From Streptomyces davaonensis JCM 4913 (GTDB taxonomy: Bacteria > Actinomycetota > Actinomycetes > Streptomycetales > Streptomycetaceae), in assembly GCF_000349325.1 (NCBI RefSeq), contig NC_020504.1:7482326-7546325 (forward strand): a stretch of DNA of 64,000 nt. The letters are read 5' to 3'. The notes under the pieces are model-generated. The model was given only the letters and a program-made list of their open reading frames with translations. It was not told the origin of the DNA and did not search any database. Below are positions 1 through 64,000 of the stretch, piece by piece (the stretch's first letter is position 1; the number at the start of each line of letters is the position of its first letter). Made by a program: the position numbers and the translations under genes.

Positions 1-2112
<2,112 letters not shown>

Positions 2113-2116
<4 letters not shown>

Positions 2117-3624
2117 GCGGGCGCTCCCGGTGGAATGAAAGGCAGTCCTTGTGGCGCGCCCGACTCGATGAGCCGCCAGAGCGCGTCGGTGTCCGCGTGC
2201 TGTTCGATCAGATCGCCGAGCCGGTCGAGCTGCTCCTCGCGCAGCGCGGCGAAGGAGGTGTCGGCGGCCGGCACGAAACGGCGGCCCGCGGCGGCCGCCA
2301 CCTCGCGCAGGAAGGCGCGCCGGAAGCCGTCCGACTCCAGCGAGCCGTGCCAGTGGGTGCCCCAGGTCTGCCCGACCCGGCACCCGTCCAGGAACGGCTC
2401 ACCGCCCTCGACTTCAGCGACCCCGTGATGGATCTCGTACCCCTCGACCGGCTCTCCGAGGGCTTCCCCCACCGGCCGGGTGAGGGTCTTCTCGCGCGCG
2501 AACCGCACCCGTACGGGCAGCAGTCCGAGCCCGTCCACCGAGCCCCTGCGGCTCTCCACCTCGTCCTCGATGTGCTCGCCGAGGATCTGGAAGCCACCGC
2601 AGATGCCGAGCACGGGCCGCTGTTCGGCGGCCCGCCGCCGGATCGCCTCCGCGAGCCCGCGCTCCCGCAGCCACTCCAGCGCCCGCACGGTGCCGCGGGT
2701 GCCCGGGATGACCACGAGATCGGCGTCGGCCAGTTCCTCCGGCCGGTCCACGAACCGCACGACGACGCCCGGTTCGGCGGCGAGCGCGTCGACGTCGGTG
2801 AAGTTGGACATCAGCGGGATCGCACAGACGGCGACCCGCAGCACGTCCGCGCCGACCGGCGGCGCGACGACGGACTCCCGGACGGTGCCGCGCAGGGACA
2901 CCCGCAGCCCGTCCTCCTCGTCGATCCCGAGCCCGTGCCGGAAGGGCAGCACGCCGTAGGTGTGCCGCCCGGTGAGCCCGTGCAGCATGTCGAGCCCCGG
3001 CTCCAGCAGCGAGACATCGCCACGGAACTTGTTGACGAGGAACCCGGCGACGAGCTGCTGATCCTCGGGCGACAGCAGCGCGACGGTCCCGAAGAAGGAG
3101 GCGAACACACCCCCACGGTCGATGTCCCCGACCACCACCACGGGCAACCCGGCATTCCGGGCGATCCCCATGTTGACGATGTCGGTCCGCCGCAGATTGA
3201 TCTCGGCCGGACTGCCCGCCCCCTCACAGATCACCGCGTCATAAGTGCCCCGCAACTCCGCGAGACAGTCGAGCACGGTCCCGAGCAGCCGCTGCTGCCG
3301 CCCGCCGTGATACCCGCGCGCACTCATCTCACCCACGGGCTTTCCCATGAGCACGACCTGACTGCTCTGGTCCCCACCGGGCTTGAGCAGCACGGGGTTC
3401 ATCAGCGCGGTCGGCTCGACCCGGCAGGCCTGCGCCTGCATGGCCTGCGCCCGCCCGATCTCGGCGCCTTCGCGCGTGACGAACGAATTGAGGGACATGT
3501 TCTGCGCCTTGAACGGCGCGACTTTCACGCCCTGCCGCACCAGCCACCGACAGATCCCGGCGGTGACGACACTCTTCCCGGCATCGGAGGTGGTCCCGGC
3601 GACCAACAGTCCCCCGCCGGTCAT
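2113..3624 (-). CDS. cobQ: Cobyric acid synthase CobQ/CbiP
   Basis: Glutamine-dependent amidation of the b, d, e and g carboxylates of adenosyl-cobyrinic acid a,c-diamide. 503 residues, normal for the family. The N-terminal dethiobiotin-synthetase-like ATPase domain has the P-loop GTTSDAGKS at residues 10-18 followed by [12 protein letters not shown]. The C-terminal triad glutamine amidotransferase domain has the nucleophile block [10 protein letters not shown] near residue 345 and later YEIHHG. The reading frame is open further upstream, but the ATG at 3624 gives the family-typical N-terminus and overlaps the cobD stop codon as ATGA, so I chose it. Translationally coupled to cobD before it and cobN after it. 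Confidence 0.96.
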
Positions 3625-4562
3625 GATCGCGCTCCCTTCACGAGGCCGCGCGCGACGGCACTCACCCCGAGCGCCAGCCAACCGACCCGCCGAGACAGCC
3701 GTACGGCCCGCTCGATGTCCCCGACGTCCACAGCACGCCCCTCCCCGTTCAGCACCGGCCGATGCTCGATGCGTCCGCCGTACGACAAGGTCCCGCCGAG
3801 CCGCACCCCCAGCGCCCCCGCGAACGACGCCTCCACCGGCCCGGCGTTGGGGCTCGGGTGCTTCACCGCGTCGGTGCGCCAGGCGCGTACCGCACCTCGG
3901 GCATTCCCCCCGGCGACGGCGGCGAGTACGGCCGTCAGCCGTGCCCCCGGCCACCCGGCGACGTCGTCGAGCCGGGCCGAGGCCCACCCGTACCGCCGAT
4001 AACGGGCCGACTTGTGACCGACCATGGCATCAAGAGTGTTGACGGCCCGGAACCCGACCAGCCCGGGCACTCCACCCAAGGCCCCCCAAACCAGCGCCCC
4101 CACCACCGCATCGGAGGTGTTCTCGGCGACGGACTCCACGACCGCCCGCGCGATCCCGTCGGCGTCCAGCGCCTGCGGGTCCCGCCCGCACAGATGCGGC
4201 AGCCGCGCCCGAGCCGCCTCGACGTCCCCCGCCTCCAGCGCCCGCCCGATCACCCGGGCCTCGCGCGCCAGCGAAGTCCCCCCGACCACGGCCCAGGTGG
4301 CGACGCCCGTCAACGCGACGGAAGCGGCGGGGGACCGGCGTACCGCAAGAGAGGCGAGCGCCCCCAGGGCAACGGCACCACCGGCGCACACACCGGCGTG
4401 CAGCGCGCCCCGGCCCCGGTCGTCACGCCACAACAGCCGTTCCACGGCGCCCGCGGCCCGCCCGAACACGGCGACCGGATGCCCACGGCGCGGATCGCCG
4501 AGGAGCAGGTCACCCAGGAGGCCGGCGGCGGCGCCGTACGCGAAGACGCGATCGGCCCGCAT
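3621..4562 (-). CDS. cobD: Adenosylcobinamide-phosphate synthase CobD/CbiB
   Basis: Integral membrane enzyme that attaches aminopropanol (or its phosphate) to adenosylcobyric acid to give adenosylcobinamide (phosphate). 313 residues with several hydrophobic segments. It has the family N-terminal block [14 protein letters not shown] near residues 20-33 and the block [20 protein letters not shown] followed by [12 protein letters not shown] in the second half. The start chosen is the ATG giving [18 protein letters not shown]; the frame is open upstream into the riboswitch, which is non-coding. First gene of the operon, with its start roughly 100 bases downstream of the cobalamin aptamer. Confidence 0.94.
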
Positions 4563-4659
4563 CGGCTCAGCCGATCGCGGAGTCAGTAACGGGTCTGGTG
4601 CTGGATGTCGATCGGCAGGCGAGCATCGCGATATGTCCTCACTCAGGGTGTCCACGCCC

Positions 4660-4790
4660 TGGTACGACGAGACCGGCGGTGAGAGTTCCTGGCTCCCGGG
4701 GGTTCCTACCCCGGTGACAGTGGCGGGACCGCGCCGGACTCGCACCGGCTTCCTCTCCTGCCGCCGTAATTGGCTCCGGAAGTCCACCAC
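4660..4790 (-). promoter_or_regulatory. Cobalamin (B12) riboswitch upstream of cobD
   Basis: Read on the minus strand, 4755 down to 4715 contains GAAGCCGGTGCGAGTCCGG followed by CGGTCCCGCCACTGTCA, the actinobacterial form of the conserved cobalamin-riboswitch core (B12 box). Further 3', near 4698-4675, comes GGGAGCCAGGA then ACTCTCACC, the usual 3' side of the aptamer. Orientation and distance fit control of cobD-cobQ-cobN. The outer boundaries are estimates because P1 was not folded. About 100 bases separate it from the cobD ATG, room for an expression platform. The remaining 4791-4989 shows no gene. Confidence 0.9.
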
Positions 4791-4989
4791 GGCCCCGGAA
4801 GGGCCGTCAACTTGCCGTTGACCTGCGAGGGGAGAGTGTGCTGAGGCCCACATCGGGTCCGGCGGGACGGGTTTGGCCCACGGGGTCACCCACACGAGGT
4901 GACTACTCGGGAGCACCTTGCGGCTGCGCTGCGTGACGCCTTGGAATACGGGGACCGACCGAGCACAGCCGAGGGGGAGGGCCGGGTCC

Positions 4990-5346
4990 GTGGCGTACGT
5001 GGGCGAAATGATGCTGGACGACGGGCAGATCGTGCTGCTGGAGGTGAAGGGCGAGGGGCCGGCCGGAGTGCAGCGCGTGTCGCGCGGCGGCGTGGTCGCA
5101 GGGGCGGCGGAAACCCTCCAGCAGGCGCTCGCCCGAGTGCGTCCCGCGCTGGGCGCGGTCCTGGAGAGCACGCGGGGACTGCCCAGACCACCCGGAACGG
5201 TCACGGTCGAGTTCGGCATCACGCTGAGCGCGGAGGCGGGCGTGGTGGTCGCGCGTGGCTCCACGGAGGCCCACTTCACGGTGACGATGAACTGGGCGAA
5301 CGATCCGGCGCTTCCGGGGCAGCGCGATGCCGACGCCCACGCCTGA
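4990..5346 (+). CDS. Trypco1-domain protein (CU044_2847 family)
   Basis: Small protein of 118 residues from a GTG start (an in-frame ATG at 5008 is the alternative). It begins VAYVGEMMLDDGQIVLLEVK and contains the family-typical succession of a V-rich beta strand, a helix with ALARVRPALGAVLEST, then VTVEFGITLSAEAGVVVARG and AHFTVTMNW. This matches the trypsin-co-occurring domain 1 described by Kaur, Burroughs, Iyer and Aravind in predicted NTP-dependent conflict systems. It overlaps the next gene by 20 bases, and that gene encodes a trypsin-STAND protein, exactly the expected partner. The biochemical role of Trypco1 is unknown; it is presumed to sit between sensor and protease. The longer frame from 4918 lacks family similarity at its N-terminus. 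Confidence 0.85.
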   Translation: MAYVGEMMLDDGQIVLLEVKGEGPAGVQRVSRGGVVAGAAETLQQALARVRPALGAVLESTRGLPRPPGTVTVEFGITLSAEAGVVVARGSTEAHFTVTMNWANDPALPGQRDADAHA

Positions 5347-8300
5347 CGACGAACTCGCGCGCGGAATCGCCCGGTTCTGGAGTCACGACGGCCAGGTCAC
5401 GGGCAGCGGCTTCCTGATCGCGGAGGGCACGCTGTGCACGTGTGCCCATGTGGTGGCGAACGCGTTGGGGGTGCCCGAGACCGACTCCGGGGCCCCCGCC
5501 GCCCCGGTGACCGTCGACTTCCCGCTGCTGACCCCGCCCTCCGCCCGCCTCTCGGCGACGGTGACGCACTGGCGCCCGGTGGCGGGGGACGGCGGCGGCG
5601 ACATGGCGCTGCTCAGGCTGTCGCTAGTGGTCCCCGGCACCACACCTGTCCGCTTCGCGGGCGGCACAGCGGTCTGGGACCACCCCTTCCGCGTCCTCGG
5701 CTTCCCCCTCCTCACCGACGACCACGGCGTGTGGGTGGACGGCCGGTTGCGGGCGCCGGTGGGCAAGGGCTGGACATCGATGGAGCCGCGGGGCCGGACG
5801 ATCGGCCGGGGCTTCAGCGGCGGCCCGGTGTGGGACACGGAACAGTCCGGCGTCGTGGGCATGACGGTGGCGGCGGACACAGGAACAGGTGCGAGCACGG
5901 CGTACCTGATCCCGGCCGCGCTCCTGTTGGGCCTGGAGCCGGGATTACGCCCGTCCCCCTTCCGCGGCCTGGAACCCTTCCGCGAACAGGACGCAACGCT
6001 CTTCTTCGCCCGCAGATCGGACAGCGAACGCATCGCAGCGGCACTGCGCGAGCACCCTTTCGTCCCGGTGGCGGGAGCGTCGGGCGTAGGCAAGTCGTCG
6101 CTGGTACGAGCGGGAGTACTTCCGTTGCTGCGCTCGGCGGGCCACACGGTGACGGACTTCGCGGGCCAGCCGGACACGGACCCGGTCAGGACGCTGGCGG
6201 AGGCGCTGGGAGGGCAGTTCCCTCCGGTACGGGAGCTGGCGCGCACCCTGGGCCAGGACGGCTCGGCGGCGACGCTGCTCGGCGCCCGCATCCTGGAGGA
6301 GTCGGGCCCGGCGGGCCACGTCATCCTGCTGGACCAGTTCGAGGAGACGGTAGGAGCACGCCCGGCGGACGCGAGAGCGCTGCTGGACGTACTGCTGCCG
6401 ATGGCCAGGGCGGCCCACCCGGAAGGCCGCCGCCTACGCGTCCTCGCGACCCTGCGCTCGGCCTCCCTGGAGGAGTTGGTCACCGGCGGCCGGGCGGAGG
6501 CACTGAGCGGCACGGTCCAGATGGTCGCGCCGATGACCCCGTCCCAACTGGACGAGGTGGTCCGCCGCCCGATCGACGCGATCCCCGGGATGGAGTTCGA
6601 ACCGGGCCTGCCCGAACTGCTGGTGGCGGAGGCGGGCGGCGAGCCAGGAGCCCTGCCCCTGGTTGAGTTCACCCTGGCCGAACTCTGGGACCGCAGAGAG
6701 CACGGCCGCCTGACGCATGCGGCGTACCGGGAGATCGGCGGAGTGGAGGGCGCATTGTCCCGCTACGCCGACCAACAGTTGGCCCAGGTGTGCAAGCCCC
6801 CGGACGGTCCGGACGAGGCAACGGCCCGGCGGCTGTTCGAGCGGCTGGCCCGTCCGGTGCGGGGCAAGGAGTACGCACGGGTGGCGCGTGCCTTCGACCA
6901 ACTCCCACCGGAACTCCGCACTGCGGCACAGGCGTTGGCGGGCACTCGACTGTTGGTGATCTCCAGGGACAGTTCGGGGCGGGAGACGGTGGCGCTGGCG
7001 CATGAGGCGCTGGTGCGGCAATGGCCGACGCTGCGGCGGTGGTTGGACGAGTCGCGGGTGTTCTTGACGTGGCACGAGAAGTTGCGGAGCCGTCTGAGGG
7101 AATGGGAAGACAGCAGACGTCATGACGATCTGCTGCTGCGCGGGCAGGAGTTGGTGACGGCGCGGACGACGGCTGCACTGCGGCCCACTGAACTGTCCGT
7201 GTCGGAAAACGAGTTCATCCGCAGCAGCAAGGCTTACCAACGGCGATCGGTGCGGCGGGGGCGTACGGGGGTGGCGCTGGTGGCGGCGCTGGCCGTGCTC
7301 GCGGCGACACTGACCTACTTCGTCACGCAGGCGGGCCGGGACGCGGATCGGAGGGACAGGGAGGCGGCGGCGAACGAACTGGCGACCCTGGCGACGGACC
7401 GGTTCACCAGTGATCCGGTCGAGGGGGCCGCGCTTGCCGTGTTGGCGCATCGGACGGAGCCGACCGAGGAGACGTACAGGGCGCTGTTGGAGGTGTATCC
7501 GGGCATGGCCATGGCACAGAGCGTCGTGGAGGGGTTCCTGGGAGGGCGAGTCACCGCCCTGGCCGCCTCGGCGGACGGGAGCCGGGTGGCGGTGCTGACG
7601 GAGGATGATCAGGGCGGGGTACGTGGTGATGTGATCACCGGGCTCGCCGTCGGGAAGCCAGAGAAGCACGACCTGGACGGTGTGCCCGAGGGGGCCGACT
7701 CTGTGGCGGTGAGCGATGACGGGGCTCGGGTGGTGGCAGCGGGTCCCGAGGGGCAGGGCAAGGTGTGGCGGTCGGCCGACGGCGGGACGGTGGACGAGTG
7801 GTCCAGGCGTGACGATCCGGTTGAAGGAGAGAGCCTCGCCCTGGACTTCTCGGCGGACGGCCGGATCGTGCTGCATGTGGCGAGCAAGGACGGAGCCGAA
7901 TCCGGGCCGTGCCTGACGGGCACACTTCAGGACCGAGTGCGGCTGTACCTCCGCGACACGGACCGGGGACACACGAAGGGTGCTCCGCCGGGTCTGCTTC
8001 GAGCAGGGGCCTGCCTGACGCAAGCCGCTCTCACAGGTGCACCGGAGAAGAACACGCCACTGATCCTCCTGGGCGAGGAAGCGTCAACGGGTGACGTCAG
8101 GGATCCCGAGACGGTGCGTGCCCACGCGCTGGACTCCGGTGCGCAGCAATGGAGGAAGGACCCCCTCGACGCCATGTTGATCGGGGCCGGAGGCCGGACT
8201 CTCGGGGTAGTGGGGGAGCGAGAGTTCGACGGAAGCTATCAGGATCCGGCGACCGGCAAGCGGCTTGCGGTAGGGGGGAGATACGGCTCGCAGACGGTCT

Positions 8301-9586
8301 CGGAGGTGACCGGCCGCTTCGTCACCAATGATGCGACGGGTGACATCCTCTGGCATGACGTCGAAACGGGTGCGGACTACGTGACCTCTCGCCCCTTGGC
8401 CTACGCGGACATCCGGGAGGAATGCCCCGACAACCCTCTCGACCTCATCACGTCGCCGACTGGAAGGGGCCCGGTCCTGCATGTCCTGTGCAACCGGGAT
8501 CTGGTGACCTTCCGGTTGGATCCGGTACGGCACGTGCCGATGCAGGACTGGAAAGAGTCGGCCGCGTTCGCTCCGTCCGGCCAGGAGTTGGCCGTGGTCG
8601 GAACCGTCGATGCGTCAGCACTGCTGGAGGGCCGCCTTGTGCTCTCGGTGCGCGGCGGGAATCGATGGCGGGAACTGCGCGCCGATTGGGGTGAGTTTGG
8701 TATGCAGTCCCCCGACTCTGCCGTCTTCAGCAGAAGTGGTCGCGCGCTTGTTGCCTGGGGGGACATGGGGTGGGCGCTCTACGAGGTAGGTACCACTGGG
8801 CTGCGTCTGGTGAGGAAAGCCCCGGACGGTGGACCAAGCCCCACGGGGGATCCTCTCGTGCGGGACATCCGTGCCTTGGGAAGCGATGACTTCCTCATGC
8901 TTGGCGCAGGTGGTGTTCAGCGGCTCGGCGCGGACGGCGGCCTCACCTCCGCGCACGCGCCCGACTGCGGTGATCCGCGAGTGAAGAGCCAGGCTCACTG
9001 CCTGGCGGTCGAGGTCTCGCCGAAGAACGGAACGGCCTGGGTTCTCAGACGGGATGGGACGGTCACCTTCTGGGACCCGGAGGATGAGAGCGGGCACGCC
9101 ACGACACGGCGCCTGGGGCTCCTCCCGGACGATTTTCAGCGACTGGGGATGCGTTTCCGGGACGACGGCGAGCGCTTGGCGGTGATGCTCCGCGACGAGA
9201 CGGTTGTGGTGAACCCCGCCACGGGAGAAAGAGATCACCAGCTACCCGCCCGAGGCAACACCATGATCGGTGCCTACGGCAGTGACGGGCGGATCGTGCT
9301 GGCATCGGGGTTTGGCCACGGTGCTTCCGATGCCGAGCTCTGGTCCGAGCATGGGGAGGAGCCCATCGGTTCTCTGGGCACCCTTTGGTCGGACGGCGCC
9401 TGGCGCATCGCCGACAACGTCCTTCACTACGGCACGGACTGGGGGATCGGGACGATCCCGCTGGATGAGGGCTCCCTCGTCAAGACCCTGTGCGGTTCGC
9501 TCGGCGACTACGACCCGCGCGCCCTCAGGGAGGACCTCCCACCCGCGGCGTACGCGAAAGCGCCCTGTGCCGCAGACCCCCGCTAG
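5327..9586 (+). CDS. Trypsin-like protease / nSTAND1 NTPase / transmembrane / WD40-like propeller protein
   Basis: 1,419 residues. Residues 1-205 are a trypsin-fold protease with an apparently intact triad: H41 in TCAHVV, D92 in DMALLRL and S164 in GRGFSGGPVWD. Residues 210-620 are a STAND NTPase introduced by FRGLEPFREQDATLFFARR, with Walker A GASGVGKSS (250-258), Walker B VILLDQFEE (332-340) and downstream winged-helix-type segments ending LAHEALVRQWPTLRRWLDE. A single transmembrane helix lies at about 648-668, preceded by the basic run RRSVRRGR, which predicts N-in/C-out. The C-terminal 700 residues are degenerate beta-propeller repeats (SADGSRVAVL, SDDGARVVAAG, SGQELAVVG, RDGTVTFWDP, DGERLAVML). 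Inference: a membrane receptor with an outside sensor and a cytosolic protease, likely for defence or self-recognition. The 20-base overlap with the Trypco1 gene implies co-translation. Codon bias looks weaker in the propeller than in the N-terminal half. Confidence 0.88.
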   Translation: MPTPTPDDELARGIARFWSHDGQVTGSGFLIAEGTLCTCAHVVANALGVPETDSGAPAAPVTVDFPLLTPPSARLSATVTHWRPVAGDGGGDMALLRLSLVVPGTTPVRFAGGTAVWDHPFRVLGFPLLTDDHGVWVDGRLRAPVGKGWTSMEPRGRTIGRGFSGGPVWDTEQSGVVGMTVAADTGTGASTAYLIPAALLLGLEPGLRPSPFRGLEPFREQDATLFFARRSDSERIAAALREHPFVPVAGASGVGKSSLVRAGVLPLLRSAGHTVTDFAGQPDTDPVRTLAEALGGQFPPVRELARTLGQDGSAATLLGARILEESGPAGHVILLDQFEETVGARPADARALLDVLLPMARAAHPEGRRLRVLATLRSASLEELVTGGRAEALSGTVQMVAPMTPSQLDEVVRRPIDAIPGMEFEPGLPELLVAEAGGEPGALPLVEFTLAELWDRREHGRLTHAAYREIGGVEGALSRYADQQLAQVCKPPDGPDEATARRLFERLARPVRGKEYARVARAFDQLPPELRTAAQALAGTRLLVISRDSSGRETVALAHEALVRQWPTLRRWLDESRVFLTWHEKLRSRLREWEDSRRHDDLLLRGQELVTARTTAALRPTELSVSENEFIRSSKAYQRRSVRRGRTGVALVAALAVLAATLTYFVTQAGRDADRRDREAAANELATLATDRFTSDPVEGAALAVLAHRTEPTEETYRALLEVYPGMAMAQSVVEGFLGGRVTALAASADGSRVAVLTEDDQGGVRGDVITGLAVGKPEKHDLDGVPEGADSVAVSDDGARVVAAGPEGQGKVWRSADGGTVDEWSRRDDPVEGESLALDFSADGRIVLHVASKDGAESGPCLTGTLQDRVRLYLRDTDRGHTKGAPPGLLRAGACLTQAALTGAPEKNTPLILLGEEASTGDVRDPETVRAHALDSGAQQWRKDPLDAMLIGAGGRTLGVVGEREFDGSYQDPATGKRLAVGGRYGSQTVSEVTGRFVTNDATGDILWHDVETGADYVTSRPLAYADIREECPDNPLDLITSPTGRGPVLHVLCNRDLVTFRLDPVRHVPMQDWKESAAFAPSGQELAVVGTVDASALLEGRLVLSVRGGNRWRELRADWGEFGMQSPDSAVFSRSGRALVAWGDMGWALYEVGTTGLRLVRKAPDGGPSPTGDPLVRDIRALGSDDFLMLGAGGVQRLGADGGLTSAHAPDCGDPRVKSQAHCLAVEVSPKNGTAWVLRRDGTVTFWDPEDESGHATTRRLGLLPDDFQRLGMRFRDDGERLAVMLRDETVVVNPATGERDHQLPARGNTMIGAYGSDGRIVLASGFGHGASDAELWSEHGEEPIGSLGTLWSDGAWRIADNVLHYGTDWGIGTIPLDEGSLVKTLCGSLGDYDPRALREDLPPAAYAKAPCAADPR

Positions 9587-9625
9587 GGGATCCCGGAACA
9601 GGGCGCGAGTCCGTGCCGAGAGGCG

Positions 9626-9847
9626 TCAGGCCACGATCAGATAGATCCCGTACCCCACCGCCGCAGCGCACGCCGCGAAGCACGCGTACGCGCCCGTGAC
9701 CGCCGCTGTCGCGGTGCCGCCCTGCTCCGCCGCCCGCTCGCGGCGGGCGAGGCCCGAGATGCCGAGGGTGAAGAGGGCCACGAGGGCCACGGTGACCACG
9801 AGGCTGACGCCGAAGACGGAGCCGAGGGCCGCCCAGTCGATCTTCAT
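9626..9847 (-). CDS. Small two-helix membrane protein downstream of pit
   Basis: 73 residues, MKIDWAALGSVFGVSLVVTV..., with one hydrophobic segment near residues 8-32 and a second near 47-72, joined by a charged loop containing ARRERAAEQ. The ATG has a good GAAGGAAAC-type ribosome site. It starts 28 bases after the phosphate-transporter stop codon on the same strand, so it is probably co-transcribed with it and may share its phosphate control. I recognise no named domain; an accessory role to Pit is inference from position only. Confidence 0.75.
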   Translation of the reverse strand: MKIDWAALGSVFGVSLVVTVALVALFTLGISGLARRERAAEQGGTATAAVTGAYACFAACAAAVGYGIYLIVA

Positions 9848-9875
9848 GGTGATGTTTCCTTCGCTGCGTGGGGGG

Positions 9876-11111
9876 TCAGACGGTGGCCTGCGACGGAGCC
9901 GGCTCGCCCGCGGGGGCCGGGATCGTCGCCGCGAGGTCCTCGGCCACCGGGCCCGTCGGCGGCGGGGTGACCGCGGCCATCGCCGTAGTCACGACACCCG
10001 CGGGCTCCTCGGTCCCGTTGACGTTCGTGTGGTCGACGACCTCACGACGCGAGATCTTCCAGATCGCCGCACTGGAGGCGACCAGGAACACCGCGACAAG
10101 GCCGGTACCCCAGCTGCCGAAGCCCGTGACCCACTCCGCGATCGCAGCGACCAGCGCTGCCGCGGGAAGGGTCAGACCCCACGCGACGAACATCCGCGTG
10201 GCCGTCGACCAGCGCACGACACCACCCTTGCGCCCGAGCCCCGCGCCCATCACCGAGCCGGAGACGGAGTGCGTGGTGGAGAGGGAGAAGCCGAGGTGGG
10301 AGGAGGCCAGGATGACCGTCGCCGCGCTGGTCTGGGCGGCGAAGCCCTGCTGCGGCTGGAGGTCGGTGAGGCCCTTGCCCATGGTGCGGATGATCCGCCA
10401 GCCGCCGAGGTACGTACCGAGCGCGATGGCGAGGCCCGCGGAGAGGATGACCCACATGGGCGGATCGGAGTCGGGGGCGAGGGTGCCGCCGGCGACCAGG
10501 GCGAGGGTGATGATGCCCATCGTCTTCTGGGCGTCGTTGGTGCCGTGGGCGAGGGAGACCAGACCGGCGGAGGCGATCTGCCCGGCGCGGTAGCCCTTCT
10601 CGGAGGACTTGCTGCCCTCGGCCTTCTTGCCGAGCGAGTACATCAGCTTCGTCGCCAGCATCGCCGCGATGCCCGCGACCAGCGGGGCGGCGATGGCCGG
10701 GATCAGGACCTTGGTGACGAGCACGTCACCGTGGACCGCGCCGACGCCCGCCGACGCGATGGTGGCGCCGATCAGACCGCCCATGAGGGCGTGCGAGGAA
10801 CTGGAGGGCAGGCCCACCAGCCAGGTCACCAGGTTCCAGAGGATCGCGCCGACCAGGGCGGCGAATATGACCTCGGGACGGATGCCGGTCTCGTCGACGA
10901 GACCTTTGGAGATCGTGTTGGCGACCTCCACGGAGAGGAAGGCGCCGACAAGGTTCAGCGTGGCGGACATGGCCACCGCGACCTTGGGCTTGAGCGCACC
11001 GGTCGAGATGGTGGTGGCCATCGCGTTGGCGGTGTCGTGGAAACCGTTCGTGAAATCGAACGCGAGTGCGGTTACCACCACAATCGCGAGGATCAGCGAG
11101 AAGCTTTCCAT
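9876..11111 (-). CDS. pit: Low-affinity inorganic phosphate transporter, PiT family
   Basis: Phosphate (metal-phosphate) symporter of the plasma membrane. 411 residues, about ten hydrophobic segments split by a hydrophilic central loop (LGKKAEGSKSSEKGYRAG). The duplicated PiT signature is visible as DFTNGFHDTANAMAT near residues 18-32 and as LAHGTNDAQKTMG near the middle. The C-terminus is a proline/alanine-rich tail. A PHO-box-like array lies 37-69 bases upstream, and Streptomyces Pit genes (pitH2 in S. coelicolor) are known PhoP targets, so repression or activation by PhoR-PhoP is expected. Followed by a 73-residue membrane protein gene. I see no DUF47 accessory gene next to it. Confidence 0.95.
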   Translation of the reverse strand: MESFSLILAIVVVTALAFDFTNGFHDTANAMATTISTGALKPKVAVAMSATLNLVGAFLSVEVANTISKGLVDETGIRPEVIFAALVGAILWNLVTWLVGLPSSSSHALMGGLIGATIASAGVGAVHGDVLVTKVLIPAIAAPLVAGIAAMLATKLMYSLGKKAEGSKSSEKGYRAGQIASAGLVSLAHGTNDAQKTMGIITLALVAGGTLAPDSDPPMWVILSAGLAIALGTYLGGWRIIRTMGKGLTDLQPQQGFAAQTSAATVILASSHLGFSLSTTHSVSGSVMGAGLGRKGGVVRWSTATRMFVAWGLTLPAAALVAAIAEWVTGFGSWGTGLVAVFLVASSAAIWKISRREVVDHTNVNGTEEPAGVVTTAMAAVTPPPTGPVAEDLAATIPAPAGEPAPSQATV

Positions 11112-11147
11112 TTACCCAGGCAATCTTTCGAAGTCATTGGCCGGACG

Positions 11148-11180
11148 AACGTAGGTAACCTGGATGAACGGAAGGTGAAC
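11148..11180 (-). promoter_or_regulatory. PHO box (PhoP direct-repeat units) upstream of pit
   Basis: On the minus strand three adjacent 11-base units are read in order: GTTCACCTTCC (11180-11170), GTTCATCCAGG (11169-11159) and TTACCTACGTT (11158-11148). The first two fit the Streptomyces PhoP direct-repeat unit well (GTTCA-C/T-C); the third is degenerate. The array ends 37 bases before the pit ATG, a position consistent with control of that promoter. Confidence 0.75.
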
Positions 11181-11275
11181 TGGGGCGGGCCGCACGGTGT
11201 CCGAAGGTGAGTTTCGGCCTTCCGTTTGGATTGTGCGGCCCCGCGCGACTCCGCGCCCCCTAGTCGCCCCAAGGG

Positions 11276-12025
11276 TCAGGAGCCCCGGGCGAACTTCCTG
11301 AGCTGGCTCAGGGACCCGTTGAAGAGATTCTGGTCACCCGGCAGGCTGCCGCCGTTGTCGTACTGCCAGAAGGTCCACATCGACCAGCCGGCCGGCAGCG
11401 TGCCCGCGCTGGTGGAGTTGTAGCGGGCCACCCACAGCGCGTGATTCGCGGCGAAGGCCCGGCTGCCGCCCGTGCAGGTGTTCCACCAGTGGGCGGTCGT
11501 GTAGATCACCGGCCGACGGCCGGTCAGCCGCTTGACCTCGCCGCTGAACGCCTTGATCCAGCTGACCATCTTCGACCGGGTCAGGCCGTAGCACTTGTGG
11601 TCCTTGTCGTACGGGTTGTACTCGATGTCCAGCGCGGGCGGCAGCGTCCAGCCGTCCGCCGTCCAGCCGCCGCCGTTGCGTACGAAGTGCGCGGCCTGGG
11701 TCTTCCCCGACGACTTGTTCGGCAGGGCGAAGTGGTACGCCCCGCGGATCAGGCCCGCCCCGCGGGAGCCGTTGTACTGCTGGTTGAAGTACGGGTTGCG
11801 GTAGGTGTGGGATTCGGTCGCCTTGACGTAGACGAACCTGGCGCCCTTGGACTTCGCGCGCTGCCAGTCGACGTTCTTCTGGTGGGACGAGACGTCATGC
11901 CCCTTGGGCCGGCTCGCCGCGGCGGCCGGAGTCTCGGCCAGCGCGGTTCCCCCGACGGTCAGCGCTGCCACGGACGCCGCGAGAACGCGGGCGCGGTGGC
12001 GGGACGGTTTGCGATCACGAGCCAT
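11276..12025 (-). CDS. Secreted GH25 lysozyme (muramidase)
   Basis: Hydrolyses the N-acetylmuramic acid-N-acetylglucosamine bond of peptidoglycan. 249 residues from the ATG that follows a GGGGGGA ribosome site. An upstream in-frame ATG adds nine residues without benefit. Signal peptide: basic start MARDRKPSRHRAR, hydrophobic core VLAASVAALTVGGTALA, then TPAAAASR cleavage region. Mature domain: KGHDVSSHQ with D44, and the catalytic PALDIEYN with D133 and E135, followed by YTTAHWWNTC and WTFWQYDN, all GH25 hallmarks. No separate cell-wall-binding module is present, so this is a single-domain enzyme. Monocistronic by spacing; divergent from the aldolase gene. Confidence 0.94.
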   Translation of the reverse strand: MARDRKPSRHRARVLAASVAALTVGGTALAETPAAAASRPKGHDVSSHQKNVDWQRAKSKGARFVYVKATESHTYRNPYFNQQYNGSRGAGLIRGAYHFALPNKSSGKTQAAHFVRNGGGWTADGWTLPPALDIEYNPYDKDHKCYGLTRSKMVSWIKAFSGEVKRLTGRRPVIYTTAHWWNTCTGGSRAFAANHALWVARYNSTSAGTLPAGWSMWTFWQYDNGGSLPGDQNLFNGSLSQLRKFARGS

Positions 12026-12221
12026 GTTTCCCCCCGGAATGGCGACGTGCACAACAAATCAGCCAGAGCGTAGTGGAAGTTCAGGAATTGCCCGTCGATC
12101 TCCGGCCAAGCACGGAGAAGCATCCTTCTGCCCCTCTATGCGCCCTTCCGGACGTTTGACTTCCGTCCTAAAGTGCCCCCGCCCGGCGGCCGTTCGGGGA
12201 CAGGGCTGGCAGGATCGCGGC

Positions 12222-12953
12222 ATGGCTGAGCAGCGAGGGAAGCGGCGGGGCGCGGGGGAAGCGGGGGAGAGCGCACGGGAAGTGCGGGAGCCGTGGCCGG
12301 ATGGTGTACGTCCGGAGGAGGCGCGGGCCTGGGAGGACCTGGTCGCCACCGCCCGCCGGACGGTCTCCGAGGGGCTGGTGGTGGGGACCTCTGGCAATGT
12401 CTCGGTGCGCGTCGGGGACACGGTCCTGGTCACACCGTCGGGAGTGCCGTACGACCGGCTCACGCCCGAGGACATCACGGGCGTCGACCTCTCCGGCCGC
12501 CAGGTGCTCGGAACGCTCCGGCCGACCAGTGAGCTGCCGATGCATCTCGCCGTCTACGGCGCCACCGACGCCCGCGCCGTCGTCCACACCCACGCGGTGC
12601 ATGCCACGGCGGTCTCGACGCTGGTCCAGGAGGTCCCGGCGATCCACTACATCACCGCCGACCTCGGCGGCCCCGCCCGGGTTGCCCCGTATGCGACATA
12701 CGGCACCGAGGAGTTGGCCGAGAACATGCTCCGAGCCCTGACCGACCGCACCGCCTGCCTACTCCAGAACCACGGCACGATGACCTACGGCACGACCCTG
12801 TCCCAGGCCTACGACCGCACGGCGCAGCTGGAGTGGATGTGCCGAGTGTGGCTGACGGCATCTTCGGTGCCGGGCTTGACGCCGTCACTGCTGTCGGGCG
12901 AGCAGCTGGCCGAGGTGCAGCAAAAGCTCCGGGGTTACGGTCAGCCCACCTAG
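12222..12953 (+). CDS. Class II aldolase/adducin family protein (fuculose-phosphate-aldolase-like)
   Basis: Zinc-dependent aldol cleavage of a sugar phosphate; substrate not deducible. 243 residues from the ATG giving MAEQRGKRRG. The family features are GTSGNVSVR near residue 55, the catalytic Glu in TSELPMH (E104), zinc-ligand histidines in VVHTHAVHA (H122, H124) and QNHGTM (H185). The first ~28 residues are a charged extension not needed for the fold. The longer open frame from 11847 runs through the lysozyme promoter region and is not credible. No sugar kinase or isomerase gene is next to it. Confidence 0.9.
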   Translation: MAEQRGKRRGAGEAGESAREVREPWPDGVRPEEARAWEDLVATARRTVSEGLVVGTSGNVSVRVGDTVLVTPSGVPYDRLTPEDITGVDLSGRQVLGTLRPTSELPMHLAVYGATDARAVVHTHAVHATAVSTLVQEVPAIHYITADLGGPARVAPYATYGTEELAENMLRALTDRTACLLQNHGTMTYGTTLSQAYDRTAQLEWMCRVWLTASSVPGLTPSLLSGEQLAEVQQKLRGYGQPT

Positions 12954-13150
12954 CTGCGGGTAATCGTGCCGCTGGGGCGGCACGGGTGGGCGCAGCGGCA
13001 CCCCGCACGCGCGGGCGAGCGAGCCCACCCCCGCAGCAACCCCCACCCCGCAGCACCCCCCACCCGCCGAGCCCCGACCCGCCGAGCCCCCCGTCACCCG
13101 CATCCGTCCCTCCACTGGCCGCTGACGGGGTCCGCCAGGACACTGGACCC

Positions 13151-14278
13151 GTGCGCACTGTCACAGCGACGGCCGCAGCCGTCACCATGGCCCTGGCCGC
13201 CGGCGCGGCAAGCGTGGCCGCCGGCCGCCTCGCCAGCGACGCCGCGCTCAAGGCGCCCCCCGGCAGACCCCTGCCCACCGAACCCCGGCTCACGGTGCAC
13301 GGCACGGCGGCCGGCCAGATCACGCTCACCCGTGACCTGGCCTCCCTGCGCCCCGGCACCTACGGCCTCGGCGGCGACGGCTCGCACGCGGTCGTCGGCC
13401 CCGTCCTCCCCACGGCGACCCACACCGCCGACACCGCGGTCCGCCGCCTGGAACGCGTCACCCACGGCACCCTCGCCCCCGGCGACCGCGTCTGGTTCAC
13501 CCCCAACCTCTACGTCGGTGACCCCGGCTCCGCCCTCGGCCTCGACCACGCCGACATCGACATCCCCGGCGAACTCGGCTCCCTGCCCGCGTGGTTCGTC
13601 CCCGGCACCCGCACCACCTGGGTCATCGCGGTGCACGGCCTCGGCACCACCCGCGAACTGTCCATGAACGTCATGGAGTTCCTCGCCGCCCGCAAGTTCC
13701 CGGTCCTCGCCCTCGCCTACCGCGGCGACCTCGGCGCACCCCGCTCCCCGGACGGCCTCAACCACCTCGGCGAGACCGAGTGGCGCGACCTGGACGCGGC
13801 GATCCGCTACGCCGTGCGCTACGGCGCCGAACAGGTCGTCCTGCTCGGCTGGTCCATCGGCGCCACCATGGCCCTGCGCGCAGCCGCCCACTCCGGACTG
13901 CGCGACCGCGTCTCCGGGCTCGTCCTGGACTCCCCGGTGCTCAACTGGGAGGCGACCCTGCGCGCCCTCGCCGCGGCCCGCCGCACCCCGGGTGCCCTGC
14001 TCCCGCTGGCCGTCCGCGCCGCCCAGGGCCGTACGGGCCTGTACGGCGACCATGCCACCCCCGGCGACAGCCCGGACACGCTCACCGTGCCGACCCTGAT
14101 CTTCCACGGCCCCGACGACACCGTCGCCCCCTGGATCCACTCCCGCCGCCTCGCGGACGCCCGTCCCAACCTGGTCAACCTCCACACCGTCAAGCGCGCT
14201 CCCCACGGCGCCATGTGGAACGCCGACCCCAAGTCCTACGAGGAATCCCTGCGCCGCTTCCTGACCCCCCTCATGTGA
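13151..14278 (+). CDS. Alpha/beta hydrolase, probably membrane-anchored or exported
   Basis: Serine hydrolase of unknown substrate, 375 residues from GTG 13151. This start gives a short basic N-terminus followed by the hydrophobic stretch AAAVTMALAAGAASVAAG, a signal or anchor. The frame upstream to 12833 overlaps the aldolase gene and encodes low-complexity Pro/Ala sequence, so I reject it. The hydrolase core has VIAVHGLGTTRE (oxyanion strand), the nucleophile elbow LLGWSIGATMALRAA with Ser near residue 235, the acid in FHGPDDTVAP and the histidine in KRAPHGAMW. The middle resembles acyl-peptidase/serine-aminopeptidase-like hydrolases. Convergent with nothing; the next gene starts 172 bases downstream on the same strand. 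Confidence 0.88.
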   Translation: MRTVTATAAAVTMALAAGAASVAAGRLASDAALKAPPGRPLPTEPRLTVHGTAAGQITLTRDLASLRPGTYGLGGDGSHAVVGPVLPTATHTADTAVRRLERVTHGTLAPGDRVWFTPNLYVGDPGSALGLDHADIDIPGELGSLPAWFVPGTRTTWVIAVHGLGTTRELSMNVMEFLAARKFPVLALAYRGDLGAPRSPDGLNHLGETEWRDLDAAIRYAVRYGAEQVVLLGWSIGATMALRAAAHSGLRDRVSGLVLDSPVLNWEATLRALAAARRTPGALLPLAVRAAQGRTGLYGDHATPGDSPDTLTVPTLIFHGPDDTVAPWIHSRRLADARPNLVNLHTVKRAPHGAMWNADPKSYEESLRRFLTPLM

Positions 14279-14450
14279 GCGCACTGTCCCGCACCTCCTC
14301 GGGACCGGCCCCGCGCGTTCCGTTTAACCCCGTACGACTGGCCTGTTATCGGTCCCCCGCCGCTCGCGGGACCCCGTGCGTTGGCCATCCCCGTCGCCCC
14401 TCGTGACATTCCGTTTGGGTTTTCGGACCGTCAACCGGAAGACTGCACCC

Positions 14451-15851
14451 GTGACGTCCCGTATCCCGCGCGACTCCAGGCTTCGACTCGTCCGCCCCCG
14501 ACCCCTGGCCGCCGCCCCCAGAGCTGTGAACCAGCGGCGCCCCCGCCGCGCCGCACCGCGCCCCCCGGAGGGCACCCCGGCCCCCGCGGAACTGGCCGGA
14601 ATGGCGCGCACCGGCCTGGCCGCCGCGGCCCGCGTCGCCCACTGGGCCGATGCCGCCCTGCGCCCCGGCCGCGACGGCGCGCACTCCGACGGCAAGGGCG
14701 CCCTCTCCGACGCGACCGCCGAACGGGCCGCCGCCGATCTGCACCTGACCGCCGCTCAGGTCCGCGCCGACTGGGACACCGCCCGCCTCGCCGGCCTCAT
14801 CGAGGTGCACGGCGACAGCGCCCGCCCGGGGTGGCGGCTGCGCGCCTGGCACCGCGACGACACCGCCGTACTGCGCGGCTGGGTCGCCCTCTTCGACGCC
14901 TGGTCGCTCGCCTACCCGGAGCCCGTCGACCACGAGCCCGCTACCGTCGCCGAGGTCGTCTCGGCCATGCCCCAGGTGCTCTCCTTCCTCCAGCTGTCCG
15001 CCGGCCCCGTGCCGGTGGCGCAACTTCTCGACCTGCTGGAGCAGCGCGTCACCGAACTGCGCACCGAGCGCTGCGAGATCCCCTTCGGCCCGCAGCCCGA
15101 GCCGGACCCCGACGCCTGCGCCGAGGACACCCCCCTCGCCCCTCTCCTCGACTGGGCCCTGCACGCCCTCGCCTCGGTGGGCGCCCTCACCTACGGCGAC
15201 GGCCAGGCCACCCTCACCCCGCTCGGCAGCTGGGCGGTCTGGGTCAAGCTGGAGCAGATCTGCGTCGCCGCGCAGAGCCCCGCCGGGAACATCGAGCAGG
15301 CCGCCGAGGACATGCTCCGCGGCTGCGCCCAGCTCCGCCCCAACGCCGCCCGCGCCGAGTACCGAGCCTGGCTCGCCGCCCGCACCGTCGGCAGCGCCGT
15401 CACCGAGCTGATCCACGCCGCCCGCGGCGAGGACGCCCTGCTGCGCGGCCTGGCCTTCGAGGCGCTGCGCGTCGTCGGCGCCCCCGCCGAGCCCGACGTA
15501 CGGTCCGTGGCCGAGGACGCGACGCTGCGGCCGTACGCCCTGCTGTGGCTGGCCGAGCACGACGGGGTCGACCCCGAGGACGCCCATGAGGTCCTCACCC
15601 GGGAAGAGGCCACCTGGCTCTGGGTCGACACCGCCGCCGCGGTCGCCGACCACGGCGAGGCCCCCATGCTCGTCCGCCACCTGGAATCCGCGCTCCAGCC
15701 CACGGTCCCCGCCCTCCTGGACGAGGTCCGCTCGGTGGGCCACCCGCGCACCGTGCAGGTCCTGGTCGCCCTGGCCGCCGCACACCCCGACCCGGCCCTG
15801 GCCAAGGCCGTCCGCCGGGCCGCCTTCCAGGTGCACACGGGCGGGAACTAG
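14451..15851 (+). CDS. Conserved hypothetical protein, helix-rich
   Basis: 466 residues from GTG 14451 (an in-frame start at 14376 is possible but weaker). I do not recognise a catalytic family. The N-terminal ~45 residues are basic (RLRLVRPR, NQRRPRRAAPRPP). The rest is alanine-rich and helical, with a segment AAADLHLTAAQVRADWDTA resembling a small DNA-binding or winged-helix module, and C-terminal repeats resembling HEAT/armadillo hairpins (EALRVVGAP..., LVRHLESALQPTVPALLDE..., VQVLVALAAAHPDPALAKA). A scaffold or regulatory role is only a guess. Its TAG stop shares the tetramer CTAG with the stop of the convergent gene. Confidence 0.75.
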   Translation: MTSRIPRDSRLRLVRPRPLAAAPRAVNQRRPRRAAPRPPEGTPAPAELAGMARTGLAAAARVAHWADAALRPGRDGAHSDGKGALSDATAERAAADLHLTAAQVRADWDTARLAGLIEVHGDSARPGWRLRAWHRDDTAVLRGWVALFDAWSLAYPEPVDHEPATVAEVVSAMPQVLSFLQLSAGPVPVAQLLDLLEQRVTELRTERCEIPFGPQPEPDPDACAEDTPLAPLLDWALHALASVGALTYGDGQATLTPLGSWAVWVKLEQICVAAQSPAGNIEQAAEDMLRGCAQLRPNAARAEYRAWLAARTVGSAVTELIHAARGEDALLRGLAFEALRVVGAPAEPDVRSVAEDATLRPYALLWLAEHDGVDPEDAHEVLTREEATWLWVDTAAAVADHGEAPMLVRHLESALQPTVPALLDEVRSVGHPRTVQVLVALAAAHPDPALAKAVRRAAFQVHTGGN

Positions 15852-16261
15852 CCGCTGGTCTCCGGCGCGTACGTGCCGAAGCTCCAGATGTTGCCCTCGG
15901 CGTCCCGGGCCATGTAGTCCCGGGAGCCGTAGTCCTGGTCCGTCGGGGGCATCAGGATCTCCACGCCGTGCTCCACGGCGCGCCGGTGGTGGTCGTCCAC
16001 GTCGTCCACCACGACGTACACCCCCACCGGGCCCGCGCCCTTCATCGCCGAGTCGAAGACGCCACCGCGCCCCTTCGAACCGACCATCACCGCACCGTTG
16101 CCCTGAGCCAGTTCGGCGTGGAACACCGAGCCGTCCTCACCTTCGTACACCGTCAGCTCGGTGAAGCCGAGGCCCTCGGTGAGCTGCCTGATCGCGGCGC
16201 GCGCGTCCGCGTACAACACCGTCGGATAGATGCTCGGACGCCCGCTCTCCGTGCCCGCCAT
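15848..16261 (-). CDS. VOC (glyoxalase/bleomycin-resistance) superfamily protein
   Basis: 137 residues from the ATG giving MAGTESGRPSIYPTVLY. A single VOC module pair: beta strands IYPTVLYADARAAIRQL and GFTELTVYEGEDGSVFHAEL, then VGVYVVVDDVDDHHRRAVEHG and the C-terminal YGSRDYMARDAEGNIWSFGTY. The DPxGN-like DAEGNIWSFG end is typical of the PhnB/glyoxalase-like group. Metal ligands cannot be assigned confidently, so enzyme versus binding protein is open. Stop codon overlaps the convergent gene by three bases through the palindrome CTAG. Confidence 0.88.
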   Translation of the reverse strand: MAGTESGRPSIYPTVLYADARAAIRQLTEGLGFTELTVYEGEDGSVFHAELAQGNGAVMVGSKGRGGVFDSAMKGAGPVGVYVVVDDVDDHHRRAVEHGVEILMPPTDQDYGSRDYMARDAEGNIWSFGTYAPETSG

Positions 16262-16363
16262 GCCGATCACTCCCTTGCCGTCCGCCTGAGTCGTGCCTGA
16301 AAAGCCGTAATCCGTCTGGGAATCCGCACTGCCGTCAGTGTCTCAGCGACCACTGACAACGCC

Positions 16364-17058
16364 TCAGCGGAAGGTGTCGCAGCGGGCCATGTCCCCGCTC
16401 TCGTCGCCCACGGCCGCCGCCGCGTCCAGACCGTCGGCGATGTCGGCGTCGGTGAGGCTGGTGATCAGCGGCCGCCCGGTCGACTCGTCCTTCGTCGTGG
16501 TCGCGTGGTGGGCCCACACCCCGGCGTAGCGGTCGGCCTGGAGCTCCACCCGCACCGCGCCGCTGTCCGCCCCGGTCCGCCCGTCCCGCGACCGACCCAG
16601 CGTGCCCGTGAGGTCCTGCACATGGTGGCCGTACTCGTGCGCCACCACGTATGCCTGCGCGAACGGCCCGCCGCTCGCGCCGAACGTCGTCCGCAGGTCG
16701 TCGAAGAACCCCAGGTCCGGATAGACCTTGCGGTCGCCCGGACAATAGAACCGTCGGGGACCGCCCGTACGCGCCGCCCCGCCGGGTGAACTCCTCGTCC
16801 CAGAAGTCCTGCACGCTGTTGACCACCGCCACCATGGGGCAGTCGTCCCGGGTGTTGGCGTCCCGCCCGGTCCGGCACGACTGCTGGACCTGCGCCAGGT
16901 TCGACGCCGTGGCGGCGGGCTGCTCGCTCCCGTCGCTCAGGCCCAGCTGGTCCGGCCCGACCCCGAGAAGCAGCGCCAGTACCAGCGCCAGCAGTCCGGC
17001 GGCCGCGCACGTCCTGCACCTCGGAGGTGTCCAGCCGCGCGTCGTCATCGAACTGCAT
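16364..17058 (-). pseudogene. Broken neutral zinc metallopeptidase (YpfJ/KPN_02809 family)
   Basis: The family is normally one membrane-anchored frame; here it is spread over three. Part 1 (from ATG 17058) reads MQFDDDARLDTSEVQDVRG. Part 2 (another frame, about 17005-16745) reads LLALVLALLLGVGPDQLG, then [10 protein letters not shown] and [20 protein letters not shown], ending SPTV. Part 3 (third frame, about 16752-16364) reads [19 protein letters not shown], then [15 protein letters not shown] and [15 protein letters not shown], so the zinc motif HEYGH and the distal Glu-Ala-Asp-type site survive. At each junction family sequence also appears to be missing (the Gly-rich linker before the membrane helix; the VLFSG...GPFYC region), so these look like two frame-changing deletions rather than single-base sequencing errors. 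No intact product is possible. Confidence 0.8.
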
Positions 17059-17326
17059 GGGGCCTCCGCGTACGTCGTGCCCCCCGCGGCCATCCTCGCC
17101 CCCACCCCGGACCGCGCGCCGGACAAGCCGCCGAACGGGGGACCGGCCCGCCACTTCCAAAAAGGGCGCCGATTGCTCCGTGCGTGCCGAACGTCACGTG
17201 AGGCCGCCCGCCGTCCCCCAGAGCGGCGCGGACGTCCCAGCTCACCGCGCCGGACGGATCACCCGGGGCCACCGCCCCCTCGCCGGTAAGGGTCCCAGCG
17301 GCCGAAAACCGCTTGCACGGCCCCGT

Positions 17327-17332
17327 TAGACT
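17327..17332 (+). promoter_or_regulatory. Candidate -10 element (TAGACT) for a leaderless transcript
   Basis: TAGACT ends six bases before the A of the ATG at 17339. In streptomycetes transcription commonly starts about seven bases after the -10 hexamer, which would make that ATG the first bases of the mRNA. No convincing -35 at 17-18 bases spacing is seen (TTGCAC at 17313 is too close). The stretch 17059-17300 shows no gene. Confidence 0.5.
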
Positions 17333-17338
17333 GGCCGC

Positions 17339-17362
17339 ATGGCCATTCTCCTCGCGCATTAG
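17339..17362 (+). CDS. Possible leaderless leader peptide upstream of the ABC-F gene
   Basis: ATG GCC ATT CTC CTC GCG CAT TAG encodes the seven residues MAILLAH. It follows a -10-like TAGACT at the spacing expected for leaderless translation and lies 58 bases before the GTG of the ABC-F gene. After the stop codon, GGCGG (17365-17369) can pair either with CCGCC at 17382-17386 or with CCGCC at 17403-17407, two mutually exclusive hairpins. ABC-F genes are often controlled by leader-peptide attenuation in response to ribosome inhibitors. That this is a real leader is inference. Confidence 0.45.
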   Translation: MAILLAH

Positions 17363-17420
17363 ACGGCGGGAACGTCCTCAGCCGCCCCTTCCGCATACGA
17401 CCCCGCCTTGGAGTCTGACC

Positions 17421-19019
17421 GTGATCTCCGCCACCGGCATCGAGCTGCGCGCCGGCGCCCGTGTTCTCATCGAGTCCGCTACCTTCCGAGTCGCCAAGGG
17501 CGACCGCATCGGTCTGGTCGGCCGCAACGGCGCCGGCAAGACCACCCTGACCAAGTGCCTGGCCGGCGAGGGCATCCCCGCCGGCGGCGCCATCACCCGC
17601 TCCGGCGAGGTCGGCTACCTCCCGCAGGACCCGCGCACCGGCGACCTCGACGTGCTCGCCCGCGACCGTGTCCTGTCCGCGCGCGGCCTGGACGTCCTGA
17701 TCCGCAAGATGCGCGAGAACGAGGAGCGCATCGCCAACGGCAAGGGCGCCACCCGCGACAAGGCGATGAAGCAGTACGAGCGCCAGGAGACGGAGTTCCT
17801 CACCAAGGGCGGTTACGCCGCCGAGGCCGAGGCCGCCACCATCGCCGCCGCGCTGAACCTCCCCGACCGGGTGCTCGGCCAGCCGCTGCACACCCTCTCC
17901 GGCGGTCAGCGCCGCCGTATCGAGCTGGCCCGGATCCTGTTCTCGGACGCCGACACCCTGCTGCTCGACGAGCCGACGAACCACCTCGACGCCGACTCGA
18001 TCGTCTGGCTGCGCGACTACCTCAAGACCTACCGCGGCGGCTTCATCGTGATCTCCCACGATGTCGACCTGGTCGAGACGGTCGTCAACAAGGTGTTCTA
18101 CCTGGACGCCAACCGCGCCCAGATCGACGTCTACAACATGGGCTGGAAGCTCTACCAGCAGCAGCGCGAGGCCGACGAGAAGCGCCGCAAGCGCGAGCGC
18201 GCCAATGCCGAGAAGAAGGCCGCCGCGCTGCACTCGCAGGCCGACAAGATGCGCGCCAAGGCCACCAAGACGGTTGCCGCGCAGAACATGGCGCGCCGCG
18301 CGGACAAGCTGCTCTCCGGCCTGGAGGCGGTGCGCGTCTCCGACAAGGTCGCCAAGCTGCGCTTCCCGGAGCCCGCGCCCTGCGGCAAGACCCCGCTGAC
18401 CGCCGAGGGCCTGTCGAAGTCGTACGGCTCGCTGGAGATCTTCACCGACGTCGACCTGGCCATCGACAAGGGCTCCCGGGTCGTCATCCTCGGCCTCAAC
18501 GGCGCCGGCAAGACCACCCTGCTCCGCCTGCTCGGCGGGGTGGAGAAGCCCGACACCGGCGAGGTCACCCCGGGCCACGGACTCAAGCTCGGCTACTACG
18601 CCCAGGAGCACGAGACCCTCGACCCGGAGCGCACGGTCCTGGAGAACATGCGCTCCGCCGCGCCCGACATGGACCTCGTCGAGGTCCGCAAGGTGCTGGG
18701 CTCGTTCCTGTTCTCCGGCGACGACGTCGACAAGCCGGCCGGGGTCCTCTCCGGCGGCGAGAAGACCCGTCTCGCGCTCGCGACCCTGGTGGTCAGCTCG
18801 GCGAACGTGCTGCTGCTCGACGAGCCGACCAACAACCTCGACCCGGCCAGCCGCGAGGAGATCCTCGGCGCGCTGCGCACCTACAAGGGCGCGGTCGTTC
18901 TGGTCACCCACGACGAGGGCGCCGTGGAGGCGCTCCAGCCGGAACGGATCATTCTGCTGCCGGACGGCGTGGAGGACCTGTGGGGCGCGGACTACGCGGA
19001 TCTCGTCGCCCTCGCTTGA
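17421..19019 (+). CDS. ABC-F family ATPase (ribosome-associated)
   Basis: 532 residues from GTG 17421; two ABC ATPase modules in one chain and no membrane segments, the ABC-F layout. Module 1: Walker A GLVGRNGAGKTT near residue 35, signature LSGGQRRR, Walker B LLLDEPTNHLD. A charged inter-domain linker rich in Lys/Arg/Glu (READEKRRKRERANAEKKAA) follows. Module 2: GLNGAGKTT, LSGGEKTR, LLLDEPTNNLD. ABC-F proteins act at the ribosomal E site as translation factors (EttA-like) or antibiotic-protection factors; sequence alone does not decide which. The long upstream frame to 17313 overlaps the candidate leader. Followed by two inverted repeats that look like terminators. Confidence 0.93.
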   Translation: MISATGIELRAGARVLIESATFRVAKGDRIGLVGRNGAGKTTLTKCLAGEGIPAGGAITRSGEVGYLPQDPRTGDLDVLARDRVLSARGLDVLIRKMRENEERIANGKGATRDKAMKQYERQETEFLTKGGYAAEAEAATIAAALNLPDRVLGQPLHTLSGGQRRRIELARILFSDADTLLLDEPTNHLDADSIVWLRDYLKTYRGGFIVISHDVDLVETVVNKVFYLDANRAQIDVYNMGWKLYQQQREADEKRRKRERANAEKKAAALHSQADKMRAKATKTVAAQNMARRADKLLSGLEAVRVSDKVAKLRFPEPAPCGKTPLTAEGLSKSYGSLEIFTDVDLAIDKGSRVVILGLNGAGKTTLLRLLGGVEKPDTGEVTPGHGLKLGYYAQEHETLDPERTVLENMRSAAPDMDLVEVRKVLGSFLFSGDDVDKPAGVLSGGEKTRLALATLVVSSANVLLLDEPTNNLDPASREEILGALRTYKGAVVLVTHDEGAVEALQPERIILLPDGVEDLWGADYADLVALA

Positions 19020-19041
19020 TCGAATGGTTGATCCACTGCGT

Positions 19042-19070
19042 ATGGATCATTCGGCCGATCCGTGATCCAT
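19042..19070 (+). terminator. Inverted repeat just after the ABC-F gene
   Basis: ATGGATCA (19042-19049) and TGATCCAT (19063-19070) are a perfect 8-bp inverted repeat with a 13-base loop, 22 bases after the ABC-F stop codon. AT-richer than its surroundings; could terminate or be a protein site. Confidence 0.4.
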
Positions 19071-19119
19071 CATCTGTGTGAGATCTCCTCGTACCGAGGT
19101 GTGTCCTACATCGAAATCG

Positions 19120-19152
19120 CGGCCGAGCCCTTTGTCGACAAGGGCTCGGCCG
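19120..19152 (+). terminator. Strong hairpin terminator
   Basis: A perfect 13-bp stem, CGGCCGAGCCCTT with AAGGGCTCGGCCG, around the 7-base loop TGTCGAC. No U-tract, as is common in Streptomyces. It separates the ABC-F gene from the small HTH gene. The rest of 19153-19354 shows no gene beyond an open frame without support. Confidence 0.7.
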
Positions 19153-19354
19153 TCGTGCGTCCCTGACCTGGAGCTTCGCGGAACAACCCGTTCAGCGGTA
19201 CGGCGGAGGCCGTGCGGAATCAGGCATTCCCCTTGTGTGGACCTACTCCTGTCGTCAAATCCGTGTCTCACGGACCTTGCTGAATGGGTGGCCATGAAGC
19301 CCAGGAGGGGTGATCATGAGGAGACCAGAGCGCACTTCCCATGAGGAGGCACGG

Positions 19355-19573
19355 GTGGCCGAGACTCTGAAGAAGGGCAGCCGGGTAACCGGCGCCGCGC
19401 GCGACAAGCTCGCGGCAGACCTGAAGAAGAAGTACGACTCCGGTGCGAGCATCCGGGCGCTGGCCGAGGAGACCGGCCGCTCGTATGGCTTCGTACACCG
19501 GATGCTCAGCGAGTCGGGCGTCACGCTGCGTGGGCGTGGCGGGGCGACACGCGGCAAGAAAGCCGCGGGCTGA
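19355..19573 (+). CDS. Small helix-turn-helix protein
   Basis: 72 residues from GTG 19355, preceded by GAGGAGGC six bases upstream; the open frame continues to 19310 but without a ribosome site. The sequence VAETLKKGSRVTGAARDKL is followed by KKKYDSGASIRALAEETGRS and YGFVHRMLSESGVTLRGRGG, a classic resolvase/Hin-type tri-helical HTH (SIRALAEETGRSYGFVHRML), ending in a basic tail GATRGKKAAG. Likely a nucleoid-associated or regulatory DNA-binding protein; targets unknown. Stand-alone, flanked by hairpins. Confidence 0.85.
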   Translation: MAETLKKGSRVTGAARDKLAADLKKKYDSGASIRALAEETGRSYGFVHRMLSESGVTLRGRGGATRGKKAAG

Positions 19574-19603
19574 CCTCGGGCGGCCCATCGCCTTCGACGG
19601 TGG

Positions 19604-19636
19604 CCACCCGGTCGTTCAGTCCGACCGGCCGGGTGG
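19604..19636 (+). terminator. Hairpin after the HTH gene
   Basis: CCACCCGG (19604-19611) and CCGGGTGG (19629-19636) form an 8-bp stem with a 17-base loop, 30 bases after the HTH stop codon. Likely its terminator. Confidence 0.5.
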
Positions 19637-19640
19637 TTAC

Positions 19641-19666
19641 TGTGCAGTCACTTAGCTGACCGCACA
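19641..19666 (+). promoter_or_regulatory. Candidate operator upstream of the enoyl-CoA hydratase gene
   Basis: TGTGCAGTCA (19641-19650) and TGACCGCACA (19657-19666) match as inverted repeats at 9 of 10 positions around a 6-base centre, 16 bases before the ATG at 19683. Size and spacing fit a dimeric repressor (TetR or GntR type). No regulator gene is adjacent, so the cognate factor is unknown. Confidence 0.4.
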
Positions 19667-19682
19667 GCATCGGAGGCGCTCC

Positions 19683-20474
19683 ATGGCTTCGCTCGACCCG
19701 GTTCTCGACAAGGACGGCGTACGACTCACCGTCGACGACGCAGTCGCCACGGTGACGCTGACCAACCCCGACAAGCGCAACGCGCAGAGCCCCGCTCTGT
19801 GGCGGGCGCTGACCGAGGCCGGTCGGCTGCTGCCCGGATCCGTCCGGGTCGTCGTGCTGCGGGCCGAGGGCAAGTCCTTCTCGGCCGGACTCGACCGGCA
19901 GGCGTTCACGCCGGAGGGTTTCGACGGCGAGCCGTCGTTCATCGATCTCGCGCGCGGCAGCGACGCCGAGCTCGACGCGACGATCGCCGAGTACCAGGAC
20001 GCGTTCACCTGGTGGCGGCGCAGTGACCTCGTGTCCATCGCCGCCGTCCAGGGGCACGCCATCGGGGCGGGCTTCCAGCTCGCTCTCGCCTGCGATCTGC
20101 GCGTCGTCGCGGACGACGTGCAGTTCGCCATGCGCGAGACCAGCCTCGGCCTGGTCCCCGACCTGACCGGCACCCACCCCCTGGTGGGCCTCGTCGGCTA
20201 CGCCCGGGCGCTGGAGATCTGCGCCACCGGGCGCTTCGTCACGGCCGAGGAGTCCGTCAGCACCGGCCTGGCCAATGTCGCCGTGCCCGCCGACCAGCTC
20301 GACGACGCCGTACGCGACCTCACCGCCGCCCTGCTGGCGGTGCCCCGGGACGCGGTCGTCGAGACCAAGGCCCTGCTGCGCGGCGCCACGGACCGCACCT
20401 ACGAGGACCAGCGCGTCGCCGAACGCGCCGCCCAGGCGCGCCGGCTGCGGGACCTCGCCGGCGTAGGGGAGTGA
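19683..20474 (+). CDS. Enoyl-CoA hydratase/isomerase family protein
   Basis: Crotonase-fold enzyme, 263 residues, good GGAGG ribosome site. Oxyanion-hole segments: LRAEGKSFSAGLDRQAF near residue 60 and AAVQGHAIGAGFQLALACDLR near residue 120. At the usual acid/base positions the sequence is METSLGLVPDLTGTHPL-like, where Asp replaces a hydratase-type glutamate, so isomerase or another crotonase reaction is as likely as hydration. An isolated gene; a dyad just upstream suggests repressor control. Confidence 0.88.
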   Translation: MASLDPVLDKDGVRLTVDDAVATVTLTNPDKRNAQSPALWRALTEAGRLLPGSVRVVVLRAEGKSFSAGLDRQAFTPEGFDGEPSFIDLARGSDAELDATIAEYQDAFTWWRRSDLVSIAAVQGHAIGAGFQLALACDLRVVADDVQFAMRETSLGLVPDLTGTHPLVGLVGYARALEICATGRFVTAEESVSTGLANVAVPADQLDDAVRDLTAALLAVPRDAVVETKALLRGATDRTYEDQRVAERAAQARRLRDLAGVGE

Positions 20475-20492
20475 GCGCTCACCCGACAGTGC

Positions 20493-21215
20493 TCACCCGA
20501 CGACGGCGGTGACCAGGACCGCCACCGTCGGGTGATCCGGCAGCGCCTTCGTCACCTCGGCGCGGACCGCGCGGGCCACCTCCACGGCCCGGTGGTCCGC
20601 GGCCACGGCGAGCTCCAGCCGGACATGACGCGCGGGCAGCGCGGCTTCGGCGGGCCGTTCCTCGATGTGCACCGGCCGGCCGAGGCCGACCGGCGCCCCG
20701 GCGAGGCCGACCACGCCCGGCACCGCGAGCGCGGCCCGCGCGGCGCGGGACTCGTCGCCGTCCGCGGGCCCCCGCGCCGACGGCGGCTCCTGCTGCCGTT
20801 GCGGCGCGGCCTCCGGCGCCTCCTCCAGCAGGGCCGTCACCCGCAGGTCCACCTCCGTGACCGTCAGCCCCAGTCCCTCGGTCGCCGCCTCGGCCAGCGC
20901 CGAGCGCAGCCGGTCCGCCACCGAGGGCAGCGGCTCCGCGGCCGTCGCCGCGAACTCCGCCGTCACCCGCAGCGCTCCGGGCGACAACGCGCTCGGCGGC
21001 GGCGGTACGACGGGCTCCTGCGCCCGCGCGGGGTCCGCGAGCGCGATCCGCAGCGCGCCCAGGCGCACCCCCGGCATGCCGTCCGCCGCGCGCTCCAACG
21101 CTGTTACGGCCGCCTGCTCCGCGATCCACGCGCCGTCCCGCGCGCCGCCCAGGGGCAGCAGCCTGCCCAACCCCAGCTGATGCCGTACCGCCCGCGTCCA
21201 TCCGTCCGCCGTCAT
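20493..21215 (-). CDS. Asp23-cluster-associated protein with two Asp23-like halves
   Basis: 240 residues from the ATG giving MTADGWTRAVRHQLGLGRLLPLGGARDGAW. Divergent from the Asp23 cluster, with 88 bases between starts. Similar proteins next to Streptomyces Asp23 genes are, I believe, named nucleopolyhedrovirus-P10-like in some annotations; that name says nothing of function. What I see is two similar segments: GALRVTAEFAATAAEPLPSV with a following helix and VTEVDLRVTALLEE, and HVRLELAVAADHRAVEVARA with PTVAVLVTAVVG. Both recall the beta-alpha-beta core of Asp23 domains, separated by a Pro/Gln-rich linker. Confidence 0.7.
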   Translation of the reverse strand: MTADGWTRAVRHQLGLGRLLPLGGARDGAWIAEQAAVTALERAADGMPGVRLGALRIALADPARAQEPVVPPPPSALSPGALRVTAEFAATAAEPLPSVADRLRSALAEAATEGLGLTVTEVDLRVTALLEEAPEAAPQRQQEPPSARGPADGDESRAARAALAVPGVVGLAGAPVGLGRPVHIEERPAEAALPARHVRLELAVAADHRAVEVARAVRAEVTKALPDHPTVAVLVTAVVG

Positions 21216-21303
21216 TACCCCAGCCTGCCGCATCCCCGGGGCGCGATGGGGCAACCGCACTTACGGTGGTCGAAGGAGGACGAACCGAAAGGGACGTACG
21301 GCG

Positions 21304-21777
21304 ATGAGCGACACGACACAGAAGTCCCAGGTCGAGCAGGAGCCGACCGTACAGACCCGTAAGGCCGTCAAGCGCGGCGGCGGTGACCCGTCCACCCGCG
21401 GGCGGACCACCATCGCCGACGGCGTCGTCGAGAAGATCGCGGGCCTCGCCGCGCGGGACGTGCTCGGCGTGCATGCGATGGGCAGCGGCCTCAGCCGGAC
21501 CTTCGGCGCGGTGCGGGACCGGGTGCCGGGCGGCGGCTCGAAATCGGTCACCCGTGGTGTGAAAGCCGAGGTCGGCGAGGTGCAGACCGCGCTCGACCTG
21601 GAGATCGTCGTCGACTACGGCGTCTCCATCGCCGACGTCGCGCGGGCGGTCCGGGAGAACGTGGTCTCCGCGGTGGAGCGCATGACCGGCCTGGAAGTGG
21701 TCGAGGTCAACATCGCGGTGAGCGATGTGAAGCTGCCCGAGGAGGAGGAAGAGGAACTGGAGCCCAGGATCCAGTGA
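21304..21777 (+). CDS. Asp23/Gls24 family envelope stress protein
   Basis: 157 residues. A polar N-terminal tail of about 35 residues precedes GRTTIADGVVEKIAGLAARD, VLGVHAMG and the second half ALDLEIVVDYGVSIADVARAVRENV followed by MTGLEVVEVNIAVSDVKLPEEEEEE, the full Asp23 pattern. In Staphylococcus, Asp23 is held at the membrane by AmaP and its loss triggers a cell-wall stress response; the AmaP homologue is four genes downstream here. First gene of a five-gene plus-strand operon. Confidence 0.9.
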   Translation: MSDTTQKSQVEQEPTVQTRKAVKRGGGDPSTRGRTTIADGVVEKIAGLAARDVLGVHAMGSGLSRTFGAVRDRVPGGGSKSVTRGVKAEVGEVQTALDLEIVVDYGVSIADVARAVRENVVSAVERMTGLEVVEVNIAVSDVKLPEEEEEELEPRIQ

Positions 21778-21808
21778 CCGGACGTCGTACCGCTGAGGGG
21801 AGCGCACC

Positions 21809-22000
21809 ATGAGCATGGCCGTGGTCGGCATGATCGCCGGCATGGCGCTGGGCTTCGCCGGGTACTTCGGCGGGTTCGGCGCCTTCCTGCTGGTGGCCGC
21901 GCTGGGCGCCATCGGTTTCGTCGTCGGCCGGTTCCTCGAAGGGGACCTGGAACTCGGTGACTTCTTCCGCAGCCGCGACGACCGGCGCGACCGGCGGTGA
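21809..22000 (+). CDS. Small membrane protein of the Asp23 cluster (DUF2273-like)
   Basis: 63 residues. Two closely spaced hydrophobic segments (VVGMIAGMALGFAGYFGG and AFLLVAALGAIGFVVGRF) are followed by an acidic then basic tail (EGDLELGDFFRSRDDRRDRR). DUF2273-type proteins of this size and layout accompany Asp23 genes in Firmicutes and Actinobacteria. Likely a membrane anchor for Asp23 proteins; inference from context. Confidence 0.75.
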   Translation: MSMAVVGMIAGMALGFAGYFGGFGAFLLVAALGAIGFVVGRFLEGDLELGDFFRSRDDRRDRR

Positions 22001-22005
22001 CGTAG

Positions 22006-22374
22006 GTGAGCGTCGACCCCGGTGAGGTCCGCCTGCCGCGGGCCGCCGTGCCGCCCGGTGAGCGCGGCTCCACCCGGATCGCGGACCGGGTCGTGGCGAA
22101 GATCGCCTCCCAGGCCGCCCGCGAGGCCCTCGGCCCGCTGCCCGGGGACGCGGCGCCCCCGCACGCGGGCGTGGTCGTCCACCACGACATCGCGCGCGTC
22201 CGCGTCCACCTCGAACTCGACTACCCCACCGACATCGGCGCCCGCTGCGCCGCCGTGCGTCGTCATGTCGCCGAGCGGGTAGGCGCGTTGGTGGGCATGG
22301 AGGTGCCGGAGGTAGCCGTTCAGGTGGAGCGGCTGCACTCGGCACACGGCGCGGCGCAGGGGAGGACGCGATGA
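22006..22374 (+). CDS. Second Asp23/Gls24-like protein
   Basis: 122 residues from GTG 22006, five bases after the preceding stop. The core GSTRIADRVVAKIASQAARE, HAGVVVHHDIARVRVHLELDY and PTDIGARCAAVRRHVAERVG then MEVPEVAVQVERL is an Asp23 domain with a shortened middle. The two Asp23 paralogues in one operon could form hetero-oligomers. Overlaps the next gene as ATGA. Confidence 0.8.
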   Translation: MSVDPGEVRLPRAAVPPGERGSTRIADRVVAKIASQAAREALGPLPGDAAPPHAGVVVHHDIARVRVHLELDYPTDIGARCAAVRRHVAERVGALVGMEVPEVAVQVERLHSAHGAAQGRTR

Positions 22375-23063
22375 GCGAGCCCCAGGGCTCGGAGGGCACC
22401 GAGGGCACCACACGACCCCTGCCGGTCGTCGAGAAGGCGACCGGCACCGGCACACTCGACCAGAACGCCTCCGCGGCCGCCTTCGACCCGCCGCCGCCCG
22501 TCCTGGACGGCGAGAACGGCGCCAACGGCCGCTTCTGGTCGGCCCGTCGGGTCCCGGCCGCCGTGGTCGCCGTGCTCCTGCTGGTCCTCGCGGGCGCTTT
22601 CCTGTACGACGTCGTCGCCGTGCGCACCGACCGGTCCGCGATGGAGTGGCGGCGCGAACTGGCCCGGCAGCTCGCCGAGCGCCCCCTCGACGACACCTGG
22701 GTGCTGGTCGGCGCGGGCGTCGCCGTCGCGCTCGGCCTGTGGCTGGTCGTCCTGGCCACCACCCCCGGCCTGCGCGCCGTACTGCCGATGACCCGCACCC
22801 ACCCCGACGTCCGCGCCGGACTCGATCGCGAGGCCGCCGCCCTGGCCCTGCGCGACCGGGCCATGGAGATCTCGGGCGTGCAGTCGGTAGGGGTCCGGAT
22901 GGGCCGCAGGCGGGCCGACGTCCGCGCGGTCTCCCACTTCCGTGACCTGGACGACGTGCGCGCCGACCTGGACGACGTCCTCGCCGAAGCGATCCGCGGC
23001 CTCGGCCTGTCCCGGCCGCCCGCGCTCTCGGTGCATGTACGACGGCCCGGACGGAAGGGGTGA
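22371..23063 (+). CDS. DUF6286-type membrane protein of the Asp23 cluster
   Basis: 230 residues. A polar N-terminus of about 55 residues is followed by two transmembrane helices (VPAAVVAVLLLVLAGAFLYD and WVLVGAGVAVALGLWLVVLA). A cytoplasmic domain follows that itself looks Asp23-like (DREAAALALRDRAMEISGVQ, then VRMGRRRADVRAVSHF). Start overlaps the previous stop as ATGA and its own stop overlaps the next start as GTGA, so translation is coupled through the block. The family label is from memory of Streptomyces annotations. Confidence 0.75.
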   Translation: MSEPQGSEGTEGTTRPLPVVEKATGTGTLDQNASAAAFDPPPPVLDGENGANGRFWSARRVPAAVVAVLLLVLAGAFLYDVVAVRTDRSAMEWRRELARQLAERPLDDTWVLVGAGVAVALGLWLVVLATTPGLRAVLPMTRTHPDVRAGLDREAAALALRDRAMEISGVQSVGVRMGRRRADVRAVSHFRDLDDVRADLDDVLAEAIRGLGLSRPPALSVHVRRPGRKG

Positions 23064-23647
23064 GCGCCGTGCTGAGGGTCGTCAACCGCGTCCTGCTCGG
23101 GGTCATCGGCGTCGTCCTGGTCCTGCTCGGCGGCTCCGTGCTCGCCGTCGGCCTGGGCCTTGACCCGCCGTCCTGGTGGATCCACGACGGCAAGAACGAC
23201 GTCCTGCTCGACGACGCCGAGCGCACCCGCTGGCGCGCCGAGGGCTGGTGGTGGCCGACCGTCATCGCGGTGCTCGTGGTCCTGGTGCTGCTCGCCCTGT
23301 GGTGGCTGACCGCGGTCCTGCGGCGCCGCCGCCTCACCGAGGTCCTGGTCGAGACCGGCGACGGAGAGGGCGCGCTGCTGCGGGGCCGCGCCCTGGAGTC
23401 CGTACTGGCCGACGAGGCGGCGTCGACGGACGGCGTCCACCGGGCGCGGACCCACCTGACCGGCCGCAGAAACGCCCCCGAGGCCCGCGTACGGCTGCTG
23501 CTGGAGCCGCATGTGGACCCGGGGACGGCGCTGACGGAGCTGACCGATCAGGCGCTGACCCACGCGCGGGAGTCGGCCGGACTGGCCTCGCTGCCCGCGG
23601 AGGTCAGGATGCGGGCGGCCAAGCACCGGGCGGAGCGGGTCAGTTGA
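23060..23647 (+). CDS. amaP: Alkaline shock response membrane anchor protein AmaP
   Basis: 195 residues from GTG 23060. Two transmembrane helices form a hairpin (VLLGVIGVVLVLLGGSVLAVG near residue 10-30 and WPTVIAVLVVLVLLALWWLTA near 68-90), followed by an Asp23-like cytoplasmic domain (HRARTHLTGRRNAPEARVRL, LTELTDQALTHARESAG). This is the AmaP arrangement known from Staphylococcus, where it anchors Asp23. Last gene of the cluster; convergent with the SDR gene 15 bases away. Confidence 0.82.
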   Translation: MSAVLRVVNRVLLGVIGVVLVLLGGSVLAVGLGLDPPSWWIHDGKNDVLLDDAERTRWRAEGWWWPTVIAVLVVLVLLALWWLTAVLRRRRLTEVLVETGDGEGALLRGRALESVLADEAASTDGVHRARTHLTGRRNAPEARVRLLLEPHVDPGTALTELTDQALTHARESAGLASLPAEVRMRAAKHRAERVS

Positions 23648-23662
23648 GCCCCATGGAGGTTT

Positions 23663-24418
23663 TCAGAACCCGTGCCGGAAGCCACCGTCCACCGGGACCA
23701 TGATTCCGGTGAGGTAGGAGGCCGCCGGGGACAGCAGGAACGCTCCGGCGCGGCCGAACTCCTCCGGCGCCCCGTACCGGCGCAGCGGGATCCGCGACTC
23801 GGCGGCCGCGCGAGTGGCCTCCGGGTCCGCGGACAGGCCGTCCAGCTCGCGCACCCGGTCGGTGTCGATGCGCCCCGGCAGCAGGCCCACGACCCGGATC
23901 CCGCGAGGCCCCAGCTCGTCCGCGAGGGACTTGGCGAACCCGGCGAGCCCGGGCCGCAGCCCGTTGGAGATCGTCAGCCCCGGAATCGGCTCGTGCACGG
24001 ACCCGGAGAGCACGAACCCGATGACACCGCCCGGCTCCAGCTCCGCCGCGGCCGCCCGCGCGAGGCGCACCGCGCCCAGGAACACCGACTCGAAGGCCGA
24101 CTGCCACTGCTCGTCGGTGTTGTCGGCGACGAAGCCCGGCGCCGGGCCGCCCACGCTCACCAGCACACCGTCGAAGCCGCCGAAGTGCTCCCGCGCGGCG
24201 GCGATCAGCCGCGCGGGCGTCTCCGGGTCGGCGTTGCCCGCGGCCACCCCGACCGCGTTCGGGCCGAGCGCGGCAGCGGCCTCGGCGACCGTCTTCTCGT
24301 CCCGCCCCGAAATGATCACTTTGGCGCCGTCGGCGACCAGCTCACGCGCGGTGGCGTTGCCCAGCCCGCGCGTGGCACCCGTGACGACGAACACCCGGTC
24401 CTTCAGTCCAAGATCCAT
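23663..24418 (-). CDS. SDR family oxidoreductase
   Basis: 251 residues. NAD(P)-binding motif VTGATRGLGNATA near residues 12-24; SVGGPAPG replaces the usual NNAG. The catalytic block is atypical: after VLSGSVHEPIPGLTISNGLR the usual YxxxK tyrosine is not apparent (N-G-L-R at the expected place), although a Lys occurs further on in GFAKSLADELG. It may therefore be a divergent or inactive SDR of the type that keeps the fold. C-terminal SPAASYLTGIMVPVDGGFRHGF is canonical. Starts five bases after the GH15 gene stop, so the two are probably one transcript. Confidence 0.88.
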   Translation of the reverse strand: MDLGLKDRVFVVTGATRGLGNATARELVADGAKVIISGRDEKTVAEAAAALGPNAVGVAAGNADPETPARLIAAAREHFGGFDGVLVSVGGPAPGFVADNTDEQWQSAFESVFLGAVRLARAAAAELEPGGVIGFVLSGSVHEPIPGLTISNGLRPGLAGFAKSLADELGPRGIRVVGLLPGRIDTDRVRELDGLSADPEATRAAAESRIPLRRYGAPEEFGRAGAFLLSPAASYLTGIMVPVDGGFRHGF

Positions 24419-24423
24419 GGCCC

Positions 24424-26241
24424 CTATCCTGCATCGTCCGGCCCGAACAGGGCGAGGGCGGTGTTCACCAGGCCGATATGGCTGAATGCCTGCGGGAAGT
24501 TGCCGAGCTGGTGGCCGGCCGCGGCGTCGTACTCCTCGGCCAGCAGCCCCACGTCGCTGCCGAGCCCGACGAGCCGTTCGAACAGCTTGCGGGCCTCCTC
24601 GGTGCGGCCCGTCATGTGCAGGGCGTCCGCGAGCCAGAACGAGCAGACCAGGAAGGTGCCCTCGCCGCCGGGCAGCCCGTCGACGTCCGTCTTCTCGGCG
24701 CTGTAGCGGCGCAGGAAGCCGTCGTGGCTCAGTTCCTCGCGGACCGCGTCGACGGTGCCGATCACGCGGGGGTCGTCCGGCGGCAGGAACCCCACGCGCG
24801 GGATGAGCAGCAGCGAGGCGTCCAGCTCGCGCGAGCCGTAGTACTGGGTGAAGGTGTTCCGCGCGGGGTCGAAGCCCCGCTCGCACACCTCCTGGTGCAC
24901 TTCGTCGCGCATCGCGCGCCAGGCGTCCACGTCGCCGTCCAGCTCCGGGTGGGTCTCCACGGTGCGCACCGCGCGGTCCGCGGCCACCCACACCATCACC
25001 TTGGAGTGCACGAACTGCTTGCGGCCTCCGCGCACCTCCCAGAGCCCCTCGTCGGGCTGCCGCCACGCCGTGCACAGGAAGTCCATCAGCGCGACCTGGA
25101 GCGCCCACATGTGCGGCTCGGAGGGCAGGCCCGAACTCCGGGCCAGCGACAGCGAGTCCATGACCTCGCCGTAGACGTCCAGCTGGAGCTGGTTCACCGC
25201 GTCGTTGCCGATCCGGACGGGGCCGCTGGCGGCGAAGCCGGGCAGCCACGACAGCTCCGTCTCGGGCAGCCGGCGCTCGCCCGCCAGGCCGTACATGATC
25301 TGGAGGTCCGCGGGGTCGCCCGCGACCGCGCGCAGCAGCCAGTTCCGCCAGGCCTCGGCCTCCTCCTGGTATCCGGCGGCCAGCAGCGCGCCGAGGGTGA
25401 GGGTGGAGTCGCGCAGCCAGCAGTAGCGGTAGTCCCAGTTGCGCACGCCGCCCAGCTCCTCGGGGAGCGAGGTGGTGGCCGCGGCGACGATGCCGCCGGT
25501 GGGGGAGTAGGTGAGCGCCTTCAGGGTGATCAGCGAGCGGACCACGGCGTCCCGGTGCGGGCCGTCGTAGCGGCAGCGGGCCGCCCACGCCTGCCAGTCG
25601 GCGACGCTGGCGCGCAGTGACTTGTGGGGGTGGACGAGCGGTGGGCGGGGCTCGTGCGAGGGGTGCCAGGTCAGGACGAACGCCACCGACTCGCCCTCGG
25701 CGACGGTGAACTCCGAGTACGTGCACCGGTCCTCGCCCCAGGTGCGCACCGCCGGCTCGCTGCGCAGCCACACCGAGTCCGGTCCGGCCACCGCGACCCG
25801 GTGGCCGCGGGAGCGGCGCAGCCACGGGGTGATCGAGCCGTAGTCGAACCGCAGCCGGAGCATGCTGCGGACGGTCACCTCGCCGCGCAGCCCCTCGACG
25901 ATCCGGACGACGTCCGGGGCGCGGTCCCGCTGCGGCATCAGATCGGTGACCCGGACCGCCCCTTCCTCGGTCTCCCACTCGGTGTCCAGGACGAGGGTGT
26001 CCGGGCGGTAGGCGCGTCGGGCGCACCGCTCGGCGCCTACGGGAGCGATCCGCCAGCTGCCGTTGTCCTCGTCGCCGAGCAGCCGGGCGAAGCAGGCGGC
26101 CGAGTCGAACCGGGGCAGACACAGCCAGTCGATGGAGCCGTCCCGGCCGACCAGGGCGGCGGTCTGCTCGTCGCCGATGAGCGCGTAGTCCTCGATACGG
26201 GGGTGCACGGGGTGCGGGTTCCCGGGCGGGCGGCGAGGCAA
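24424..26241 (-). CDS. Glycoside hydrolase family 15 protein (trehalase/glucoamylase-like)
   Basis: 605 residues. The N-terminal segment IEDYALIGDEQTAALVGRDG followed by SIDWLCLPRFDSAACFARLL is the hallmark of the bacterial GH15 group that includes mycobacterial trehalase. The catalytic (alpha/alpha)6 domain has GGVRNWDYRYCWLRDSTLTL near residue 265, WLPGFAASGPVRIGNDAV and the C-terminal GHQLGNFPQAFSHIGLVNTA. Inverting hydrolysis of trehalose or an alpha-glucan end; substrate uncertain. Cytoplasmic (no signal peptide). Same transcript as the SDR gene downstream. Confidence 0.9.
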   Translation of the reverse strand: MPRRPPGNPHPVHPRIEDYALIGDEQTAALVGRDGSIDWLCLPRFDSAACFARLLGDEDNGSWRIAPVGAERCARRAYRPDTLVLDTEWETEEGAVRVTDLMPQRDRAPDVVRIVEGLRGEVTVRSMLRLRFDYGSITPWLRRSRGHRVAVAGPDSVWLRSEPAVRTWGEDRCTYSEFTVAEGESVAFVLTWHPSHEPRPPLVHPHKSLRASVADWQAWAARCRYDGPHRDAVVRSLITLKALTYSPTGGIVAAATTSLPEELGGVRNWDYRYCWLRDSTLTLGALLAAGYQEEAEAWRNWLLRAVAGDPADLQIMYGLAGERRLPETELSWLPGFAASGPVRIGNDAVNQLQLDVYGEVMDSLSLARSSGLPSEPHMWALQVALMDFLCTAWRQPDEGLWEVRGGRKQFVHSKVMVWVAADRAVRTVETHPELDGDVDAWRAMRDEVHQEVCERGFDPARNTFTQYYGSRELDASLLLIPRVGFLPPDDPRVIGTVDAVREELSHDGFLRRYSAEKTDVDGLPGGEGTFLVCSFWLADALHMTGRTEEARKLFERLVGLGSDVGLLAEEYDAAAGHQLGNFPQAFSHIGLVNTALALFGPDDAG

Positions 26242-26307
26242 TCCGGGCGCGGAGGCAATCCGGCCGTACGGCTCACACGGCCGCGGGCCTCGTCTCTGTC
26301 GGCGCGG

Positions 26308-27102
26308 TCATACGGCCGCGGGCTCGGCCTCGGCAGCGGAGTCGGCGGCAGCCTGTTCGCGTCGGTCGCGCAGCTCGCGGCGGACCAGGATCACCCAGCC
26401 GACCGGGACGCCGACCGCGAACAGCCACCACTGGATGGCGTACGCGTAGTTCAGGGCGGCGTTCTCGTCGCCCGGCTTGCCGAGCTGCTCCGGGGTGTCG
26501 CCCTTCGGCTCGGGCCCGGTCTGCGCGATGTAGCCGCCGAGCACCTCGGCGTCGAGGCGCTCGGCCTCGTGCGCGCTGTTGATCAGCATGATCTGCCGGT
26601 CGGGCAGGCCCTTGAGGTTCTTGATGCCGCTCGCCTCGGTCGTCTCGTCCGGCATCAGCCGGCCGGTGACGGTGAGCTCACCGCGGGGCGGGGCCGGGAC
26701 CTTCGGGAACGCGGTCTGGCTGGTGCCGTCGGCGGGGATCCAGCCCCGGTTGACGAGCAGCACCTTGCCGTCGTTCAGCACGAACGGGGTCAGGACGTGG
26801 TAGCCGACCTCGTCGTCGGCGTTGGTGCGGCGGCGGACGACGACCTCGTCGTCGGTGTCGAAGTGCCCCGTGGCGGTGACGGTGCGGTACCGCTCCTCGG
26901 TGGTGATCGTGCGCCCGGGGGCGGTCAGCTCCTCCACGGGGACCGGCTTCGCGGACAGCGCGTCGGAGACCAGCTGGTTGCGGGCGGCCCGCTCGTCGTG
27001 GCGGTCCATCTGCCAGATGCCCAGCCTGATCATCGTGGGGATGAGCAGCAGGGCGACCAGCGTGAGGATCACCCACTGCCGGGACAACAGGAAGCGGTAC
27101 AC
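26308..27102 (-). CDS. SURF1 family cytochrome oxidase assembly protein
   Basis: 264 residues from GTG 27102 (YRFLLSRQWVILTLVALLLI); an ATG five codons earlier is possible. Two transmembrane helices, one at each end (residues 8-28 and roughly 215-235, YAIQWWLFAVGVPVGWVILV), flank a large extracytoplasmic domain with the SURF1 signatures RLGIWQMDRHDER, LLVNRGWIPADG and the C-terminal LNYAYAIQWW. Helps insert heme into, or assemble, aa3-type cytochrome c oxidase. No cox genes adjoin it. Confidence 0.92.
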   Translation of the reverse strand: MYRFLLSRQWVILTLVALLLIPTMIRLGIWQMDRHDERAARNQLVSDALSAKPVPVEELTAPGRTITTEERYRTVTATGHFDTDDEVVVRRRTNADDEVGYHVLTPFVLNDGKVLLVNRGWIPADGTSQTAFPKVPAPPRGELTVTGRLMPDETTEASGIKNLKGLPDRQIMLINSAHEAERLDAEVLGGYIAQTGPEPKGDTPEQLGKPGDENAALNYAYAIQWWLFAVGVPVGWVILVRRELRDRREQAAADSAAEAEPAAV

Positions 27103-27151
27103 CCCACGACCGTACAACTCGGTCGTGGGGTGGATTCACGCGGGTACCGGG

Positions 27152-27385
27152 TCACACCTTGTCGATGATGCCCACCTTTCCCTCCGCGCGGGCGCAGTGG
27201 CCGCCGCAGTACCAGTGGCCCTCCACCTCCACGCCCTGCCCGATGATCTGGACGCGGCAGTGCTCACAGATGGGGGCCATGCGGTGGATCGCACAGGAGA
27301 AGCAGTCGAAGACATGCACGGCGCCCTGCGCGTGCACCTCGAAGGACATCCCATAGTCATTTCCGCAAACTTCGCATCTCGCCAT
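27152..27385 (-). CDS. Small zinc-ribbon protein
   Basis: 77 residues from the ATG giving MARCEVCGNDYGMSFEV. Contains CxxC pairs at CEVC, CFSC and CEHC and a terminal CGGHC, with His between them, enough for two or more zinc sites. Conserved small actinobacterial protein of unknown role. It sits between SURF1 and the exonuclease on the same strand, 49 bases before the SURF1 start. The frame to 27448 has no support. Confidence 0.82.
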   Translation of the reverse strand: MARCEVCGNDYGMSFEVHAQGAVHVFDCFSCAIHRMAPICEHCRVQIIGQGVEVEGHWYCGGHCARAEGKVGIIDKV

Positions 27386-27460
27386 GCGCCACAGGGTGGG
27401 CCGTCGGTGCGGCGCGGGCGAGCGGGCGCGGGGCGAGTCGCCTGGCAATCACCCATACGG

Positions 27461-28444
27461 TCACTGCTCGGACGCGGGTTCCACATCCCCGAGGAGCTGT
27501 CCGAACGCCGCCTCGTCGACGACCGGGGTGCCGTACTGGCGGGCCTTGACCACCTTGGAGGTGCCCGAGTCCGGGTCGTTGGTGACGAGCAGGCTGGTCA
27601 GCCGGGAGATGCTGGTCGCGACATGCAGTCCGGCCTCGATCGCCCGGTCCTCCAGGAGGTCGCGCTCGACGGAGGTGTCACCGGAGAAGGCGATCCGCAT
27701 GCCCTGCTTGAGCCTTTTGCCCTCTTCGTACCGCCCCGGGTTGGGATACGGGCATGCGGGCCTCTTCCGGGAGGGGCGCCAACTGGTCGGCCGGTAGGCG
27801 CCGTACGCCGACGGCTGCCGCGGCACGGCCCGGTCCGTCCACTCCGTCAGCGGCAGGCACTCGTGCAGCGGCAGTCGTACGCCGCCCTCGGCCGCGGCCT
27901 TGAGGCTCGGCCGGAACGCCTCCGCCAGCACCCGCGCGTCGTCGAGCGCGTGGTGCGCGCGCTGCTGGACGACCCCGAAGTGCGCGGCCAGTGACTCCAG
28001 CTTGTGGTTGGGCAGCGGCAGGCCCAGCTCCTTGGAGAGCGCGATGGTGCACAGCCGCTGCCGCACCGGCGCCTCGCACCGGGCGCGCGCGTACTCGCGG
28101 GCGATCATCTGCCAGTCGAAGACGGCGTTGTGCGCGACGAGCACCCGGTCCGCGAGACGCTCGGAGAACTCCGCGGCGATGTCCGGGAAGAGGGGCGCGC
28201 CCTCGAGCACCTCGCTCGTCAGACCGTGGATCCACACCGGGCCCGGATCGCGCTCCGGGTTGACCAGCGTGTACCAGTGGTCCTCGACCTCGCCGCGCGC
28301 GTCCAGCCGGTAGACGGCCGCCGAGATTATCCGGTCGTCCCGGGCCAGTCCGGTGGTCTCCACGTCAACGACCGCGTATCCCTTCGGATACGCGGCCGGC
28401 CACGCCGTGCGGGACGACGCTTCGGTCGTACGGTCTTCGAGCAT
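27461..28444 (-). CDS. DEDDh 3'-5' exonuclease (DnaQ-like) with C-terminal BRCT-like domain
   Basis: 327 residues. Exonuclease domain, residues 20-190: Exo I YAVVDVETTGL (D and E ligands), Exo II VLVAHNAVFDWQMI, Exo III with the catalytic His in QQRAHHALDDARVLAEAF. After a Pro/Arg-rich linker with CPYPNPGRYEEGKRLKQG comes a BRCT-like fold (MRIAFSGDTSVERDLLEDRA, GLHVATSISRLTSLLVTNDP, SKVVKARQYGTPVVDEAAF) of the ligase/replication-factor-C type. The combination suggests DNA repair or proofreading rather than the Pol III holoenzyme subunit. Start is the ATG after GTGACC; a GTG two codons earlier is possible. Confidence 0.92.
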   Translation of the reverse strand: MLEDRTTEASSRTAWPAAYPKGYAVVDVETTGLARDDRIISAAVYRLDARGEVEDHWYTLVNPERDPGPVWIHGLTSEVLEGAPLFPDIAAEFSERLADRVLVAHNAVFDWQMIAREYARARCEAPVRQRLCTIALSKELGLPLPNHKLESLAAHFGVVQQRAHHALDDARVLAEAFRPSLKAAAEGGVRLPLHECLPLTEWTDRAVPRQPSAYGAYRPTSWRPSRKRPACPYPNPGRYEEGKRLKQGMRIAFSGDTSVERDLLEDRAIEAGLHVATSISRLTSLLVTNDPDSGTSKVVKARQYGTPVVDEAAFGQLLGDVEPASEQ

Positions 28445-28603
28445 GGTCACTGAGGATACGGGCCGGGACTGACAGTGCCGTCCCACGGCCCCGGGTCGCC
28501 GCCCCGTCAGGTACCCTCCCGCTCCCGTCCGTTCGAGTGTCGGTCCCGGGAACGGCCAAGTCCCCTCCCGCGCGGGGGTGTCCGCAATGTCATCCTCCGG
28601 GAT

Positions 28604-29314
28604 GTGACGGAACCTGCGCATGACGAGGCCCATGGCGGCTCGCTCGGAGAACGGCTGAACTGGCTGCGGGCCGGGGTGCTCGGCGCGAACGACGGCATCG
28701 TGTCCACCGCCGGTCTCGTGGTCGGTGTCGCGGGTGCGACCGACGACCGCTCGGCCCTGCTGACGGCCGGTCTGGCGGGGCTGCTGGCCGGCTCCCTGTC
28801 GATGGCGGCGGGCGAGTACGTCTCCGTCTCCACGCAGCGCGACTCGGAGAAGGCCGCGCTGGCCGCGGAGAAGCGGGAGTTGCGCGAACGCCCCGAGGAG
28901 GAGCTGGCGGAGCTCGCGGAACTCCTGAGGCGGCGCGGACTGTCCGGCGACGTGGCCCAGGAGGCGGCCGTACAGCTCACCGAACGGGACGCCCTGCGCG
29001 CCCACGCGCGCGTGGAGCTCGGCATCGACCCCGACCGCCTGACGAACCCCTGGCACGCGGCGTGGGCGAGCTTCCTGGCCTTCACGGTGGGTGCGCTGTT
29101 GCCGCTCGTCGCCATCGTCCTGCCGCCGGCCTCGGCCCGTGTCCCGGTCACGGTCGCCTCGGTGCTGGCGGCCCTGGTCCTGACCGGGTGGAGCAGCGCG
29201 CGGCTGGGGGCGGCGGCGCCGGGGAGGGCGGTGGTGCGGAATGTGGTGGGTGGGGCGCTGGCGATGGGGATCACTTATGCGGTGGGGAATCTGTTGGGGG
29301 CGGCGGGGGTGTGA
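28604..29314 (+). CDS. VIT1/CCC1 family iron-manganese transporter
   Basis: 236 residues from GTG 28604. Family signature LNWLRAGVLGANDGIVSTAG near residues 15-35, followed by LLAGSLSMAAGEYVSVSTQRD, the first two helices and the metal-site stretch. A charged cytoplasmic segment (EKAALAAEKRELRERPEEEL, LSGDVAQEAAVQLTERDALR) follows, then three more helices. Exports Fe2+/Mn2+ from the cytosol in this family. Its stop lies two bases from the stop of the convergent NACHT gene. Confidence 0.92.
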   Translation: MTEPAHDEAHGGSLGERLNWLRAGVLGANDGIVSTAGLVVGVAGATDDRSALLTAGLAGLLAGSLSMAAGEYVSVSTQRDSEKAALAAEKRELRERPEEELAELAELLRRRGLSGDVAQEAAVQLTERDALRAHARVELGIDPDRLTNPWHAAWASFLAFTVGALLPLVAIVLPPASARVPVTVASVLAALVLTGWSSARLGAAAPGRAVVRNVVGGALAMGITYAVGNLLGAAGV

Positions 29315-29316
29315 GG

Positions 29317-32300
29317 TCAGGCGATCTTGAGGCGGTCCGGAGGGAAGAGGTCTGTGCCGGTTACCTGGTCGCAGTTGTAGAGGGTGACGTTCAGGCGGGG
29401 CATCCGGGCCAAGGGGGTCAGGTCGATCGGGCCGCAGCGGGAAAGCTCGACAGTCTCCAGAGCGGGCAGCTCCGTGAGGGCGGCGATGTTGTCCACTTGC
29501 GGGCACGGGCCGAGATAGATCCTGGTCAGGGTCTGGTGGGGCAGTACGTCGGCGAGGTCGACGCGGGGGACGTCCAGGATCTGGAGAGTCTCCAACGGGG
29601 CGAAGGCCCCGGCCGAGACGAGGGACCGCCACTGGTGCTCCTCGTTGACGGTGAGCCACGTCAGGGACGTCAGCGCTTCGAGTCCGTCGAGGTTCGTGAC
29701 GCAGCTCTGCCGGAAGAAACCGACGCCGGTGAGCCGGGGAGCGAAGGCCCATTCGTCGAGCCTCGTCTCCATGGGCGCGAAGTCGACTATCAGATGTCTG
29801 AGGTCGGGCAGGTCGGACAGGGGCGCCAGCGACAGTCGGTCGCCGGGTTCGTACAAGAAGAGCTTGGTCAGGGGGAGACCGGCGAGGGGACCCAGGTCCG
29901 TGAGGGACGTGCAGCGGATCAGCGACAGCCTGCGCAGATGCGGCAGTGCCTTCAGCGCTGACAGATCACTGACCAGGTCGTTGTCGTTGATCCCCAGAAA
30001 TTTCAGGGGCGTGTGAGCGAGGACGGCGGGAGGGATCCCGTGGTTGCCGTGCAGATGGAGGTCGGTGAGTTGGGGCAGGCGCGGCAGGAGAGCCAGCTTC
30101 TCGGCGGTGTCCATGGCGAGGATGTGTCCGGCCTTCACGGTGCCTTCGAAGATCGCCTCGAAGTATTCGAGCGTGTCGAACGCCGGCCAGGCGAGGCTGA
30201 GTTCGGAGCGCACCAGCCGCCGTCGATCGGCACGGAACCGTCTGATCACCTCCAAGGCGGCGTCACCCCCGATCGAGTGGGCTGTCCGGATCACCGCCGC
30301 CGCCTCCCATCGCGTCAGCCCGTCCGGCCCCGGTAGCAGCTCCAGCACCAACTCCCCGGCCTTGGCCAGGGCGTCCGCCTGCTTGTCGTTCCTCGGCGGC
30401 AACAGCTCCGCCGTCCGCTCCTCCACCTCCCTGCGCACCCCAGGATCCAACTCCGGCGCATGCTCCAGACTCGCCGCCGCCAACAGCACAAGCCGCTCCC
30501 GGTATCTCCGCACCTTGTCGGCCCGTCGCAGCAACTGCCGTAACAGCCGGGTCCGTTCCTCCACGCGCGCGTGCCCCACCGCCATGCGCACCACGTCGTC
30601 CCACTGGTCGTCATGGGCGTTGCGGACGAGGACCCCGAAGTCACGAGCCTCGACGGCGGCCTTGGCGCCCAGGTAGTCCTGGAAGGTGCGGTGGACGAAG
30701 TCCACGTATCCCGGGACCGGTTCGCGGAGGAGTCCGCTGCGGATCAGGAGGTGGGTGAAGACCTGCTCGGCGTCGCCCTGTTCGCGCACCTGGGGCATGG
30801 CGGTCAGCCACTCGTCCAGCATTTCGACTACGTCCTGCCGGTCCGCCTCCACCTGCTGGTTGCGGATCATCCAGTAGGCGAGCCGCTGGAGCAGGGCTGC
30901 CTGCTCGTCCCGGGACAGGGACACGCCCTCCACGGACGCGATCTCCCGCTCCGTGTCCCGCCGTACCAGCAGCATGTCCAGGGCCGCGTCGTACAGCTCC
31001 TTTCGTGCGCGTGGGAGGTGCATGCGCCGGTCCCGATGCAGGGCGCACAGCAAGGCGCACATGAGCGGGTTGGTCGCGAGGCGGCCCAGATCGCGGCGGG
31101 TGGTCAGGGCCTCGCTCAGACCGGCCTCGTACCGGTCCAGTTCGGACCGCTCCGCGTCCGGTACGCACTCCAGGCGGGCCGCGTCGTGCCAGTGCCGGAC
31201 GAACGCCCTGATGTCGTCCCGTTCCATCGGCAGCAGGGTCTGTGCCGTGAAGCCCTGCGGGCCCAGCCAGCCCTCCGGGACCGCGGCGGGGCGGGTCGTG
31301 ATCACGTACCGCGCCTTGGGGAACGCCGCGAGCAGCGACCTGATCCATTTCTCCGTCCGTTCGCGCAGCCGCACCGGCACCTCGTCGACGCCATCCACCA
31401 GCACCAACGCCCGCCCACTGGCGAGGAGTCCCTCCACCCAGCCGTCCGGGGCACCGAGCGGTACGCCCGAGGCGGGGAGGAAGTCCTCGGGCAGCGGCAG
31501 CCCGTCGGCCGCGCGGAAGGAGCGCAGGCGCAGCACGAACGGCACACAGCGGTTCCAGTCGGCCAGTTGCGGACCGAAGCTCTGCCGGGCGGCGTTCAGC
31601 GCCAGCCACTGGAGCAGCGTCGACTTGCCCGACCCGGCCGGTCCGCGCAGCAGCAGCCGGTGGCCCGCCGCGGCCAGCGCCTGCTCGATCCGCATGGGCG
31701 TCGGCGCCTCCTGAGGCATGCCGTCGCGCTCCGCCTCGTACCGCCGCGGCCCGCACACCGCCAGGCTCAGATACGCCGTGTCCAGCGCCCACTCGGCCCG
31801 GCGCCGACCGCCCAGGGTGAGCCCGAACAGCTCCAGCCGGGAGTGTGTGCCGGTGATGAACTCCGCGTACCGGCCCTCGAAGTCCGGTGTTTTTGCTTGC
31901 GAGCGGCTCCGGAGCAGCTCGCCGGAACGCCGCGTCTGCTCCACCGCCGCCCGCGCGGGGAACGACGGATGGGCGGTGAGCTGCTCGACCAGATGCTCGC
32001 AGCACAGCCCGAGCAGTTCCCCGTACAACTCCCGCGCCCGGTCGGCCAGGTCGGCCACGGGCCGCCGCAGCTCCTCCGCCAGCCGCCCCGGATCCAGGTC
32101 CACCTCGAAGAGCCGGTCCGCGTCGAGGGGGCCGGCCGCCGCGAGCGTGTCCTGCACGGCTGCCACCGCCGCGAGACGCTCGTTCTCCGGCAGCGCGGCG
32201 TACGCCCCCGCGATCCGCTCGCCCAGCACGCGCGCGAGGCGGTCAGGACCCGCCGGTTTCGGCAGCGGCCGTAACGGATCCGGCACCAGGCCCGCCCCCG

Positions 32301-32382
32301 GCCGGGGCGTGAGTGCCGACTTCGCGATCGTCTGGACCACCGTCGCGGCGAGCCGCACCAGCACAACCTCAAGACCCTGCAT
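29317..32382 (-). CDS. NACHT-domain NTPase with leucine-rich repeats (bacterial NLR-like)
   Basis: 1,021 residues from the ATG at 32382, preceded by a G-rich ribosome site; the extra 38 residues upstream are in a promoter-like region. N-terminal ~200 residues are helical (MQGLEVVLVRLAATVVQTIA..., EFITGTHSRLELFGLTLGGR), resembling NACHT N-terminal helical modules. NACHT NTPase: Walker A RGPAGSGKST (247-255), Walker B ALVLVDGVDEV (325-335), sensor ITTRP (361-365), then winged-helix segments and FVHRTFQDYLGAKA. About eleven leucine-rich repeats occupy residues ~765-1021 (LPQLTDLHLHGN, LPHLRRLSLIRC, LPALETVELSRC). No membrane helix and no obvious enzymatic effector. Kibby and co-workers showed that bacterial NACHT proteins protect against phage; anti-phage function is inference here. 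Confidence 0.88.
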   Translation of the reverse strand: MQGLEVVLVRLAATVVQTIAKSALTPRPGAGLVPDPLRPLPKPAGPDRLARVLGERIAGAYAALPENERLAAVAAVQDTLAAAGPLDADRLFEVDLDPGRLAEELRRPVADLADRARELYGELLGLCCEHLVEQLTAHPSFPARAAVEQTRRSGELLRSRSQAKTPDFEGRYAEFITGTHSRLELFGLTLGGRRRAEWALDTAYLSLAVCGPRRYEAERDGMPQEAPTPMRIEQALAAAGHRLLLRGPAGSGKSTLLQWLALNAARQSFGPQLADWNRCVPFVLRLRSFRAADGLPLPEDFLPASGVPLGAPDGWVEGLLASGRALVLVDGVDEVPVRLRERTEKWIRSLLAAFPKARYVITTRPAAVPEGWLGPQGFTAQTLLPMERDDIRAFVRHWHDAARLECVPDAERSELDRYEAGLSEALTTRRDLGRLATNPLMCALLCALHRDRRMHLPRARKELYDAALDMLLVRRDTEREIASVEGVSLSRDEQAALLQRLAYWMIRNQQVEADRQDVVEMLDEWLTAMPQVREQGDAEQVFTHLLIRSGLLREPVPGYVDFVHRTFQDYLGAKAAVEARDFGVLVRNAHDDQWDDVVRMAVGHARVEERTRLLRQLLRRADKVRRYRERLVLLAAASLEHAPELDPGVRREVEERTAELLPPRNDKQADALAKAGELVLELLPGPDGLTRWEAAAVIRTAHSIGGDAALEVIRRFRADRRRLVRSELSLAWPAFDTLEYFEAIFEGTVKAGHILAMDTAEKLALLPRLPQLTDLHLHGNHGIPPAVLAHTPLKFLGINDNDLVSDLSALKALPHLRRLSLIRCTSLTDLGPLAGLPLTKLFLYEPGDRLSLAPLSDLPDLRHLIVDFAPMETRLDEWAFAPRLTGVGFFRQSCVTNLDGLEALTSLTWLTVNEEHQWRSLVSAGAFAPLETLQILDVPRVDLADVLPHQTLTRIYLGPCPQVDNIAALTELPALETVELSRCGPIDLTPLARMPRLNVTLYNCDQVTGTDLFPPDRLKIA

Positions 32383-32438
32383 CCCCCGCCCCCTCCCTGC
32401 CCGCATCGTAGGTGCGGGCACTGACATCTCGGACGGCT

Positions 32439-32487
32439 GTTGGCGGAGATCGCCAACAAGTAAGCGCGTACCGCCGGTAATACTTGT
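32439..32487. promoter_or_regulatory. Two adjacent inverted repeats between the NACHT gene and the ether-lipid genes
   Basis: GTTGGCG-GAGAT-CGCCAAC (32439-32457) is a perfect 7-bp dyad with a 5-base centre. ACAAGTA (32456-32462) and TACTTGT (32481-32487) form a second perfect 7-bp dyad with an 18-base gap. Both sit in the 153-base divergent intergenic region, 57 bases or more from the NACHT ATG and 48 bases or more from the plus-strand ATG. Possible operators. Confidence 0.4.
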
Positions 32488-32535
32488 GAGTAACAACCCC
32501 TAGCCTTCGCCGACCAGCGGTTCTACGGTGCCCAC

Positions 32536-33396
32536 ATGCCGAACCTGCCCGATGTCGTGCTGTGGTCGATACCCGCCTTCGTGCTGCTCACCGTGGTCGA
32601 GATGATCAGCGTCCGTCTCCATCCCGACGAGGAGGCCGCGGGCTATGAGACGAAGGACGCCGCGACCAGCCTCGGCATGGGGCTCGGCAGTCTGTTCTTC
32701 GACTTCCTGTGGAAGATCCCGATCGTCGCGATCTACACGGCGATCTACGAACTGACGCCCCTCAGGGTGCCCGTCCTGCTGTGGACGGTCCCGCTGATGC
32801 TGCTCGCCCAGGACTTCTTCTACTACTGGTCCCACCGCGGCCACCACGTCGTACGCATCCTGTGGGCCTGCCACGTCGTGCACCACTCCAGCAGGATGTT
32901 CAACCTCACCACCGCACTGCGCCAGCCCTGGACCTCGCTGACCGTCTGGCCGTTCTACGTCCCCCTCATCGCCTGCGGTGTGCACCCGGCCGCGCTCGCC
33001 TTCTGCTCCTCGGCCAACCTCGTCTACCAGTTCTGGATCCACACCGAGCGCATCGACAAGATGCCCCGGTGGTTCGAGTTCGTGTTCAATACGCCGTCCC
33101 ACCACCGCGTCCACCACGCCTCCCAGGGCGGCTACCTGGACCGCAACTTCGGCGGCATCCTCATCGTCTGGGACCGGCTGTTCCGCTCCTTCGTCGCCGA
33201 GACCGAGCGTCCGGTGTTCGGGCTGACCAAGAACATCGACACGTACAACCCGGTCAAGGTCGCCACCCACGAGTACGTCTCCATCGCCAAGGACCTGCGG
33301 AAGGCCCGCACCTGGCGCGACCGGGCCGGGCACCTCTTCCGCGGGCCCGGTTGGCAGCCCGCCCCGGAACCCGCGCGGGAGAGTGTCTCCGCGTGA
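32536..33396 (+). CDS. Alkylglycerol-monooxygenase-like fatty-acid hydroxylase superfamily membrane protein
   Basis: 286 residues, four to five hydrophobic segments, and the histidine clusters of the di-iron hydroxylase family: SHRGHH near residue 99, HVVHHSS near 115 and NTPSHHRVHHAS near 185. Beyond the shared motifs, the segments NLTTALRQPW, YQFWIHTERID, DRNFGGILIVWDRLF and the terminal FRGPGWQP follow the order found in animal alkylglycerol monooxygenase (AGMO, TMEM195), which cleaves ether lipids to a glycerol derivative and a fatty aldehyde. This is closer than to sterol desaturases, although automated annotation would call it that. Overlaps the lysoplasmalogenase-like gene by four bases (GTGA). 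Confidence 0.88.
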   Translation: MPNLPDVVLWSIPAFVLLTVVEMISVRLHPDEEAAGYETKDAATSLGMGLGSLFFDFLWKIPIVAIYTAIYELTPLRVPVLLWTVPLMLLAQDFFYYWSHRGHHVVRILWACHVVHHSSRMFNLTTALRQPWTSLTVWPFYVPLIACGVHPAALAFCSSANLVYQFWIHTERIDKMPRWFEFVFNTPSHHRVHHASQGGYLDRNFGGILIVWDRLFRSFVAETERPVFGLTKNIDTYNPVKVATHEYVSIAKDLRKARTWRDRAGHLFRGPGWQPAPEPARESVSA

Positions 33397-34058
33397 CCCC
33401 CAAGCACCTGCTGCTCCTCGCCTTCGGGCTGGCCGCCGCCGTGGACCTCGGTTCCCTCGCGGCCGGGTTCGACGCCGGGCACACCGTCGCCAAGCCGCTC
33501 CTGATGCCCCTGCTCGCCGGGTACGCGGCCCTGTCCGGGGCGCCCCGGCTGCTGATCGCCGCCCTGCTGTTCGGCTGGGGCGGAGACGTGCTGCTGCTGT
33601 CCGACGCCGAGCCCGCCTTCCTCGCCGGAATGGGCTCCTTCGCGGCCGGGCACGTCTGCTACCTGCTGCTCTTCAGGGCACGCGGGAGCCACCATGCATT
33701 CCTGTTCGCCGGATACGGCGTCGCCCTGACGACCACCGTCGCCTCGCTGTGGCCCGACCTTCCGGCCGACCTGCGCATCCCGGTCACCGGGTACAGCCTG
33801 CTGCTCACTGCCATGGCCTACCGGGCGGGCAGCCGGTTCGGCCTGCTCGCCGGGCTGGGCGGCGCGCTCTTCATGCTGTCCGACACCCTCATCGCGACCG
33901 GCGTCGCCGAGTGGCCCCAGCCGCCCCGCCCCGACCTGTGGATCATGCTCACCTATATCGCCGCGCAGTTCCTGCTCGCCATTGGCACACTCAGAGCCCT
34001 CGAAGCGCGCCCCTACCCTGCCGCGACGTACGGTGAGGTGCGCTCGACCACCCCCTGA
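33393..34058 (+). CDS. YhhN/TMEM86 family lysoplasmalogenase
   Basis: 221 residues from GTG 33393, overlapping the preceding stop. Seven to eight hydrophobic helices. Family motifs: HTVAKPLLMPLLAGY, LLFGWGGDVLLL, FAAGHVCYLLLF and GALFMLSDTLIA, the set of conserved acidic and aromatic residues of TMEM86/YhhN. These enzymes hydrolyse the vinyl-ether bond of lysoplasmalogens to an aldehyde and a glycerophospho-head group. The coupling to an AGMO-like gene supports an ether-lipid role. The longer frame starting at 32709 is an out-of-frame shadow of the upstream gene. Confidence 0.87.
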   Translation: MTPKHLLLLAFGLAAAVDLGSLAAGFDAGHTVAKPLLMPLLAGYAALSGAPRLLIAALLFGWGGDVLLLSDAEPAFLAGMGSFAAGHVCYLLLFRARGSHHAFLFAGYGVALTTTVASLWPDLPADLRIPVTGYSLLLTAMAYRAGSRFGLLAGLGGALFMLSDTLIATGVAEWPQPPRPDLWIMLTYIAAQFLLAIGTLRALEARPYPAATYGEVRSTTP

Positions 34059-34094
34059 GCGCACCTCACGACCTCGCAGCAGAAGGACCCCGCC

Positions 34095-35138
34095 ATGCGC
34101 GCGACCACCATCCACGCCCCGTACGACATGCGCGTGGCGGACGTACCCGACCCCGTCGTCCAGTTGCCCACCGACGCCGTGGTCCGGGTGCTGCGGGCGT
34201 GCATCTGCGGCAGCGACCTGTGGGCGTACCGCGGGGAGGCGGCCCGGCAGCCGGGGCAGCGGATCGGGCACGAGTTCCTCGGCGTCGTCGAGGAGACCGG
34301 CTCCGAGGTCTCCGGCGTCCGCACCGGCGACCTGGTCGTCGCGCCCTTCATGTGGTCCGACGGCACGTGCGAATACTGCCGCGAGGGCCTGACCACCTCC
34401 TGCGAGCACGGCGGCTTCTGGGGCACCGTCGGCTACGACGGCGGCCAGGGCGAGGCCGTGCGGGTGCCCTTCGCCGACGGCACCCTCGTCCGGCTGCCGA
34501 AGGAGGCCGCCTCGGACGAGCGGCTGCTGTCCGCCCTGCTGACCCTGTCCGACGTCATGGGCACCGGCCACCACGCCGCGCTCGCCGCGGGCGCCCGGCC
34601 CGGCGCCACGGTCGCCGTCGTCGGCGACGGAGCCGTCGGCCTGTGCGCGGTCCTCGCCGCCAAGCGGCTCGGCGCCGAACGCGTCGTCGCGCTCGGCCGC
34701 CACCAGGTCCGCACCGACATCGCTCGCCGCTTCGGCGCCACCGACGTCGTCGCCGAGCGCGGTGAGGCCGCCGTCGAGGCCGTCCGCGAGCTCACCCGCG
34801 GCCAGGGCGCGCACGCCGTCGTCGAGGCCGTCGGCACCGAGCAGTCCATGCGTACGGCCGTGAACATCGCCCGCGACGGCGGCGGCATCGGCTTCGTCGG
34901 CGTGCCGCACGGCAGCGGCACCGGACTCGACCTCGGCGTCATGTTCGACCGGAACATCGCCCTGCGGGGCGGGGTCGCACCGGTCCGGGCGTACATTCCC
35001 GAGCTGCTGCCGGATGTCCTGGACGGGACCATCGACCCCTCGCCGGTGTTCGACATGACCGTCGGCCTCGAAGGGGTCCCGGACGGCTACAAGGCCATGG
35101 ACGAGCGCGTCGCCCTCAAGGTGATGGTCACCGTCTGA
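34095..35138 (+). CDS. Zinc-dependent alcohol dehydrogenase (MDR family)
   Basis: 347 residues. Catalytic zinc site in RACICGSDLW and RIGHEFLGVVEETG; structural-zinc-type cysteines in GTCEYCREGLTTSCEHG, with one fewer in the usual spacing. Nucleotide-binding GDGAVGLCAVLAAKRLGAERV near residue 175. It begins 36 bases after the lysoplasmalogenase gene, so it probably belongs to the same transcript; a role in handling the aldehyde products is inference. On its own the sequence would be called a threonine-dehydrogenase-like or general alcohol dehydrogenase. Confidence 0.9.
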   Translation: MRATTIHAPYDMRVADVPDPVVQLPTDAVVRVLRACICGSDLWAYRGEAARQPGQRIGHEFLGVVEETGSEVSGVRTGDLVVAPFMWSDGTCEYCREGLTTSCEHGGFWGTVGYDGGQGEAVRVPFADGTLVRLPKEAASDERLLSALLTLSDVMGTGHHAALAAGARPGATVAVVGDGAVGLCAVLAAKRLGAERVVALGRHQVRTDIARRFGATDVVAERGEAAVEAVRELTRGQGAHAVVEAVGTEQSMRTAVNIARDGGGIGFVGVPHGSGTGLDLGVMFDRNIALRGGVAPVRAYIPELLPDVLDGTIDPSPVFDMTVGLEGVPDGYKAMDERVALKVMVTV

Positions 35139-35157
35139 GTCGGCACTATCTGATTGA

Positions 35158-36159
35158 TCACCATCTGATCGGTACCGGAAGCGCCGTCAGCAGCCCCGAC
35201 ACCGCCACGACCACGCCCAGCGCGGCGACCTCCACGCGCGCGGGCGCGCAGGCCGTGAGCGGGTCGGCGGCCCGGCGCAGCCGGATCCGCGCCCACAGGG
35301 CGAGCGCGGCCACCGCGGCCACCAGCAGCACCTTGGCGAGCAGCACCCGCCCGTACGCCGTCGTCGTGAGCTGGTCGAGGATCGTCCCCGACGGCATGCG
35401 CCGCAGCGAACTGCACACCCCGGTCGCCGTGATGGCGGCGAGCAGAACGGCCGCCACGCGCGCGTAGAGCCCCAACAGGGCCGCGCCCGCCGGGCTGCCG
35501 CCCCGCAGGCTCCGCAGGACGTGCAGCAGACCGCCCGCCCACAGCGCCGCGCAGGTCAGATGCACCAGCGTCAGACCGGAGCCGATCATGGGGGAGTGCT
35601 CGGTGGTCGGGTGGGCGCGCAGCGCCTCGGCCACGATCACCGCGGCCAGCGGCCAGAGCTGGGTGCCGGGCCGCCGGGACAGCGCGCACAGTCCGGCCAC
35701 GGCGAAGGCGTTGACCTCCAGCAGCGCGAGCTTGCCGTCGCGGGTGGCGTACAGACCGCCGACGTCCAGGTCGGAGAGGCTGTCCGGCACCAGGTTGCCG
35801 GTCGAGACGACCGAGGCGAGCCCGAGGGCGGCGAGGAAACCGGCGCCGGCCGCGTAGGGCACCCAACTGCGGGGCGGGGCCGAGGGAGCGCCGGGTACGG
35901 AACGGGCCAGCCGGTTCACGAAGAGCTCGCCCACCGGGACGCACAGCGCCGCGAACAGCACCGTCCGCAGCAGCGCGATGCCGCCGTCGCCGGGTGCGGC
36001 GGCCTCCCCGGTGCCGTGCAGCGCGGCGGACGGCCCGAGCAGCGGGATCAGCGCCCCGAGGGCCACCAGGACCAGCACGGCGACGGCCCGGCCGGTGCCG
36101 GGGCGGCGCAGGGGCTCGTTCGCGTCGGCCGCCTCCGACGTGGGTCTTATCAAGGTCAC
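35158..36159 (-). CDS. CopD-family copper resistance/transport membrane protein
   Basis: 333 residues from GTG 36159 behind GAGG; the frame to 36435 is promoter sequence. About eight transmembrane helices. The CopD domain in the C-terminal half has HLTCAALWAGGLLHVLRSLR, LYARVAAVLLAAITATGVCS, GRVLLAKVLLVAAVAALALW. Copper uptake across the membrane in this family, often fused to or paired with CopC; no CopC or YcnJ-like domain is present here. Convergent with the alcohol dehydrogenase gene (19-base gap). Confidence 0.88.
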   Translation of the reverse strand: MTLIRPTSEAADANEPLRRPGTGRAVAVLVLVALGALIPLLGPSAALHGTGEAAAPGDGGIALLRTVLFAALCVPVGELFVNRLARSVPGAPSAPPRSWVPYAAGAGFLAALGLASVVSTGNLVPDSLSDLDVGGLYATRDGKLALLEVNAFAVAGLCALSRRPGTQLWPLAAVIVAEALRAHPTTEHSPMIGSGLTLVHLTCAALWAGGLLHVLRSLRGGSPAGAALLGLYARVAAVLLAAITATGVCSSLRRMPSGTILDQLTTTAYGRVLLAKVLLVAAVAALALWARIRLRRAADPLTACAPARVEVAALGVVVAVSGLLTALPVPIRW

Positions 36160-36259
36160 CTCATGATCTTCACCAGTCGTCCCAGAACCGGGCAAGCGCA
36201 GGAAAACAACTGGCGGTACGGCATTCCGCCCATGGGTACGTTTTCGGACGCCCCGGGGC

Positions 36260-37573
36260 TCAGACAGGATCCCACCGCGCGGGATCGCTTCCCCAGACCC
36301 CGGGCGGCCGGGCCCAGTCCACCGGCCCGCCCGCGAAGGCAACCGGCGGCAGGGCGTACCGCAGCCGCCCGAGCGCGCTGTCCGTGTCGGCCAGCCACTG
36401 CTCCGGCCCCTCGTACGCCGGTCCGCTCGCCGCACTCGCGTCGATCCCGCCCGTCAGCCACAGCGCCGTCCGCGCCAGGGCCAGCCGTACGACCCGGCCG
36501 TAGCCCTCGCTGAGTCGCTCGGTCAGTTCCCGTAGGACCGCTGCCGCCAGCAGGTACCCGGTGCCATGGTCGAGTGCCTGGGCAGGCAGTGCCCCGGGCT
36601 GTTCCGGCGTCCCCTCCACCACCGCGATCCCCGTGGCCGCCTGGACCAGGCTGTCGAAGCCGCGCCGTCCGCCCCACGGCCCGTACGCGCCCCACGCCGA
36701 CAACTGCGCCACGACCAGTCCGGGCCGCCGCTCCACCAGTGCCTCGGGCGAGAGACCGAACCGGTCCAGGGCGCCGGGCCGGTACCCGGTGACGACCACG
36801 TCCGCCGTCGCGAGCAACTCCTCGAAGGCACGCCGGTCCCGCGTCAGGTCCAGGGCCGCCGACCGCTTCCCGAACCCCGTGTCCGCGTGCTGGTCGGGGA
36901 GTTCGGGGGTGCCCGGCGGATCGACGCGCAGGACGTCGGCGCCCAGCAGGGCGAGGGTGCGGGTGGCGACCGGGCCCGCGATGACCCGGGTCAGGTCCAG
37001 GACCCGTACACCGGCCGCGGGCAACAGGGGAGCCGGTGGCAGCGGCGGCAGCGCACGCGCGCGTGCCGTGTCCAGGAGCTCGCGCTCGACCAAGGGCCGC
37101 TCGGCCACCGCGACCGCCTGCGGATGGGCCGCCCACTCCTCGGGCGTACGCACCGCCACGGCGAGCCCTCCGGCCGCATACACGGCCTCCTCGACGTCCA
37201 GGGCCGACCGCTCGGCCAGCGCCCGTTCCACGTCGGCCTCGGGCACGCCCAGCGCGCTCAGCAACCGCTCGCGGTGATGGGGATAGTTCGCGTGGGTCCG
37301 TACCCACCCGTCCGCCGTCCGCCAGAACCGCGACAGCGGGGCGAAGGTGACCGGAGCGCGTCCATTGATCAACAGATGCCGTTCGCTCACGAACGCCGTG
37401 GCGACGGCACCGTCGTCCACGCGGACCTCCGGCACCTCCCGCAACCCGGCCCGCACCGCCCCCAGTTCGGCGCCGGCCAGTGCGCACGCGCTCACACACG
37501 CGCGTGCCAAGTCCCGTACGGGAAGGCGCCCCGGAAGAGCGCCCTCCCGCACCACCACCTTGATGTCGGTCAT
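36260..37573 (-). CDS. CaiB/BaiF-type (class III) CoA transferase with apparently swapped halves
   Basis: 437 residues from the ATG giving MTDIKVVV. The usual class III N-terminus, VRVLDLTRVIAGPVATRTLA with LLGADVLRVDPPG, begins only at about residue 190. It is preceded by a segment (FWRTADGWVRTHANYPHHRE, LLSALGVPEADVERAL, VRTPEEWAAHP) that resembles the later part of ordinary family members. The layout looks circularly permuted, as in a group of actinobacterial CoA transferases. Transfers CoA between carboxylates; substrates unknown. Two dyads directly upstream suggest a repressor. Confidence 0.85.
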   Translation of the reverse strand: MTDIKVVVREGALPGRLPVRDLARACVSACALAGAELGAVRAGLREVPEVRVDDGAVATAFVSERHLLINGRAPVTFAPLSRFWRTADGWVRTHANYPHHRERLLSALGVPEADVERALAERSALDVEEAVYAAGGLAVAVRTPEEWAAHPQAVAVAERPLVERELLDTARARALPPLPPAPLLPAAGVRVLDLTRVIAGPVATRTLALLGADVLRVDPPGTPELPDQHADTGFGKRSAALDLTRDRRAFEELLATADVVVTGYRPGALDRFGLSPEALVERRPGLVVAQLSAWGAYGPWGGRRGFDSLVQAATGIAVVEGTPEQPGALPAQALDHGTGYLLAAAVLRELTERLSEGYGRVVRLALARTALWLTGGIDASAASGPAYEGPEQWLADTDSALGRLRYALPPVAFAGGPVDWARPPGVWGSDPARWDPV

Positions 37574-37574
37574 G

Positions 37575-37605
37575 ACTGCACTATGCAGTATTGACCGAAT
37601 CAATA
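37575..37605 (-). promoter_or_regulatory. Adjacent dyads in the CoA-transferase promoter
   Basis: ACTGCA-CTA-TGCAGT (37575-37589) and TATTGA-CCGAA-TCAATA (37589-37605) are two perfect 6-bp inverted repeats abutting each other, directly upstream of the ATG at 37573. AT-rich against the local background. Likely operator(s) over the promoter. Confidence 0.5.
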
Positions 37606-37613
37606 CATGGACG

Positions 37614-37660
37614 GGACTACTTGGACTGCATGGACTACTTGGACCGGATGGACTACTTGG
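37614..37660. repeat. Three copies of an 18-base tandem repeat at the subtilase stop codon
   Basis: GGACTACTTGG occurs at 37614, 37632 and 37650 with an exact 18-base period; the 7-base spacers differ. On the gene strand each unit reads CCAAGTAGTCC and contains the in-frame-like TAG that is the actual stop codon of the first subtilase in the 37650 copy. Confidence 0.85.
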
Positions 37661-39149
37661 TCACCGCGTCCAGCGCGTCCGCCGTCCCCCACCCGTAGAA
37701 CCCGTTCCGGTTCTTCGAGCCCTCGCACACCGCGTCGACCTTGCCGTCGCCGTCGATGTCGTACGGGTCCGTGCACGCCGTGGCGTCGGCCTGGGCGTAC
37801 AGCAGGGCCTTCACCGCGGTCGGCGGAAGGTACGGATGCGTCGACTTGATCAGCGCGGCGACACCCGCGACATGCGGGGACGCCATCGACGTACCGGCCA
37901 TGTAGCCCCATTTGCCGCCGGGCAGCGTGCCGAGGATCAGACCGCTGGTGGCCGGCGGGGCCGGGGTCTGGAAGCGGGTCGAGTCGCCGCCGGGCGCGGC
38001 GATGTCGACAACTCCCAGGCCGTGGTTGGAGAAGGACGACTTGATGCCCTTCGCGCCGGTCGCCGCGACCGTCACGACACCCGGCAACTGGGTCGGGATG
38101 TCAAGGCACTCGGTCGGGTCGATGACCCGGTCCGAGGGCGTGGCGTCGTTCGGGGAGACCGGGTCGGTGATCTCGTCGGCCGCGAGGTCGTAGTTCTCGT
38201 TGCCGGCCGCCGCGACGTTGACCGCGCCCTTCTTCTCCGCGTACCGCGAGGCCCGGGAGACGGCCTCGACGAGCGCCTTCTGATCCGGGTCGTTCTTGCA
38301 GTTGAAGTACCAGGGATCGGTGTAATAGCTGTTGTTCGTCACATCGACGTCGTGCTCGGCCGCCCACATGAAGCCGCACACCACGGCCTCCGTGTAGAAG
38401 TACCCGGCGGTCGTCGACACCTTGATGCCGGAGACCTTCACACCGGGTGCGACACCGGTCATGCCGACGCCGTTCTTGGCCGCCGCGATCTCGCCGGCCA
38501 CATGCGTGCCGTGCGCGCTCTCCGTCGGCCCGGGGCGCCAGGCGCCCTCGGTGGTGTCCGGCTTGCCCGTCACGCAGTTGACCGAGGCGTCCCGGTCGAA
38601 GTTCGGCGCGAGATCGGGGTGGGTGTCGTCGACGCCGGTGTCGATCACCGCGACGGTGACGTCCGAGCTGCCCAGCGACGTCTCGTGCGCCTGGTCCGCC
38701 TTGATGGCGGGCAGGTCCCACTGGAGCGGCTGCAAGGGGTCCTGCCCCTCGGCGGCCTCGACGGCCGCGGCCTCAGCGGCGCTGAGCACCTTCGGGGTGC
38801 CGACCTCCGTCGTCGACTGCGCGGGCAGCGGCGCGTTGCGGGTGTTGCCCGCGGAGGACACGCCGGGCACCTCGCGCAGGACCTTGGCGAAGTCGGGGTT
38901 CGCCGAGTGGACGACGATCACGCCGATCCGGTCGTACGAGGTCACGACGGTGCCGCCGGCCTCGGCGATGGCCCGCTCCACGCGCGGCGAAGGGCCGTGT
39001 CCGGGCTGGACGTTGACGACATAGCTGAGCGAGGTCGCCTCGGCCTCGGCCGCCGCCGACGCGTTCGGCAGCAGAGCGAGCGCCGTGGCCATGGCCATCC
39101 CGGCGGGGACGGCCAGCACACGGCGAGAGCGCGGGAATTGCGCGGTCAT
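37653..39149 (-). CDS. Secreted S8 subtilisin-like peptidase (copy 1)
   Basis: 498 residues from the ATG at 39149 (GGAGAG ribosome site). Signal peptide to about residue 32 (core VLAVPAGMAMATALALLPNA). Inhibitor-like prodomain about 40-105 (LSYVVNVQPGHG, VIVVHSANPDFAKVLREVPG). Catalytic D170 (AVIDTGVDDTHPDL), H213 (HGTHVAGE), oxyanion Asn in AAGNENYDL, S421 (AGTSMASPHVAG). Near the C-terminus a cysteine-bracketed acidic loop C459...DIDGDGKVD (464-472)...C475 looks like a calcium site of dockerin/thrombospondin-3 type. Protein ends with NGFYGWGTADALDAVTK, the usual closing helix. Followed by, and clearly paralogous to, the gene upstream on the same strand. Confidence 0.94.
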   Translation of the reverse strand: MTAQFPRSRRVLAVPAGMAMATALALLPNASAAAEAEATSLSYVVNVQPGHGPSPRVERAIAEAGGTVVTSYDRIGVIVVHSANPDFAKVLREVPGVSSAGNTRNAPLPAQSTTEVGTPKVLSAAEAAAVEAAEGQDPLQPLQWDLPAIKADQAHETSLGSSDVTVAVIDTGVDDTHPDLAPNFDRDASVNCVTGKPDTTEGAWRPGPTESAHGTHVAGEIAAAKNGVGMTGVAPGVKVSGIKVSTTAGYFYTEAVVCGFMWAAEHDVDVTNNSYYTDPWYFNCKNDPDQKALVEAVSRASRYAEKKGAVNVAAAGNENYDLAADEITDPVSPNDATPSDRVIDPTECLDIPTQLPGVVTVAATGAKGIKSSFSNHGLGVVDIAAPGGDSTRFQTPAPPATSGLILGTLPGGKWGYMAGTSMASPHVAGVAALIKSTHPYLPPTAVKALLYAQADATACTDPYDIDGDGKVDAVCEGSKNRNGFYGWGTADALDAVTK

Positions 39150-39174
39150 GGTGTCAATCTCTCCCGTCCGTCGC

Positions 39175-40698
39175 CTACTTGACCGCACGCAGCGCGTTGA
39201 CGATGCCGAAGCCGTAGAAGCCGTTCACGCGCGTGCCGCCCTCGCACACCGCGTCCTGAGTGCCGTCGCCGTTCTGGTCGTAGGACTCCGGGCAACCCGG
39301 GTTGTCCGCCTGCGCCTTGAGCAGTACCTGGAGCGTCGCCGGGGACGCCCACGGGTGCTTGGACTTCAGCAGCGCGGCCACGCCCGCGGCGTGCGGCGAG
39401 GCCATCGAGGTGCCCTGGAGGAAGGCGTACGCCCCGTTCGGCATGGTCGACAGGATGCGACCGTTCTTGGAGGGCGTGTCGGGTATCTGGTACAGCCGGT
39501 CACCGCCGGGCGCGGCGACATCCACGACGCCCTTGCCGTAGGAGGAGTAGTACGACTTGAGGTTCTGGACGCCCGTGGCGCTGACGGTGACGATCCCGGG
39601 CAGCTGGGTGGGCACGTCGAAGCACTCGTGCGGGTCGATCGTGCGCTCCACCGGCGTGGCGTCGTCGGGGCTGGTGGCGTCGACGATGGCGTCCGAGTCC
39701 AGGTCGTGATTGGAGTTGCCCGCCGAGGCCAGGTGGAGCGTGCCCTTCTTCTGGGCGTACAGCTGCGCCCGGTTGACCGCGTCGACGATCGCCCTCTGGT
39801 CCGGGTCGTCCATGCAGTTGTACAGCCACGGGTCGACGTAGTAGCTGTTGTTCGTGATCTCGACGCCGTGGTCGGCGGCGAACACGAAGGCGCACACGAC
39901 GCTCTCCGGGTAGAAGAGACCGTTGTTCGGGTCGCTCACCTTGATGCCGGAGACCTTGACGCCGGGCGCGACACCCGCGACGCCGATGCCGTTGCGCGCG
40001 GCGGCGATCTCGCCCGCGACGTGCGTGCCGTGGTAGTCGTCGGCGGTGTACGGCCGCCAGGCGCCCTCGCTGGTGTCGGCGACACCGCCCACACAGTTGG
40101 CGGACTGGGACTTGGAGAAGTTCGGCGCGAGGTCCGGGTGGGTGTCGTCGACGCCGGTGTCGATCACGGCGACGGTCACCTTGGAGCTGCCCGGGTTGAT
40201 CTTCGCGGCCTGGTCGGCGCCGATCGCGCGCAGGTCCCACTGGTCGGCCTCGAGAGGCTCGCTGTCCGGGGTCGCGGCGCTCGCGGCCTTCGCCGCCTGG
40301 TCGTCCGTGAGGAACTGGGCGGCGCCCTGGTCCGTGGTGCCCGCTGCGGTCAGCGGCGCCGTACGCGTCGCACCCGCCGACTGGACGCCGCGCACCTGGC
40401 GCATCTGCTTGCCGAAGTCCGGGTTGGCCGAGTGAGCGACGATGACGCCGATCTTCTCGTACGTCGTCACAACGGTCCCGCCCGCTGTGACGACGGCCTT
40501 CTCCACCGACTCGATGGTGCGCCGGTCCGTTGTGGTGTTGACGACGTACGCCAGCTTCGGCGCGTCCGCCGACTGCGCCACGGGCTCCGCGAGCGGGGTG
40601 GCCGTGGCGGCGGTCGGCAGGAAGCCGAGCGAGGCGGTCAGCGACAGCACAACGGGGACGGCCAGGGCGAGCCGGCGTCTGGAAGGCAGATGAGCCAT
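39175..40698 (-). CDS. Secreted S8 subtilisin-like peptidase (copy 2)
   Basis: 507 residues. Signal peptide LALAVPVVLSLTASLGFLP. Same layout as the downstream copy: prodomain (LAYVVNTTTDRRTIESVEKA, GVIVAHSANPDFGKQMRQVR), catalytic Asp in AVIDTGVDDTHPDLAPNF, His in HGTHVAGEIAAARNG, Ser in GTSMASPHAAG, and the cysteine-bracketed loop SYDQNGDGTQDAVC near the end. The gap to copy 1 is only 25 bases, so both are probably one transcript produced by tandem duplication. Divergence is clear at the protein level, so the duplication is not recent. Confidence 0.94.
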   Translation of the reverse strand: MAHLPSRRRLALAVPVVLSLTASLGFLPTAATATPLAEPVAQSADAPKLAYVVNTTTDRRTIESVEKAVVTAGGTVVTTYEKIGVIVAHSANPDFGKQMRQVRGVQSAGATRTAPLTAAGTTDQGAAQFLTDDQAAKAASAATPDSEPLEADQWDLRAIGADQAAKINPGSSKVTVAVIDTGVDDTHPDLAPNFSKSQSANCVGGVADTSEGAWRPYTADDYHGTHVAGEIAAARNGIGVAGVAPGVKVSGIKVSDPNNGLFYPESVVCAFVFAADHGVEITNNSYYVDPWLYNCMDDPDQRAIVDAVNRAQLYAQKKGTLHLASAGNSNHDLDSDAIVDATSPDDATPVERTIDPHECFDVPTQLPGIVTVSATGVQNLKSYYSSYGKGVVDVAAPGGDRLYQIPDTPSKNGRILSTMPNGAYAFLQGTSMASPHAAGVAALLKSKHPWASPATLQVLLKAQADNPGCPESYDQNGDGTQDAVCEGGTRVNGFYGFGIVNALRAVK

Positions 40699-41020
40699 GG
40701 GATCTCCACATCATCCGGAAACGAAACCGGCCCGAGGCACAGGTGGTGCTCGGGCAGGTACATGACGGGCGTGCAGGGTGAAGCTATCTCCCCGCTTCAG
40801 TGGCCAGCAATGACTCGCCCGAAGTGAGTTCGGAAAGAGTTGAGTCGCGTTGAACCGGTTCTCGCGTGGCGCCGTGACGTTGGACAGGGGACGCGAGCAC
40901 GATCGAGCCCCCTGGCCCTGTGAGGTATGACCCGCTATGTCCGTCGTTCCGAACCCGTCCCCGCACCCCGAACCATCCCCGTCCACCGTCGCAACAGCGC
41001 CCGCAACGCGAGGAGACTCC
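40699..41020. other. Divergent intergenic region between subtilase copy 2 and the DUF485 gene
   Basis: 322 bases. On the subtilase side GCCCGAG (40730-40736) pairs with CTCGGGC (40749-40755). CCGAA-GTGAG-TTCGG is a small dyad near 40820-40834. An in-frame ATG at 40937 could extend the DUF485 protein by 28 Pro/Ser-rich residues, but the GAGGAG site before GTG 41021 is better. No other gene seen. Confidence 0.5.
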
Positions 41021-41377
41021 GTGGCCACCGACGCACCGCCCCCCTCGAAGGAGCAACACCGGCTCCCCACCACCGAGGAGTTCACCGAGGTGCAGGAGAG
41101 CGCGGAGTTCGGTGAACTGCGCCGCTCCTACCGCTCCTTCGCCTTCCCGCTGACCGTCGGCTTCATCGTCTGGTACCTGCTGTACGTCCTGCTGTCGATC
41201 TACGCAGGCGACTTCATGGGCATCGAGCTGTTCGGCAATATCAACATGGCCCTCGCCCTCGGTCTCGCCCAGTTCCTCACCACGTTCCTCATCGCCTGGT
41301 GGTACGCGCGGCACGCCGCCGCGAAGCTCGACCCCAAGGCCGAAGCCATCAAGTCCCGGATGGAGGGCGGCGCATGA
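41021..41377 (+). CDS. DUF485 (YjcH-like) membrane protein
   Basis: 118 residues from GTG 41021 behind GAGGAG. A polar N-terminus is followed by FGELRRSYRSFAFPLTVGFI, the DUF485 signature, and two transmembrane helices (TVGFIVWYLLYVLLSIYAG and NMALALGLAQFLTTFLIAWW), then RHAAAKLDPKAEAIKSRM. YjcH-type proteins are encoded immediately before ActP-type acetate symporters, as here; overlap with the symporter is ATGA. Confidence 0.9.
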   Translation: MATDAPPPSKEQHRLPTTEEFTEVQESAEFGELRRSYRSFAFPLTVGFIVWYLLYVLLSIYAGDFMGIELFGNINMALALGLAQFLTTFLIAWWYARHAAAKLDPKAEAIKSRMEGGA

Positions 41378-42996
41378 GCACCGCGCACATGTTTCTGGCG
41401 GCCGACGCGGCGAGCGAGCACCGCACGCTGATCATCAGCCTGTTCGGCGTCTTCGTCCTCGCCACCCTTGTCATCACCGTGTGGGCGGGCCGCCAGACCA
41501 AGGACGCGGCCGACTTCTACGCGGGCGGCCGACAGTTCACTGGTTTCCAGAACGGCCTCGCCGTCTCCGGTGACTACATGTCCGCCGCGTCCTTCCTCGG
41601 TATCGCGGGCGCCATCGCCCTGTTCGGTTACGACGGCTTCCTGTACTCCATCGGCTTCCTGGTCGCCTGGCTCGTCGCCCTGCTGCTGGTCGCCGAGCCG
41701 CTGCGCAACTCCGGCCGCTACACGATGGGCGACGTCCTCGCCTACCGGATGCGCCAGCGCCCGGTCCGCACCGCGGCCGGCACCTCCACCATCGTCGTGT
41801 CGATCTTCTACCTGCTGGCGCAGATGGCCGGCGCCGGCGTCCTGGTCTCCCTGCTGCTCGGCATCAGCAGCGACGCCGGAAAGGTCGGCATCGTCGCCCT
41901 GGTCGGCGTCCTGATGATCATGTACGTCACCATCGGCGGTATGAAGGGCACCACCTGGGTCCAGATGGTCAAGGCCGTACTGCTGATGTCCGGCGCCCTG
42001 CTGCTGACCTTCATGGTCCTGCTGAAGTTCGACTTCAACGTCTCGGACCTGCTCGGCACCGCCGCCGACCAGAGCGGCCATGGCAAGGCCTTCCTGGAGC
42101 CCGGCCTGAAGTACGGCGCCACCGGCACCACCAAGCTGGACTTCATCTCGCTCGGCATCGCACTGATCCTGGGCACCGCCGGTCTGCCGCACATCCTGAT
42201 CCGCTTCTACACGGTGCCCACCGCCAAGGCCGCCCGTAAGTCCGTGATCTGGGCGATCGGCCTGATCGGCTCCTTCTACCTGATGACCCTGGCGCTCGGC
42301 TTCGGCGCCGCCGCGCTGATCACCCCGGAGGAGATCACCACCTCCAACAAGGCCGGCAACACGGCGGCCCCGCTGCTCGCCCTCCATCTGGGCGGCGTCG
42401 AGTCCAGCTGGGGCGCCATCCTGCTGGCCACGATCTCCGCGGTCGCCTTCGCGACGATCCTCGCGGTGGTGGCGGGCCTGACGCTGGCGTCCTCCTCGTC
42501 CTTCGCGCACGACATCTACGCCAACGTCATCAAGAAGGGCCAGGCCAGTGAGAAGGAGGAGGTCAGCGCCGCCCGCTGGGCGACCGTCGGCATCGGCGTC
42601 GTCTCCATCGGCCTCGGCGCCCTGGCCCGCGACCTGAACGTGGCCGGTCTGGTCGCCCTCGCCTTCGCGGTCGCCGCCTCCGCCAACCTGCCGACGATCC
42701 TCTACAGCCTCTTCTGGAAGCGCTTCACCACCCAGGGCGCCCTGTGGTCGATCTACGGCGGTCTGACCACCGCGGTCGGCCTGGTGCTGTTCTCGCCGGT
42801 CGTCTCCGGCAAGCCCACCTCGATGTTCCCGGACGTCGACTTCCACTGGTTCCCGCTGGAGAACCCCGGCATCATCTCGATCCCGGTCGGCTTCCTGCTG
42901 GGCATCATCGGCACCTACCTGTCCAAGGAGGCGCCGGACGAGGGCAAGTACGCGGAGCTGGAGGTCCGGTCCCTGACCGGCACCGGCGCCCACTGA
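41374..42996 (+). CDS. Sodium:solute symporter (SSS family), acetate/monocarboxylate type
   Basis: 540 residues, about thirteen transmembrane helices. ActP-like features: FYAGGRQFTGFQNGLAVSGD, YMSAASFLGIAGAIALFGYD near residue 65-85, the GTAGLPHILIRFYTVPTAKA block near residue 270 and FAHDIYANVIKKGQASEKEE. Imports acetate or related short carboxylates with sodium. Coupled to the DUF485 gene as in the yjcH-actP pair; no acs gene is present here. Followed by a strong hairpin. Confidence 0.92.
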   Translation: MSTAHMFLAADAASEHRTLIISLFGVFVLATLVITVWAGRQTKDAADFYAGGRQFTGFQNGLAVSGDYMSAASFLGIAGAIALFGYDGFLYSIGFLVAWLVALLLVAEPLRNSGRYTMGDVLAYRMRQRPVRTAAGTSTIVVSIFYLLAQMAGAGVLVSLLLGISSDAGKVGIVALVGVLMIMYVTIGGMKGTTWVQMVKAVLLMSGALLLTFMVLLKFDFNVSDLLGTAADQSGHGKAFLEPGLKYGATGTTKLDFISLGIALILGTAGLPHILIRFYTVPTAKAARKSVIWAIGLIGSFYLMTLALGFGAAALITPEEITTSNKAGNTAAPLLALHLGGVESSWGAILLATISAVAFATILAVVAGLTLASSSSFAHDIYANVIKKGQASEKEEVSAARWATVGIGVVSIGLGALARDLNVAGLVALAFAVAASANLPTILYSLFWKRFTTQGALWSIYGGLTTAVGLVLFSPVVSGKPTSMFPDVDFHWFPLENPGIISIPVGFLLGIIGTYLSKEAPDEGKYAELEVRSLTGTGAH

Positions 42997-43011
42997 GCAC
43001 GCCTCCCCCGA

Positions 43012-43045
43012 GCGGCCGCGTCGTAGGGATCTACGACGCGGCCGC
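43012..43045 (+). terminator. Hairpin terminator after the symporter gene
   Basis: Perfect 14-bp stem: GCGGCCGCGTCGTA (43012-43025), loop GGGATC, TACGACGCGGCCGC (43032-43045), 15 bases after the stop codon. Confidence 0.8.
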
Positions 43046-43137
43046 GCCGTTCCTCGTGGGATCCGGCTCTGTTGATGTCGGTGGCGTCACGTAGGCTCAC
43101 AAGTGACGGGAAACGAGTGTTCCGCGAGGGGGCCCAC

Positions 43138-44127
43138 GTGCTCATCGACACCTACGGCCGGGTGGCCACCGACCTGAGGGTCTCGCTCACCGACCGCTGC
43201 AATCTGCGATGCACCTACTGCATGCCCGAGGAAGGCTTGCAGTGGCTGGCCAAGCCCGACCTCCTCACGGACGACGAGATCGTCCGTCTGATCGACATAG
43301 CGGTCACCACCCTCGGCATCACCGAGGTCCGCTTCACCGGCGGCGAGCCCCTGCTCCGGCCCGGCCTGGTCGGCATCGTCGAGCGCGTCGCGGCCCTCAC
43401 CCCCCGCCCCCAGATGTCCCTGACCACCAATGGCATCGGCCTCAAGCGCACCGCCGCGGCCCTGAAGGACGCAGGCCTGGACCGGGTCAATGTCTCCCTG
43501 GACACCCTTCGTCCGGACGTCTTCAAGACCCTCACCCGCCGCGACCGCCACAAGGACGTCATCGAGGGCCTGGAAGCCGCCCGCGACGCCGGACTCACGC
43601 CGGTCAAGATCAACACCGTGCTGATGCCGGGCCTGAACGACGACGAGGCCCCCGACCTCCTCGCCTGGGCCGTGGAGCACGCCTACGAACTGCGGTTCAT
43701 CGAGCAGATGCCGCTGGACGCCCAGCACGGCTGGAAGCGCGACGGCATGATCACCGCCGGCGACATCCTGACCTCCCTGCGCACCCGCTTCGAGCTGACC
43801 CCCGAGGGCTCCGACGAGCGCGGCTCGGCCCCCGCCGAGCGCTGGATCGTGGACGGCGGCCCGCACCGCGTCGGCGTCATCGCCTCCGTCACCCGGCCGT
43901 TCTGCTCGGCCTGCGACCGCACCCGCCTCACCGCCGACGGCCAGGTACGCACCTGTCTGTTCGCCCGCGAGGAGACCGACCTGCGCGCCGCCCTGCGCTC
44001 CGGCGCACCCGACGAGGAGATAGCCCGGATCTGGCGCCTGGCGATGTGGGGCAAGAAGGCCGGAGCGGGCCTGGACGACCCGAGCTTCGTCCAGCCGGAC
44101 CGCCCGATGTCCGCGATCGGCGGCTGA
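43138..44127 (+). CDS. moaA: GTP 3',8-cyclase MoaA (molybdenum cofactor biosynthesis)
   Basis: Radical-SAM enzyme for the first step of molybdopterin synthesis. 329 residues from GTG 43138. N-terminal 4Fe-4S cluster C21xxxC25xxC28 (CNLRCTYC). Sequence FTGGEPLLRPG near 90. Second cluster at C256, C259 (FCSACDRTRL) and C273. The protein ends in the conserved Gly-Gly (SAIGG), needed for activity in the family. The in-frame stretch to 43072 lacks a ribosome site. Monocistronic; other moa genes are not in the window. Confidence 0.96.
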   Translation: MLIDTYGRVATDLRVSLTDRCNLRCTYCMPEEGLQWLAKPDLLTDDEIVRLIDIAVTTLGITEVRFTGGEPLLRPGLVGIVERVAALTPRPQMSLTTNGIGLKRTAAALKDAGLDRVNVSLDTLRPDVFKTLTRRDRHKDVIEGLEAARDAGLTPVKINTVLMPGLNDDEAPDLLAWAVEHAYELRFIEQMPLDAQHGWKRDGMITAGDILTSLRTRFELTPEGSDERGSAPAERWIVDGGPHRVGVIASVTRPFCSACDRTRLTADGQVRTCLFAREETDLRAALRSGAPDEEIARIWRLAMWGKKAGAGLDDPSFVQPDRPMSAIGG

Positions 44128-44130
44128 GAG

Positions 44131-44148
44131 GTACGGCTGAAACCGTAC
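44131..44148 (+). terminator. Short hairpin after moaA
   Basis: GTACGG-CTGAAA-CCGTAC, 6-bp stem with a 6-base loop, beginning three bases past the moaA stop and lying in the 34 bases before the convergent stop at 44162. Confidence 0.5.
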
Positions 44149-44161
44149 GGCCGGTATCCGG

Positions 44162-44380
44162 CTACGGCGTGCTCGGCTCTTCCCACTCCGAGAACTTCAC
44201 GACGTCCTTCAGAAAGCCCCGAACACCCAGGAACTGGGAGAGATGCTCCCGGTGTTCCTCGCAGGCCAGCCAGGTCTTCCGCCGCTCCGGCGTATGGATC
44301 TTGGGGTTGTTCCAGGCCAGCACCCACTCGGCGGCGGTCCGGCAGCCCTTGGCGGAACAGATCGGCGTCTCGTCACTCAC
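44162..44380 (-). CDS. Small conserved cysteine-containing protein
   Basis: 72 residues, MSDETPICSAKGCRTAAEWV... with CSAKGC near residue 8-13 and WLACEEHREHLSQFLGVRGF, i.e. a likely zinc-binding knuckle (two N-terminal Cys, then C-x2-H-x2-H). Similar proteins in actinobacteria are sometimes labelled acetone carboxylase, which I consider unsupported. Convergent with moaA; preceded by an intrinsic terminator on the same strand. Confidence 0.78.
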   Translation of the reverse strand: MSDETPICSAKGCRTAAEWVLAWNNPKIHTPERRKTWLACEEHREHLSQFLGVRGFLKDVVKFSEWEEPSTP

Positions 44381-44401
44381 GGATTCGTCTCACAAGGTCC
44401 A

Positions 44402-44447
44402 CAAAAAGGCGACGCCGAGCAGCCACGGGGGGAGCTGCCCGGCGTCG
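44402..44447 (-). terminator. Intrinsic terminator with U-tract on the minus strand
   Basis: CGACGCCG (44410-44417) pairs with CGGCGTCG (44440-44447), extended inward by GCAGC/GCTGC after a one-base mismatch. On the minus strand it is followed by CCTTTTTG. This is unusual in that most hairpins here lack a T run. It lies between the DUF3099 gene and the 72-residue gene and probably ends the former. Confidence 0.7.
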
Positions 44448-44592
44448 GTCCGTCGCTCCGACGGGGGATGCGGAGCGCCTACGAAGTATGTCATGGGTCA
44501 CCCGCCGCCCGGCACCGGAACAACACTATTGATCTGAGCTTTTCTTGAGCTTGGTGCGGAGGTGGGTTCCGTTTGCTAGGCCGCCGCCAAGG

Positions 44593-44991
44593 TCATTTCC
44601 GGTCATGTGTTTCGCCGGCCGCACTCGCCGCCGGATCGGCCGCGACGTCTTCCGGGACGGGTTCCGCGAAGGGCTCGTCTGCCCTCGGTCCCGCAATCAT
44701 CGGACGGGCCGGTGTGCCCACGAAAGTGGAAGGAAGCCCGGGTGCGTTCTCCCGCCCGGCGTTGGCGATCACCACCGCGATGTACGGCAGGATCGCGCCG
44801 AGCACCAACGCCACGATGGCCACGTGCCGTTCGACGTTCCACAGGGTCGCGGCGAGGATCACCGACAGCGTACGGACCGACATCGAGATGACGTACCGGC
44901 GCTGGCGCCCGCGTACATCCTCCTGGAGGCCCGTCCTGGCTCCGGTGATCCGGAATACCTGGGCGTTGCCCGCGTCGTGCTGCTTCCGCAT
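44593..44991 (-). CDS. DUF3099 domain membrane protein
   Basis: 132 residues from the ATG giving MRKQHDAGNAQVFRITGART. The actinobacterial DUF3099 core RQRRYVISMSVRTLSVILAA is followed by the second helix HVAIVALVLGAILPYIAVVI; two transmembrane helices in total, then a Pro/Ala/acidic cytoplasmic tail. Function unknown. The frame continues far upstream to 45426 but that part is antisense to the next gene and has no support. Confidence 0.85.
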   Translation of the reverse strand: MRKQHDAGNAQVFRITGARTGLQEDVRGRQRRYVISMSVRTLSVILAATLWNVERHVAIVALVLGAILPYIAVVIANAGRENAPGLPSTFVGTPARPMIAGPRADEPFAEPVPEDVAADPAASAAGETHDRK

Positions 44992-45237
44992 CACATTCCA
45001 CCATCCGCCCGCATCGGACTCTCCCCTGCCCGCACCCGGACCGCCCCCGGTCGGGGAGCCGGGCCCGGACACCTTCCACGTTACGCCTGGCCTGCGCTCC
45101 CTACGAGACCGGGTCACCTTCCCCACGGGCGAGCGGACCTCGGCCGTCCCGCGTACGGGCGCACCCGGCATGCGACGTAGAGGAAGCAGCCCAAGACTGG
45201 GCGTACTGCTCGCGTCGAGCCGTACAAGGAGGCAGCC

Positions 45238-45516
45238 ATGGGCTGGTTGTGGGCGATCATCGTGGGATTCGTGCTCGGTCTGATCGCCAAGGCGATCCTG
45301 CCCGGCAAGCAGCACAGCCCCCTCTGGCTGACCACCATCTTCGGCATGCTCGGCGCCATCGTCGGCAACGCCATTGCCCGTGCGACCGGGGTCGACGAGA
45401 CCTCCGGCATCGACTGGAGCCGACACGTCTTCCAGCTCATCGCGGCGATCATCATCGTGGGAGTGGGGGACATGGCGTACATGGCGACGCTGGGCAAGAA
45501 GAAGATGCAGACCTGA
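45238..45516 (+). CDS. GlsB/YeaQ/YmgE family stress-response membrane protein
   Basis: 92 residues, three hydrophobic segments (MGWLWAIIVGFVLGLIAKAI, LWLTTIFGMLGAIVGNAIAR, FQLIAAIIIVGVGDMAYMAT) with the family PGKQHSPLWLTT turn between helices 1 and 2. Transglycosylase-associated (Tag) family; in enterococci GlsB is linked to general stress. Good GGAGGCAGCC ribosome site. Confidence 0.9.
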   Translation: MGWLWAIIVGFVLGLIAKAILPGKQHSPLWLTTIFGMLGAIVGNAIARATGVDETSGIDWSRHVFQLIAAIIIVGVGDMAYMATLGKKKMQT

Positions 45517-45529
45517 ACGGGAGTACGAC

Positions 45530-45567
45530 GAAGGGGGCGGCCCTCCCCGTGGAGAGCCGCCCCCTTC
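45530..45567. terminator. Bidirectional hairpin between convergent genes
   Basis: GAAGGGGGCGG (45530-45540) and CCGCCCCCTTC (45557-45567) form an 11-bp stem with a 16-base loop between the GlsB-like gene and tyrS, which converge here. Confidence 0.75.
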
Positions 45568-45574
45568 GGTGCGC

Positions 45575-46843
45575 TCAGCTGCCGGTGACCTCGACCGCCG
45601 CCAGGTTCTTCTTGCCCCGGCGCAGCACCAGCCACCGCCCGTGCAGCAGATCTCCGGTCTCCGGGACGGCGTCCTCCGCGGTCACCTTCACGTTGTTCAC
45701 GTAGGCCCCGCCCTCCTTGATGGTCCGGCGGGCGGCCGACTTGCTGGCCACCAGCTCCACCTCGGCGAACAGATCGACCACCGGGCCCAGCTCGGCGACC
45801 TGGATGTGCGGCACCTCGGACAGGGCCGCCCGCAGGGTCCGGTCGTCCAGCTCCGCCAGCTCGCCCTGCCCGAACAGCGCACGGCTCGCGGCGATCACCG
45901 CGGCCGTCTGGTCGGCGCCGTGCACCAGCGTCGTCAGCTCCTCGGCCAGCGCCCGCTGCGCGGCCCGCGCCTGCGGCCGCTCCTCGGTCTGCCTCTCCAG
46001 CTCCTCCAGCTCCGCGCGGGACTTGAAGGACAGGATGCGCATGTACGTCGAGATGTCCCGGTCGTCCACGTTCAGCCAGAACTGGTAGAACGCGTACGGC
46101 GTCGTCATCTCCGGGTCGAGCCAGACGGCGCCGCCCTCGGTCTTGCCGAACTTGGTGCCGTCCGCCTTCACCATCAGCGGCGTCGCCAGACAGTGCACCG
46201 AGGCATGCGGCTCCAGCCGGTGGATCAGGTCGAGACCCGCCGTGAGGTTGCCCCACTGGTCGCTGCCGCCCTGCTGGAGCGTGCAGCCGTACCGGCGGTA
46301 CAGCTCGAGGAAGTCCATGCCCTGGAGCAGCTGGTAGCTGAACTCCGTGTAGCTGATGCCCTCCTGGGACTCCAGCCGCCGGGCGACGGAGTCCTTGGTC
46401 AGCATCTTGTTGACGCGGAAGTGCTTGCCGATGTCCCGCAGGAACTCGATGGCCGACATCCCGGCCGTCCAGTCCAGGTTGTTGACCATGACCGCGGCGT
46501 TCTCGCCCTCGAAGGACAGGAACGGCTCGATCTGCGCGCGCAGCCGGGTCACCCAGTTCGCGACCGTCTCCGGGTCGTTCAGGGTGCGCTCGGCGGTCGG
46601 GCGCGGGTCGCCGATCTGGCCGGTGGCGCCGCCGACCAGGGCCAGCGGGCGCAGGCCCGCCTGCTGGAGCCGGCGCATGGTCAGGACCTGCACCAGGTGA
46701 CCGACGTGCAGGCTGGCCGCGGTCGGGTCGAAACCGCAATAGAACGTGACGGGACCGTCCGCGAGCGCCTTGCGCAAAGCGTCCTCGTCAGTGGACAGGG
46801 CCCACAGGCCGCGCCACTTCAGCTCGTCGACGATGTCCGTCAC
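45575..46843 (-). CDS. tyrS: Tyrosyl-tRNA synthetase
   Basis: Charges tRNA-Tyr. 422 residues, class I synthetase. HIGH-type motif HVGHLVQVL near residue 48, tyrosine-pocket region [13 protein letters not shown]-equivalent KFGKTEGG near residue 231 (the TyrRS form), and a C-terminal S4 RNA-binding domain ([30 protein letters not shown]). Single gene with its own promoter region of about 40 bases behind tldE. No T-box leader seen. Confidence 0.97.
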
Positions 46844-46886
46844 GGTTCTCGTATCTCCTTCAGAGTGCTCCGGGTCAGGTACGAGG

Positions 46887-48269
46887 TTATACGCCCTGAC
46901 TGACAGAGCTCATATTGAAGTCCGGCACCCGCAGCGCCGGCATCGCGGCCCTAGTGAACCAGTCGCTCCACTCCCGGGGCAGCGTCTTTTCGGTGCGCCC
47001 GGCCTCGGTGGCCCGGCCCAGCAGGTCCACCGGCGACTCGTTGAACCGGAAGTTGTTGACCTCTCCGGTCACCTCGCCGTTCTCCACCAGGTACACGCCG
47101 TCCCGGGTCAGCCCGGTCAGCAGCAGCGTCGCCGGGTCCACCTCGCGGATGTACCACAGGCAGGTCAGCAGCAACCCGCGCTCGGTGTTCGCCACCATCT
47201 CGTCCAGCGAGCGCTCGCCACCGCCGTCCAGCACCAGGTTGTCGATGCCGGGCGCCACCGGCAGCCCGGTCAGACCGGCGCTGTGCCGACTGGTGAGCAG
47301 GTGCTGGAGCTCGCCCTCGCGGATCCATTCGGTGGCGGTGAGCGGCAGCCCGTTGTCGAACACCGACGAGTCGCCCCCGGAGGCGTGCGCCAGCACGAAC
47401 GGCGCGGACTCCAGGCCCGGCTCGTTCGGGTCGCTGCGCAGGGTCAGCGGCAGTTCGGTCAGCTTGTCGCCGACCCGGGTACCGCCGCCCGGCTTGGAGA
47501 ACACGGTGCGGCCCTCGGCCGCGTCCCGGCCCGACGCCGACCACATCTGGTAGATCAGCAGATCCGCGACGGCGGTCGGCGGCAGCAGCGTCTCGTACCG
47601 CCCGGCGGGCAGCTCGATCCTGCGCTCGGCCCAGCCGAGGCGTACGGCCAGCTCGGCGTCGAGCGCGGCGGGGTCGACGTCCTTGAAGTCGCGGGTGGAG
47701 CGGCCGGCCCAGGCCGAGCGGGTGCGGTCCGGGGACTTGGCGTTCAGTTCCAGCGTCCCGTTCGGCTGGTCGTGGCGCAGGCGCAGTCCGGTCGACGTAC
47801 CGATGTAGGACGAGACCAGCTCGTGGTTGGCGAAGCCGTACAGCTCGCGTCCGCCCGCCCGCGCGCGTGCGAACGCCTCGCCGAGCGCCGGGGCGAAGTC
47901 GGCGAACACCGCGGAGGACGTCTCGGCCGGGGCCTCGGTGAACTCCGGTGACACCGCCACGTCGGTCACCAGCGGCTGCGCGTCCTCGGCGGGCCCGGCA
48001 CCGCGCGCGGCGGCCTCGGCGGCCCGCACCAGGGGCTCCAGCTCGTCCGCGGTCACCGCGGCGCGGGTGACGACGCCGGAGGCCGTGCCCTCCTTGCCGT
48101 CGACGGTGGCGACGACGGTGAGCGTGCGCCCGCGCGTGACGCCGTTGGTGGTCAGCGCGTTGCCCGCCCAGCGCAGGTTGGCGGTGGACTGCTCGTCGGC
48201 GATGACGACACAGCCGTCCGCGCGGGACAGCTCAAGGGCCCGCTCGACGATCTCGTGCGGCTTGTTCAT
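46887..48269 (-). CDS. tldE: TldE/PmbA-type subunit of the TldD/TldE metallopeptidase
   Basis: 460 residues, the non-catalytic partner in the TldD/TldE heterodimer. Segments [20 protein letters not shown] at the N-terminus and [40 protein letters not shown] and the C-terminal [15 protein letters not shown] are characteristic. No HExxxH zinc motif, as expected for TldE. In E. coli the complex processes microcin B17 and CcdA fragments. Overlaps tldD by four bases (ATGA). Confidence 0.93.
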
Positions 48270-49789
48270 CGACCGGCCTCCTGCGTGGTGTTGAGGATGT
48301 TGACGCTCCGGAACAGGGCCGACGGGCAGCCGTGCGAGACCGCCGCGACCTGGCCCGGCTGGGCCTTGCCGCAGTTGAAGGCGCCGCCCAGGACGTAGGT
48401 CCCCGGGCCGCCGACGGCCGCCATGGAGCCCCAGAAGTCGGTGGTGGTCGCCTGGTAGGCGACGTCCCGCAGCTGACCGGCGATCCGGCCGTTCTCGATC
48501 CGGAAGAACCGCTGGCCGGTGAACTGGAAGTTGTAGCGCTGCATGTCGATGGACCAGGACCGGTCCCCGACGACGTAGATGCCGCGCTCGACGCCCCCGA
48601 TGAGGTCCTCGGTCGACATCCCGGCCGGATCCGGCTGAAGGGAGACGTTCGCCATGCGCTGCACGGGCACATGGCCGGGAGAGTCGGCGAACGCGCAGCC
48701 GTTGGACCGCTCGAACCCGGTCAGCTTCGCGATCCGCCGGTCCAGCTGGTAGCCGACCAGCGTGCCGTCCTTCACCAGGTCCCAGGTCTGGCCCTCGACG
48801 CCCTCGTCGTCGTAGCCGATGGTCGCCAGGCCGTGCTCGGCGGTGCGGTCACCGGTGACGTTCATCAGCTCGGAGCCGTACTTGAGCTTGCCGAGCTGGT
48901 CGAAGGTGGCGAAGGAGGTCCCCGCGTAGGCGGCCTCGTAGCCGAGGGCGCGGTCCAGCTCGGTGGCGTGTCCGATGGACTCGTGGATGGTCAGCCACAG
49001 GTTGGAGGGGTCCACGACCAGGTCGTAGACGCCCGCCTCGACGCTCGGCGCGCGCATCTTCTCGGCGAGCAGCTCCGGGATCTGCGCCAGCTCGCTCTCC
49101 CAGTCCCAGCCGGTGCCCCTGAGGTACTCCCAGCCGCGTCCGACGGGCGGCGCGATGGTGCGCATGGAGTCGAACTCACCGCTGGACTCGTCGACCGACA
49201 CGGCGGTCAGCTGCGGGTGCAGCCGAACCCGCTGCTGAGTGGTCACGGTCCCGGCGGTGTCGGCGTAGAACTTGTTCTCGTGGACGGTGAGCAGCGAGGC
49301 GTCGACGTGGTTCACCCCGTCCGCCGCCAGCAGCCGCGTGCTCCACTCGGCGAGCAGCCCCGCCTTCTCCTCGTCGGGCACGGTGAACGGATCGATCTCG
49401 TACGACGAGATCCACGTCTTCTCGGCGTGCACCGGCTCGGCGGCCAGCTCCACCCGCTCCTCGGACCCCGCCGCCTTGATGACCTGCGCGGACAGCTTCG
49501 CCATCGCCACGGCTTGCGAGGCCACCTTGGCCGCCGCGTCCATGGTCAGATCCACACCCGAGGCGAAACCCCAGGTCCCGCCGTGCACGACACGCACCGC
49601 GTAGCCGAGGTCCGTGGTGTCCGAGGAGCCCGCGGGCTTGGCGTCCCTGAGCCGCCAGGACGCGCTGCGCACCCGCTCGAACCGGAAGTCGGCGTGCTCG
49701 GCGCCGAGCGCACGCGCGCGTGCCAGCGCGGCGTCCGCCAGAGCGCGTAGGGGGAGTGCCGTGAAGGACTCGTCGATGGTATGAGGCAC
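48266..49789 (-). CDS. tldD: TldD zinc metallopeptidase subunit
   Basis: 507 residues. The zinc/catalytic motif is HESIGHATELD near residue 270 (HExxxH). Other TldD landmarks: HADFRFERVRSASWRLRDAK at the N-terminus, YDDEGVEGQTWDLVKDGTL, RMANVSLQPDPAGMSTEDLI near residue 380 and GGAFNCGKAQPGQVAAVSHG at the C-terminus. Translationally coupled to tldE. No candidate RiPP precursor gene is visible nearby, so the substrate is open. Confidence 0.94.
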   Translation of the reverse strand: MPHTIDESFTALPLRALADAALARARALGAEHADFRFERVRSASWRLRDAKPAGSSDTTDLGYAVRVVHGGTWGFASGVDLTMDAAAKVASQAVAMAKLSAQVIKAAGSEERVELAAEPVHAEKTWISSYEIDPFTVPDEEKAGLLAEWSTRLLAADGVNHVDASLLTVHENKFYADTAGTVTTQQRVRLHPQLTAVSVDESSGEFDSMRTIAPPVGRGWEYLRGTGWDWESELAQIPELLAEKMRAPSVEAGVYDLVVDPSNLWLTIHESIGHATELDRALGYEAAYAGTSFATFDQLGKLKYGSELMNVTGDRTAEHGLATIGYDDEGVEGQTWDLVKDGTLVGYQLDRRIAKLTGFERSNGCAFADSPGHVPVQRMANVSLQPDPAGMSTEDLIGGVERGIYVVGDRSWSIDMQRYNFQFTGQRFFRIENGRIAGQLRDVAYQATTTDFWGSMAAVGGPGTYVLGGAFNCGKAQPGQVAAVSHGCPSALFRSVNILNTTQEAGR

Positions 49790-50033
49790 CTGGATCTCTT
49801 CCTGTCGCCGTTACCGTGGTCGCTCCGATCATGTCGCGAGCGTGGGGCCGCGGACCACACGTTTGCGAGCCGCGGCCGGTTCGGTTCTGTAGGGACCCGA
49901 CAGTGACTCCCGCAAGCCACTGTCGGTGCCCGCTTCTCCGCGTGCGCCCCGAGCCCGATAGATTTCCGGGGAAGCCGCCTGTCATCCAGGTGTTCGGGCG
50001 GGTGTGTCAGACCGCTATCGAAAGGGTGATCCG

Positions 50034-50738
50034 TTGAGCCGCTCGGTTCTCGTCACCGGAGGCAACCGGGGCATCGGCCTCGCCATCGCCCGCGCATTCG
50101 CCGACGCCGGCGACAAGGTCGCCATCACATACCGCTCGGGTGAGCCGCCGGCCGGCTTCCTCGCCGTCAAGTGCGACATCACCGACCCCGAGCAGGTGGA
50201 GCAGGCCTACAAGGAGATCGAGGCCGAGCACGGCCCCGTCGAGATCCTCGTCGCCAACGCCGGCGTCACCAAGGATCAGCTCCTGATGCGCATGTCCGAG
50301 GAGGACTTCACCTCGGTCATCGACACCAACCTCACGGGCACCTTCCGCGTCGTCAAGCGCGCCAACCGCGGCATGCTGCGCGCCAAGAAGGGCCGCGTCG
50401 TCCTGATCTCGTCCGTGGTCGGCCTGCTCGGCTCCCCGGGGCAGGCGAACTACGCCGCTTCCAAGGCCGCCCTTGTCGGCTTCGCGCGCTCCCTCGCCCG
50501 AGAGCTGGGCTCGCGCAACATCACCTTCAACGTCGTCGCGCCCGGCTTTGTCGACACCGACATGACCAAGGCGCTCACCGACGAGCAGCGCGCCGGCATC
50601 CTCGCCGGGGTACCGCTCGGACGCTACGCCCAGCCGGAAGAGATCGCCGCGACGGTGCGGTTCCTCGCCTCCGACGACGCCTCGTACATCACTGGAGCCG
50701 TCATCCCTGTTGACGGCGGACTGGGAATGGGTCACTGA
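50034..50738 (+). CDS. fabG: 3-oxoacyl-ACP reductase FabG-type
   Basis: 234 residues from TTG 50034, which has AAAGGGTGA upstream and gives the family-length N-terminus LSRSVLVTGGNRGIGLAIA. A GTG at 50004 would add ten residues. NAD(P) motif TGGNRGIG, NAG motif in ANAGVTKDQ, catalytic Ser in ISSVVGLLG, Tyr/Lys in YAASKAAL. Five bases before fabI, so both reductive steps of fatty-acid elongation are co-expressed (FAS II). Confidence 0.93.
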   Translation: MSRSVLVTGGNRGIGLAIARAFADAGDKVAITYRSGEPPAGFLAVKCDITDPEQVEQAYKEIEAEHGPVEILVANAGVTKDQLLMRMSEEDFTSVIDTNLTGTFRVVKRANRGMLRAKKGRVVLISSVVGLLGSPGQANYAASKAALVGFARSLARELGSRNITFNVVAPGFVDTDMTKALTDEQRAGILAGVPLGRYAQPEEIAATVRFLASDDASYITGAVIPVDGGLGMGH

Positions 50739-50743
50739 TCACC

Positions 50744-51511
50744 ATGAGCGGAATTCTCGAGGGCAAGCGCATCCTGATCACGGGTGTGCTGACGGAGGCA
50801 TCGATCGCCTTCCACACCGCCAAGCTGGCCCAGGAGCAGGGCGCCGAGATCATCCTGACCGCCTTCCCGCGGCCCACGCTGACCGAGCGCATCGCCAAGA
50901 AGCTGCCCAAGCCCACCAAGGTCATCGAGCTCGACGTCACCAACGACGAGCACCTGGGCCGGCTCGCCGACGTCGTGGGCGAGGAGCTGGGCGGCCTCGA
51001 CGGCGTCGTCCACTCCATCGGCTTCGCCCCGCAGGACGCGCTCGGCGGCAACTTCCTGAACACCCCGTTCGAGTCGGTCGCCACCGCCATGCACGTCTCG
51101 GCGTACTCCCTGAAGTCGCTGACCATGGCCTGCCTGCCGCTGATGCAGAACGGCGGCGCGGTCGTCGGCCTCACCTTCGACGCCCAGTTCGCCTGGCCGC
51201 AGTACGACTGGATGGGCCCGGCCAAGGCGGCCCTGGAGGCCACCAACCGCTACATGGCCCGCGACCTGGGCAAGCAGAACATCCGCTGCAACCTCGTCTC
51301 CGCGGGCCCGCTCGGCTCGATGGCCGCCAAGTCCATCCCGGGCTTCGCCGAGCTGGCCTCCGTGTGGGACAGCCGCTCCCCGCTGGAGTGGGACCTGAAG
51401 GACCCGGAGCCGGCCGGCCGCGGTGTCGTCGCCCTGCTGAGCGACTGGTTCCCGAAGACCACCGGCGAGATCGTCCACGTCGACGGCGGTCTGCACGCCA
51501 TCGGCGCCTGA
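50744..51511 (+). CDS. fabI: Enoyl-ACP reductase (FabI/InhA type)
   Basis: 255 residues. NADH-binding segment ILITGVLTEASIAFHTAKLA, HSIGFAPQDALGGNF, and the catalytic YDWMGPAKAALEATNRY (Y-x6-K), all of the InhA/FabI group; the NADH cofactor is inferred. C-terminal TTGEIVHVDGGLHAIGA. Last step of each FAS II elongation round. Pair fabG-fabI is followed by a strong terminator. Confidence 0.95.
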   Translation: MSGILEGKRILITGVLTEASIAFHTAKLAQEQGAEIILTAFPRPTLTERIAKKLPKPTKVIELDVTNDEHLGRLADVVGEELGGLDGVVHSIGFAPQDALGGNFLNTPFESVATAMHVSAYSLKSLTMACLPLMQNGGAVVGLTFDAQFAWPQYDWMGPAKAALEATNRYMARDLGKQNIRCNLVSAGPLGSMAAKSIPGFAELASVWDSRSPLEWDLKDPEPAGRGVVALLSDWFPKTTGEIVHVDGGLHAIGA

Positions 51512-51536
51512 CGCTGCCGCTCGGCCTCGGCCGACC

Positions 51537-51573
51537 CTGAGGGCCCCGCACCTTGCTGGTGCGGGGCCCTCAG
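51537..51573 (+). terminator. Hairpin terminator after fabI
   Basis: A perfect 16-bp stem, CTGAGGGCCCCGCACC with GGTGCGGGGCCCTCAG, around TTGCT; 26 bases past the stop codon. Confidence 0.85.
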
Positions 51574-51700
51574 GCGCGTTTCGCCGGGTGTCGCTCGTTC
51601 GGCCTAGTCGATTGGGCGGAGCGGCACCGCGACTGCGCACTCTTGACTAGGCGTTCACCGCGCCCGTTTCCCTCCCCAGCACGGCCGAGGAGGTCCCCTT

Positions 51701-52039
51701 GTGCGTCTGCCCCGCAGCCTCGCCCCAGTGACCGTCGCCGTCGCTCTCATGATGTGCCTGCCGTACCAGGCCAGCCCCCACGCACGCGTGGAGTCCCCCT
51801 CGCCGGAGCCCTTCGGCTCCGAGTGCCGCACGCGCGTGCAGGGCTCCCATGTGGTCGCCCACTGCCACAACCCCTACGCCGACATGGACCGCGTACGCCT
51901 GCACATCGAGTGCGACCGCTGGTGGGACCTCGACACCGACAGCCCCCCGGTCGACACCGGCCCGGCGGCGACCGTACGGCTCACCGGGCGCTGCTGGAAG
52001 GAGGTTCGCTCGGTGTGGGTCAGCCACCAGAAGGGCTGA
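51701..52039 (+). CDS. Small secreted protein
   Basis: 112 residues from GTG 51701 with GAGGAGG upstream. Signal peptide MRLPRSLAPVTVAVALMMCL with cleavage near YQASPHA, then a short mature domain with four cysteines (SECRTRVQG, HCHNPYADM, IECDRWWD, GRCWKEVRS), probably two disulfides. No recognised family. Its 3' end overlaps the convergent GntR gene by 20 bases. Confidence 0.8.
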   Translation: MRLPRSLAPVTVAVALMMCLPYQASPHARVESPSPEPFGSECRTRVQGSHVVAHCHNPYADMDRVRLHIECDRWWDLDTDSPPVDTGPAATVRLTGRCWKEVRSVWVSHQKG

Positions 52040-52709
52040 ACTTTCCCGGGCGGCACTGGAACGGATAACCGGCCGCCTCCTCGGCGGCCGTGGCCGCGTC
52101 GCCCGCGCGGATGGCGTCCAGCAGCCGCGTGTGGTCCATGTACGTCTCCGGCGTCAGCTCCGCGCCGACGTCCTCGCGCAGCCAGTCCCGCAGCACCTCG
52201 CCCAGGTCCGCGTACATCGCCGTCATCGCGTCGTTGTGGGACGCCGCCACCACCGCCAGATGGAAGGTGGCGTCGGCCGCCACGAACGCCTCCGCGTCGC
52301 CCGAGGCCCAGGCCTCCTCCCGCCGCGCCAGGAGCGCGTCGAGCTGCTTGAGGTCCTTCTCGGTGCGCCGCTCGGCGGCCAGCTTCGCGGCGCCCGACTC
52401 CAGCGTGGACCGCAGCTCCGCGATGTGCCGGGGGTGGGCGTCGGCGAAACGGCGGTGCATCACCCCGGCCAGCTCACTGGTGGCCACGACATAGGTGCCC
52501 GAGCCCTGGCGGATGTCCAGCAGGCCGTTGTGGGCGAGGGCCCGGACGGCCTCCCGGACCGTGTTGCGGGCGACACCCAGCTGCTCGACCAGCTCCGGCT
52601 CGGTCGGGATGCGGGCGCCGACCGGCCACTCGCCCGAGGTGATCTGGTTCCGCAGCGCCGCGATGACCTGCTCGGACAGTGCCGAACGGCGTGGATGGCT
52701 CAGGGGCAT
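52020..52709 (-). CDS. FadR/GntR-family transcriptional regulator
   Basis: 229 residues from the ATG giving MPLSHPRRSALSEQVIAALR. N-terminal winged HTH (ITSGEWPVGARIPTEPELVE, LGVARNTVREAVRALAHNGL), C-terminal all-helical FCD effector domain with metal-binding-type DATFHLAVVAASHNDAM. Divergent from the MFS transporter gene 82 bases away, so it most likely controls that gene and itself. Its last seven codons overlap the opposite secreted-protein gene. Confidence 0.92.
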   Translation of the reverse strand: MPLSHPRRSALSEQVIAALRNQITSGEWPVGARIPTEPELVEQLGVARNTVREAVRALAHNGLLDIRQGSGTYVVATSELAGVMHRRFADAHPRHIAELRSTLESGAAKLAAERRTEKDLKQLDALLARREEAWASGDAEAFVAADATFHLAVVAASHNDAMTAMYADLGEVLRDWLREDVGAELTPETYMDHTRLLDAIRAGDAATAAEEAAGYPFQCRPGKFSPSGG

Positions 52710-52764
52710 GGCACACCTTCGCACAGGGCGGTCCGCCCGATGGAGCGGGGGCATGGACAAACAT

Positions 52765-52784
52765 TCATCCTATGATTCTATGAT
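52765..52784. promoter_or_regulatory. Candidate GntR operator in the GntR-MFS divergent promoter
   Basis: TCATCCTATGATTCTATGAT contains the direct repeat CTATGAT (52770-52776 and 52778-52784) and the dyad TCAT-CCT-ATGA (52765-52775). AT-rich in an otherwise GC-rich gap and just before the transporter start. Confidence 0.5.
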
Positions 52785-52791
52785 GGGCGCC

Positions 52792-54066
52792 ATGGTGAGC
52801 GAGGAAACCCGGACAGCGAGTTCCACGACGATGCGCGGCCCGGCCGCGGCGACCGACGCGTCCCCGGCGTCCGGCACGCGCGCGTGGACGACGCGACTGA
52901 TCGTCCTCGGCATCGTGCTGGCCGCGCTCAACCTCCGCCCCGCCATCACCAGCCTCGGCGCCCTCCTGGAGGAGGTCCGCGACGGCCTGGGCATGAGCGG
53001 CAGCGTCGCCGGGGTGCTCACCTCTGTGCCTCCGCTCTGCTTCGCCGTCTTCGGCGTCATGGCACCCCGGCTGGCCCGCCGCTTCGGACCGGGCGCCGTC
53101 GTCTGCGCCGGCATGGTCGCCATCACGGCCGGACTGCTGATCCGCCCCTACGCCGGCAGCACGCCCGCCTTCCTGGTCGCCAGCGCCCTTGCCCTGATGG
53201 GCATCGCGGTCAGCAACGTCCTGATGCCGGTCATCGTCAAGCGCTGGTTCCCCGACCGTGTCGGCACCATGACCGGCCTGTACTCGATGGCCCTCGCCCT
53301 CGGCACCTCGACCGCGGCGGCCGTCACCGTGCCGCTGACGGACGCCCTCGGCGGGAACTGGCAGTCCGGGCTCGCGGTCTGGGCGGCCCTGGCCGCGGCG
53401 GCCGTACTGCCGTGGATCCCGTTCGTACGGGACCGGCGGGCGCCGTCCGCCGAGGCGCCCGCGCGGGAGCGGGTGCCCGCGCTGCGGATCACCCGGAGCC
53501 GTACCGCGTGGGCGCTCGCCGTGTTCTTCGGGCTCCAGGCCACCGCCGCCTACATCACGATGGGCTGGATGGCGCAGATCTTCCGGGACGCGGGTGTGCC
53601 CGCGAGCACCGCCGGGCTGCTGCTGGCGGTCACCATGGTGATGGGCGTGCCGCTCGCCTTCGTCATCCCGCGCGTGGCCACCCGGCTGCCCCACCAGGGC
53701 CCGATCGCCCTCGTCCTCGGCGTCTGCGGCCTCGCCGGATACGCCGGCCTCTACTTCGCGCCCGCCGCCGGAGCCTGGGCCTGGGCCGTGCTGCTCGGCA
53801 TCTCCAACTGCGCCTTCCCGCTGGCGCTGACCATGGTCGGGATGCGGGCCAGGACCGGCGCGGGCGTCGCCCAGCTGTCCGCCTTCGCGCAGAGCACCGG
53901 GTATCTGATCTCCATCCCGGGCCCGCTCCTGGTCGGTGTGCTCTACCAGCACAGCGGCGGCTGGGGGCTGCCGATCGCGCTCATGACCGCGCTGATGATC
54001 CCGCAGATGGCGATGGGCGTCCTGGCAGGCCGCAACCGCACGGTCGAGGAGGAGGCGGCCCGCTAG
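52792..54066 (+). CDS. MFS transporter (CynX/NimT-like)
   Basis: 424 residues from ATG 52792; in-frame ATGs at 52753, 52780 and 52783 lie in the operator region. Twelve hydrophobic helices. The cyanate/nitroimidazole-transporter group pattern is seen: LNLRPAITSLGALLEEVRDG in helix 1, FAVFGVMAPRLARRFGPGA, then VMPVIVKRWFPDRVGTMTGL near residue 145. Substrate unknown; the divergent GntR regulator suggests induction by a small metabolite. Followed by a palindromic element and the SGM_5486-type mini-gene. Confidence 0.9.
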   Translation: MVSEETRTASSTTMRGPAAATDASPASGTRAWTTRLIVLGIVLAALNLRPAITSLGALLEEVRDGLGMSGSVAGVLTSVPPLCFAVFGVMAPRLARRFGPGAVVCAGMVAITAGLLIRPYAGSTPAFLVASALALMGIAVSNVLMPVIVKRWFPDRVGTMTGLYSMALALGTSTAAAVTVPLTDALGGNWQSGLAVWAALAAAAVLPWIPFVRDRRAPSAEAPARERVPALRITRSRTAWALAVFFGLQATAAYITMGWMAQIFRDAGVPASTAGLLLAVTMVMGVPLAFVIPRVATRLPHQGPIALVLGVCGLAGYAGLYFAPAAGAWAWAVLLGISNCAFPLALTMVGMRARTGAGVAQLSAFAQSTGYLISIPGPLLVGVLYQHSGGWGLPIALMTALMIPQMAMGVLAGRNRTVEEEAAR

Positions 54067-54144
54067 GGTCTGTCGTTTGGATCAGGCCGGCTGCAAGAAG
54101 CGGTGCAGGCCGGGCGACGCCGGACTGGTCCAAACGACGGGCCC
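54066..54144. repeat. 79-base imperfect palindrome with 19-base ends
   Basis: The left end GGGTCTGTCGTTTGGATCA (54066-54084) and the reverse complement of the right end, GGGCCCGTCGTTTGGACCA (54126-54144), agree at 16 of 19 positions; the inner GGCCGG/CCGG continues the stem. It begins on the last base of the MFS stop codon. A large terminator or a small MITE-like element. Confidence 0.6.
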
Positions 54145-54194
54145 CAGGTGCCCCCGGCGGGTTCGGCAGTGGTCCGGGGTGCGAGACTTGCCGT

Positions 54195-54311
54195 ATGCCA
54201 GTGCTCGACCCGAACCCGCCGAACGGCCAGAAGAAGATGCTGCTCGTCTTCGGCGCGTTCTTCGCCATCTTCGTGATCATCGCCGTCATCGCGACGATCG
54301 CCTCGCCCTGA
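54195..54311 (+). CDS. SGM_5486-type transporter-associated mini-protein
   Basis: 38 residues: MPVLDPNPPNGQKKMLLVFG then AFFAIFVIIAVIATIASP, one transmembrane helix after a short polar N-terminus. Matches the small Streptomyces family named SGM_5486 family transporter-associated protein, found after MFS transporter genes, as here. Possibly a stabilising subunit. Too short for ordinary gene calling; supported by conserved sequence and position. Confidence 0.75.
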   Translation: MPVLDPNPPNGQKKMLLVFGAFFAIFVIIAVIATIASP

Positions 54312-54507
54312 TTCGCCGCCCGGCCGCCCCGCCTGACCCCGCCCTGAACCGACGATGGTGGTGCTAGCCCCACCATCCCCTAGGGGGTGAGTGTCAGGGT
54401 CAACTGGGTGGATCACCGGATGGGTTGGGGCTCCCGGAATCCGTACCTTCGAGATGTGGCCGCGATCGGGCGGACCACCGGCCCACTCGAAGACCGCGGA
54501 GGCACCC

Positions 54508-54714
54508 ATGTCGGCCCCTACGCACACCCCGCCTCCCTCGGCACACCGGGGCGGCGTCGACATCCGGCTCCCGTGGTGGGCGCTCGCCCTGCCCGTGCTC
54601 GCCTTCGTCACCCTGCTGGTGCTGATACTCGACCCGGCCGAGGCCCATGCCGCGACCGCCGACCCGGCGATCACCCGGCTCCTTGAGCACGTGCAGCAGC
54701 TGATGGCCCGCTGA
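54508..54714 (+). CDS. Small membrane protein, unknown
   Basis: 68 residues from the ATG behind GCGGAGGC. Polar Pro-rich N-terminus (SAPTHTPPPSAHRGGVDIRL), one helix (WWALALPVLAFVTLLVLILD), then PAEAHAATADPAITRLLEHVQQLMAR, a short amphipathic helix. No family recognised. The in-frame extension to 54391 has no ribosome site. Confidence 0.7.
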   Translation: MSAPTHTPPPSAHRGGVDIRLPWWALALPVLAFVTLLVLILDPAEAHAATADPAITRLLEHVQQLMAR

Positions 54715-54779
54715 GCAGCCGCGCGGCCGCCCGTCAACTACCCGCGCCCCATGGCCTGTTTCATGCGAAGCTGGGACCT

Positions 54780-55298
54780 ATGAGCGTCGCAGAACCCCGC
54801 AGGATTGTCCTCTTCCGGCATGCGAAAGCCGACTGGCCACAGGTGTCCGACCATGAGCGGCCGCTCGCCGACCGGGGCCGCATGGACGCCGCTGTCGCCG
54901 GACGCAAGCTCGCCGACACCGGTATCGCCTTCGATCTGGCCCTGTGCTCCACCGCGACCCGGACCCGGGAGACCTGGAAGCTCGCCGTCCACGAGTTCCA
55001 GCACCGGCCGAAAACCGTCTACGAGGAGCGGATCTACGAGGCCTCGCCCGGCGAGCTGATCGCCGTGCTCAACGAGACCCCGGACGACGTCCGGGACGTC
55101 GTACTGATCGGCCACAACCCCGGCGTCCACGGCCTCACCGACATCCTCTCCGGCGAGGCCGAGGGCGATGCCCAGACACGCCTCAACCGCCGAGGCTTCC
55201 CGGCCGCCGCCTTCGCGCTCCTGACCCACTCGGGCTCCTGGAAGTCCCTGGAACCCGGTGTGGCCACGCTGGTCGACTACTGGGCGCCCTCGGAGTGA
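54780..55298 (+). CDS. SixA-like histidine phosphatase
   Basis: 172 residues; catalytic RHA motif at VLFRHAKADW (R13-H14), CSTATRTRETW and IGHNPGVHGLTD second His block. SixA-type enzymes dephosphorylate HPt-domain phosphohistidines; other substrates (small phosphates) are possible. Alone on the strand, convergent with serB. Confidence 0.9.
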   Translation: MSVAEPRRIVLFRHAKADWPQVSDHERPLADRGRMDAAVAGRKLADTGIAFDLALCSTATRTRETWKLAVHEFQHRPKTVYEERIYEASPGELIAVLNETPDDVRDVVLIGHNPGVHGLTDILSGEAEGDAQTRLNRRGFPAAAFALLTHSGSWKSLEPGVATLVDYWAPSE

Positions 55299-55331
55299 CC
55301 CCACCCGTGTGAGGCGTGACTGACGAAAGGG

Positions 55332-55350
55332 GCCCGGCGCGCTACCGGGC
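55332..55350 (-). terminator. Hairpin in the serB/SixA convergent gap
   Basis: GCCCGG (55332-55337) and CCGGGC (55345-55350) with loop of 7; on the minus strand followed by CCCTTTC. Probably the serB terminator. Confidence 0.6.
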
Positions 55351-55371
55351 TCCTTCTCCGCCTGCGCGGGA

Positions 55372-56577
55372 TCAGTCCTCGTGCATGTCCGCGGCCTCGA
55401 CCTCTTCGCGGGTGACGCCCAGCAGATACAGCACCGTGTCCAGGAAGGGCACGTTCACCGCGGTGTGCGCGGCCTCCCGGACCACCGGCTTGGCGTTGAA
55501 GGCGACCCCGAGACCGGCCGCGTTCAGCATGTCCAGATCGTTGGCACCGTCACCGATCGCCACCGTCTGCGCCAGCGGTACGCCCGCCTCGGCGGCGAAC
55601 CGGCGCAGCAGCCGTGCCTTGCCCGCCCGGTCCACGATCTCGCCGGTGACTCTGCCGGTCAGCCTGCCGTCGACGATCTCCAGCGTGTTGGCCTGGGCGA
55701 AGTCCAGCCCGAGACGTTCCTTCAGATCGTCCGTGACCTGAGTGAACCCGCCCGAGACGACGCCGACTTGGTAACCGAGCCGCTTCAGCGTACGGATCAG
55801 CGTGCGCGCGCCCGGCGTCAGCCGTACCTCGCTGCGCACCTTGTCCACGACCGAGGCGTCCAGGCCCTCCAGCAGGGCCACGCGCGCGTGCAGCGACTGC
55901 TCGAAGTCCAGCTCCCCGCGCATCGCCGCCGCCGTCACCTCGGCGACCTTGTCCTCGCACCCGGCGTGCGCGGCGAACAGCTCGATCACCTCGTCCTGGA
56001 TGAGCGTGGAGTCCACGTCCATCACGACCAGGCGCTGGGCCCGCCGGTGCAGACCGGCCGCGACGACCGCGACATCCACGCCCAGCTTCGCCGCGTCGGT
56101 CACCAGCGCCGTGCGCAGCGGCTCGGTCTCCACGCCGGACACCGCGAACTCGACCGCCGTCACGGGGTACTTGGCGAGTCGGAAGATACGGTCGATGTTG
56201 CCGCCCGCGTGCGTGATCTTCGCGGCGATGGCGGCCGTGGCCTCCGCGGTGAGCGGATGGCCGAGCACGGTGACCAGGGAACGGCCCAGCCCGCGCGGCC
56301 GGTTGTCGCCCAGGCCGGAGATGATCTCGGCCTGCATCTTCATGGACTCCGCCCAACTGTGGACGGTGGCCCGCAGATCCCCTTCCATGCCGCGCGGCGG
56401 CTCGCTGACGAGCGCGCACAACACGATCCGGCCACGGGTGACGACCTGCTCGATGTCGACCACGTCGACGGAGTAGGCGGCGAGGGTGTCGAAGAGTCCG
56501 GCCGTGATGCCCGGCCTGTCCTTCCCGAAGATCTTGACGAGAAGTGTGGGGACGTCGGAGGTCTGCGAAGCGCTCAT
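55372..56577 (-). CDS. serB: Phosphoserine phosphatase SerB with N-terminal ACT domains
   Basis: Last step of serine synthesis. 401 residues. N-terminal tandem ACT modules (VKIFGKDRPGITAGLFDTLA and VTVLGHPLTAEATAAIAAKI) for amino-acid sensing, as in mycobacterial SerB2. HAD phosphatase domain: motif I VVMDVDSTLIQDE near residue 180-192, motif II SGGFTQ, motif III/IV AIGDGANDLDML. Serine feedback through the ACT modules is known in the family and expected here. Confidence 0.95.
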   Translation of the reverse strand: MSASQTSDVPTLLVKIFGKDRPGITAGLFDTLAAYSVDVVDIEQVVTRGRIVLCALVSEPPRGMEGDLRATVHSWAESMKMQAEIISGLGDNRPRGLGRSLVTVLGHPLTAEATAAIAAKITHAGGNIDRIFRLAKYPVTAVEFAVSGVETEPLRTALVTDAAKLGVDVAVVAAGLHRRAQRLVVMDVDSTLIQDEVIELFAAHAGCEDKVAEVTAAAMRGELDFEQSLHARVALLEGLDASVVDKVRSEVRLTPGARTLIRTLKRLGYQVGVVSGGFTQVTDDLKERLGLDFAQANTLEIVDGRLTGRVTGEIVDRAGKARLLRRFAAEAGVPLAQTVAIGDGANDLDMLNAAGLGVAFNAKPVVREAAHTAVNVPFLDTVLYLLGVTREEVEAADMHED

Positions 56578-56740
56578 GGTGCTTCCACCGTATCCGGCAC
56601 CCAGTGCCTACCGCCCCTGAGGTCCGCCTAGCGGACAGGGAACACTGGGTGTCGGCCCGGTGGCGGGGGCCTTACGAGACGATCACGATGCCCCGCGGAC
56701 CGAGGTCAGGTGCCTCAGCCGAGTGCCTTGGCCGCGCGCC

Positions 56741-58576
56741 TCAGCCGCGCCTCTTGGGGCCCCGCGGCGGCGCGGGAGGCGGCGGAGGCGGGGGTGGCGG
56801 GGGCCCCTCGCCCGACCATTCGCCCGAACGCTCCGACGCCCCGCGACCGGGCCGCGCACCCGGTGACCTGCGCGGCGACCGGGGCGGCGGGTCCATCGGC
56901 CGGACCACGGTGGGCGCCCCGTACACATCGCTGTCGTCGCGGCCCGGCTCATCGGCGGACGACGCCTCCGAGCCCCGCGGCCCCGCATCCTCCGGCTCCC
57001 GCAGTTCCTCGGGCACCCGGAGGTAGGGGTTCGTATCGGGATTCGGCGGCCGGTACGGCGTACCGGGGGCGTAGGGGCCGGATCCGCGTACGGTCGCCTG
57101 ACTGGGAACTCCGGGGGACTGCGAGGGAAGCTCACCGGCCTCCGAAGCACCGCCCTCCCAGCGCACCCCATCGGCCGGCGCAGCCCCCTTCGCCGCGTCA
57201 CCCAGTGCCAAGGCTGCCGCCCCCTGTCCCGCCGCCCCGGTCGTCCTGGCGAGGAAGGCACCGGCGCCTCCCGCGGCCGCACCCCACAGGGCACCGAGGA
57301 CCAGCGCCATCCCGAGCTGCCCGTGCAGCTCGATGCCCGCGTCGAACGCGTCGACCCCGAGGACCGCGAGGGACGCGTCCACCGACACCTCCGTCAGCCA
57401 CGCCAGCAGCGGCAGCGCGAGTGCGGTCGCGATGCCCAGCCGTAGCGCGCACCGCCCGGCGAAGCCGAGGGTGCCGGTCTCCACCGGGGTCCGTACGGCC
57501 GTCAGGACCCCCGCCAGCAGCATCATCACGGCCGCGGCGACCCCGAGCAGCCACACCCGTCCGTCCAGCTCCGCGAGCCGCCCCAGCGTCACGGCACGGT
57601 CGGAGTCGACCAGCAGGTCGTCCAGCGGATCGGGCAGGAACTGCGTCAGCGGACCGCTCGCCTCGCCGTCCCACGGCACGAACAGGCCGATCGGGATACC
57701 GAGCCACACCCCGTTCGGCGCCCCCAGCAGCGCGGCACCCGCGATGCGCTTGGGGTTGTCGTCGCCGATCAGCGCGTACGCCGCCGCCGCGAACCCCGCG
57801 AGGACCGCCATCACCAGCACCCCGACCAGGGCGGACACGGCGGGCCGCACGACACGGTGCAGGGCGCCCCAGCCGGCCGGCAGGGGAGTGCGCCGCGAGG
57901 CCAGCAGGGCGATCAGCAGGATCCCGGCCGACCAGCACAGGCCGCCGAGCAGCGTCGCCGCCGTGTCGACGGTGAAGCCGACCGCCGCCTCGGCGTCGAT
58001 CAGGTCGCCGATCTGGTCGGGCAGCAGCCCACCGATGTCCCCGACGTCACCGAGCCCGGGGATCTCGATCCCGCCGCCCCCACCGCCCCCGCCGGGCAGG
58101 TCGTCGAGCCCGAGCGCGCCGCCGTCGATGGTGATGACGTCGTGCCCCGCCCAGGCGAGACCGCCGAGCATCGCCACGAACAGCGCGACCACCGCGCCCG
58201 CCCGCGCCAGGAGTTCGGCCGGCGAGATCACAACTCCCGCCGCGCGCAGGGACCGTAGGAAGAACCACGACAGCAGCAGCGCGCCGACCAGGCTCACGCC
58301 CAGTGGCGTGATCTCGATGGCCGTCGTCGCCTCCGCACCCGTGAGACCGAACGCGGACACATCCCCCGAGGGTGTGACAGAACCGCCCGCCCCGAGTGCC
58401 ACCACCGCCGCGGTCATCGGGCCCAGTGAGCCTGCCGAGTCGGCCTCCAGCAGATGCAGGCCCAGCGCGGCCGTGCCCGCCATGCCGATCAGCGCCCAGC
58501 TCACCGCGGCGATCGCGGACAGCAGGACGTCCACCCACGGCACCCTCGTACGCTCGATGTTCCCGGACGCACTCAT
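56741..58576 (-). CDS. Streptophobe family membrane protein
   Basis: 611 residues. About ten hydrophobic helices in the first 430 residues, with a Gly-rich extracytoplasmic loop (LPGGGGGGGGIEIPGLGDVG) after the fourth, then a long polar C-terminal tail of ~150 residues with a poly-Pro run (ten prolines) and basic end PPRGPKRRG. The family is Streptomyces/actinobacteria-specific, named only for its distribution and hydrophobicity. Function unknown. Its position between serB and an FHA-ABC transporter gives no functional hint. Confidence 0.85.
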   Translation of the reverse strand: MSASGNIERTRVPWVDVLLSAIAAVSWALIGMAGTAALGLHLLEADSAGSLGPMTAAVVALGAGGSVTPSGDVSAFGLTGAEATTAIEITPLGVSLVGALLLSWFFLRSLRAAGVVISPAELLARAGAVVALFVAMLGGLAWAGHDVITIDGGALGLDDLPGGGGGGGGIEIPGLGDVGDIGGLLPDQIGDLIDAEAAVGFTVDTAATLLGGLCWSAGILLIALLASRRTPLPAGWGALHRVVRPAVSALVGVLVMAVLAGFAAAAYALIGDDNPKRIAGAALLGAPNGVWLGIPIGLFVPWDGEASGPLTQFLPDPLDDLLVDSDRAVTLGRLAELDGRVWLLGVAAAVMMLLAGVLTAVRTPVETGTLGFAGRCALRLGIATALALPLLAWLTEVSVDASLAVLGVDAFDAGIELHGQLGMALVLGALWGAAAGGAGAFLARTTGAAGQGAAALALGDAAKGAAPADGVRWEGGASEAGELPSQSPGVPSQATVRGSGPYAPGTPYRPPNPDTNPYLRVPEELREPEDAGPRGSEASSADEPGRDDSDVYGAPTVVRPMDPPPRSPRRSPGARPGRGASERSGEWSGEGPPPPPPPPPPAPPRGPKRRG

Positions 58577-58804
58577 GGCAGACCCCCCGATCCGCAGGCG
58601 GCGAACTCGCCGCGCATGTCCCCCTCGCGTGGATTACCACTCTCCGGGCCGGTTTCAACCCCGTCAACGGAACCAGTCGAGGTGTGTGCGCGTGGTCTTC
58701 ACAAGGCCCGACTTTCGGTCAGGGGGCCGAGCCTGAAATAGTTCCCGACGATGTTCGACATCCCTAGACTCCCTGTGATGGGGCGTAACTCGGGGGACTA
58801 CTCA

Positions 58805-61327
58805 GTGGGGCATGGAGTGCCGGAACTCGTACTGGAATTGAATGGACAAACCTGGACGCTCGATCCGTCCAGGACATACACCCTCGGTCGCGATCCGCAG
58901 GGTGACATCGTGCTGGATGACGCCAGGGTCTCCTGGCGGCATGCCACGATCAGCTGGAGCGGCCGCAGTTGGGCCATCGAGGACCACGGCTCCACGAACG
59001 GCACGTTCGTGGCCGGCCAGCGGATCCACCAGCTGGAGATCGGCCCGGGCTCGGCCGTTCATCTGGGCAACGCGACCGACGGCCCGCGCGTGAGCCTCTC
59101 CGGCTCCGCGGCCTCCGCCGCGCCGCAGCCGCAGCAACAGCAGCCGTACGCCGCGCAGGGCGCGAACCCGGGCTGGGCCCAGCAGGCGCCGCCGCAGCAT
59201 CAGGCCCCGCAGGCCGACTGGCAACAGCCGCAGCAGGCCGCGCACAACATCCCCCAGCAGCAAGGTCCCGGCGTCGGTGCGGGGGCGCCGCCGGTCTACG
59301 GTGACCGCAGCCCGACCACGTTCCACCAGTTCGCCATCGGCCGCGTCATGCGCATCGGCCGTGCCCTGGAGAACGAGCTGGTCGTCTCGGACCTCCAGGT
59401 CTCCCGTCACCACGCCGAGTTCCACTCGACGCCCGACGGCCGGATGGAGATCCGCGACCTCGGCTCGCACAACGGCACGTACGTCAACGGTCAGCCGATC
59501 GCCAAGGGCGGCTCGCAGCTGCTCGGGCCGGCCGACATCGTCGGCGTCGGTCACTCCACGTTCCGGATCGTCGGCGACCGGCTCGAGGAGTTCGTCGACA
59601 CCGGTGAGGTCTCCTTCTCGGCCCGCCATCTGACCGTCACGGTCGACGGCGGCAAGCAGATCCTCAAGGACGTCTCCTTCGGGGTTCCCGAGAAGTCCCT
59701 GATCGCGGTCATCGGCCCGTCCGGCTCCGGCAAGTCGACGCTGCTCAAGGCGCTCACCGGCTACCGCCCCGCCAACCAGGGCGATGTCCTCTACGACAAC
59801 CGGAACCTGTACAAGCAGTTCGCCGAGCTGCGCCAGCGCATCGGTCTGGTCCCGCAGGACGACATCCTGCACAAGGAGCTGACCGTCAAGAAGGCCCTCA
59901 AGTACGCGGCCAAGCTGCGCTTCCCCGCCGACACCACGGCGCAGGAGCGCGAGGCCCGCATCGACGAGGTGCTGCGCGAGCTGAAGCTGGACATCCACAA
60001 GGAGAAGAAGGTCACCTCCCTCTCCGGTGGCCAGCGCAAGCGTGTCTCGGTGGCCCTGGAGCTGCTCACCAAGCCGTCGCTGATCTTCCTGGACGAGCCC
60101 ACCTCCGGCCTCGACCCGGGCATGGACCGCGATGTCATGCAGCTGCTGCGCGGCCTCGCCGACGACGGCCGTACGGTCCTCGTCGTCACCCACTCGGTGG
60201 CCGAGCTGGCGATCTGCGACAAGCTCCTGGTGATGGCGCCGGGCGGCGCGGTGGCCTACTTCGGTCCGCCGGAGGAGGCGCTGAACTTCTTCGGCTACGA
60301 CAGCTGGGCCGATGTCTTCTCCGCCTTCGAGAACTACCGCGACTACGACTGGGCGGGCCGCTGGAAGGGCTCGCAGCACTACCAGATGTACGCCGCGGAC
60401 ATCGACGCGATCGCTCCGCAGTCCGTACAGATGCCGCCGATGCAGGCGATGAGGCCGCCCAAGCCGCAGGGCTGGATGTCGCAGTTCGGCACGCTGGTGC
60501 GCCGCTACGCCTCCGTGATCGTGTCCGACAAGGGCTTCCTGGCCCTGTCGATCATCCTGCCGCTCGTCCTCGGCTCGGTGAGCCTGCTCATCGACTCCGG
60601 CAAGGACCTTCTGGTCAACACGGAGATCAACCCGAACACCGGCCAGCCCGTCGCCAACGGCACGGCTCTGACCGTCCTGCTGATCCTCGCGGTGGGCGCC
60701 TGCTTCGCGGGCGCCGCCAACTCCGTCCGTGAGCTGATCAAGGAACGGGTCATCTACGAGCGGGAGCGCGCGACCGGCCTGTCCCGGTCCGCGTACCTGA
60801 TGTCCAAGGTGTTCGTGCTCGGACTGATCACCATGGTCCAGGGCCTGATGGTCGGCATCATCGGCTTCTCCAGCCGCACGATCCCGGACGAGGGCCTGAT
60901 CCTCGGCAGCCAGATCCTGCTGGAGCTGTGCATTCCGATCATGGCGCTGGGCTTCACCGCCATGATGTTCGGCCTGATCATCTCGGCCCTGGTGAAGACC
61001 GCCGAGAAGACCATGCCGCTGCTGGTCATGTTCGCGATCGTCCAGGTCGTCTTCACCGGCTGTCTCTTCCCGCTGGCCAACTCGGTCGGCGTGAACGAGC
61101 TCTCCTACCTGATGCCGTCGCGCTGGGCGGTCGCGGCCGCGGGTGCCACGCTCGACTTCAACAAGATCAGCCCGCCGGCCAAGGGCGACAGCAACGACCC
61201 GCTGTGGGAGCACACGGTCGGCGCCTGGGGCATGGACATGGTCGCCCTGATCGTGCTCGGCGTGGTCTGCGGCTTCTTCGTGGCCCGCTTCCTGCGCCGC
61301 CACGAGCCCGAGGTCATGCGCAAGTAG
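58805..61327 (+). CDS. FHA-FHA-ABC transporter (Rv1747-like)
   Basis: 840 residues from GTG 58805; ATG 58778 is an alternative, 7 bases after a TAGACT -10-like element and possibly leaderless, and GTG 58817 another. FHA1 at ~5-90 (LGRDPQGDIVLDD, SWRHATI, HGSTNGTFV), a Gln/Pro/Ala-rich linker ~95-165, FHA2 ~175-250 (GRALENELVVSDL, SRHHAEF, SHNGTYVNG). ABC ATPase: Walker A GPSGSGKST ~305, LSGGQRKRVSVALE ~406, LIFLDEPTSG ~426. ABC-2 membrane domain with six helices from ~577. Mycobacterial Rv1747 has this layout and is regulated by Ser/Thr kinases through its FHA domains; the same control is expected here. Confidence 0.93.
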   Translation: MGHGVPELVLELNGQTWTLDPSRTYTLGRDPQGDIVLDDARVSWRHATISWSGRSWAIEDHGSTNGTFVAGQRIHQLEIGPGSAVHLGNATDGPRVSLSGSAASAAPQPQQQQPYAAQGANPGWAQQAPPQHQAPQADWQQPQQAAHNIPQQQGPGVGAGAPPVYGDRSPTTFHQFAIGRVMRIGRALENELVVSDLQVSRHHAEFHSTPDGRMEIRDLGSHNGTYVNGQPIAKGGSQLLGPADIVGVGHSTFRIVGDRLEEFVDTGEVSFSARHLTVTVDGGKQILKDVSFGVPEKSLIAVIGPSGSGKSTLLKALTGYRPANQGDVLYDNRNLYKQFAELRQRIGLVPQDDILHKELTVKKALKYAAKLRFPADTTAQEREARIDEVLRELKLDIHKEKKVTSLSGGQRKRVSVALELLTKPSLIFLDEPTSGLDPGMDRDVMQLLRGLADDGRTVLVVTHSVAELAICDKLLVMAPGGAVAYFGPPEEALNFFGYDSWADVFSAFENYRDYDWAGRWKGSQHYQMYAADIDAIAPQSVQMPPMQAMRPPKPQGWMSQFGTLVRRYASVIVSDKGFLALSIILPLVLGSVSLLIDSGKDLLVNTEINPNTGQPVANGTALTVLLILAVGACFAGAANSVRELIKERVIYERERATGLSRSAYLMSKVFVLGLITMVQGLMVGIIGFSSRTIPDEGLILGSQILLELCIPIMALGFTAMMFGLIISALVKTAEKTMPLLVMFAIVQVVFTGCLFPLANSVGVNELSYLMPSRWAVAAAGATLDFNKISPPAKGDSNDPLWEHTVGAWGMDMVALIVLGVVCGFFVARFLRRHEPEVMRK

Positions 61328-61339
61328 TTCCCGGACACC

Positions 61340-61377
61340 CCGAAGGGCGGCACCCGTCAGGAGGTGCCGCCCTTCGG
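61340..61377 (+). terminator. Hairpin terminator after the FHA-ABC gene
   Basis: CCGAAGGGCGGCAC (61340-61353), loop of ten, GTGCCGCCCTTCGG (61364-61377): a perfect 14-bp stem, 12 bases after the stop codon. Serves both converging genes. Confidence 0.85.
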
Positions 61378-61403
61378 CGTTCGTACGAGGTCCGCGCCAG
61401 GCC

Positions 61404-62150
61404 TCAGTACGCGCTGTTGACGTTGTCGATCGAGCCGTACCGGTCGGCCGCGTAGTTGGCGGCGGCGGTCAGGTTGGCGACCGGGTCGTACTGGCTCCAG
61501 GCGGTGCCCGCGACGTGGTACGCGTTGAAGGTCGGCTTGATGACCTGGAGCAGACCGATCGACGGGACGCCGTTCTGGGCGTTGATGTCCCAGTTGTTGA
61601 TGGCGTTCGGGTTGCCCGAGGACTCGCGCATGATGTTCCGGTACAGGCCGTTGTAGGTGCCCGGAATATTGTGCTTGTCCATGATGTCGAGGGCTTCCTT
61701 GATCCAGCCGTCGAGGTTGTTCGCGTAGGTCTTCTTCACGACCTTCTTGACCTGGGCGCGGGCGGCGGAGCGGCTCGCGGCCTCCTTGGCCTTGCGTGCC
61801 TGCTCGGCCTTCTTCTTCGCGGCGGCCTCGGCGGCGGCCTTCTTCGCGGCAGCGGCCTTCTTCGCCGCGGCGGCCTTGGCGGCGGCGTCGGCTGCGGCCT
61901 TCTTCTTCGCCGCGACGGCCTCGGCCTTGAGGCTGGCGTTCGCGAGCTGGTCGGTGACGCTGGCCTTGACGTCCTTGATCTGCTCGGAGCTGTAGGCGAC
62001 CTGGCCCGTGGCGGGCTCGGCGGTGGTGGTCTGCGCGTTGCCCGGAACGGCGGAGAAGGCGATGGCGGCGGCGCCGAGCGTGGCGACACCGGCGATCGCG
62101 ATCTTGTGGTGCTTGGTCAGCGTGCGGCGATAACGGGTGTTCTGGGGCAT
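61404..62150 (-). CDS. Secreted SLT-type transglycosylase with Ala/Lys-rich coiled coil
   Basis: 248 residues from the ATG giving MPQNTRYRRTLTKHHK. The frame is open a further 48 codons, but that stretch is the structured leader. Signal peptide/anchor HKIAIAGVATLGAAAIAFSA with cleavage near NAQT. Residues ~55-140 are an Ala/Lys/Glu helix (AAKKAAAAKKAAAEAAAKKK), a likely coiled coil or wall-spanning stalk. SLT domain at the C-terminus: catalytic Glu in NIMRESSGNPNAINNWD, SIGLLQVIKPTFNAYH, AANYAADRYGS. Cleaves the glycan strand non-hydrolytically. Confidence 0.92.
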   Translation of the reverse strand: MPQNTRYRRTLTKHHKIAIAGVATLGAAAIAFSAVPGNAQTTTAEPATGQVAYSSEQIKDVKASVTDQLANASLKAEAVAAKKKAAADAAAKAAAAKKAAAAKKAAAEAAAKKKAEQARKAKEAASRSAARAQVKKVVKKTYANNLDGWIKEALDIMDKHNIPGTYNGLYRNIMRESSGNPNAINNWDINAQNGVPSIGLLQVIKPTFNAYHVAGTAWSQYDPVANLTAAANYAADRYGSIDNVNSAY

Positions 62151-62181
62151 GGCGGGGTGGACCTCTTCGATTGGCGCGGAG

Positions 62182-62257
62182 GTCGCTCGCTGTCCGGTTG
62201 CGGACACGGGTGCTTCCGGCACAAACGCCGCGGGGAGAACCCGCGGCGCTGAGCGAC
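62182..62257 (-). promoter_or_regulatory. Structured 5' leader (four-way junction) of the transglycosylase gene
   Basis: On either strand: closing helix GTCGCTC/GAGCGAC (62182-62188 with 62251-62257). Inside it are three hairpins: GTCCG-GTTG-CGGAC (62192-62205), GTGC-TTCCG-GCAC (62210-62222) and CGCCGCGGG-GAGAA-CCCGCGGCG (62226-62248). Leader ends about 30 bases from the ATG at 62150. It does not show the GGGTGAA and related blocks of the ydaO c-di-AMP riboswitch known before Streptomyces cell-wall hydrolases. Nothing else is seen in 62258-62450 but a small dyad at 62307-62326. Confidence 0.55.
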
Positions 62258-62450
62258 GGGAGCCATTGTTAGCGGCCGCAAAATTGCCAGGCAAAGATGT
62301 GACGTACGATCCTCGATAGTGGATCGGGTGAGGGCAAATCGGGACAGACAGGAACGTCTTTCCCGCTCACGCGGGGACTCTTTATCTCCTATGTACCTTC
62401 GTACGTGATCTGGGTCCTATGCGCGTCCTCACATGGGCCCGGCTGTCGCC

Positions 62451-63536
62451 TCACTGACAGTTGCGTGAGCAATGCTCTGTGTGAGGGTTCTCCGCCGGAA
62501 GGAGGAGATGCAGGTCCCCGAACTCGTGCCACAGGTAGCGCCCGCGCAGCGCCTCCTCGTACCCACGGCCGACCGCCGCCCGCCCCGCCACCGCCTCCAG
62601 CATCAGCAGATGCGAGGCCTCAGGCTCGTGCAGCCCGGTCAGCAGCCCGTCCACCACCCGCCCCCCGCGCTCGGGGGTCACCACCAGATCCGTCCACCCC
62701 GCACGCGCGCGTACCGTCCCCTCGGCACCGGCCGCCGACTCCACGGCCCGCACGGCGGTCGTCCCCACCGCGATCACCCGGCCGCCACCCGCCCGGACCG
62801 CGTTGATCAGCCGCGCCGAGACCTCCGGCACCGCGAACCGCTCCGGATACGGCGGCTCGTGCGCCTCCGCCGAGGCCACCCCGGTGTGCAGCGTGACCGG
62901 TGCGAACTGCACCCCCCGGCTCACCAGCTCCGCCACCATCCGCGCCGTGAAGGGCCGCGCCGCGCTCGGCATCTCCGCACTGCCCGCCCCGTCCCCCGAC
63001 TCCAGCGCGAACACGGTTTGGTACGCCGACAGCGGCTGATCGCGCTCCGTGTAGGAGTAGCGAATGGGCCGCCCGTACTCCCGCAGCATCCCCAATACCT
63101 CCGGGCCGGATGCCCGAGCCCACCACAGCCGCTCACCTCCCGCGCTCAGCGGTTCCTCCAGCACCAGCCGCATCCCGCCGGGCAACCGCACCCCAGTGCC
63201 CGCGGGCCCGCCCGCACGCGCGCGTGTAGTGCCCCTCCCGTCCGGGTCCCGCAGTTCGACCGCCCAGCGCCCGTCGTCCCCGCGCGTGGAGAAATGCACC
63301 ACTACACGCGCGTGCCCGATCTCCCCGTCCACGGCGGCCGCCAGCGTCGGCGAGGTGTTCACCACCAGCAGGTCCCCGGCCCGCAACAGCCCGGGCAGCT
63401 CCCGGAACGCGTGATGCGCCACCTCCGTCCCCCGCGACACCAGCAGCCGTACGGAATCCCGGCCGAGCCCAGGCCCGCGCTGCTCGGCCGGCACCCGGGC
63501 CGACAGCTCCTCAGGCACCTGGAGGGCCAGCGTCAC
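62451..63536 (-). CDS. QueA-like S-adenosylmethionine:tRNA ribosyltransferase-isomerase
   Basis: 361 residues from GTG 63536, the family-typical length. Shared with QueA: LLVVNTSPTLAAAVDGEI in the N-terminal barrel, GRPIRYSYTE, YQTVFALESGDGAGSAEMPSAARPFTA-type region, APVTLHTGV (binding region) and RYLWHEFGDLHLLLP at the C-terminus. QueA makes epoxyqueuosine from preQ1-tRNA. The N-terminal motif is divergent (no DFD-LP start). It overlaps the SDR gene before it by four bases, so it is the second gene of a pair; no other queuosine gene is in view. Confidence 0.85.
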   Translation of the reverse strand: MTLALQVPEELSARVPAEQRGPGLGRDSVRLLVSRGTEVAHHAFRELPGLLRAGDLLVVNTSPTLAAAVDGEIGHARVVVHFSTRGDDGRWAVELRDPDGRGTTRARAGGPAGTGVRLPGGMRLVLEEPLSAGGERLWWARASGPEVLGMLREYGRPIRYSYTERDQPLSAYQTVFALESGDGAGSAEMPSAARPFTARMVAELVSRGVQFAPVTLHTGVASAEAHEPPYPERFAVPEVSARLINAVRAGGGRVIAVGTTAVRAVESAAGAEGTVRARAGWTDLVVTPERGGRVVDGLLTGLHEPEASHLLMLEAVAGRAAVGRGYEEALRGRYLWHEFGDLHLLLPAENPHTEHCSRNCQ

Positions 63537-64000
63537 CGCCCTCCCTCCAGCAGCGCCGGCGCCCCGTACCGCCCGCTCGCGGGCCGCTCCGCCAGCAACC
63601 GCAGGAACCCCGGCACCACACTCCCCGGCTCCGGCCGGGGCCCGTCGTCCTCCGGTACGGCGGCGGCGTACAGGTCCGTGGCCATGTCCCCCGGGTCCAC
63701 CGCCCAGACCCGCAGCCCTGGCTCCTCCACGCCCAGCACCGCCGCCAGCTGATCCAGGGCCGCCTTGGACGCCCCGTACCCGCCCCACGTCCCGTACGCC
63801 TCGGCCGCCGCGTCCGAACTGACGGTCACGACCGCCCCGGCCGGAGCCGCCCGCAGCAGCGGCAGCGCCTCCTGGACCAGGCCCAGCGCGGCGACCGTGT
63901 TCACCTCCAGCGCCCGCCGCAGCCCCTCCAGAGGTAGCTCCTCAAGGCGTACGAGCGGCTCGGCGCCCAGCGCGCTCGCGTTGTGCACCAGCAGATCGAC
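63533..64000 (-). CDS. SDR family oxidoreductase (5' end outside window)
   Basis: 156 C-terminal codons visible. VDLLVHNASALGAEPLV (NNAG-equivalent HNAS), EVNTVAALGLVQEALPLLRA, catalytic Ser region VVTVSSDAAAEAYGTWGG, and YGASKAALDQLAAVLG with the Y-x3-K dyad. The short tail after VWAVDPGDMATDLYAAA lacks the usual VDGG ending, so it belongs to a shorter SDR subfamily. Its stop overlaps the QueA-like start as GTGA. Confidence 0.85.
   Translation of the reverse strand, partial: VDLLVHNASALGAEPLVRLEELPLEGLRRALEVNTVAALGLVQEALPLLRAAPAGAVVTVSSDAAAEAYGTWGGYGASKAALDQLAAVLGVEEPGLRVWAVDPGDMATDLYAAAVPEDDGPRPEPGSVVPGFLRLLAERPASGRYGAPALLEGGR

Follow-up and report, generated by a model that had tools for sequence, protein, structure and literature searches.

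A predicted single-pass STAND receptor with an inner protease, a fast-changing outer propeller and a Trypco1 partner in Streptomyces davaonensis

What might be sensed, and on which side of the membrane, by a chain in which a trypsin-like protease and a STAND NTPase are followed by a hydrophobic helix and a long propeller, and what part is played by the small Trypco1 protein encoded beside it? These questions are raised by a gene pair at 4990..9586 of the window, which is the whole stretch of 64,000 nucleotides of Streptomyces davaonensis JCM 4913 analysed here (NC_020504.1, positions 7,482,326 to 7,546,325).

Both genes lie on the plus strand and overlap by 20 nt. The Trypco1 gene (4990..5346) has a GTG start and encodes a protease-co-occurring partner of 118 aa; the receptor gene (5327..9586) has an ATG start and encodes 1419 aa in an open reading frame that neither a frameshift nor a stop interrupts in the window copy. 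With the frame scanned from 4918, the small protein matched Trypco1 in Pfam (PF19493, E 2.5e-27, 95.8 bits against a cut-off of 24.6) and in NCBIfam (NF041216, E 2.1e-20), and an 88% identical Trypco1 protein was found in Streptomyces sp. TRM68416 (L114). In the receptor, a Trypsin_2 domain (PF13365, 43.3 bits against a cut-off of 27.6; residues 26-179, 5402..5863, plus strand) forms a predicted serine protease with the triad H41, D92 and S164. It is followed by an nSTAND1 NTPase (PF20703; residues 211-600, 5957..7126, plus strand) with the Walker A motif GASGVGKS at 250-257 and the Walker B motif ILLDQFEE at 333-340; the match covers profile positions 1-378 of 379 (E 1.3e-89, 301.9 bits against a cut-off of 27.1). 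Among 7987 sequences scored, 1310 homologues of the receptor were found at E <= 1e-10, and the best 120 of these were used. The triad is identical in all 34 of the closest homologues and in 94 of 97 aligned trypsin segments; the alignment is gapped at H and D in the remaining three, of which P0030 does show the triad when aligned with the closest homologues. K256 of Walker A and D336 of Walker B are each kept in 34/34 and occur together in 114 of 120 aligned segments. PDB sequence searches gave no match at E <= 0.1 for the protease region alone and two chance-like matches for the NTPase region alone.

Downstream of the NTPase, a single transmembrane helix is predicted at residues 648-668 (7268..7330, plus strand) from hydropathy, an AlphaFold helix and a change in conservation. 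The mean hydropathy of residues 648-666 is 2.24; further stretches of the receptor above 1.4 occur only at the protease His motif and at 1088-1106, with 1.44 each. The helix is preceded by an Arg-rich flank, predicted to be cytosolic (residues 637-647, 7235..7267, plus strand). A corresponding helix was detected in 116 of the 120 closest homologues and in 96 of 100 protease-nSTAND ones, being absent from the remaining four by the threshold used, and net charge is higher on its N-flank than on its C-flank in all 96. The tail beyond it has a median length of 747 residues in the protease-nSTAND homologues, and a later hydropathy window above 1.8 occurs in 0/100. Along the chain, conservation breaks most clearly after residue 659, within the helix (best single change-point; mean site identity 0.72 before and 0.32 after), and in a second set of 58 homologues, aligned separately, the break comes directly before the helix. 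Compared with S. blattellae (P0012), 9 of 10 residues are identical at 650-659 and 2 of 10 at 660-669.

The outer part begins with a helical stalk (residues 669-727, 7331..7507, plus strand; AlphaFold helices 642-695, 697-710 and 714-727). Residues 730-1378 (7514..9460, plus strand) are predicted to form a WD40-type double propeller outside the cytoplasm, as indicated by the model strands, the structural matches and the cysteine pattern. The AlphaFold receptor model (pLDDT 85.9, pTM 0.87), built from 39 diverged sequences, matches WD40 double propellers in both Foldseek and VIA-align, and no propeller family exceeded its Pfam cut-off in the receptor. Solved structures matching the tail are mostly intracellular WD40 proteins, including Apaf-1 (3shf, 3sfz). 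Eight cysteines are located in the tail (862, 896, 1033, 1055, 1214, 1225, 1389 and 1414; 7910..9568, plus strand), and from their order and joint presence we propose four disulfides. Six of the eight recur in at least 33 of the 34 close homologues, in which mean tail identity is only 26-37% against 74% for the protease and NTPase core. Cys 1033 and Cys 1055 are both present in the same 10 of these homologues and both missing in the remaining 24; rarer tail cysteines are also paired in several members, with exceptions, and the total is odd in 7/34. Among the 116 transmembrane proteins, the number of cysteines is even in 98 tails, and odd in 18, against even numbers in 59 cytosolic halves. After thinning to below 50% tail identity, which leaves some relatedness, the tails were even in 57/68 (p 1.3e-8) and the cytosolic halves in 30/68 (p 0.40). 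The four homologues without the helix, two with even and two with odd tail numbers, are too few to serve as a control.

Because the charge bias, the cysteine patterns and the conservation break point the same way when taken together, a cytosolic position of the protease and NTPase and an extracytoplasmic position of the propeller are supported, on four results of which the two from cysteines are mutually dependent. The first-pass annotation had described an intact triad, intact Walker A and B motifs and a helix at about 648-668 with a basic N-flank, all of which are borne out, and had predicted this same topology, which the flank charge, tail cysteine parity and change-point favour.

It had also regarded the transmembrane arrangement as an uncommon design, and this must be rejected. 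In a sample of 296 genomes of the phylum, nSTAND1 was found at E <= 1e-60 in 42; the best-scoring locus was taken from 30 of these genomes, and among the resulting proteins, 28 long enough and 2 too short, the helix lies 50-69 residues after nSTAND1 in 28/28 testable ones, 23 of them from outside the genus. Relatives without the protease are also numerous, since 98 of the 150 matches listed start at residue 179 or later. An Arg-flanked helix follows nSTAND1 in 20/20 such relatives from the genus, a sample that, like the best 120 with its 116 helices, was found by likeness to a helix-containing query and is biased to that extent. Cysteine numbers are even in 16 of these 20 tails against 9 of the 20 cytosolic parts (one sequence, L148, is incomplete). 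By eye, the N-terminus resembles an XRE-type HTH in 15 of the 20, and the other 5 have a different one in common; Pfam HTH_3 was found in 2/6 scanned. Other domains detected by Pfam in the best 120 relatives include TIR (at least 7), SARP (at least 3) and kinase (at least 1). With its presence in every testable phylum protein and every protease-less relative examined, the helix very probably characterises the nSTAND1 proteins of Actinomycetota as a class, with exchangeable cytosolic outputs, and the receptor thus belongs to a modular group of STAND receptors that span the membrane. The plan of outer propellers, one helix, an ATP switch and an inner protease in one chain, seen here in a Streptomyces-type soil bacterium, looks common among relatives and not an oddity.

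The two sides of the membrane also differ in their rates of change. Compared with Streptomyces sp. TRM68416, dN/dS is 0.11 for Trypco1, 0.29 for the protease, 0.14-0.15 for the NTPase, 0.23 for the helix and stalk and 0.42-0.56 for the tail, with dS of 0.44-0.86 in the receptor, 0.61 in Trypco1 and 0.29-0.43 in cobQ, cobD and pit. To judge from these values, amino-acid changes accumulate faster, and in place, in the outer part than elsewhere. The tail dN/dS is on average below 1, a value compatible with either relaxed constraint or diversifying selection and no proof of positive selection. Change is fastest at residues 961-1190, so a ligand site would be expected there. The rapid change of the propeller suggested in the first-pass annotation is thereby supported, and its remark on weaker codon bias holds as well, with GC3 of 0.76-0.81 in the tail against 0.92 in the protease and 0.85 in the NTPase. 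Compared with the receptor at the same locus in genome G022 (L133), identity is 84-89% in the inner part (dS 0.53-0.77) and 29-44% from the helix outward (dS 0.93-1.59), a pattern that suggests either tail exchange by recombination or near-saturation. When residues 670-1419 were compared with 7996 scored sequences, no tail of this kind was found behind another output: each of the 12 matches listed, the receptor itself included, carries Trypsin_2 and nSTAND1 and is already among the best 120 homologues.

Trypco1 was found in 117 of 150 genomes of the genus and receptor matches in 116, the latter including protease-less relatives. Around 49 protease-nSTAND genes, taken from the matches listed (the frameshifted G119 gene at L053, with Trypco1 upstream, was left out), Trypco1 lies on the same strand 0-159 nt before the estimated receptor start in 34, downstream in 5 and 673 nt upstream in 1; no Trypco1 was found near 9, in the 8-17.5 kb scanned around each gene. 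In the genome of S. davaonensis, 4/4 Trypco1 genes adjoin a Trypsin_2 gene, and two of the four proteases carry nSTAND1. Trypco1 therefore travels with the protease and not with nSTAND1, and is a common, non-obligatory partner of the former. In the wider phylum it was detected in 19 of 396 genomes, 12 of them in the genus, and the viral contigs scanned contained none. Its slow evolution beside the fast ectodomain fits a cytosolic partner. The Trypco1 model, made from two sequences only, reaches a pLDDT of 52.3, and its beta-beta-alpha-beta-beta order is at most a hint; searches of solved structures with the profile gave weak matches, mostly to designed helical bundles. Open frames of up to 1592 aa had pointed to a Trypco1-protease fusion, a reading that was rejected after six loci were compared: at L107, L108 and L111 the Trypco1 and protease matches occupy different frames, and at L109, L110 and L112 no protease was found by a profile built on the protease family of this receptor.

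The pair is located between metabolic genes. On one side are cobD/cobQ and, on the minus strand at 4664-4803, a cobalamin riboswitch; the other side holds a PHO4 phosphate transporter (pit), GH25, an aldolase and a hydrolase. Seven neighbouring ORFs from 2116 to 14275 were scanned (CobQ, CobD, a short unnamed ORF, PHO4, GH25, aldolase II and alpha/beta hydrolase) and include no defence gene and no MoxR or vWA gene, and a promoter and terminator scan gave no match. The Trypco1-receptor pair lies at the cobD-pit site in the window, in Streptomyces sp. TRM68416 and in G022. More distant receptors, with an NTPase-core identity of 49-50% in the two measured, take the same site and orientation in G001, G009 and G104 (L095, L097 and L101) without a Trypco1 match. 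No receptor domain lies between cobD and pit in 19/19 further genomes, which were picked for a close pit gene and imply no frequency; the gap measures 587-756 bp in 17 of them and 1196 and 2901 bp in the other two. The filled and empty sites show that the pair was inserted as an accessory element at a single fixed place.

No PADLOC system was clearly matched by the pair. Only the protease part of the receptor resembled RT-Protease_XI, in matches (E 1.3e-6 and 5.6e-6) that span 150 of roughly 500 positions, and the Pfam scan contained no reverse transcriptase domain; matches to mad8 (E 0.022) and PDC-M35A (E 0.045) were weaker, and Trypco1 gave none. Three HTH-type relatives were also compared, two of which matched mad3 weakly (E 6.4e-4 and 1.2e-4). 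In L136, HEAT-ARM_XIII matched residues 1074-1285 (E 1.6e-40), within its WD40 region, and is taken as a repeat match.

We hold with moderate confidence that the protein is a single-pass transmembrane STAND receptor, in which the propeller senses a changing extracytoplasmic ligand, the NTPase switches, the cytosolic protease is activated and Trypco1 is the usual partner. The parts, topology, conservation and gene coupling in this scheme are supported by the sequence comparisons and the predicted model, and we infer ligand binding, nucleotide switching, protease activation and output. The outer propeller, probably held by disulfides, would bind a ligand that changes, most likely a surface molecule of a phage, bacteriocin or neighbour, or alternatively an ordinary envelope or chemical cue. 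Binding would be relayed through the stalk and helix to nSTAND1, which would exchange nucleotide and assemble; the clustered protease domains may then become active and cut one or more cytosolic proteins, and cleavage would arrest growth, kill the cell or act as a regulatory switch. Trypco1, co-made from the overlapping gene, may hold or target the protease as an inhibitor, chaperone or substrate adaptor. Several observations go against this scheme, such as the missing Trypco1 near 9/49 receptors, the odd tail cysteines in 18/116, the missing helix in 4/100, the lack of a defence gene in the seven ORFs and the lack of a clear PADLOC system.

For the pair, the chances of a role in defence or conflict appear about evenly balanced. 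The case for it is made because of the fast ectodomain, the accessory site and the company kept by the family, as outlined in parts of PMC7159879, PMC8195603 and PMC10907252. Many relatives have HTH-like outputs and the surrounding genes are metabolic, both of which speak against it. These same relatives, with the XRE-like N-terminus in 15/20, the helix in 20/20 and HTH_3 in 2/6, are likely membrane-tied regulators, and WD-40 proteins have reportedly been linked to differentiation in S. coelicolor (Ulrych 2013). Such observations, together with the metabolic genes beside the cobalamin riboswitch, favour an account with the same topology and no conflict role, in which regulated proteolysis by the protease would follow when the propeller detects a cue, whether chemical, developmental or from the envelope. 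The yeast SPS sensor with its endoprotease Ssy5, where a surface sensor, a WD40 protein and an endoprotease form a signalling unit according to sections of PMC12958826, lends it further plausibility. We nevertheless consider this account rather unlikely, as conflict is favoured by the very fast change outside the membrane, by accessory presence at one site, by TIR in at least 7 of the best 120 relatives and by the link of Trypco1 to predicted conflict systems in the portions of PMC7159879 used here.

A tail inside the cell is a different matter. On this view the hydrophobic stretch would form a helix that is buried or peripheral, and the protein would be soluble, a STAND sensor of ligands within the cell like the Avs-type proteins. 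Most solved structures that match the tail are indeed intracellular WD40 proteins, including Apaf-1, and characterised antiviral STAND proteins bind conserved phage proteins (sections of PMC10907252). This is very improbable in view of the hydropathy of 2.24 with the Arg-rich N-flank, the paired and conserved tail cysteines, the conservation break inside the helix and the same helix in 28/28 testable nSTAND1 proteins of the phylum. We give hardly any credence to a degenerating or neutral locus, with the fast tail as loss of function and the protease-NTPase part as a remnant: the tail dN/dS of 0.42-0.56 could reflect relaxed constraint and the site is empty in the 19 other genomes examined, but the window copy has no frameshift or stop, the triad, the Walker K and D and six tail cysteines are kept in 33 or 34 of 34 homologues, Trypco1 has a dN/dS of 0.11, and a confident fold was obtained from 39 diverged sequences.

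If the transmembrane receptor scheme is correct, a large outward-looking class of actinobacterial STAND proteins would represent either a surface arm of immunity or a widespread one-chain signalling system, and the break in evolutionary rate at the membrane would offer a concrete handle on the ligand site. Among known switches, Apaf-1 is soluble, and its chain is not known to carry a protease domain or a transmembrane helix. The conflict system described in parts of PMC7159879 (2020) resembles the present pair in having a Trypco1 gene beside a trypsin-like peptidase, in depending on NTP and in occurring mostly in multicellular bacteria; in contrast, the protease here is fused to nSTAND1 and a membrane helix with propeller, and the seven ORFs contain no MoxR or vWA gene as in the MoxR-vWA ternary/VMAP systems. 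The nSTAND1 systems of Burroughs and Aravind 2021 (PMC8195603) likewise have exchangeable N-terminal effectors, trypsin and caspase peptidases included; unlike here, nSTAND1 is described with FGS (lectin-fold) domains, and the passages of that paper drawn on name no helix after nSTAND1 and no extracytoplasmic propeller. In the portions of the open-access literature searched, no description was found of a helix after nSTAND1 or of Trypco1 with nSTAND1, and trypsin and NACHT go unmentioned in the sections on prokaryotic WD40 proteins taken from PMC5587647.

The EACC1-caspase membrane system (parts of PMC7159879) is also a two-gene operon with a small 5' partner and a peptidase on the second protein, which has transmembrane helices in at least 33% of cases and sometimes an extracellular domain; nSTAND1 is sometimes present (PMC8195603, in part). 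It differs in using a caspase and not a trypsin, and its small partner has its own helix and is not Trypco1. In the yeast SPS sensor Ssy1-Ptr3-Ssy5, as given in sections of PMC12958826, an extracellular signal frees a cytosolic endoprotease and a WD40 component takes part, as here; with three proteins and a transporter-like sensor, it is an analogy only. According to the parts of PMC10907252 cited above, the bacterial STAND receptors examined as immune sensors monitor the cell interior. Tentatively, and as a possibility that falls somewhat short of probable, the actinobacterial nSTAND1 class may comprise single-pass surface counterparts of intracellular NLR/Apaf-1-type switches: one extracytoplasmic, disulfide-bonded propeller architecture with interchangeable cytosolic outputs (protease with Trypco1, HTH, TIR, SARP or kinase), whose ectodomain would diversify at the membrane boundary through fast substitution and tail exchange, like surface immune receptors.

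The insertion point of the Trypco1-receptor pair is closely flanked by a cobalamin riboswitch (RF00174), located on the minus strand at 4664-4803 (45 bits), upstream of cobD. The site between cobD and pit may accept varied cargo. In two genomes with no receptor domain at this site, the cobD-pit gap measures 2901 bp (L124, 6403-9305) and 1196 bp (L128, 1176-2373). By eye, one open frame in L124 resembles an HTH regulator.

The genome of the window itself carries, at L113 (G000:C1:6150000-6160000), a second Trypco1 together with a protease-nSTAND1 protein in a frame of 1527 aa, which shares 33% identity with the window receptor over residues 9-819. Protease-nSTAND receptors occur in tandem pairs at L096 (G122:C33) and L100 (G044:C1), with Trypco1 genes between or ahead of them. 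In L136, a relative with an HTH-type N-terminus instead of the protease, residues 1074-1285 match the PADLOC model HEAT-ARM_XIII (E 1.6e-40), a match that falls within the WD40 region.

In most of the aligned trypsin segments, the Ser motif of the protease (receptor residues 162-166) reads GFSG plus a fifth residue that is A, G or S; the F is present in 89 of 97. Because this F replaces the Asp found at the corresponding position in classical trypsins, the motif hints that the receptor protease is activated by a route other than zymogen cleavage.
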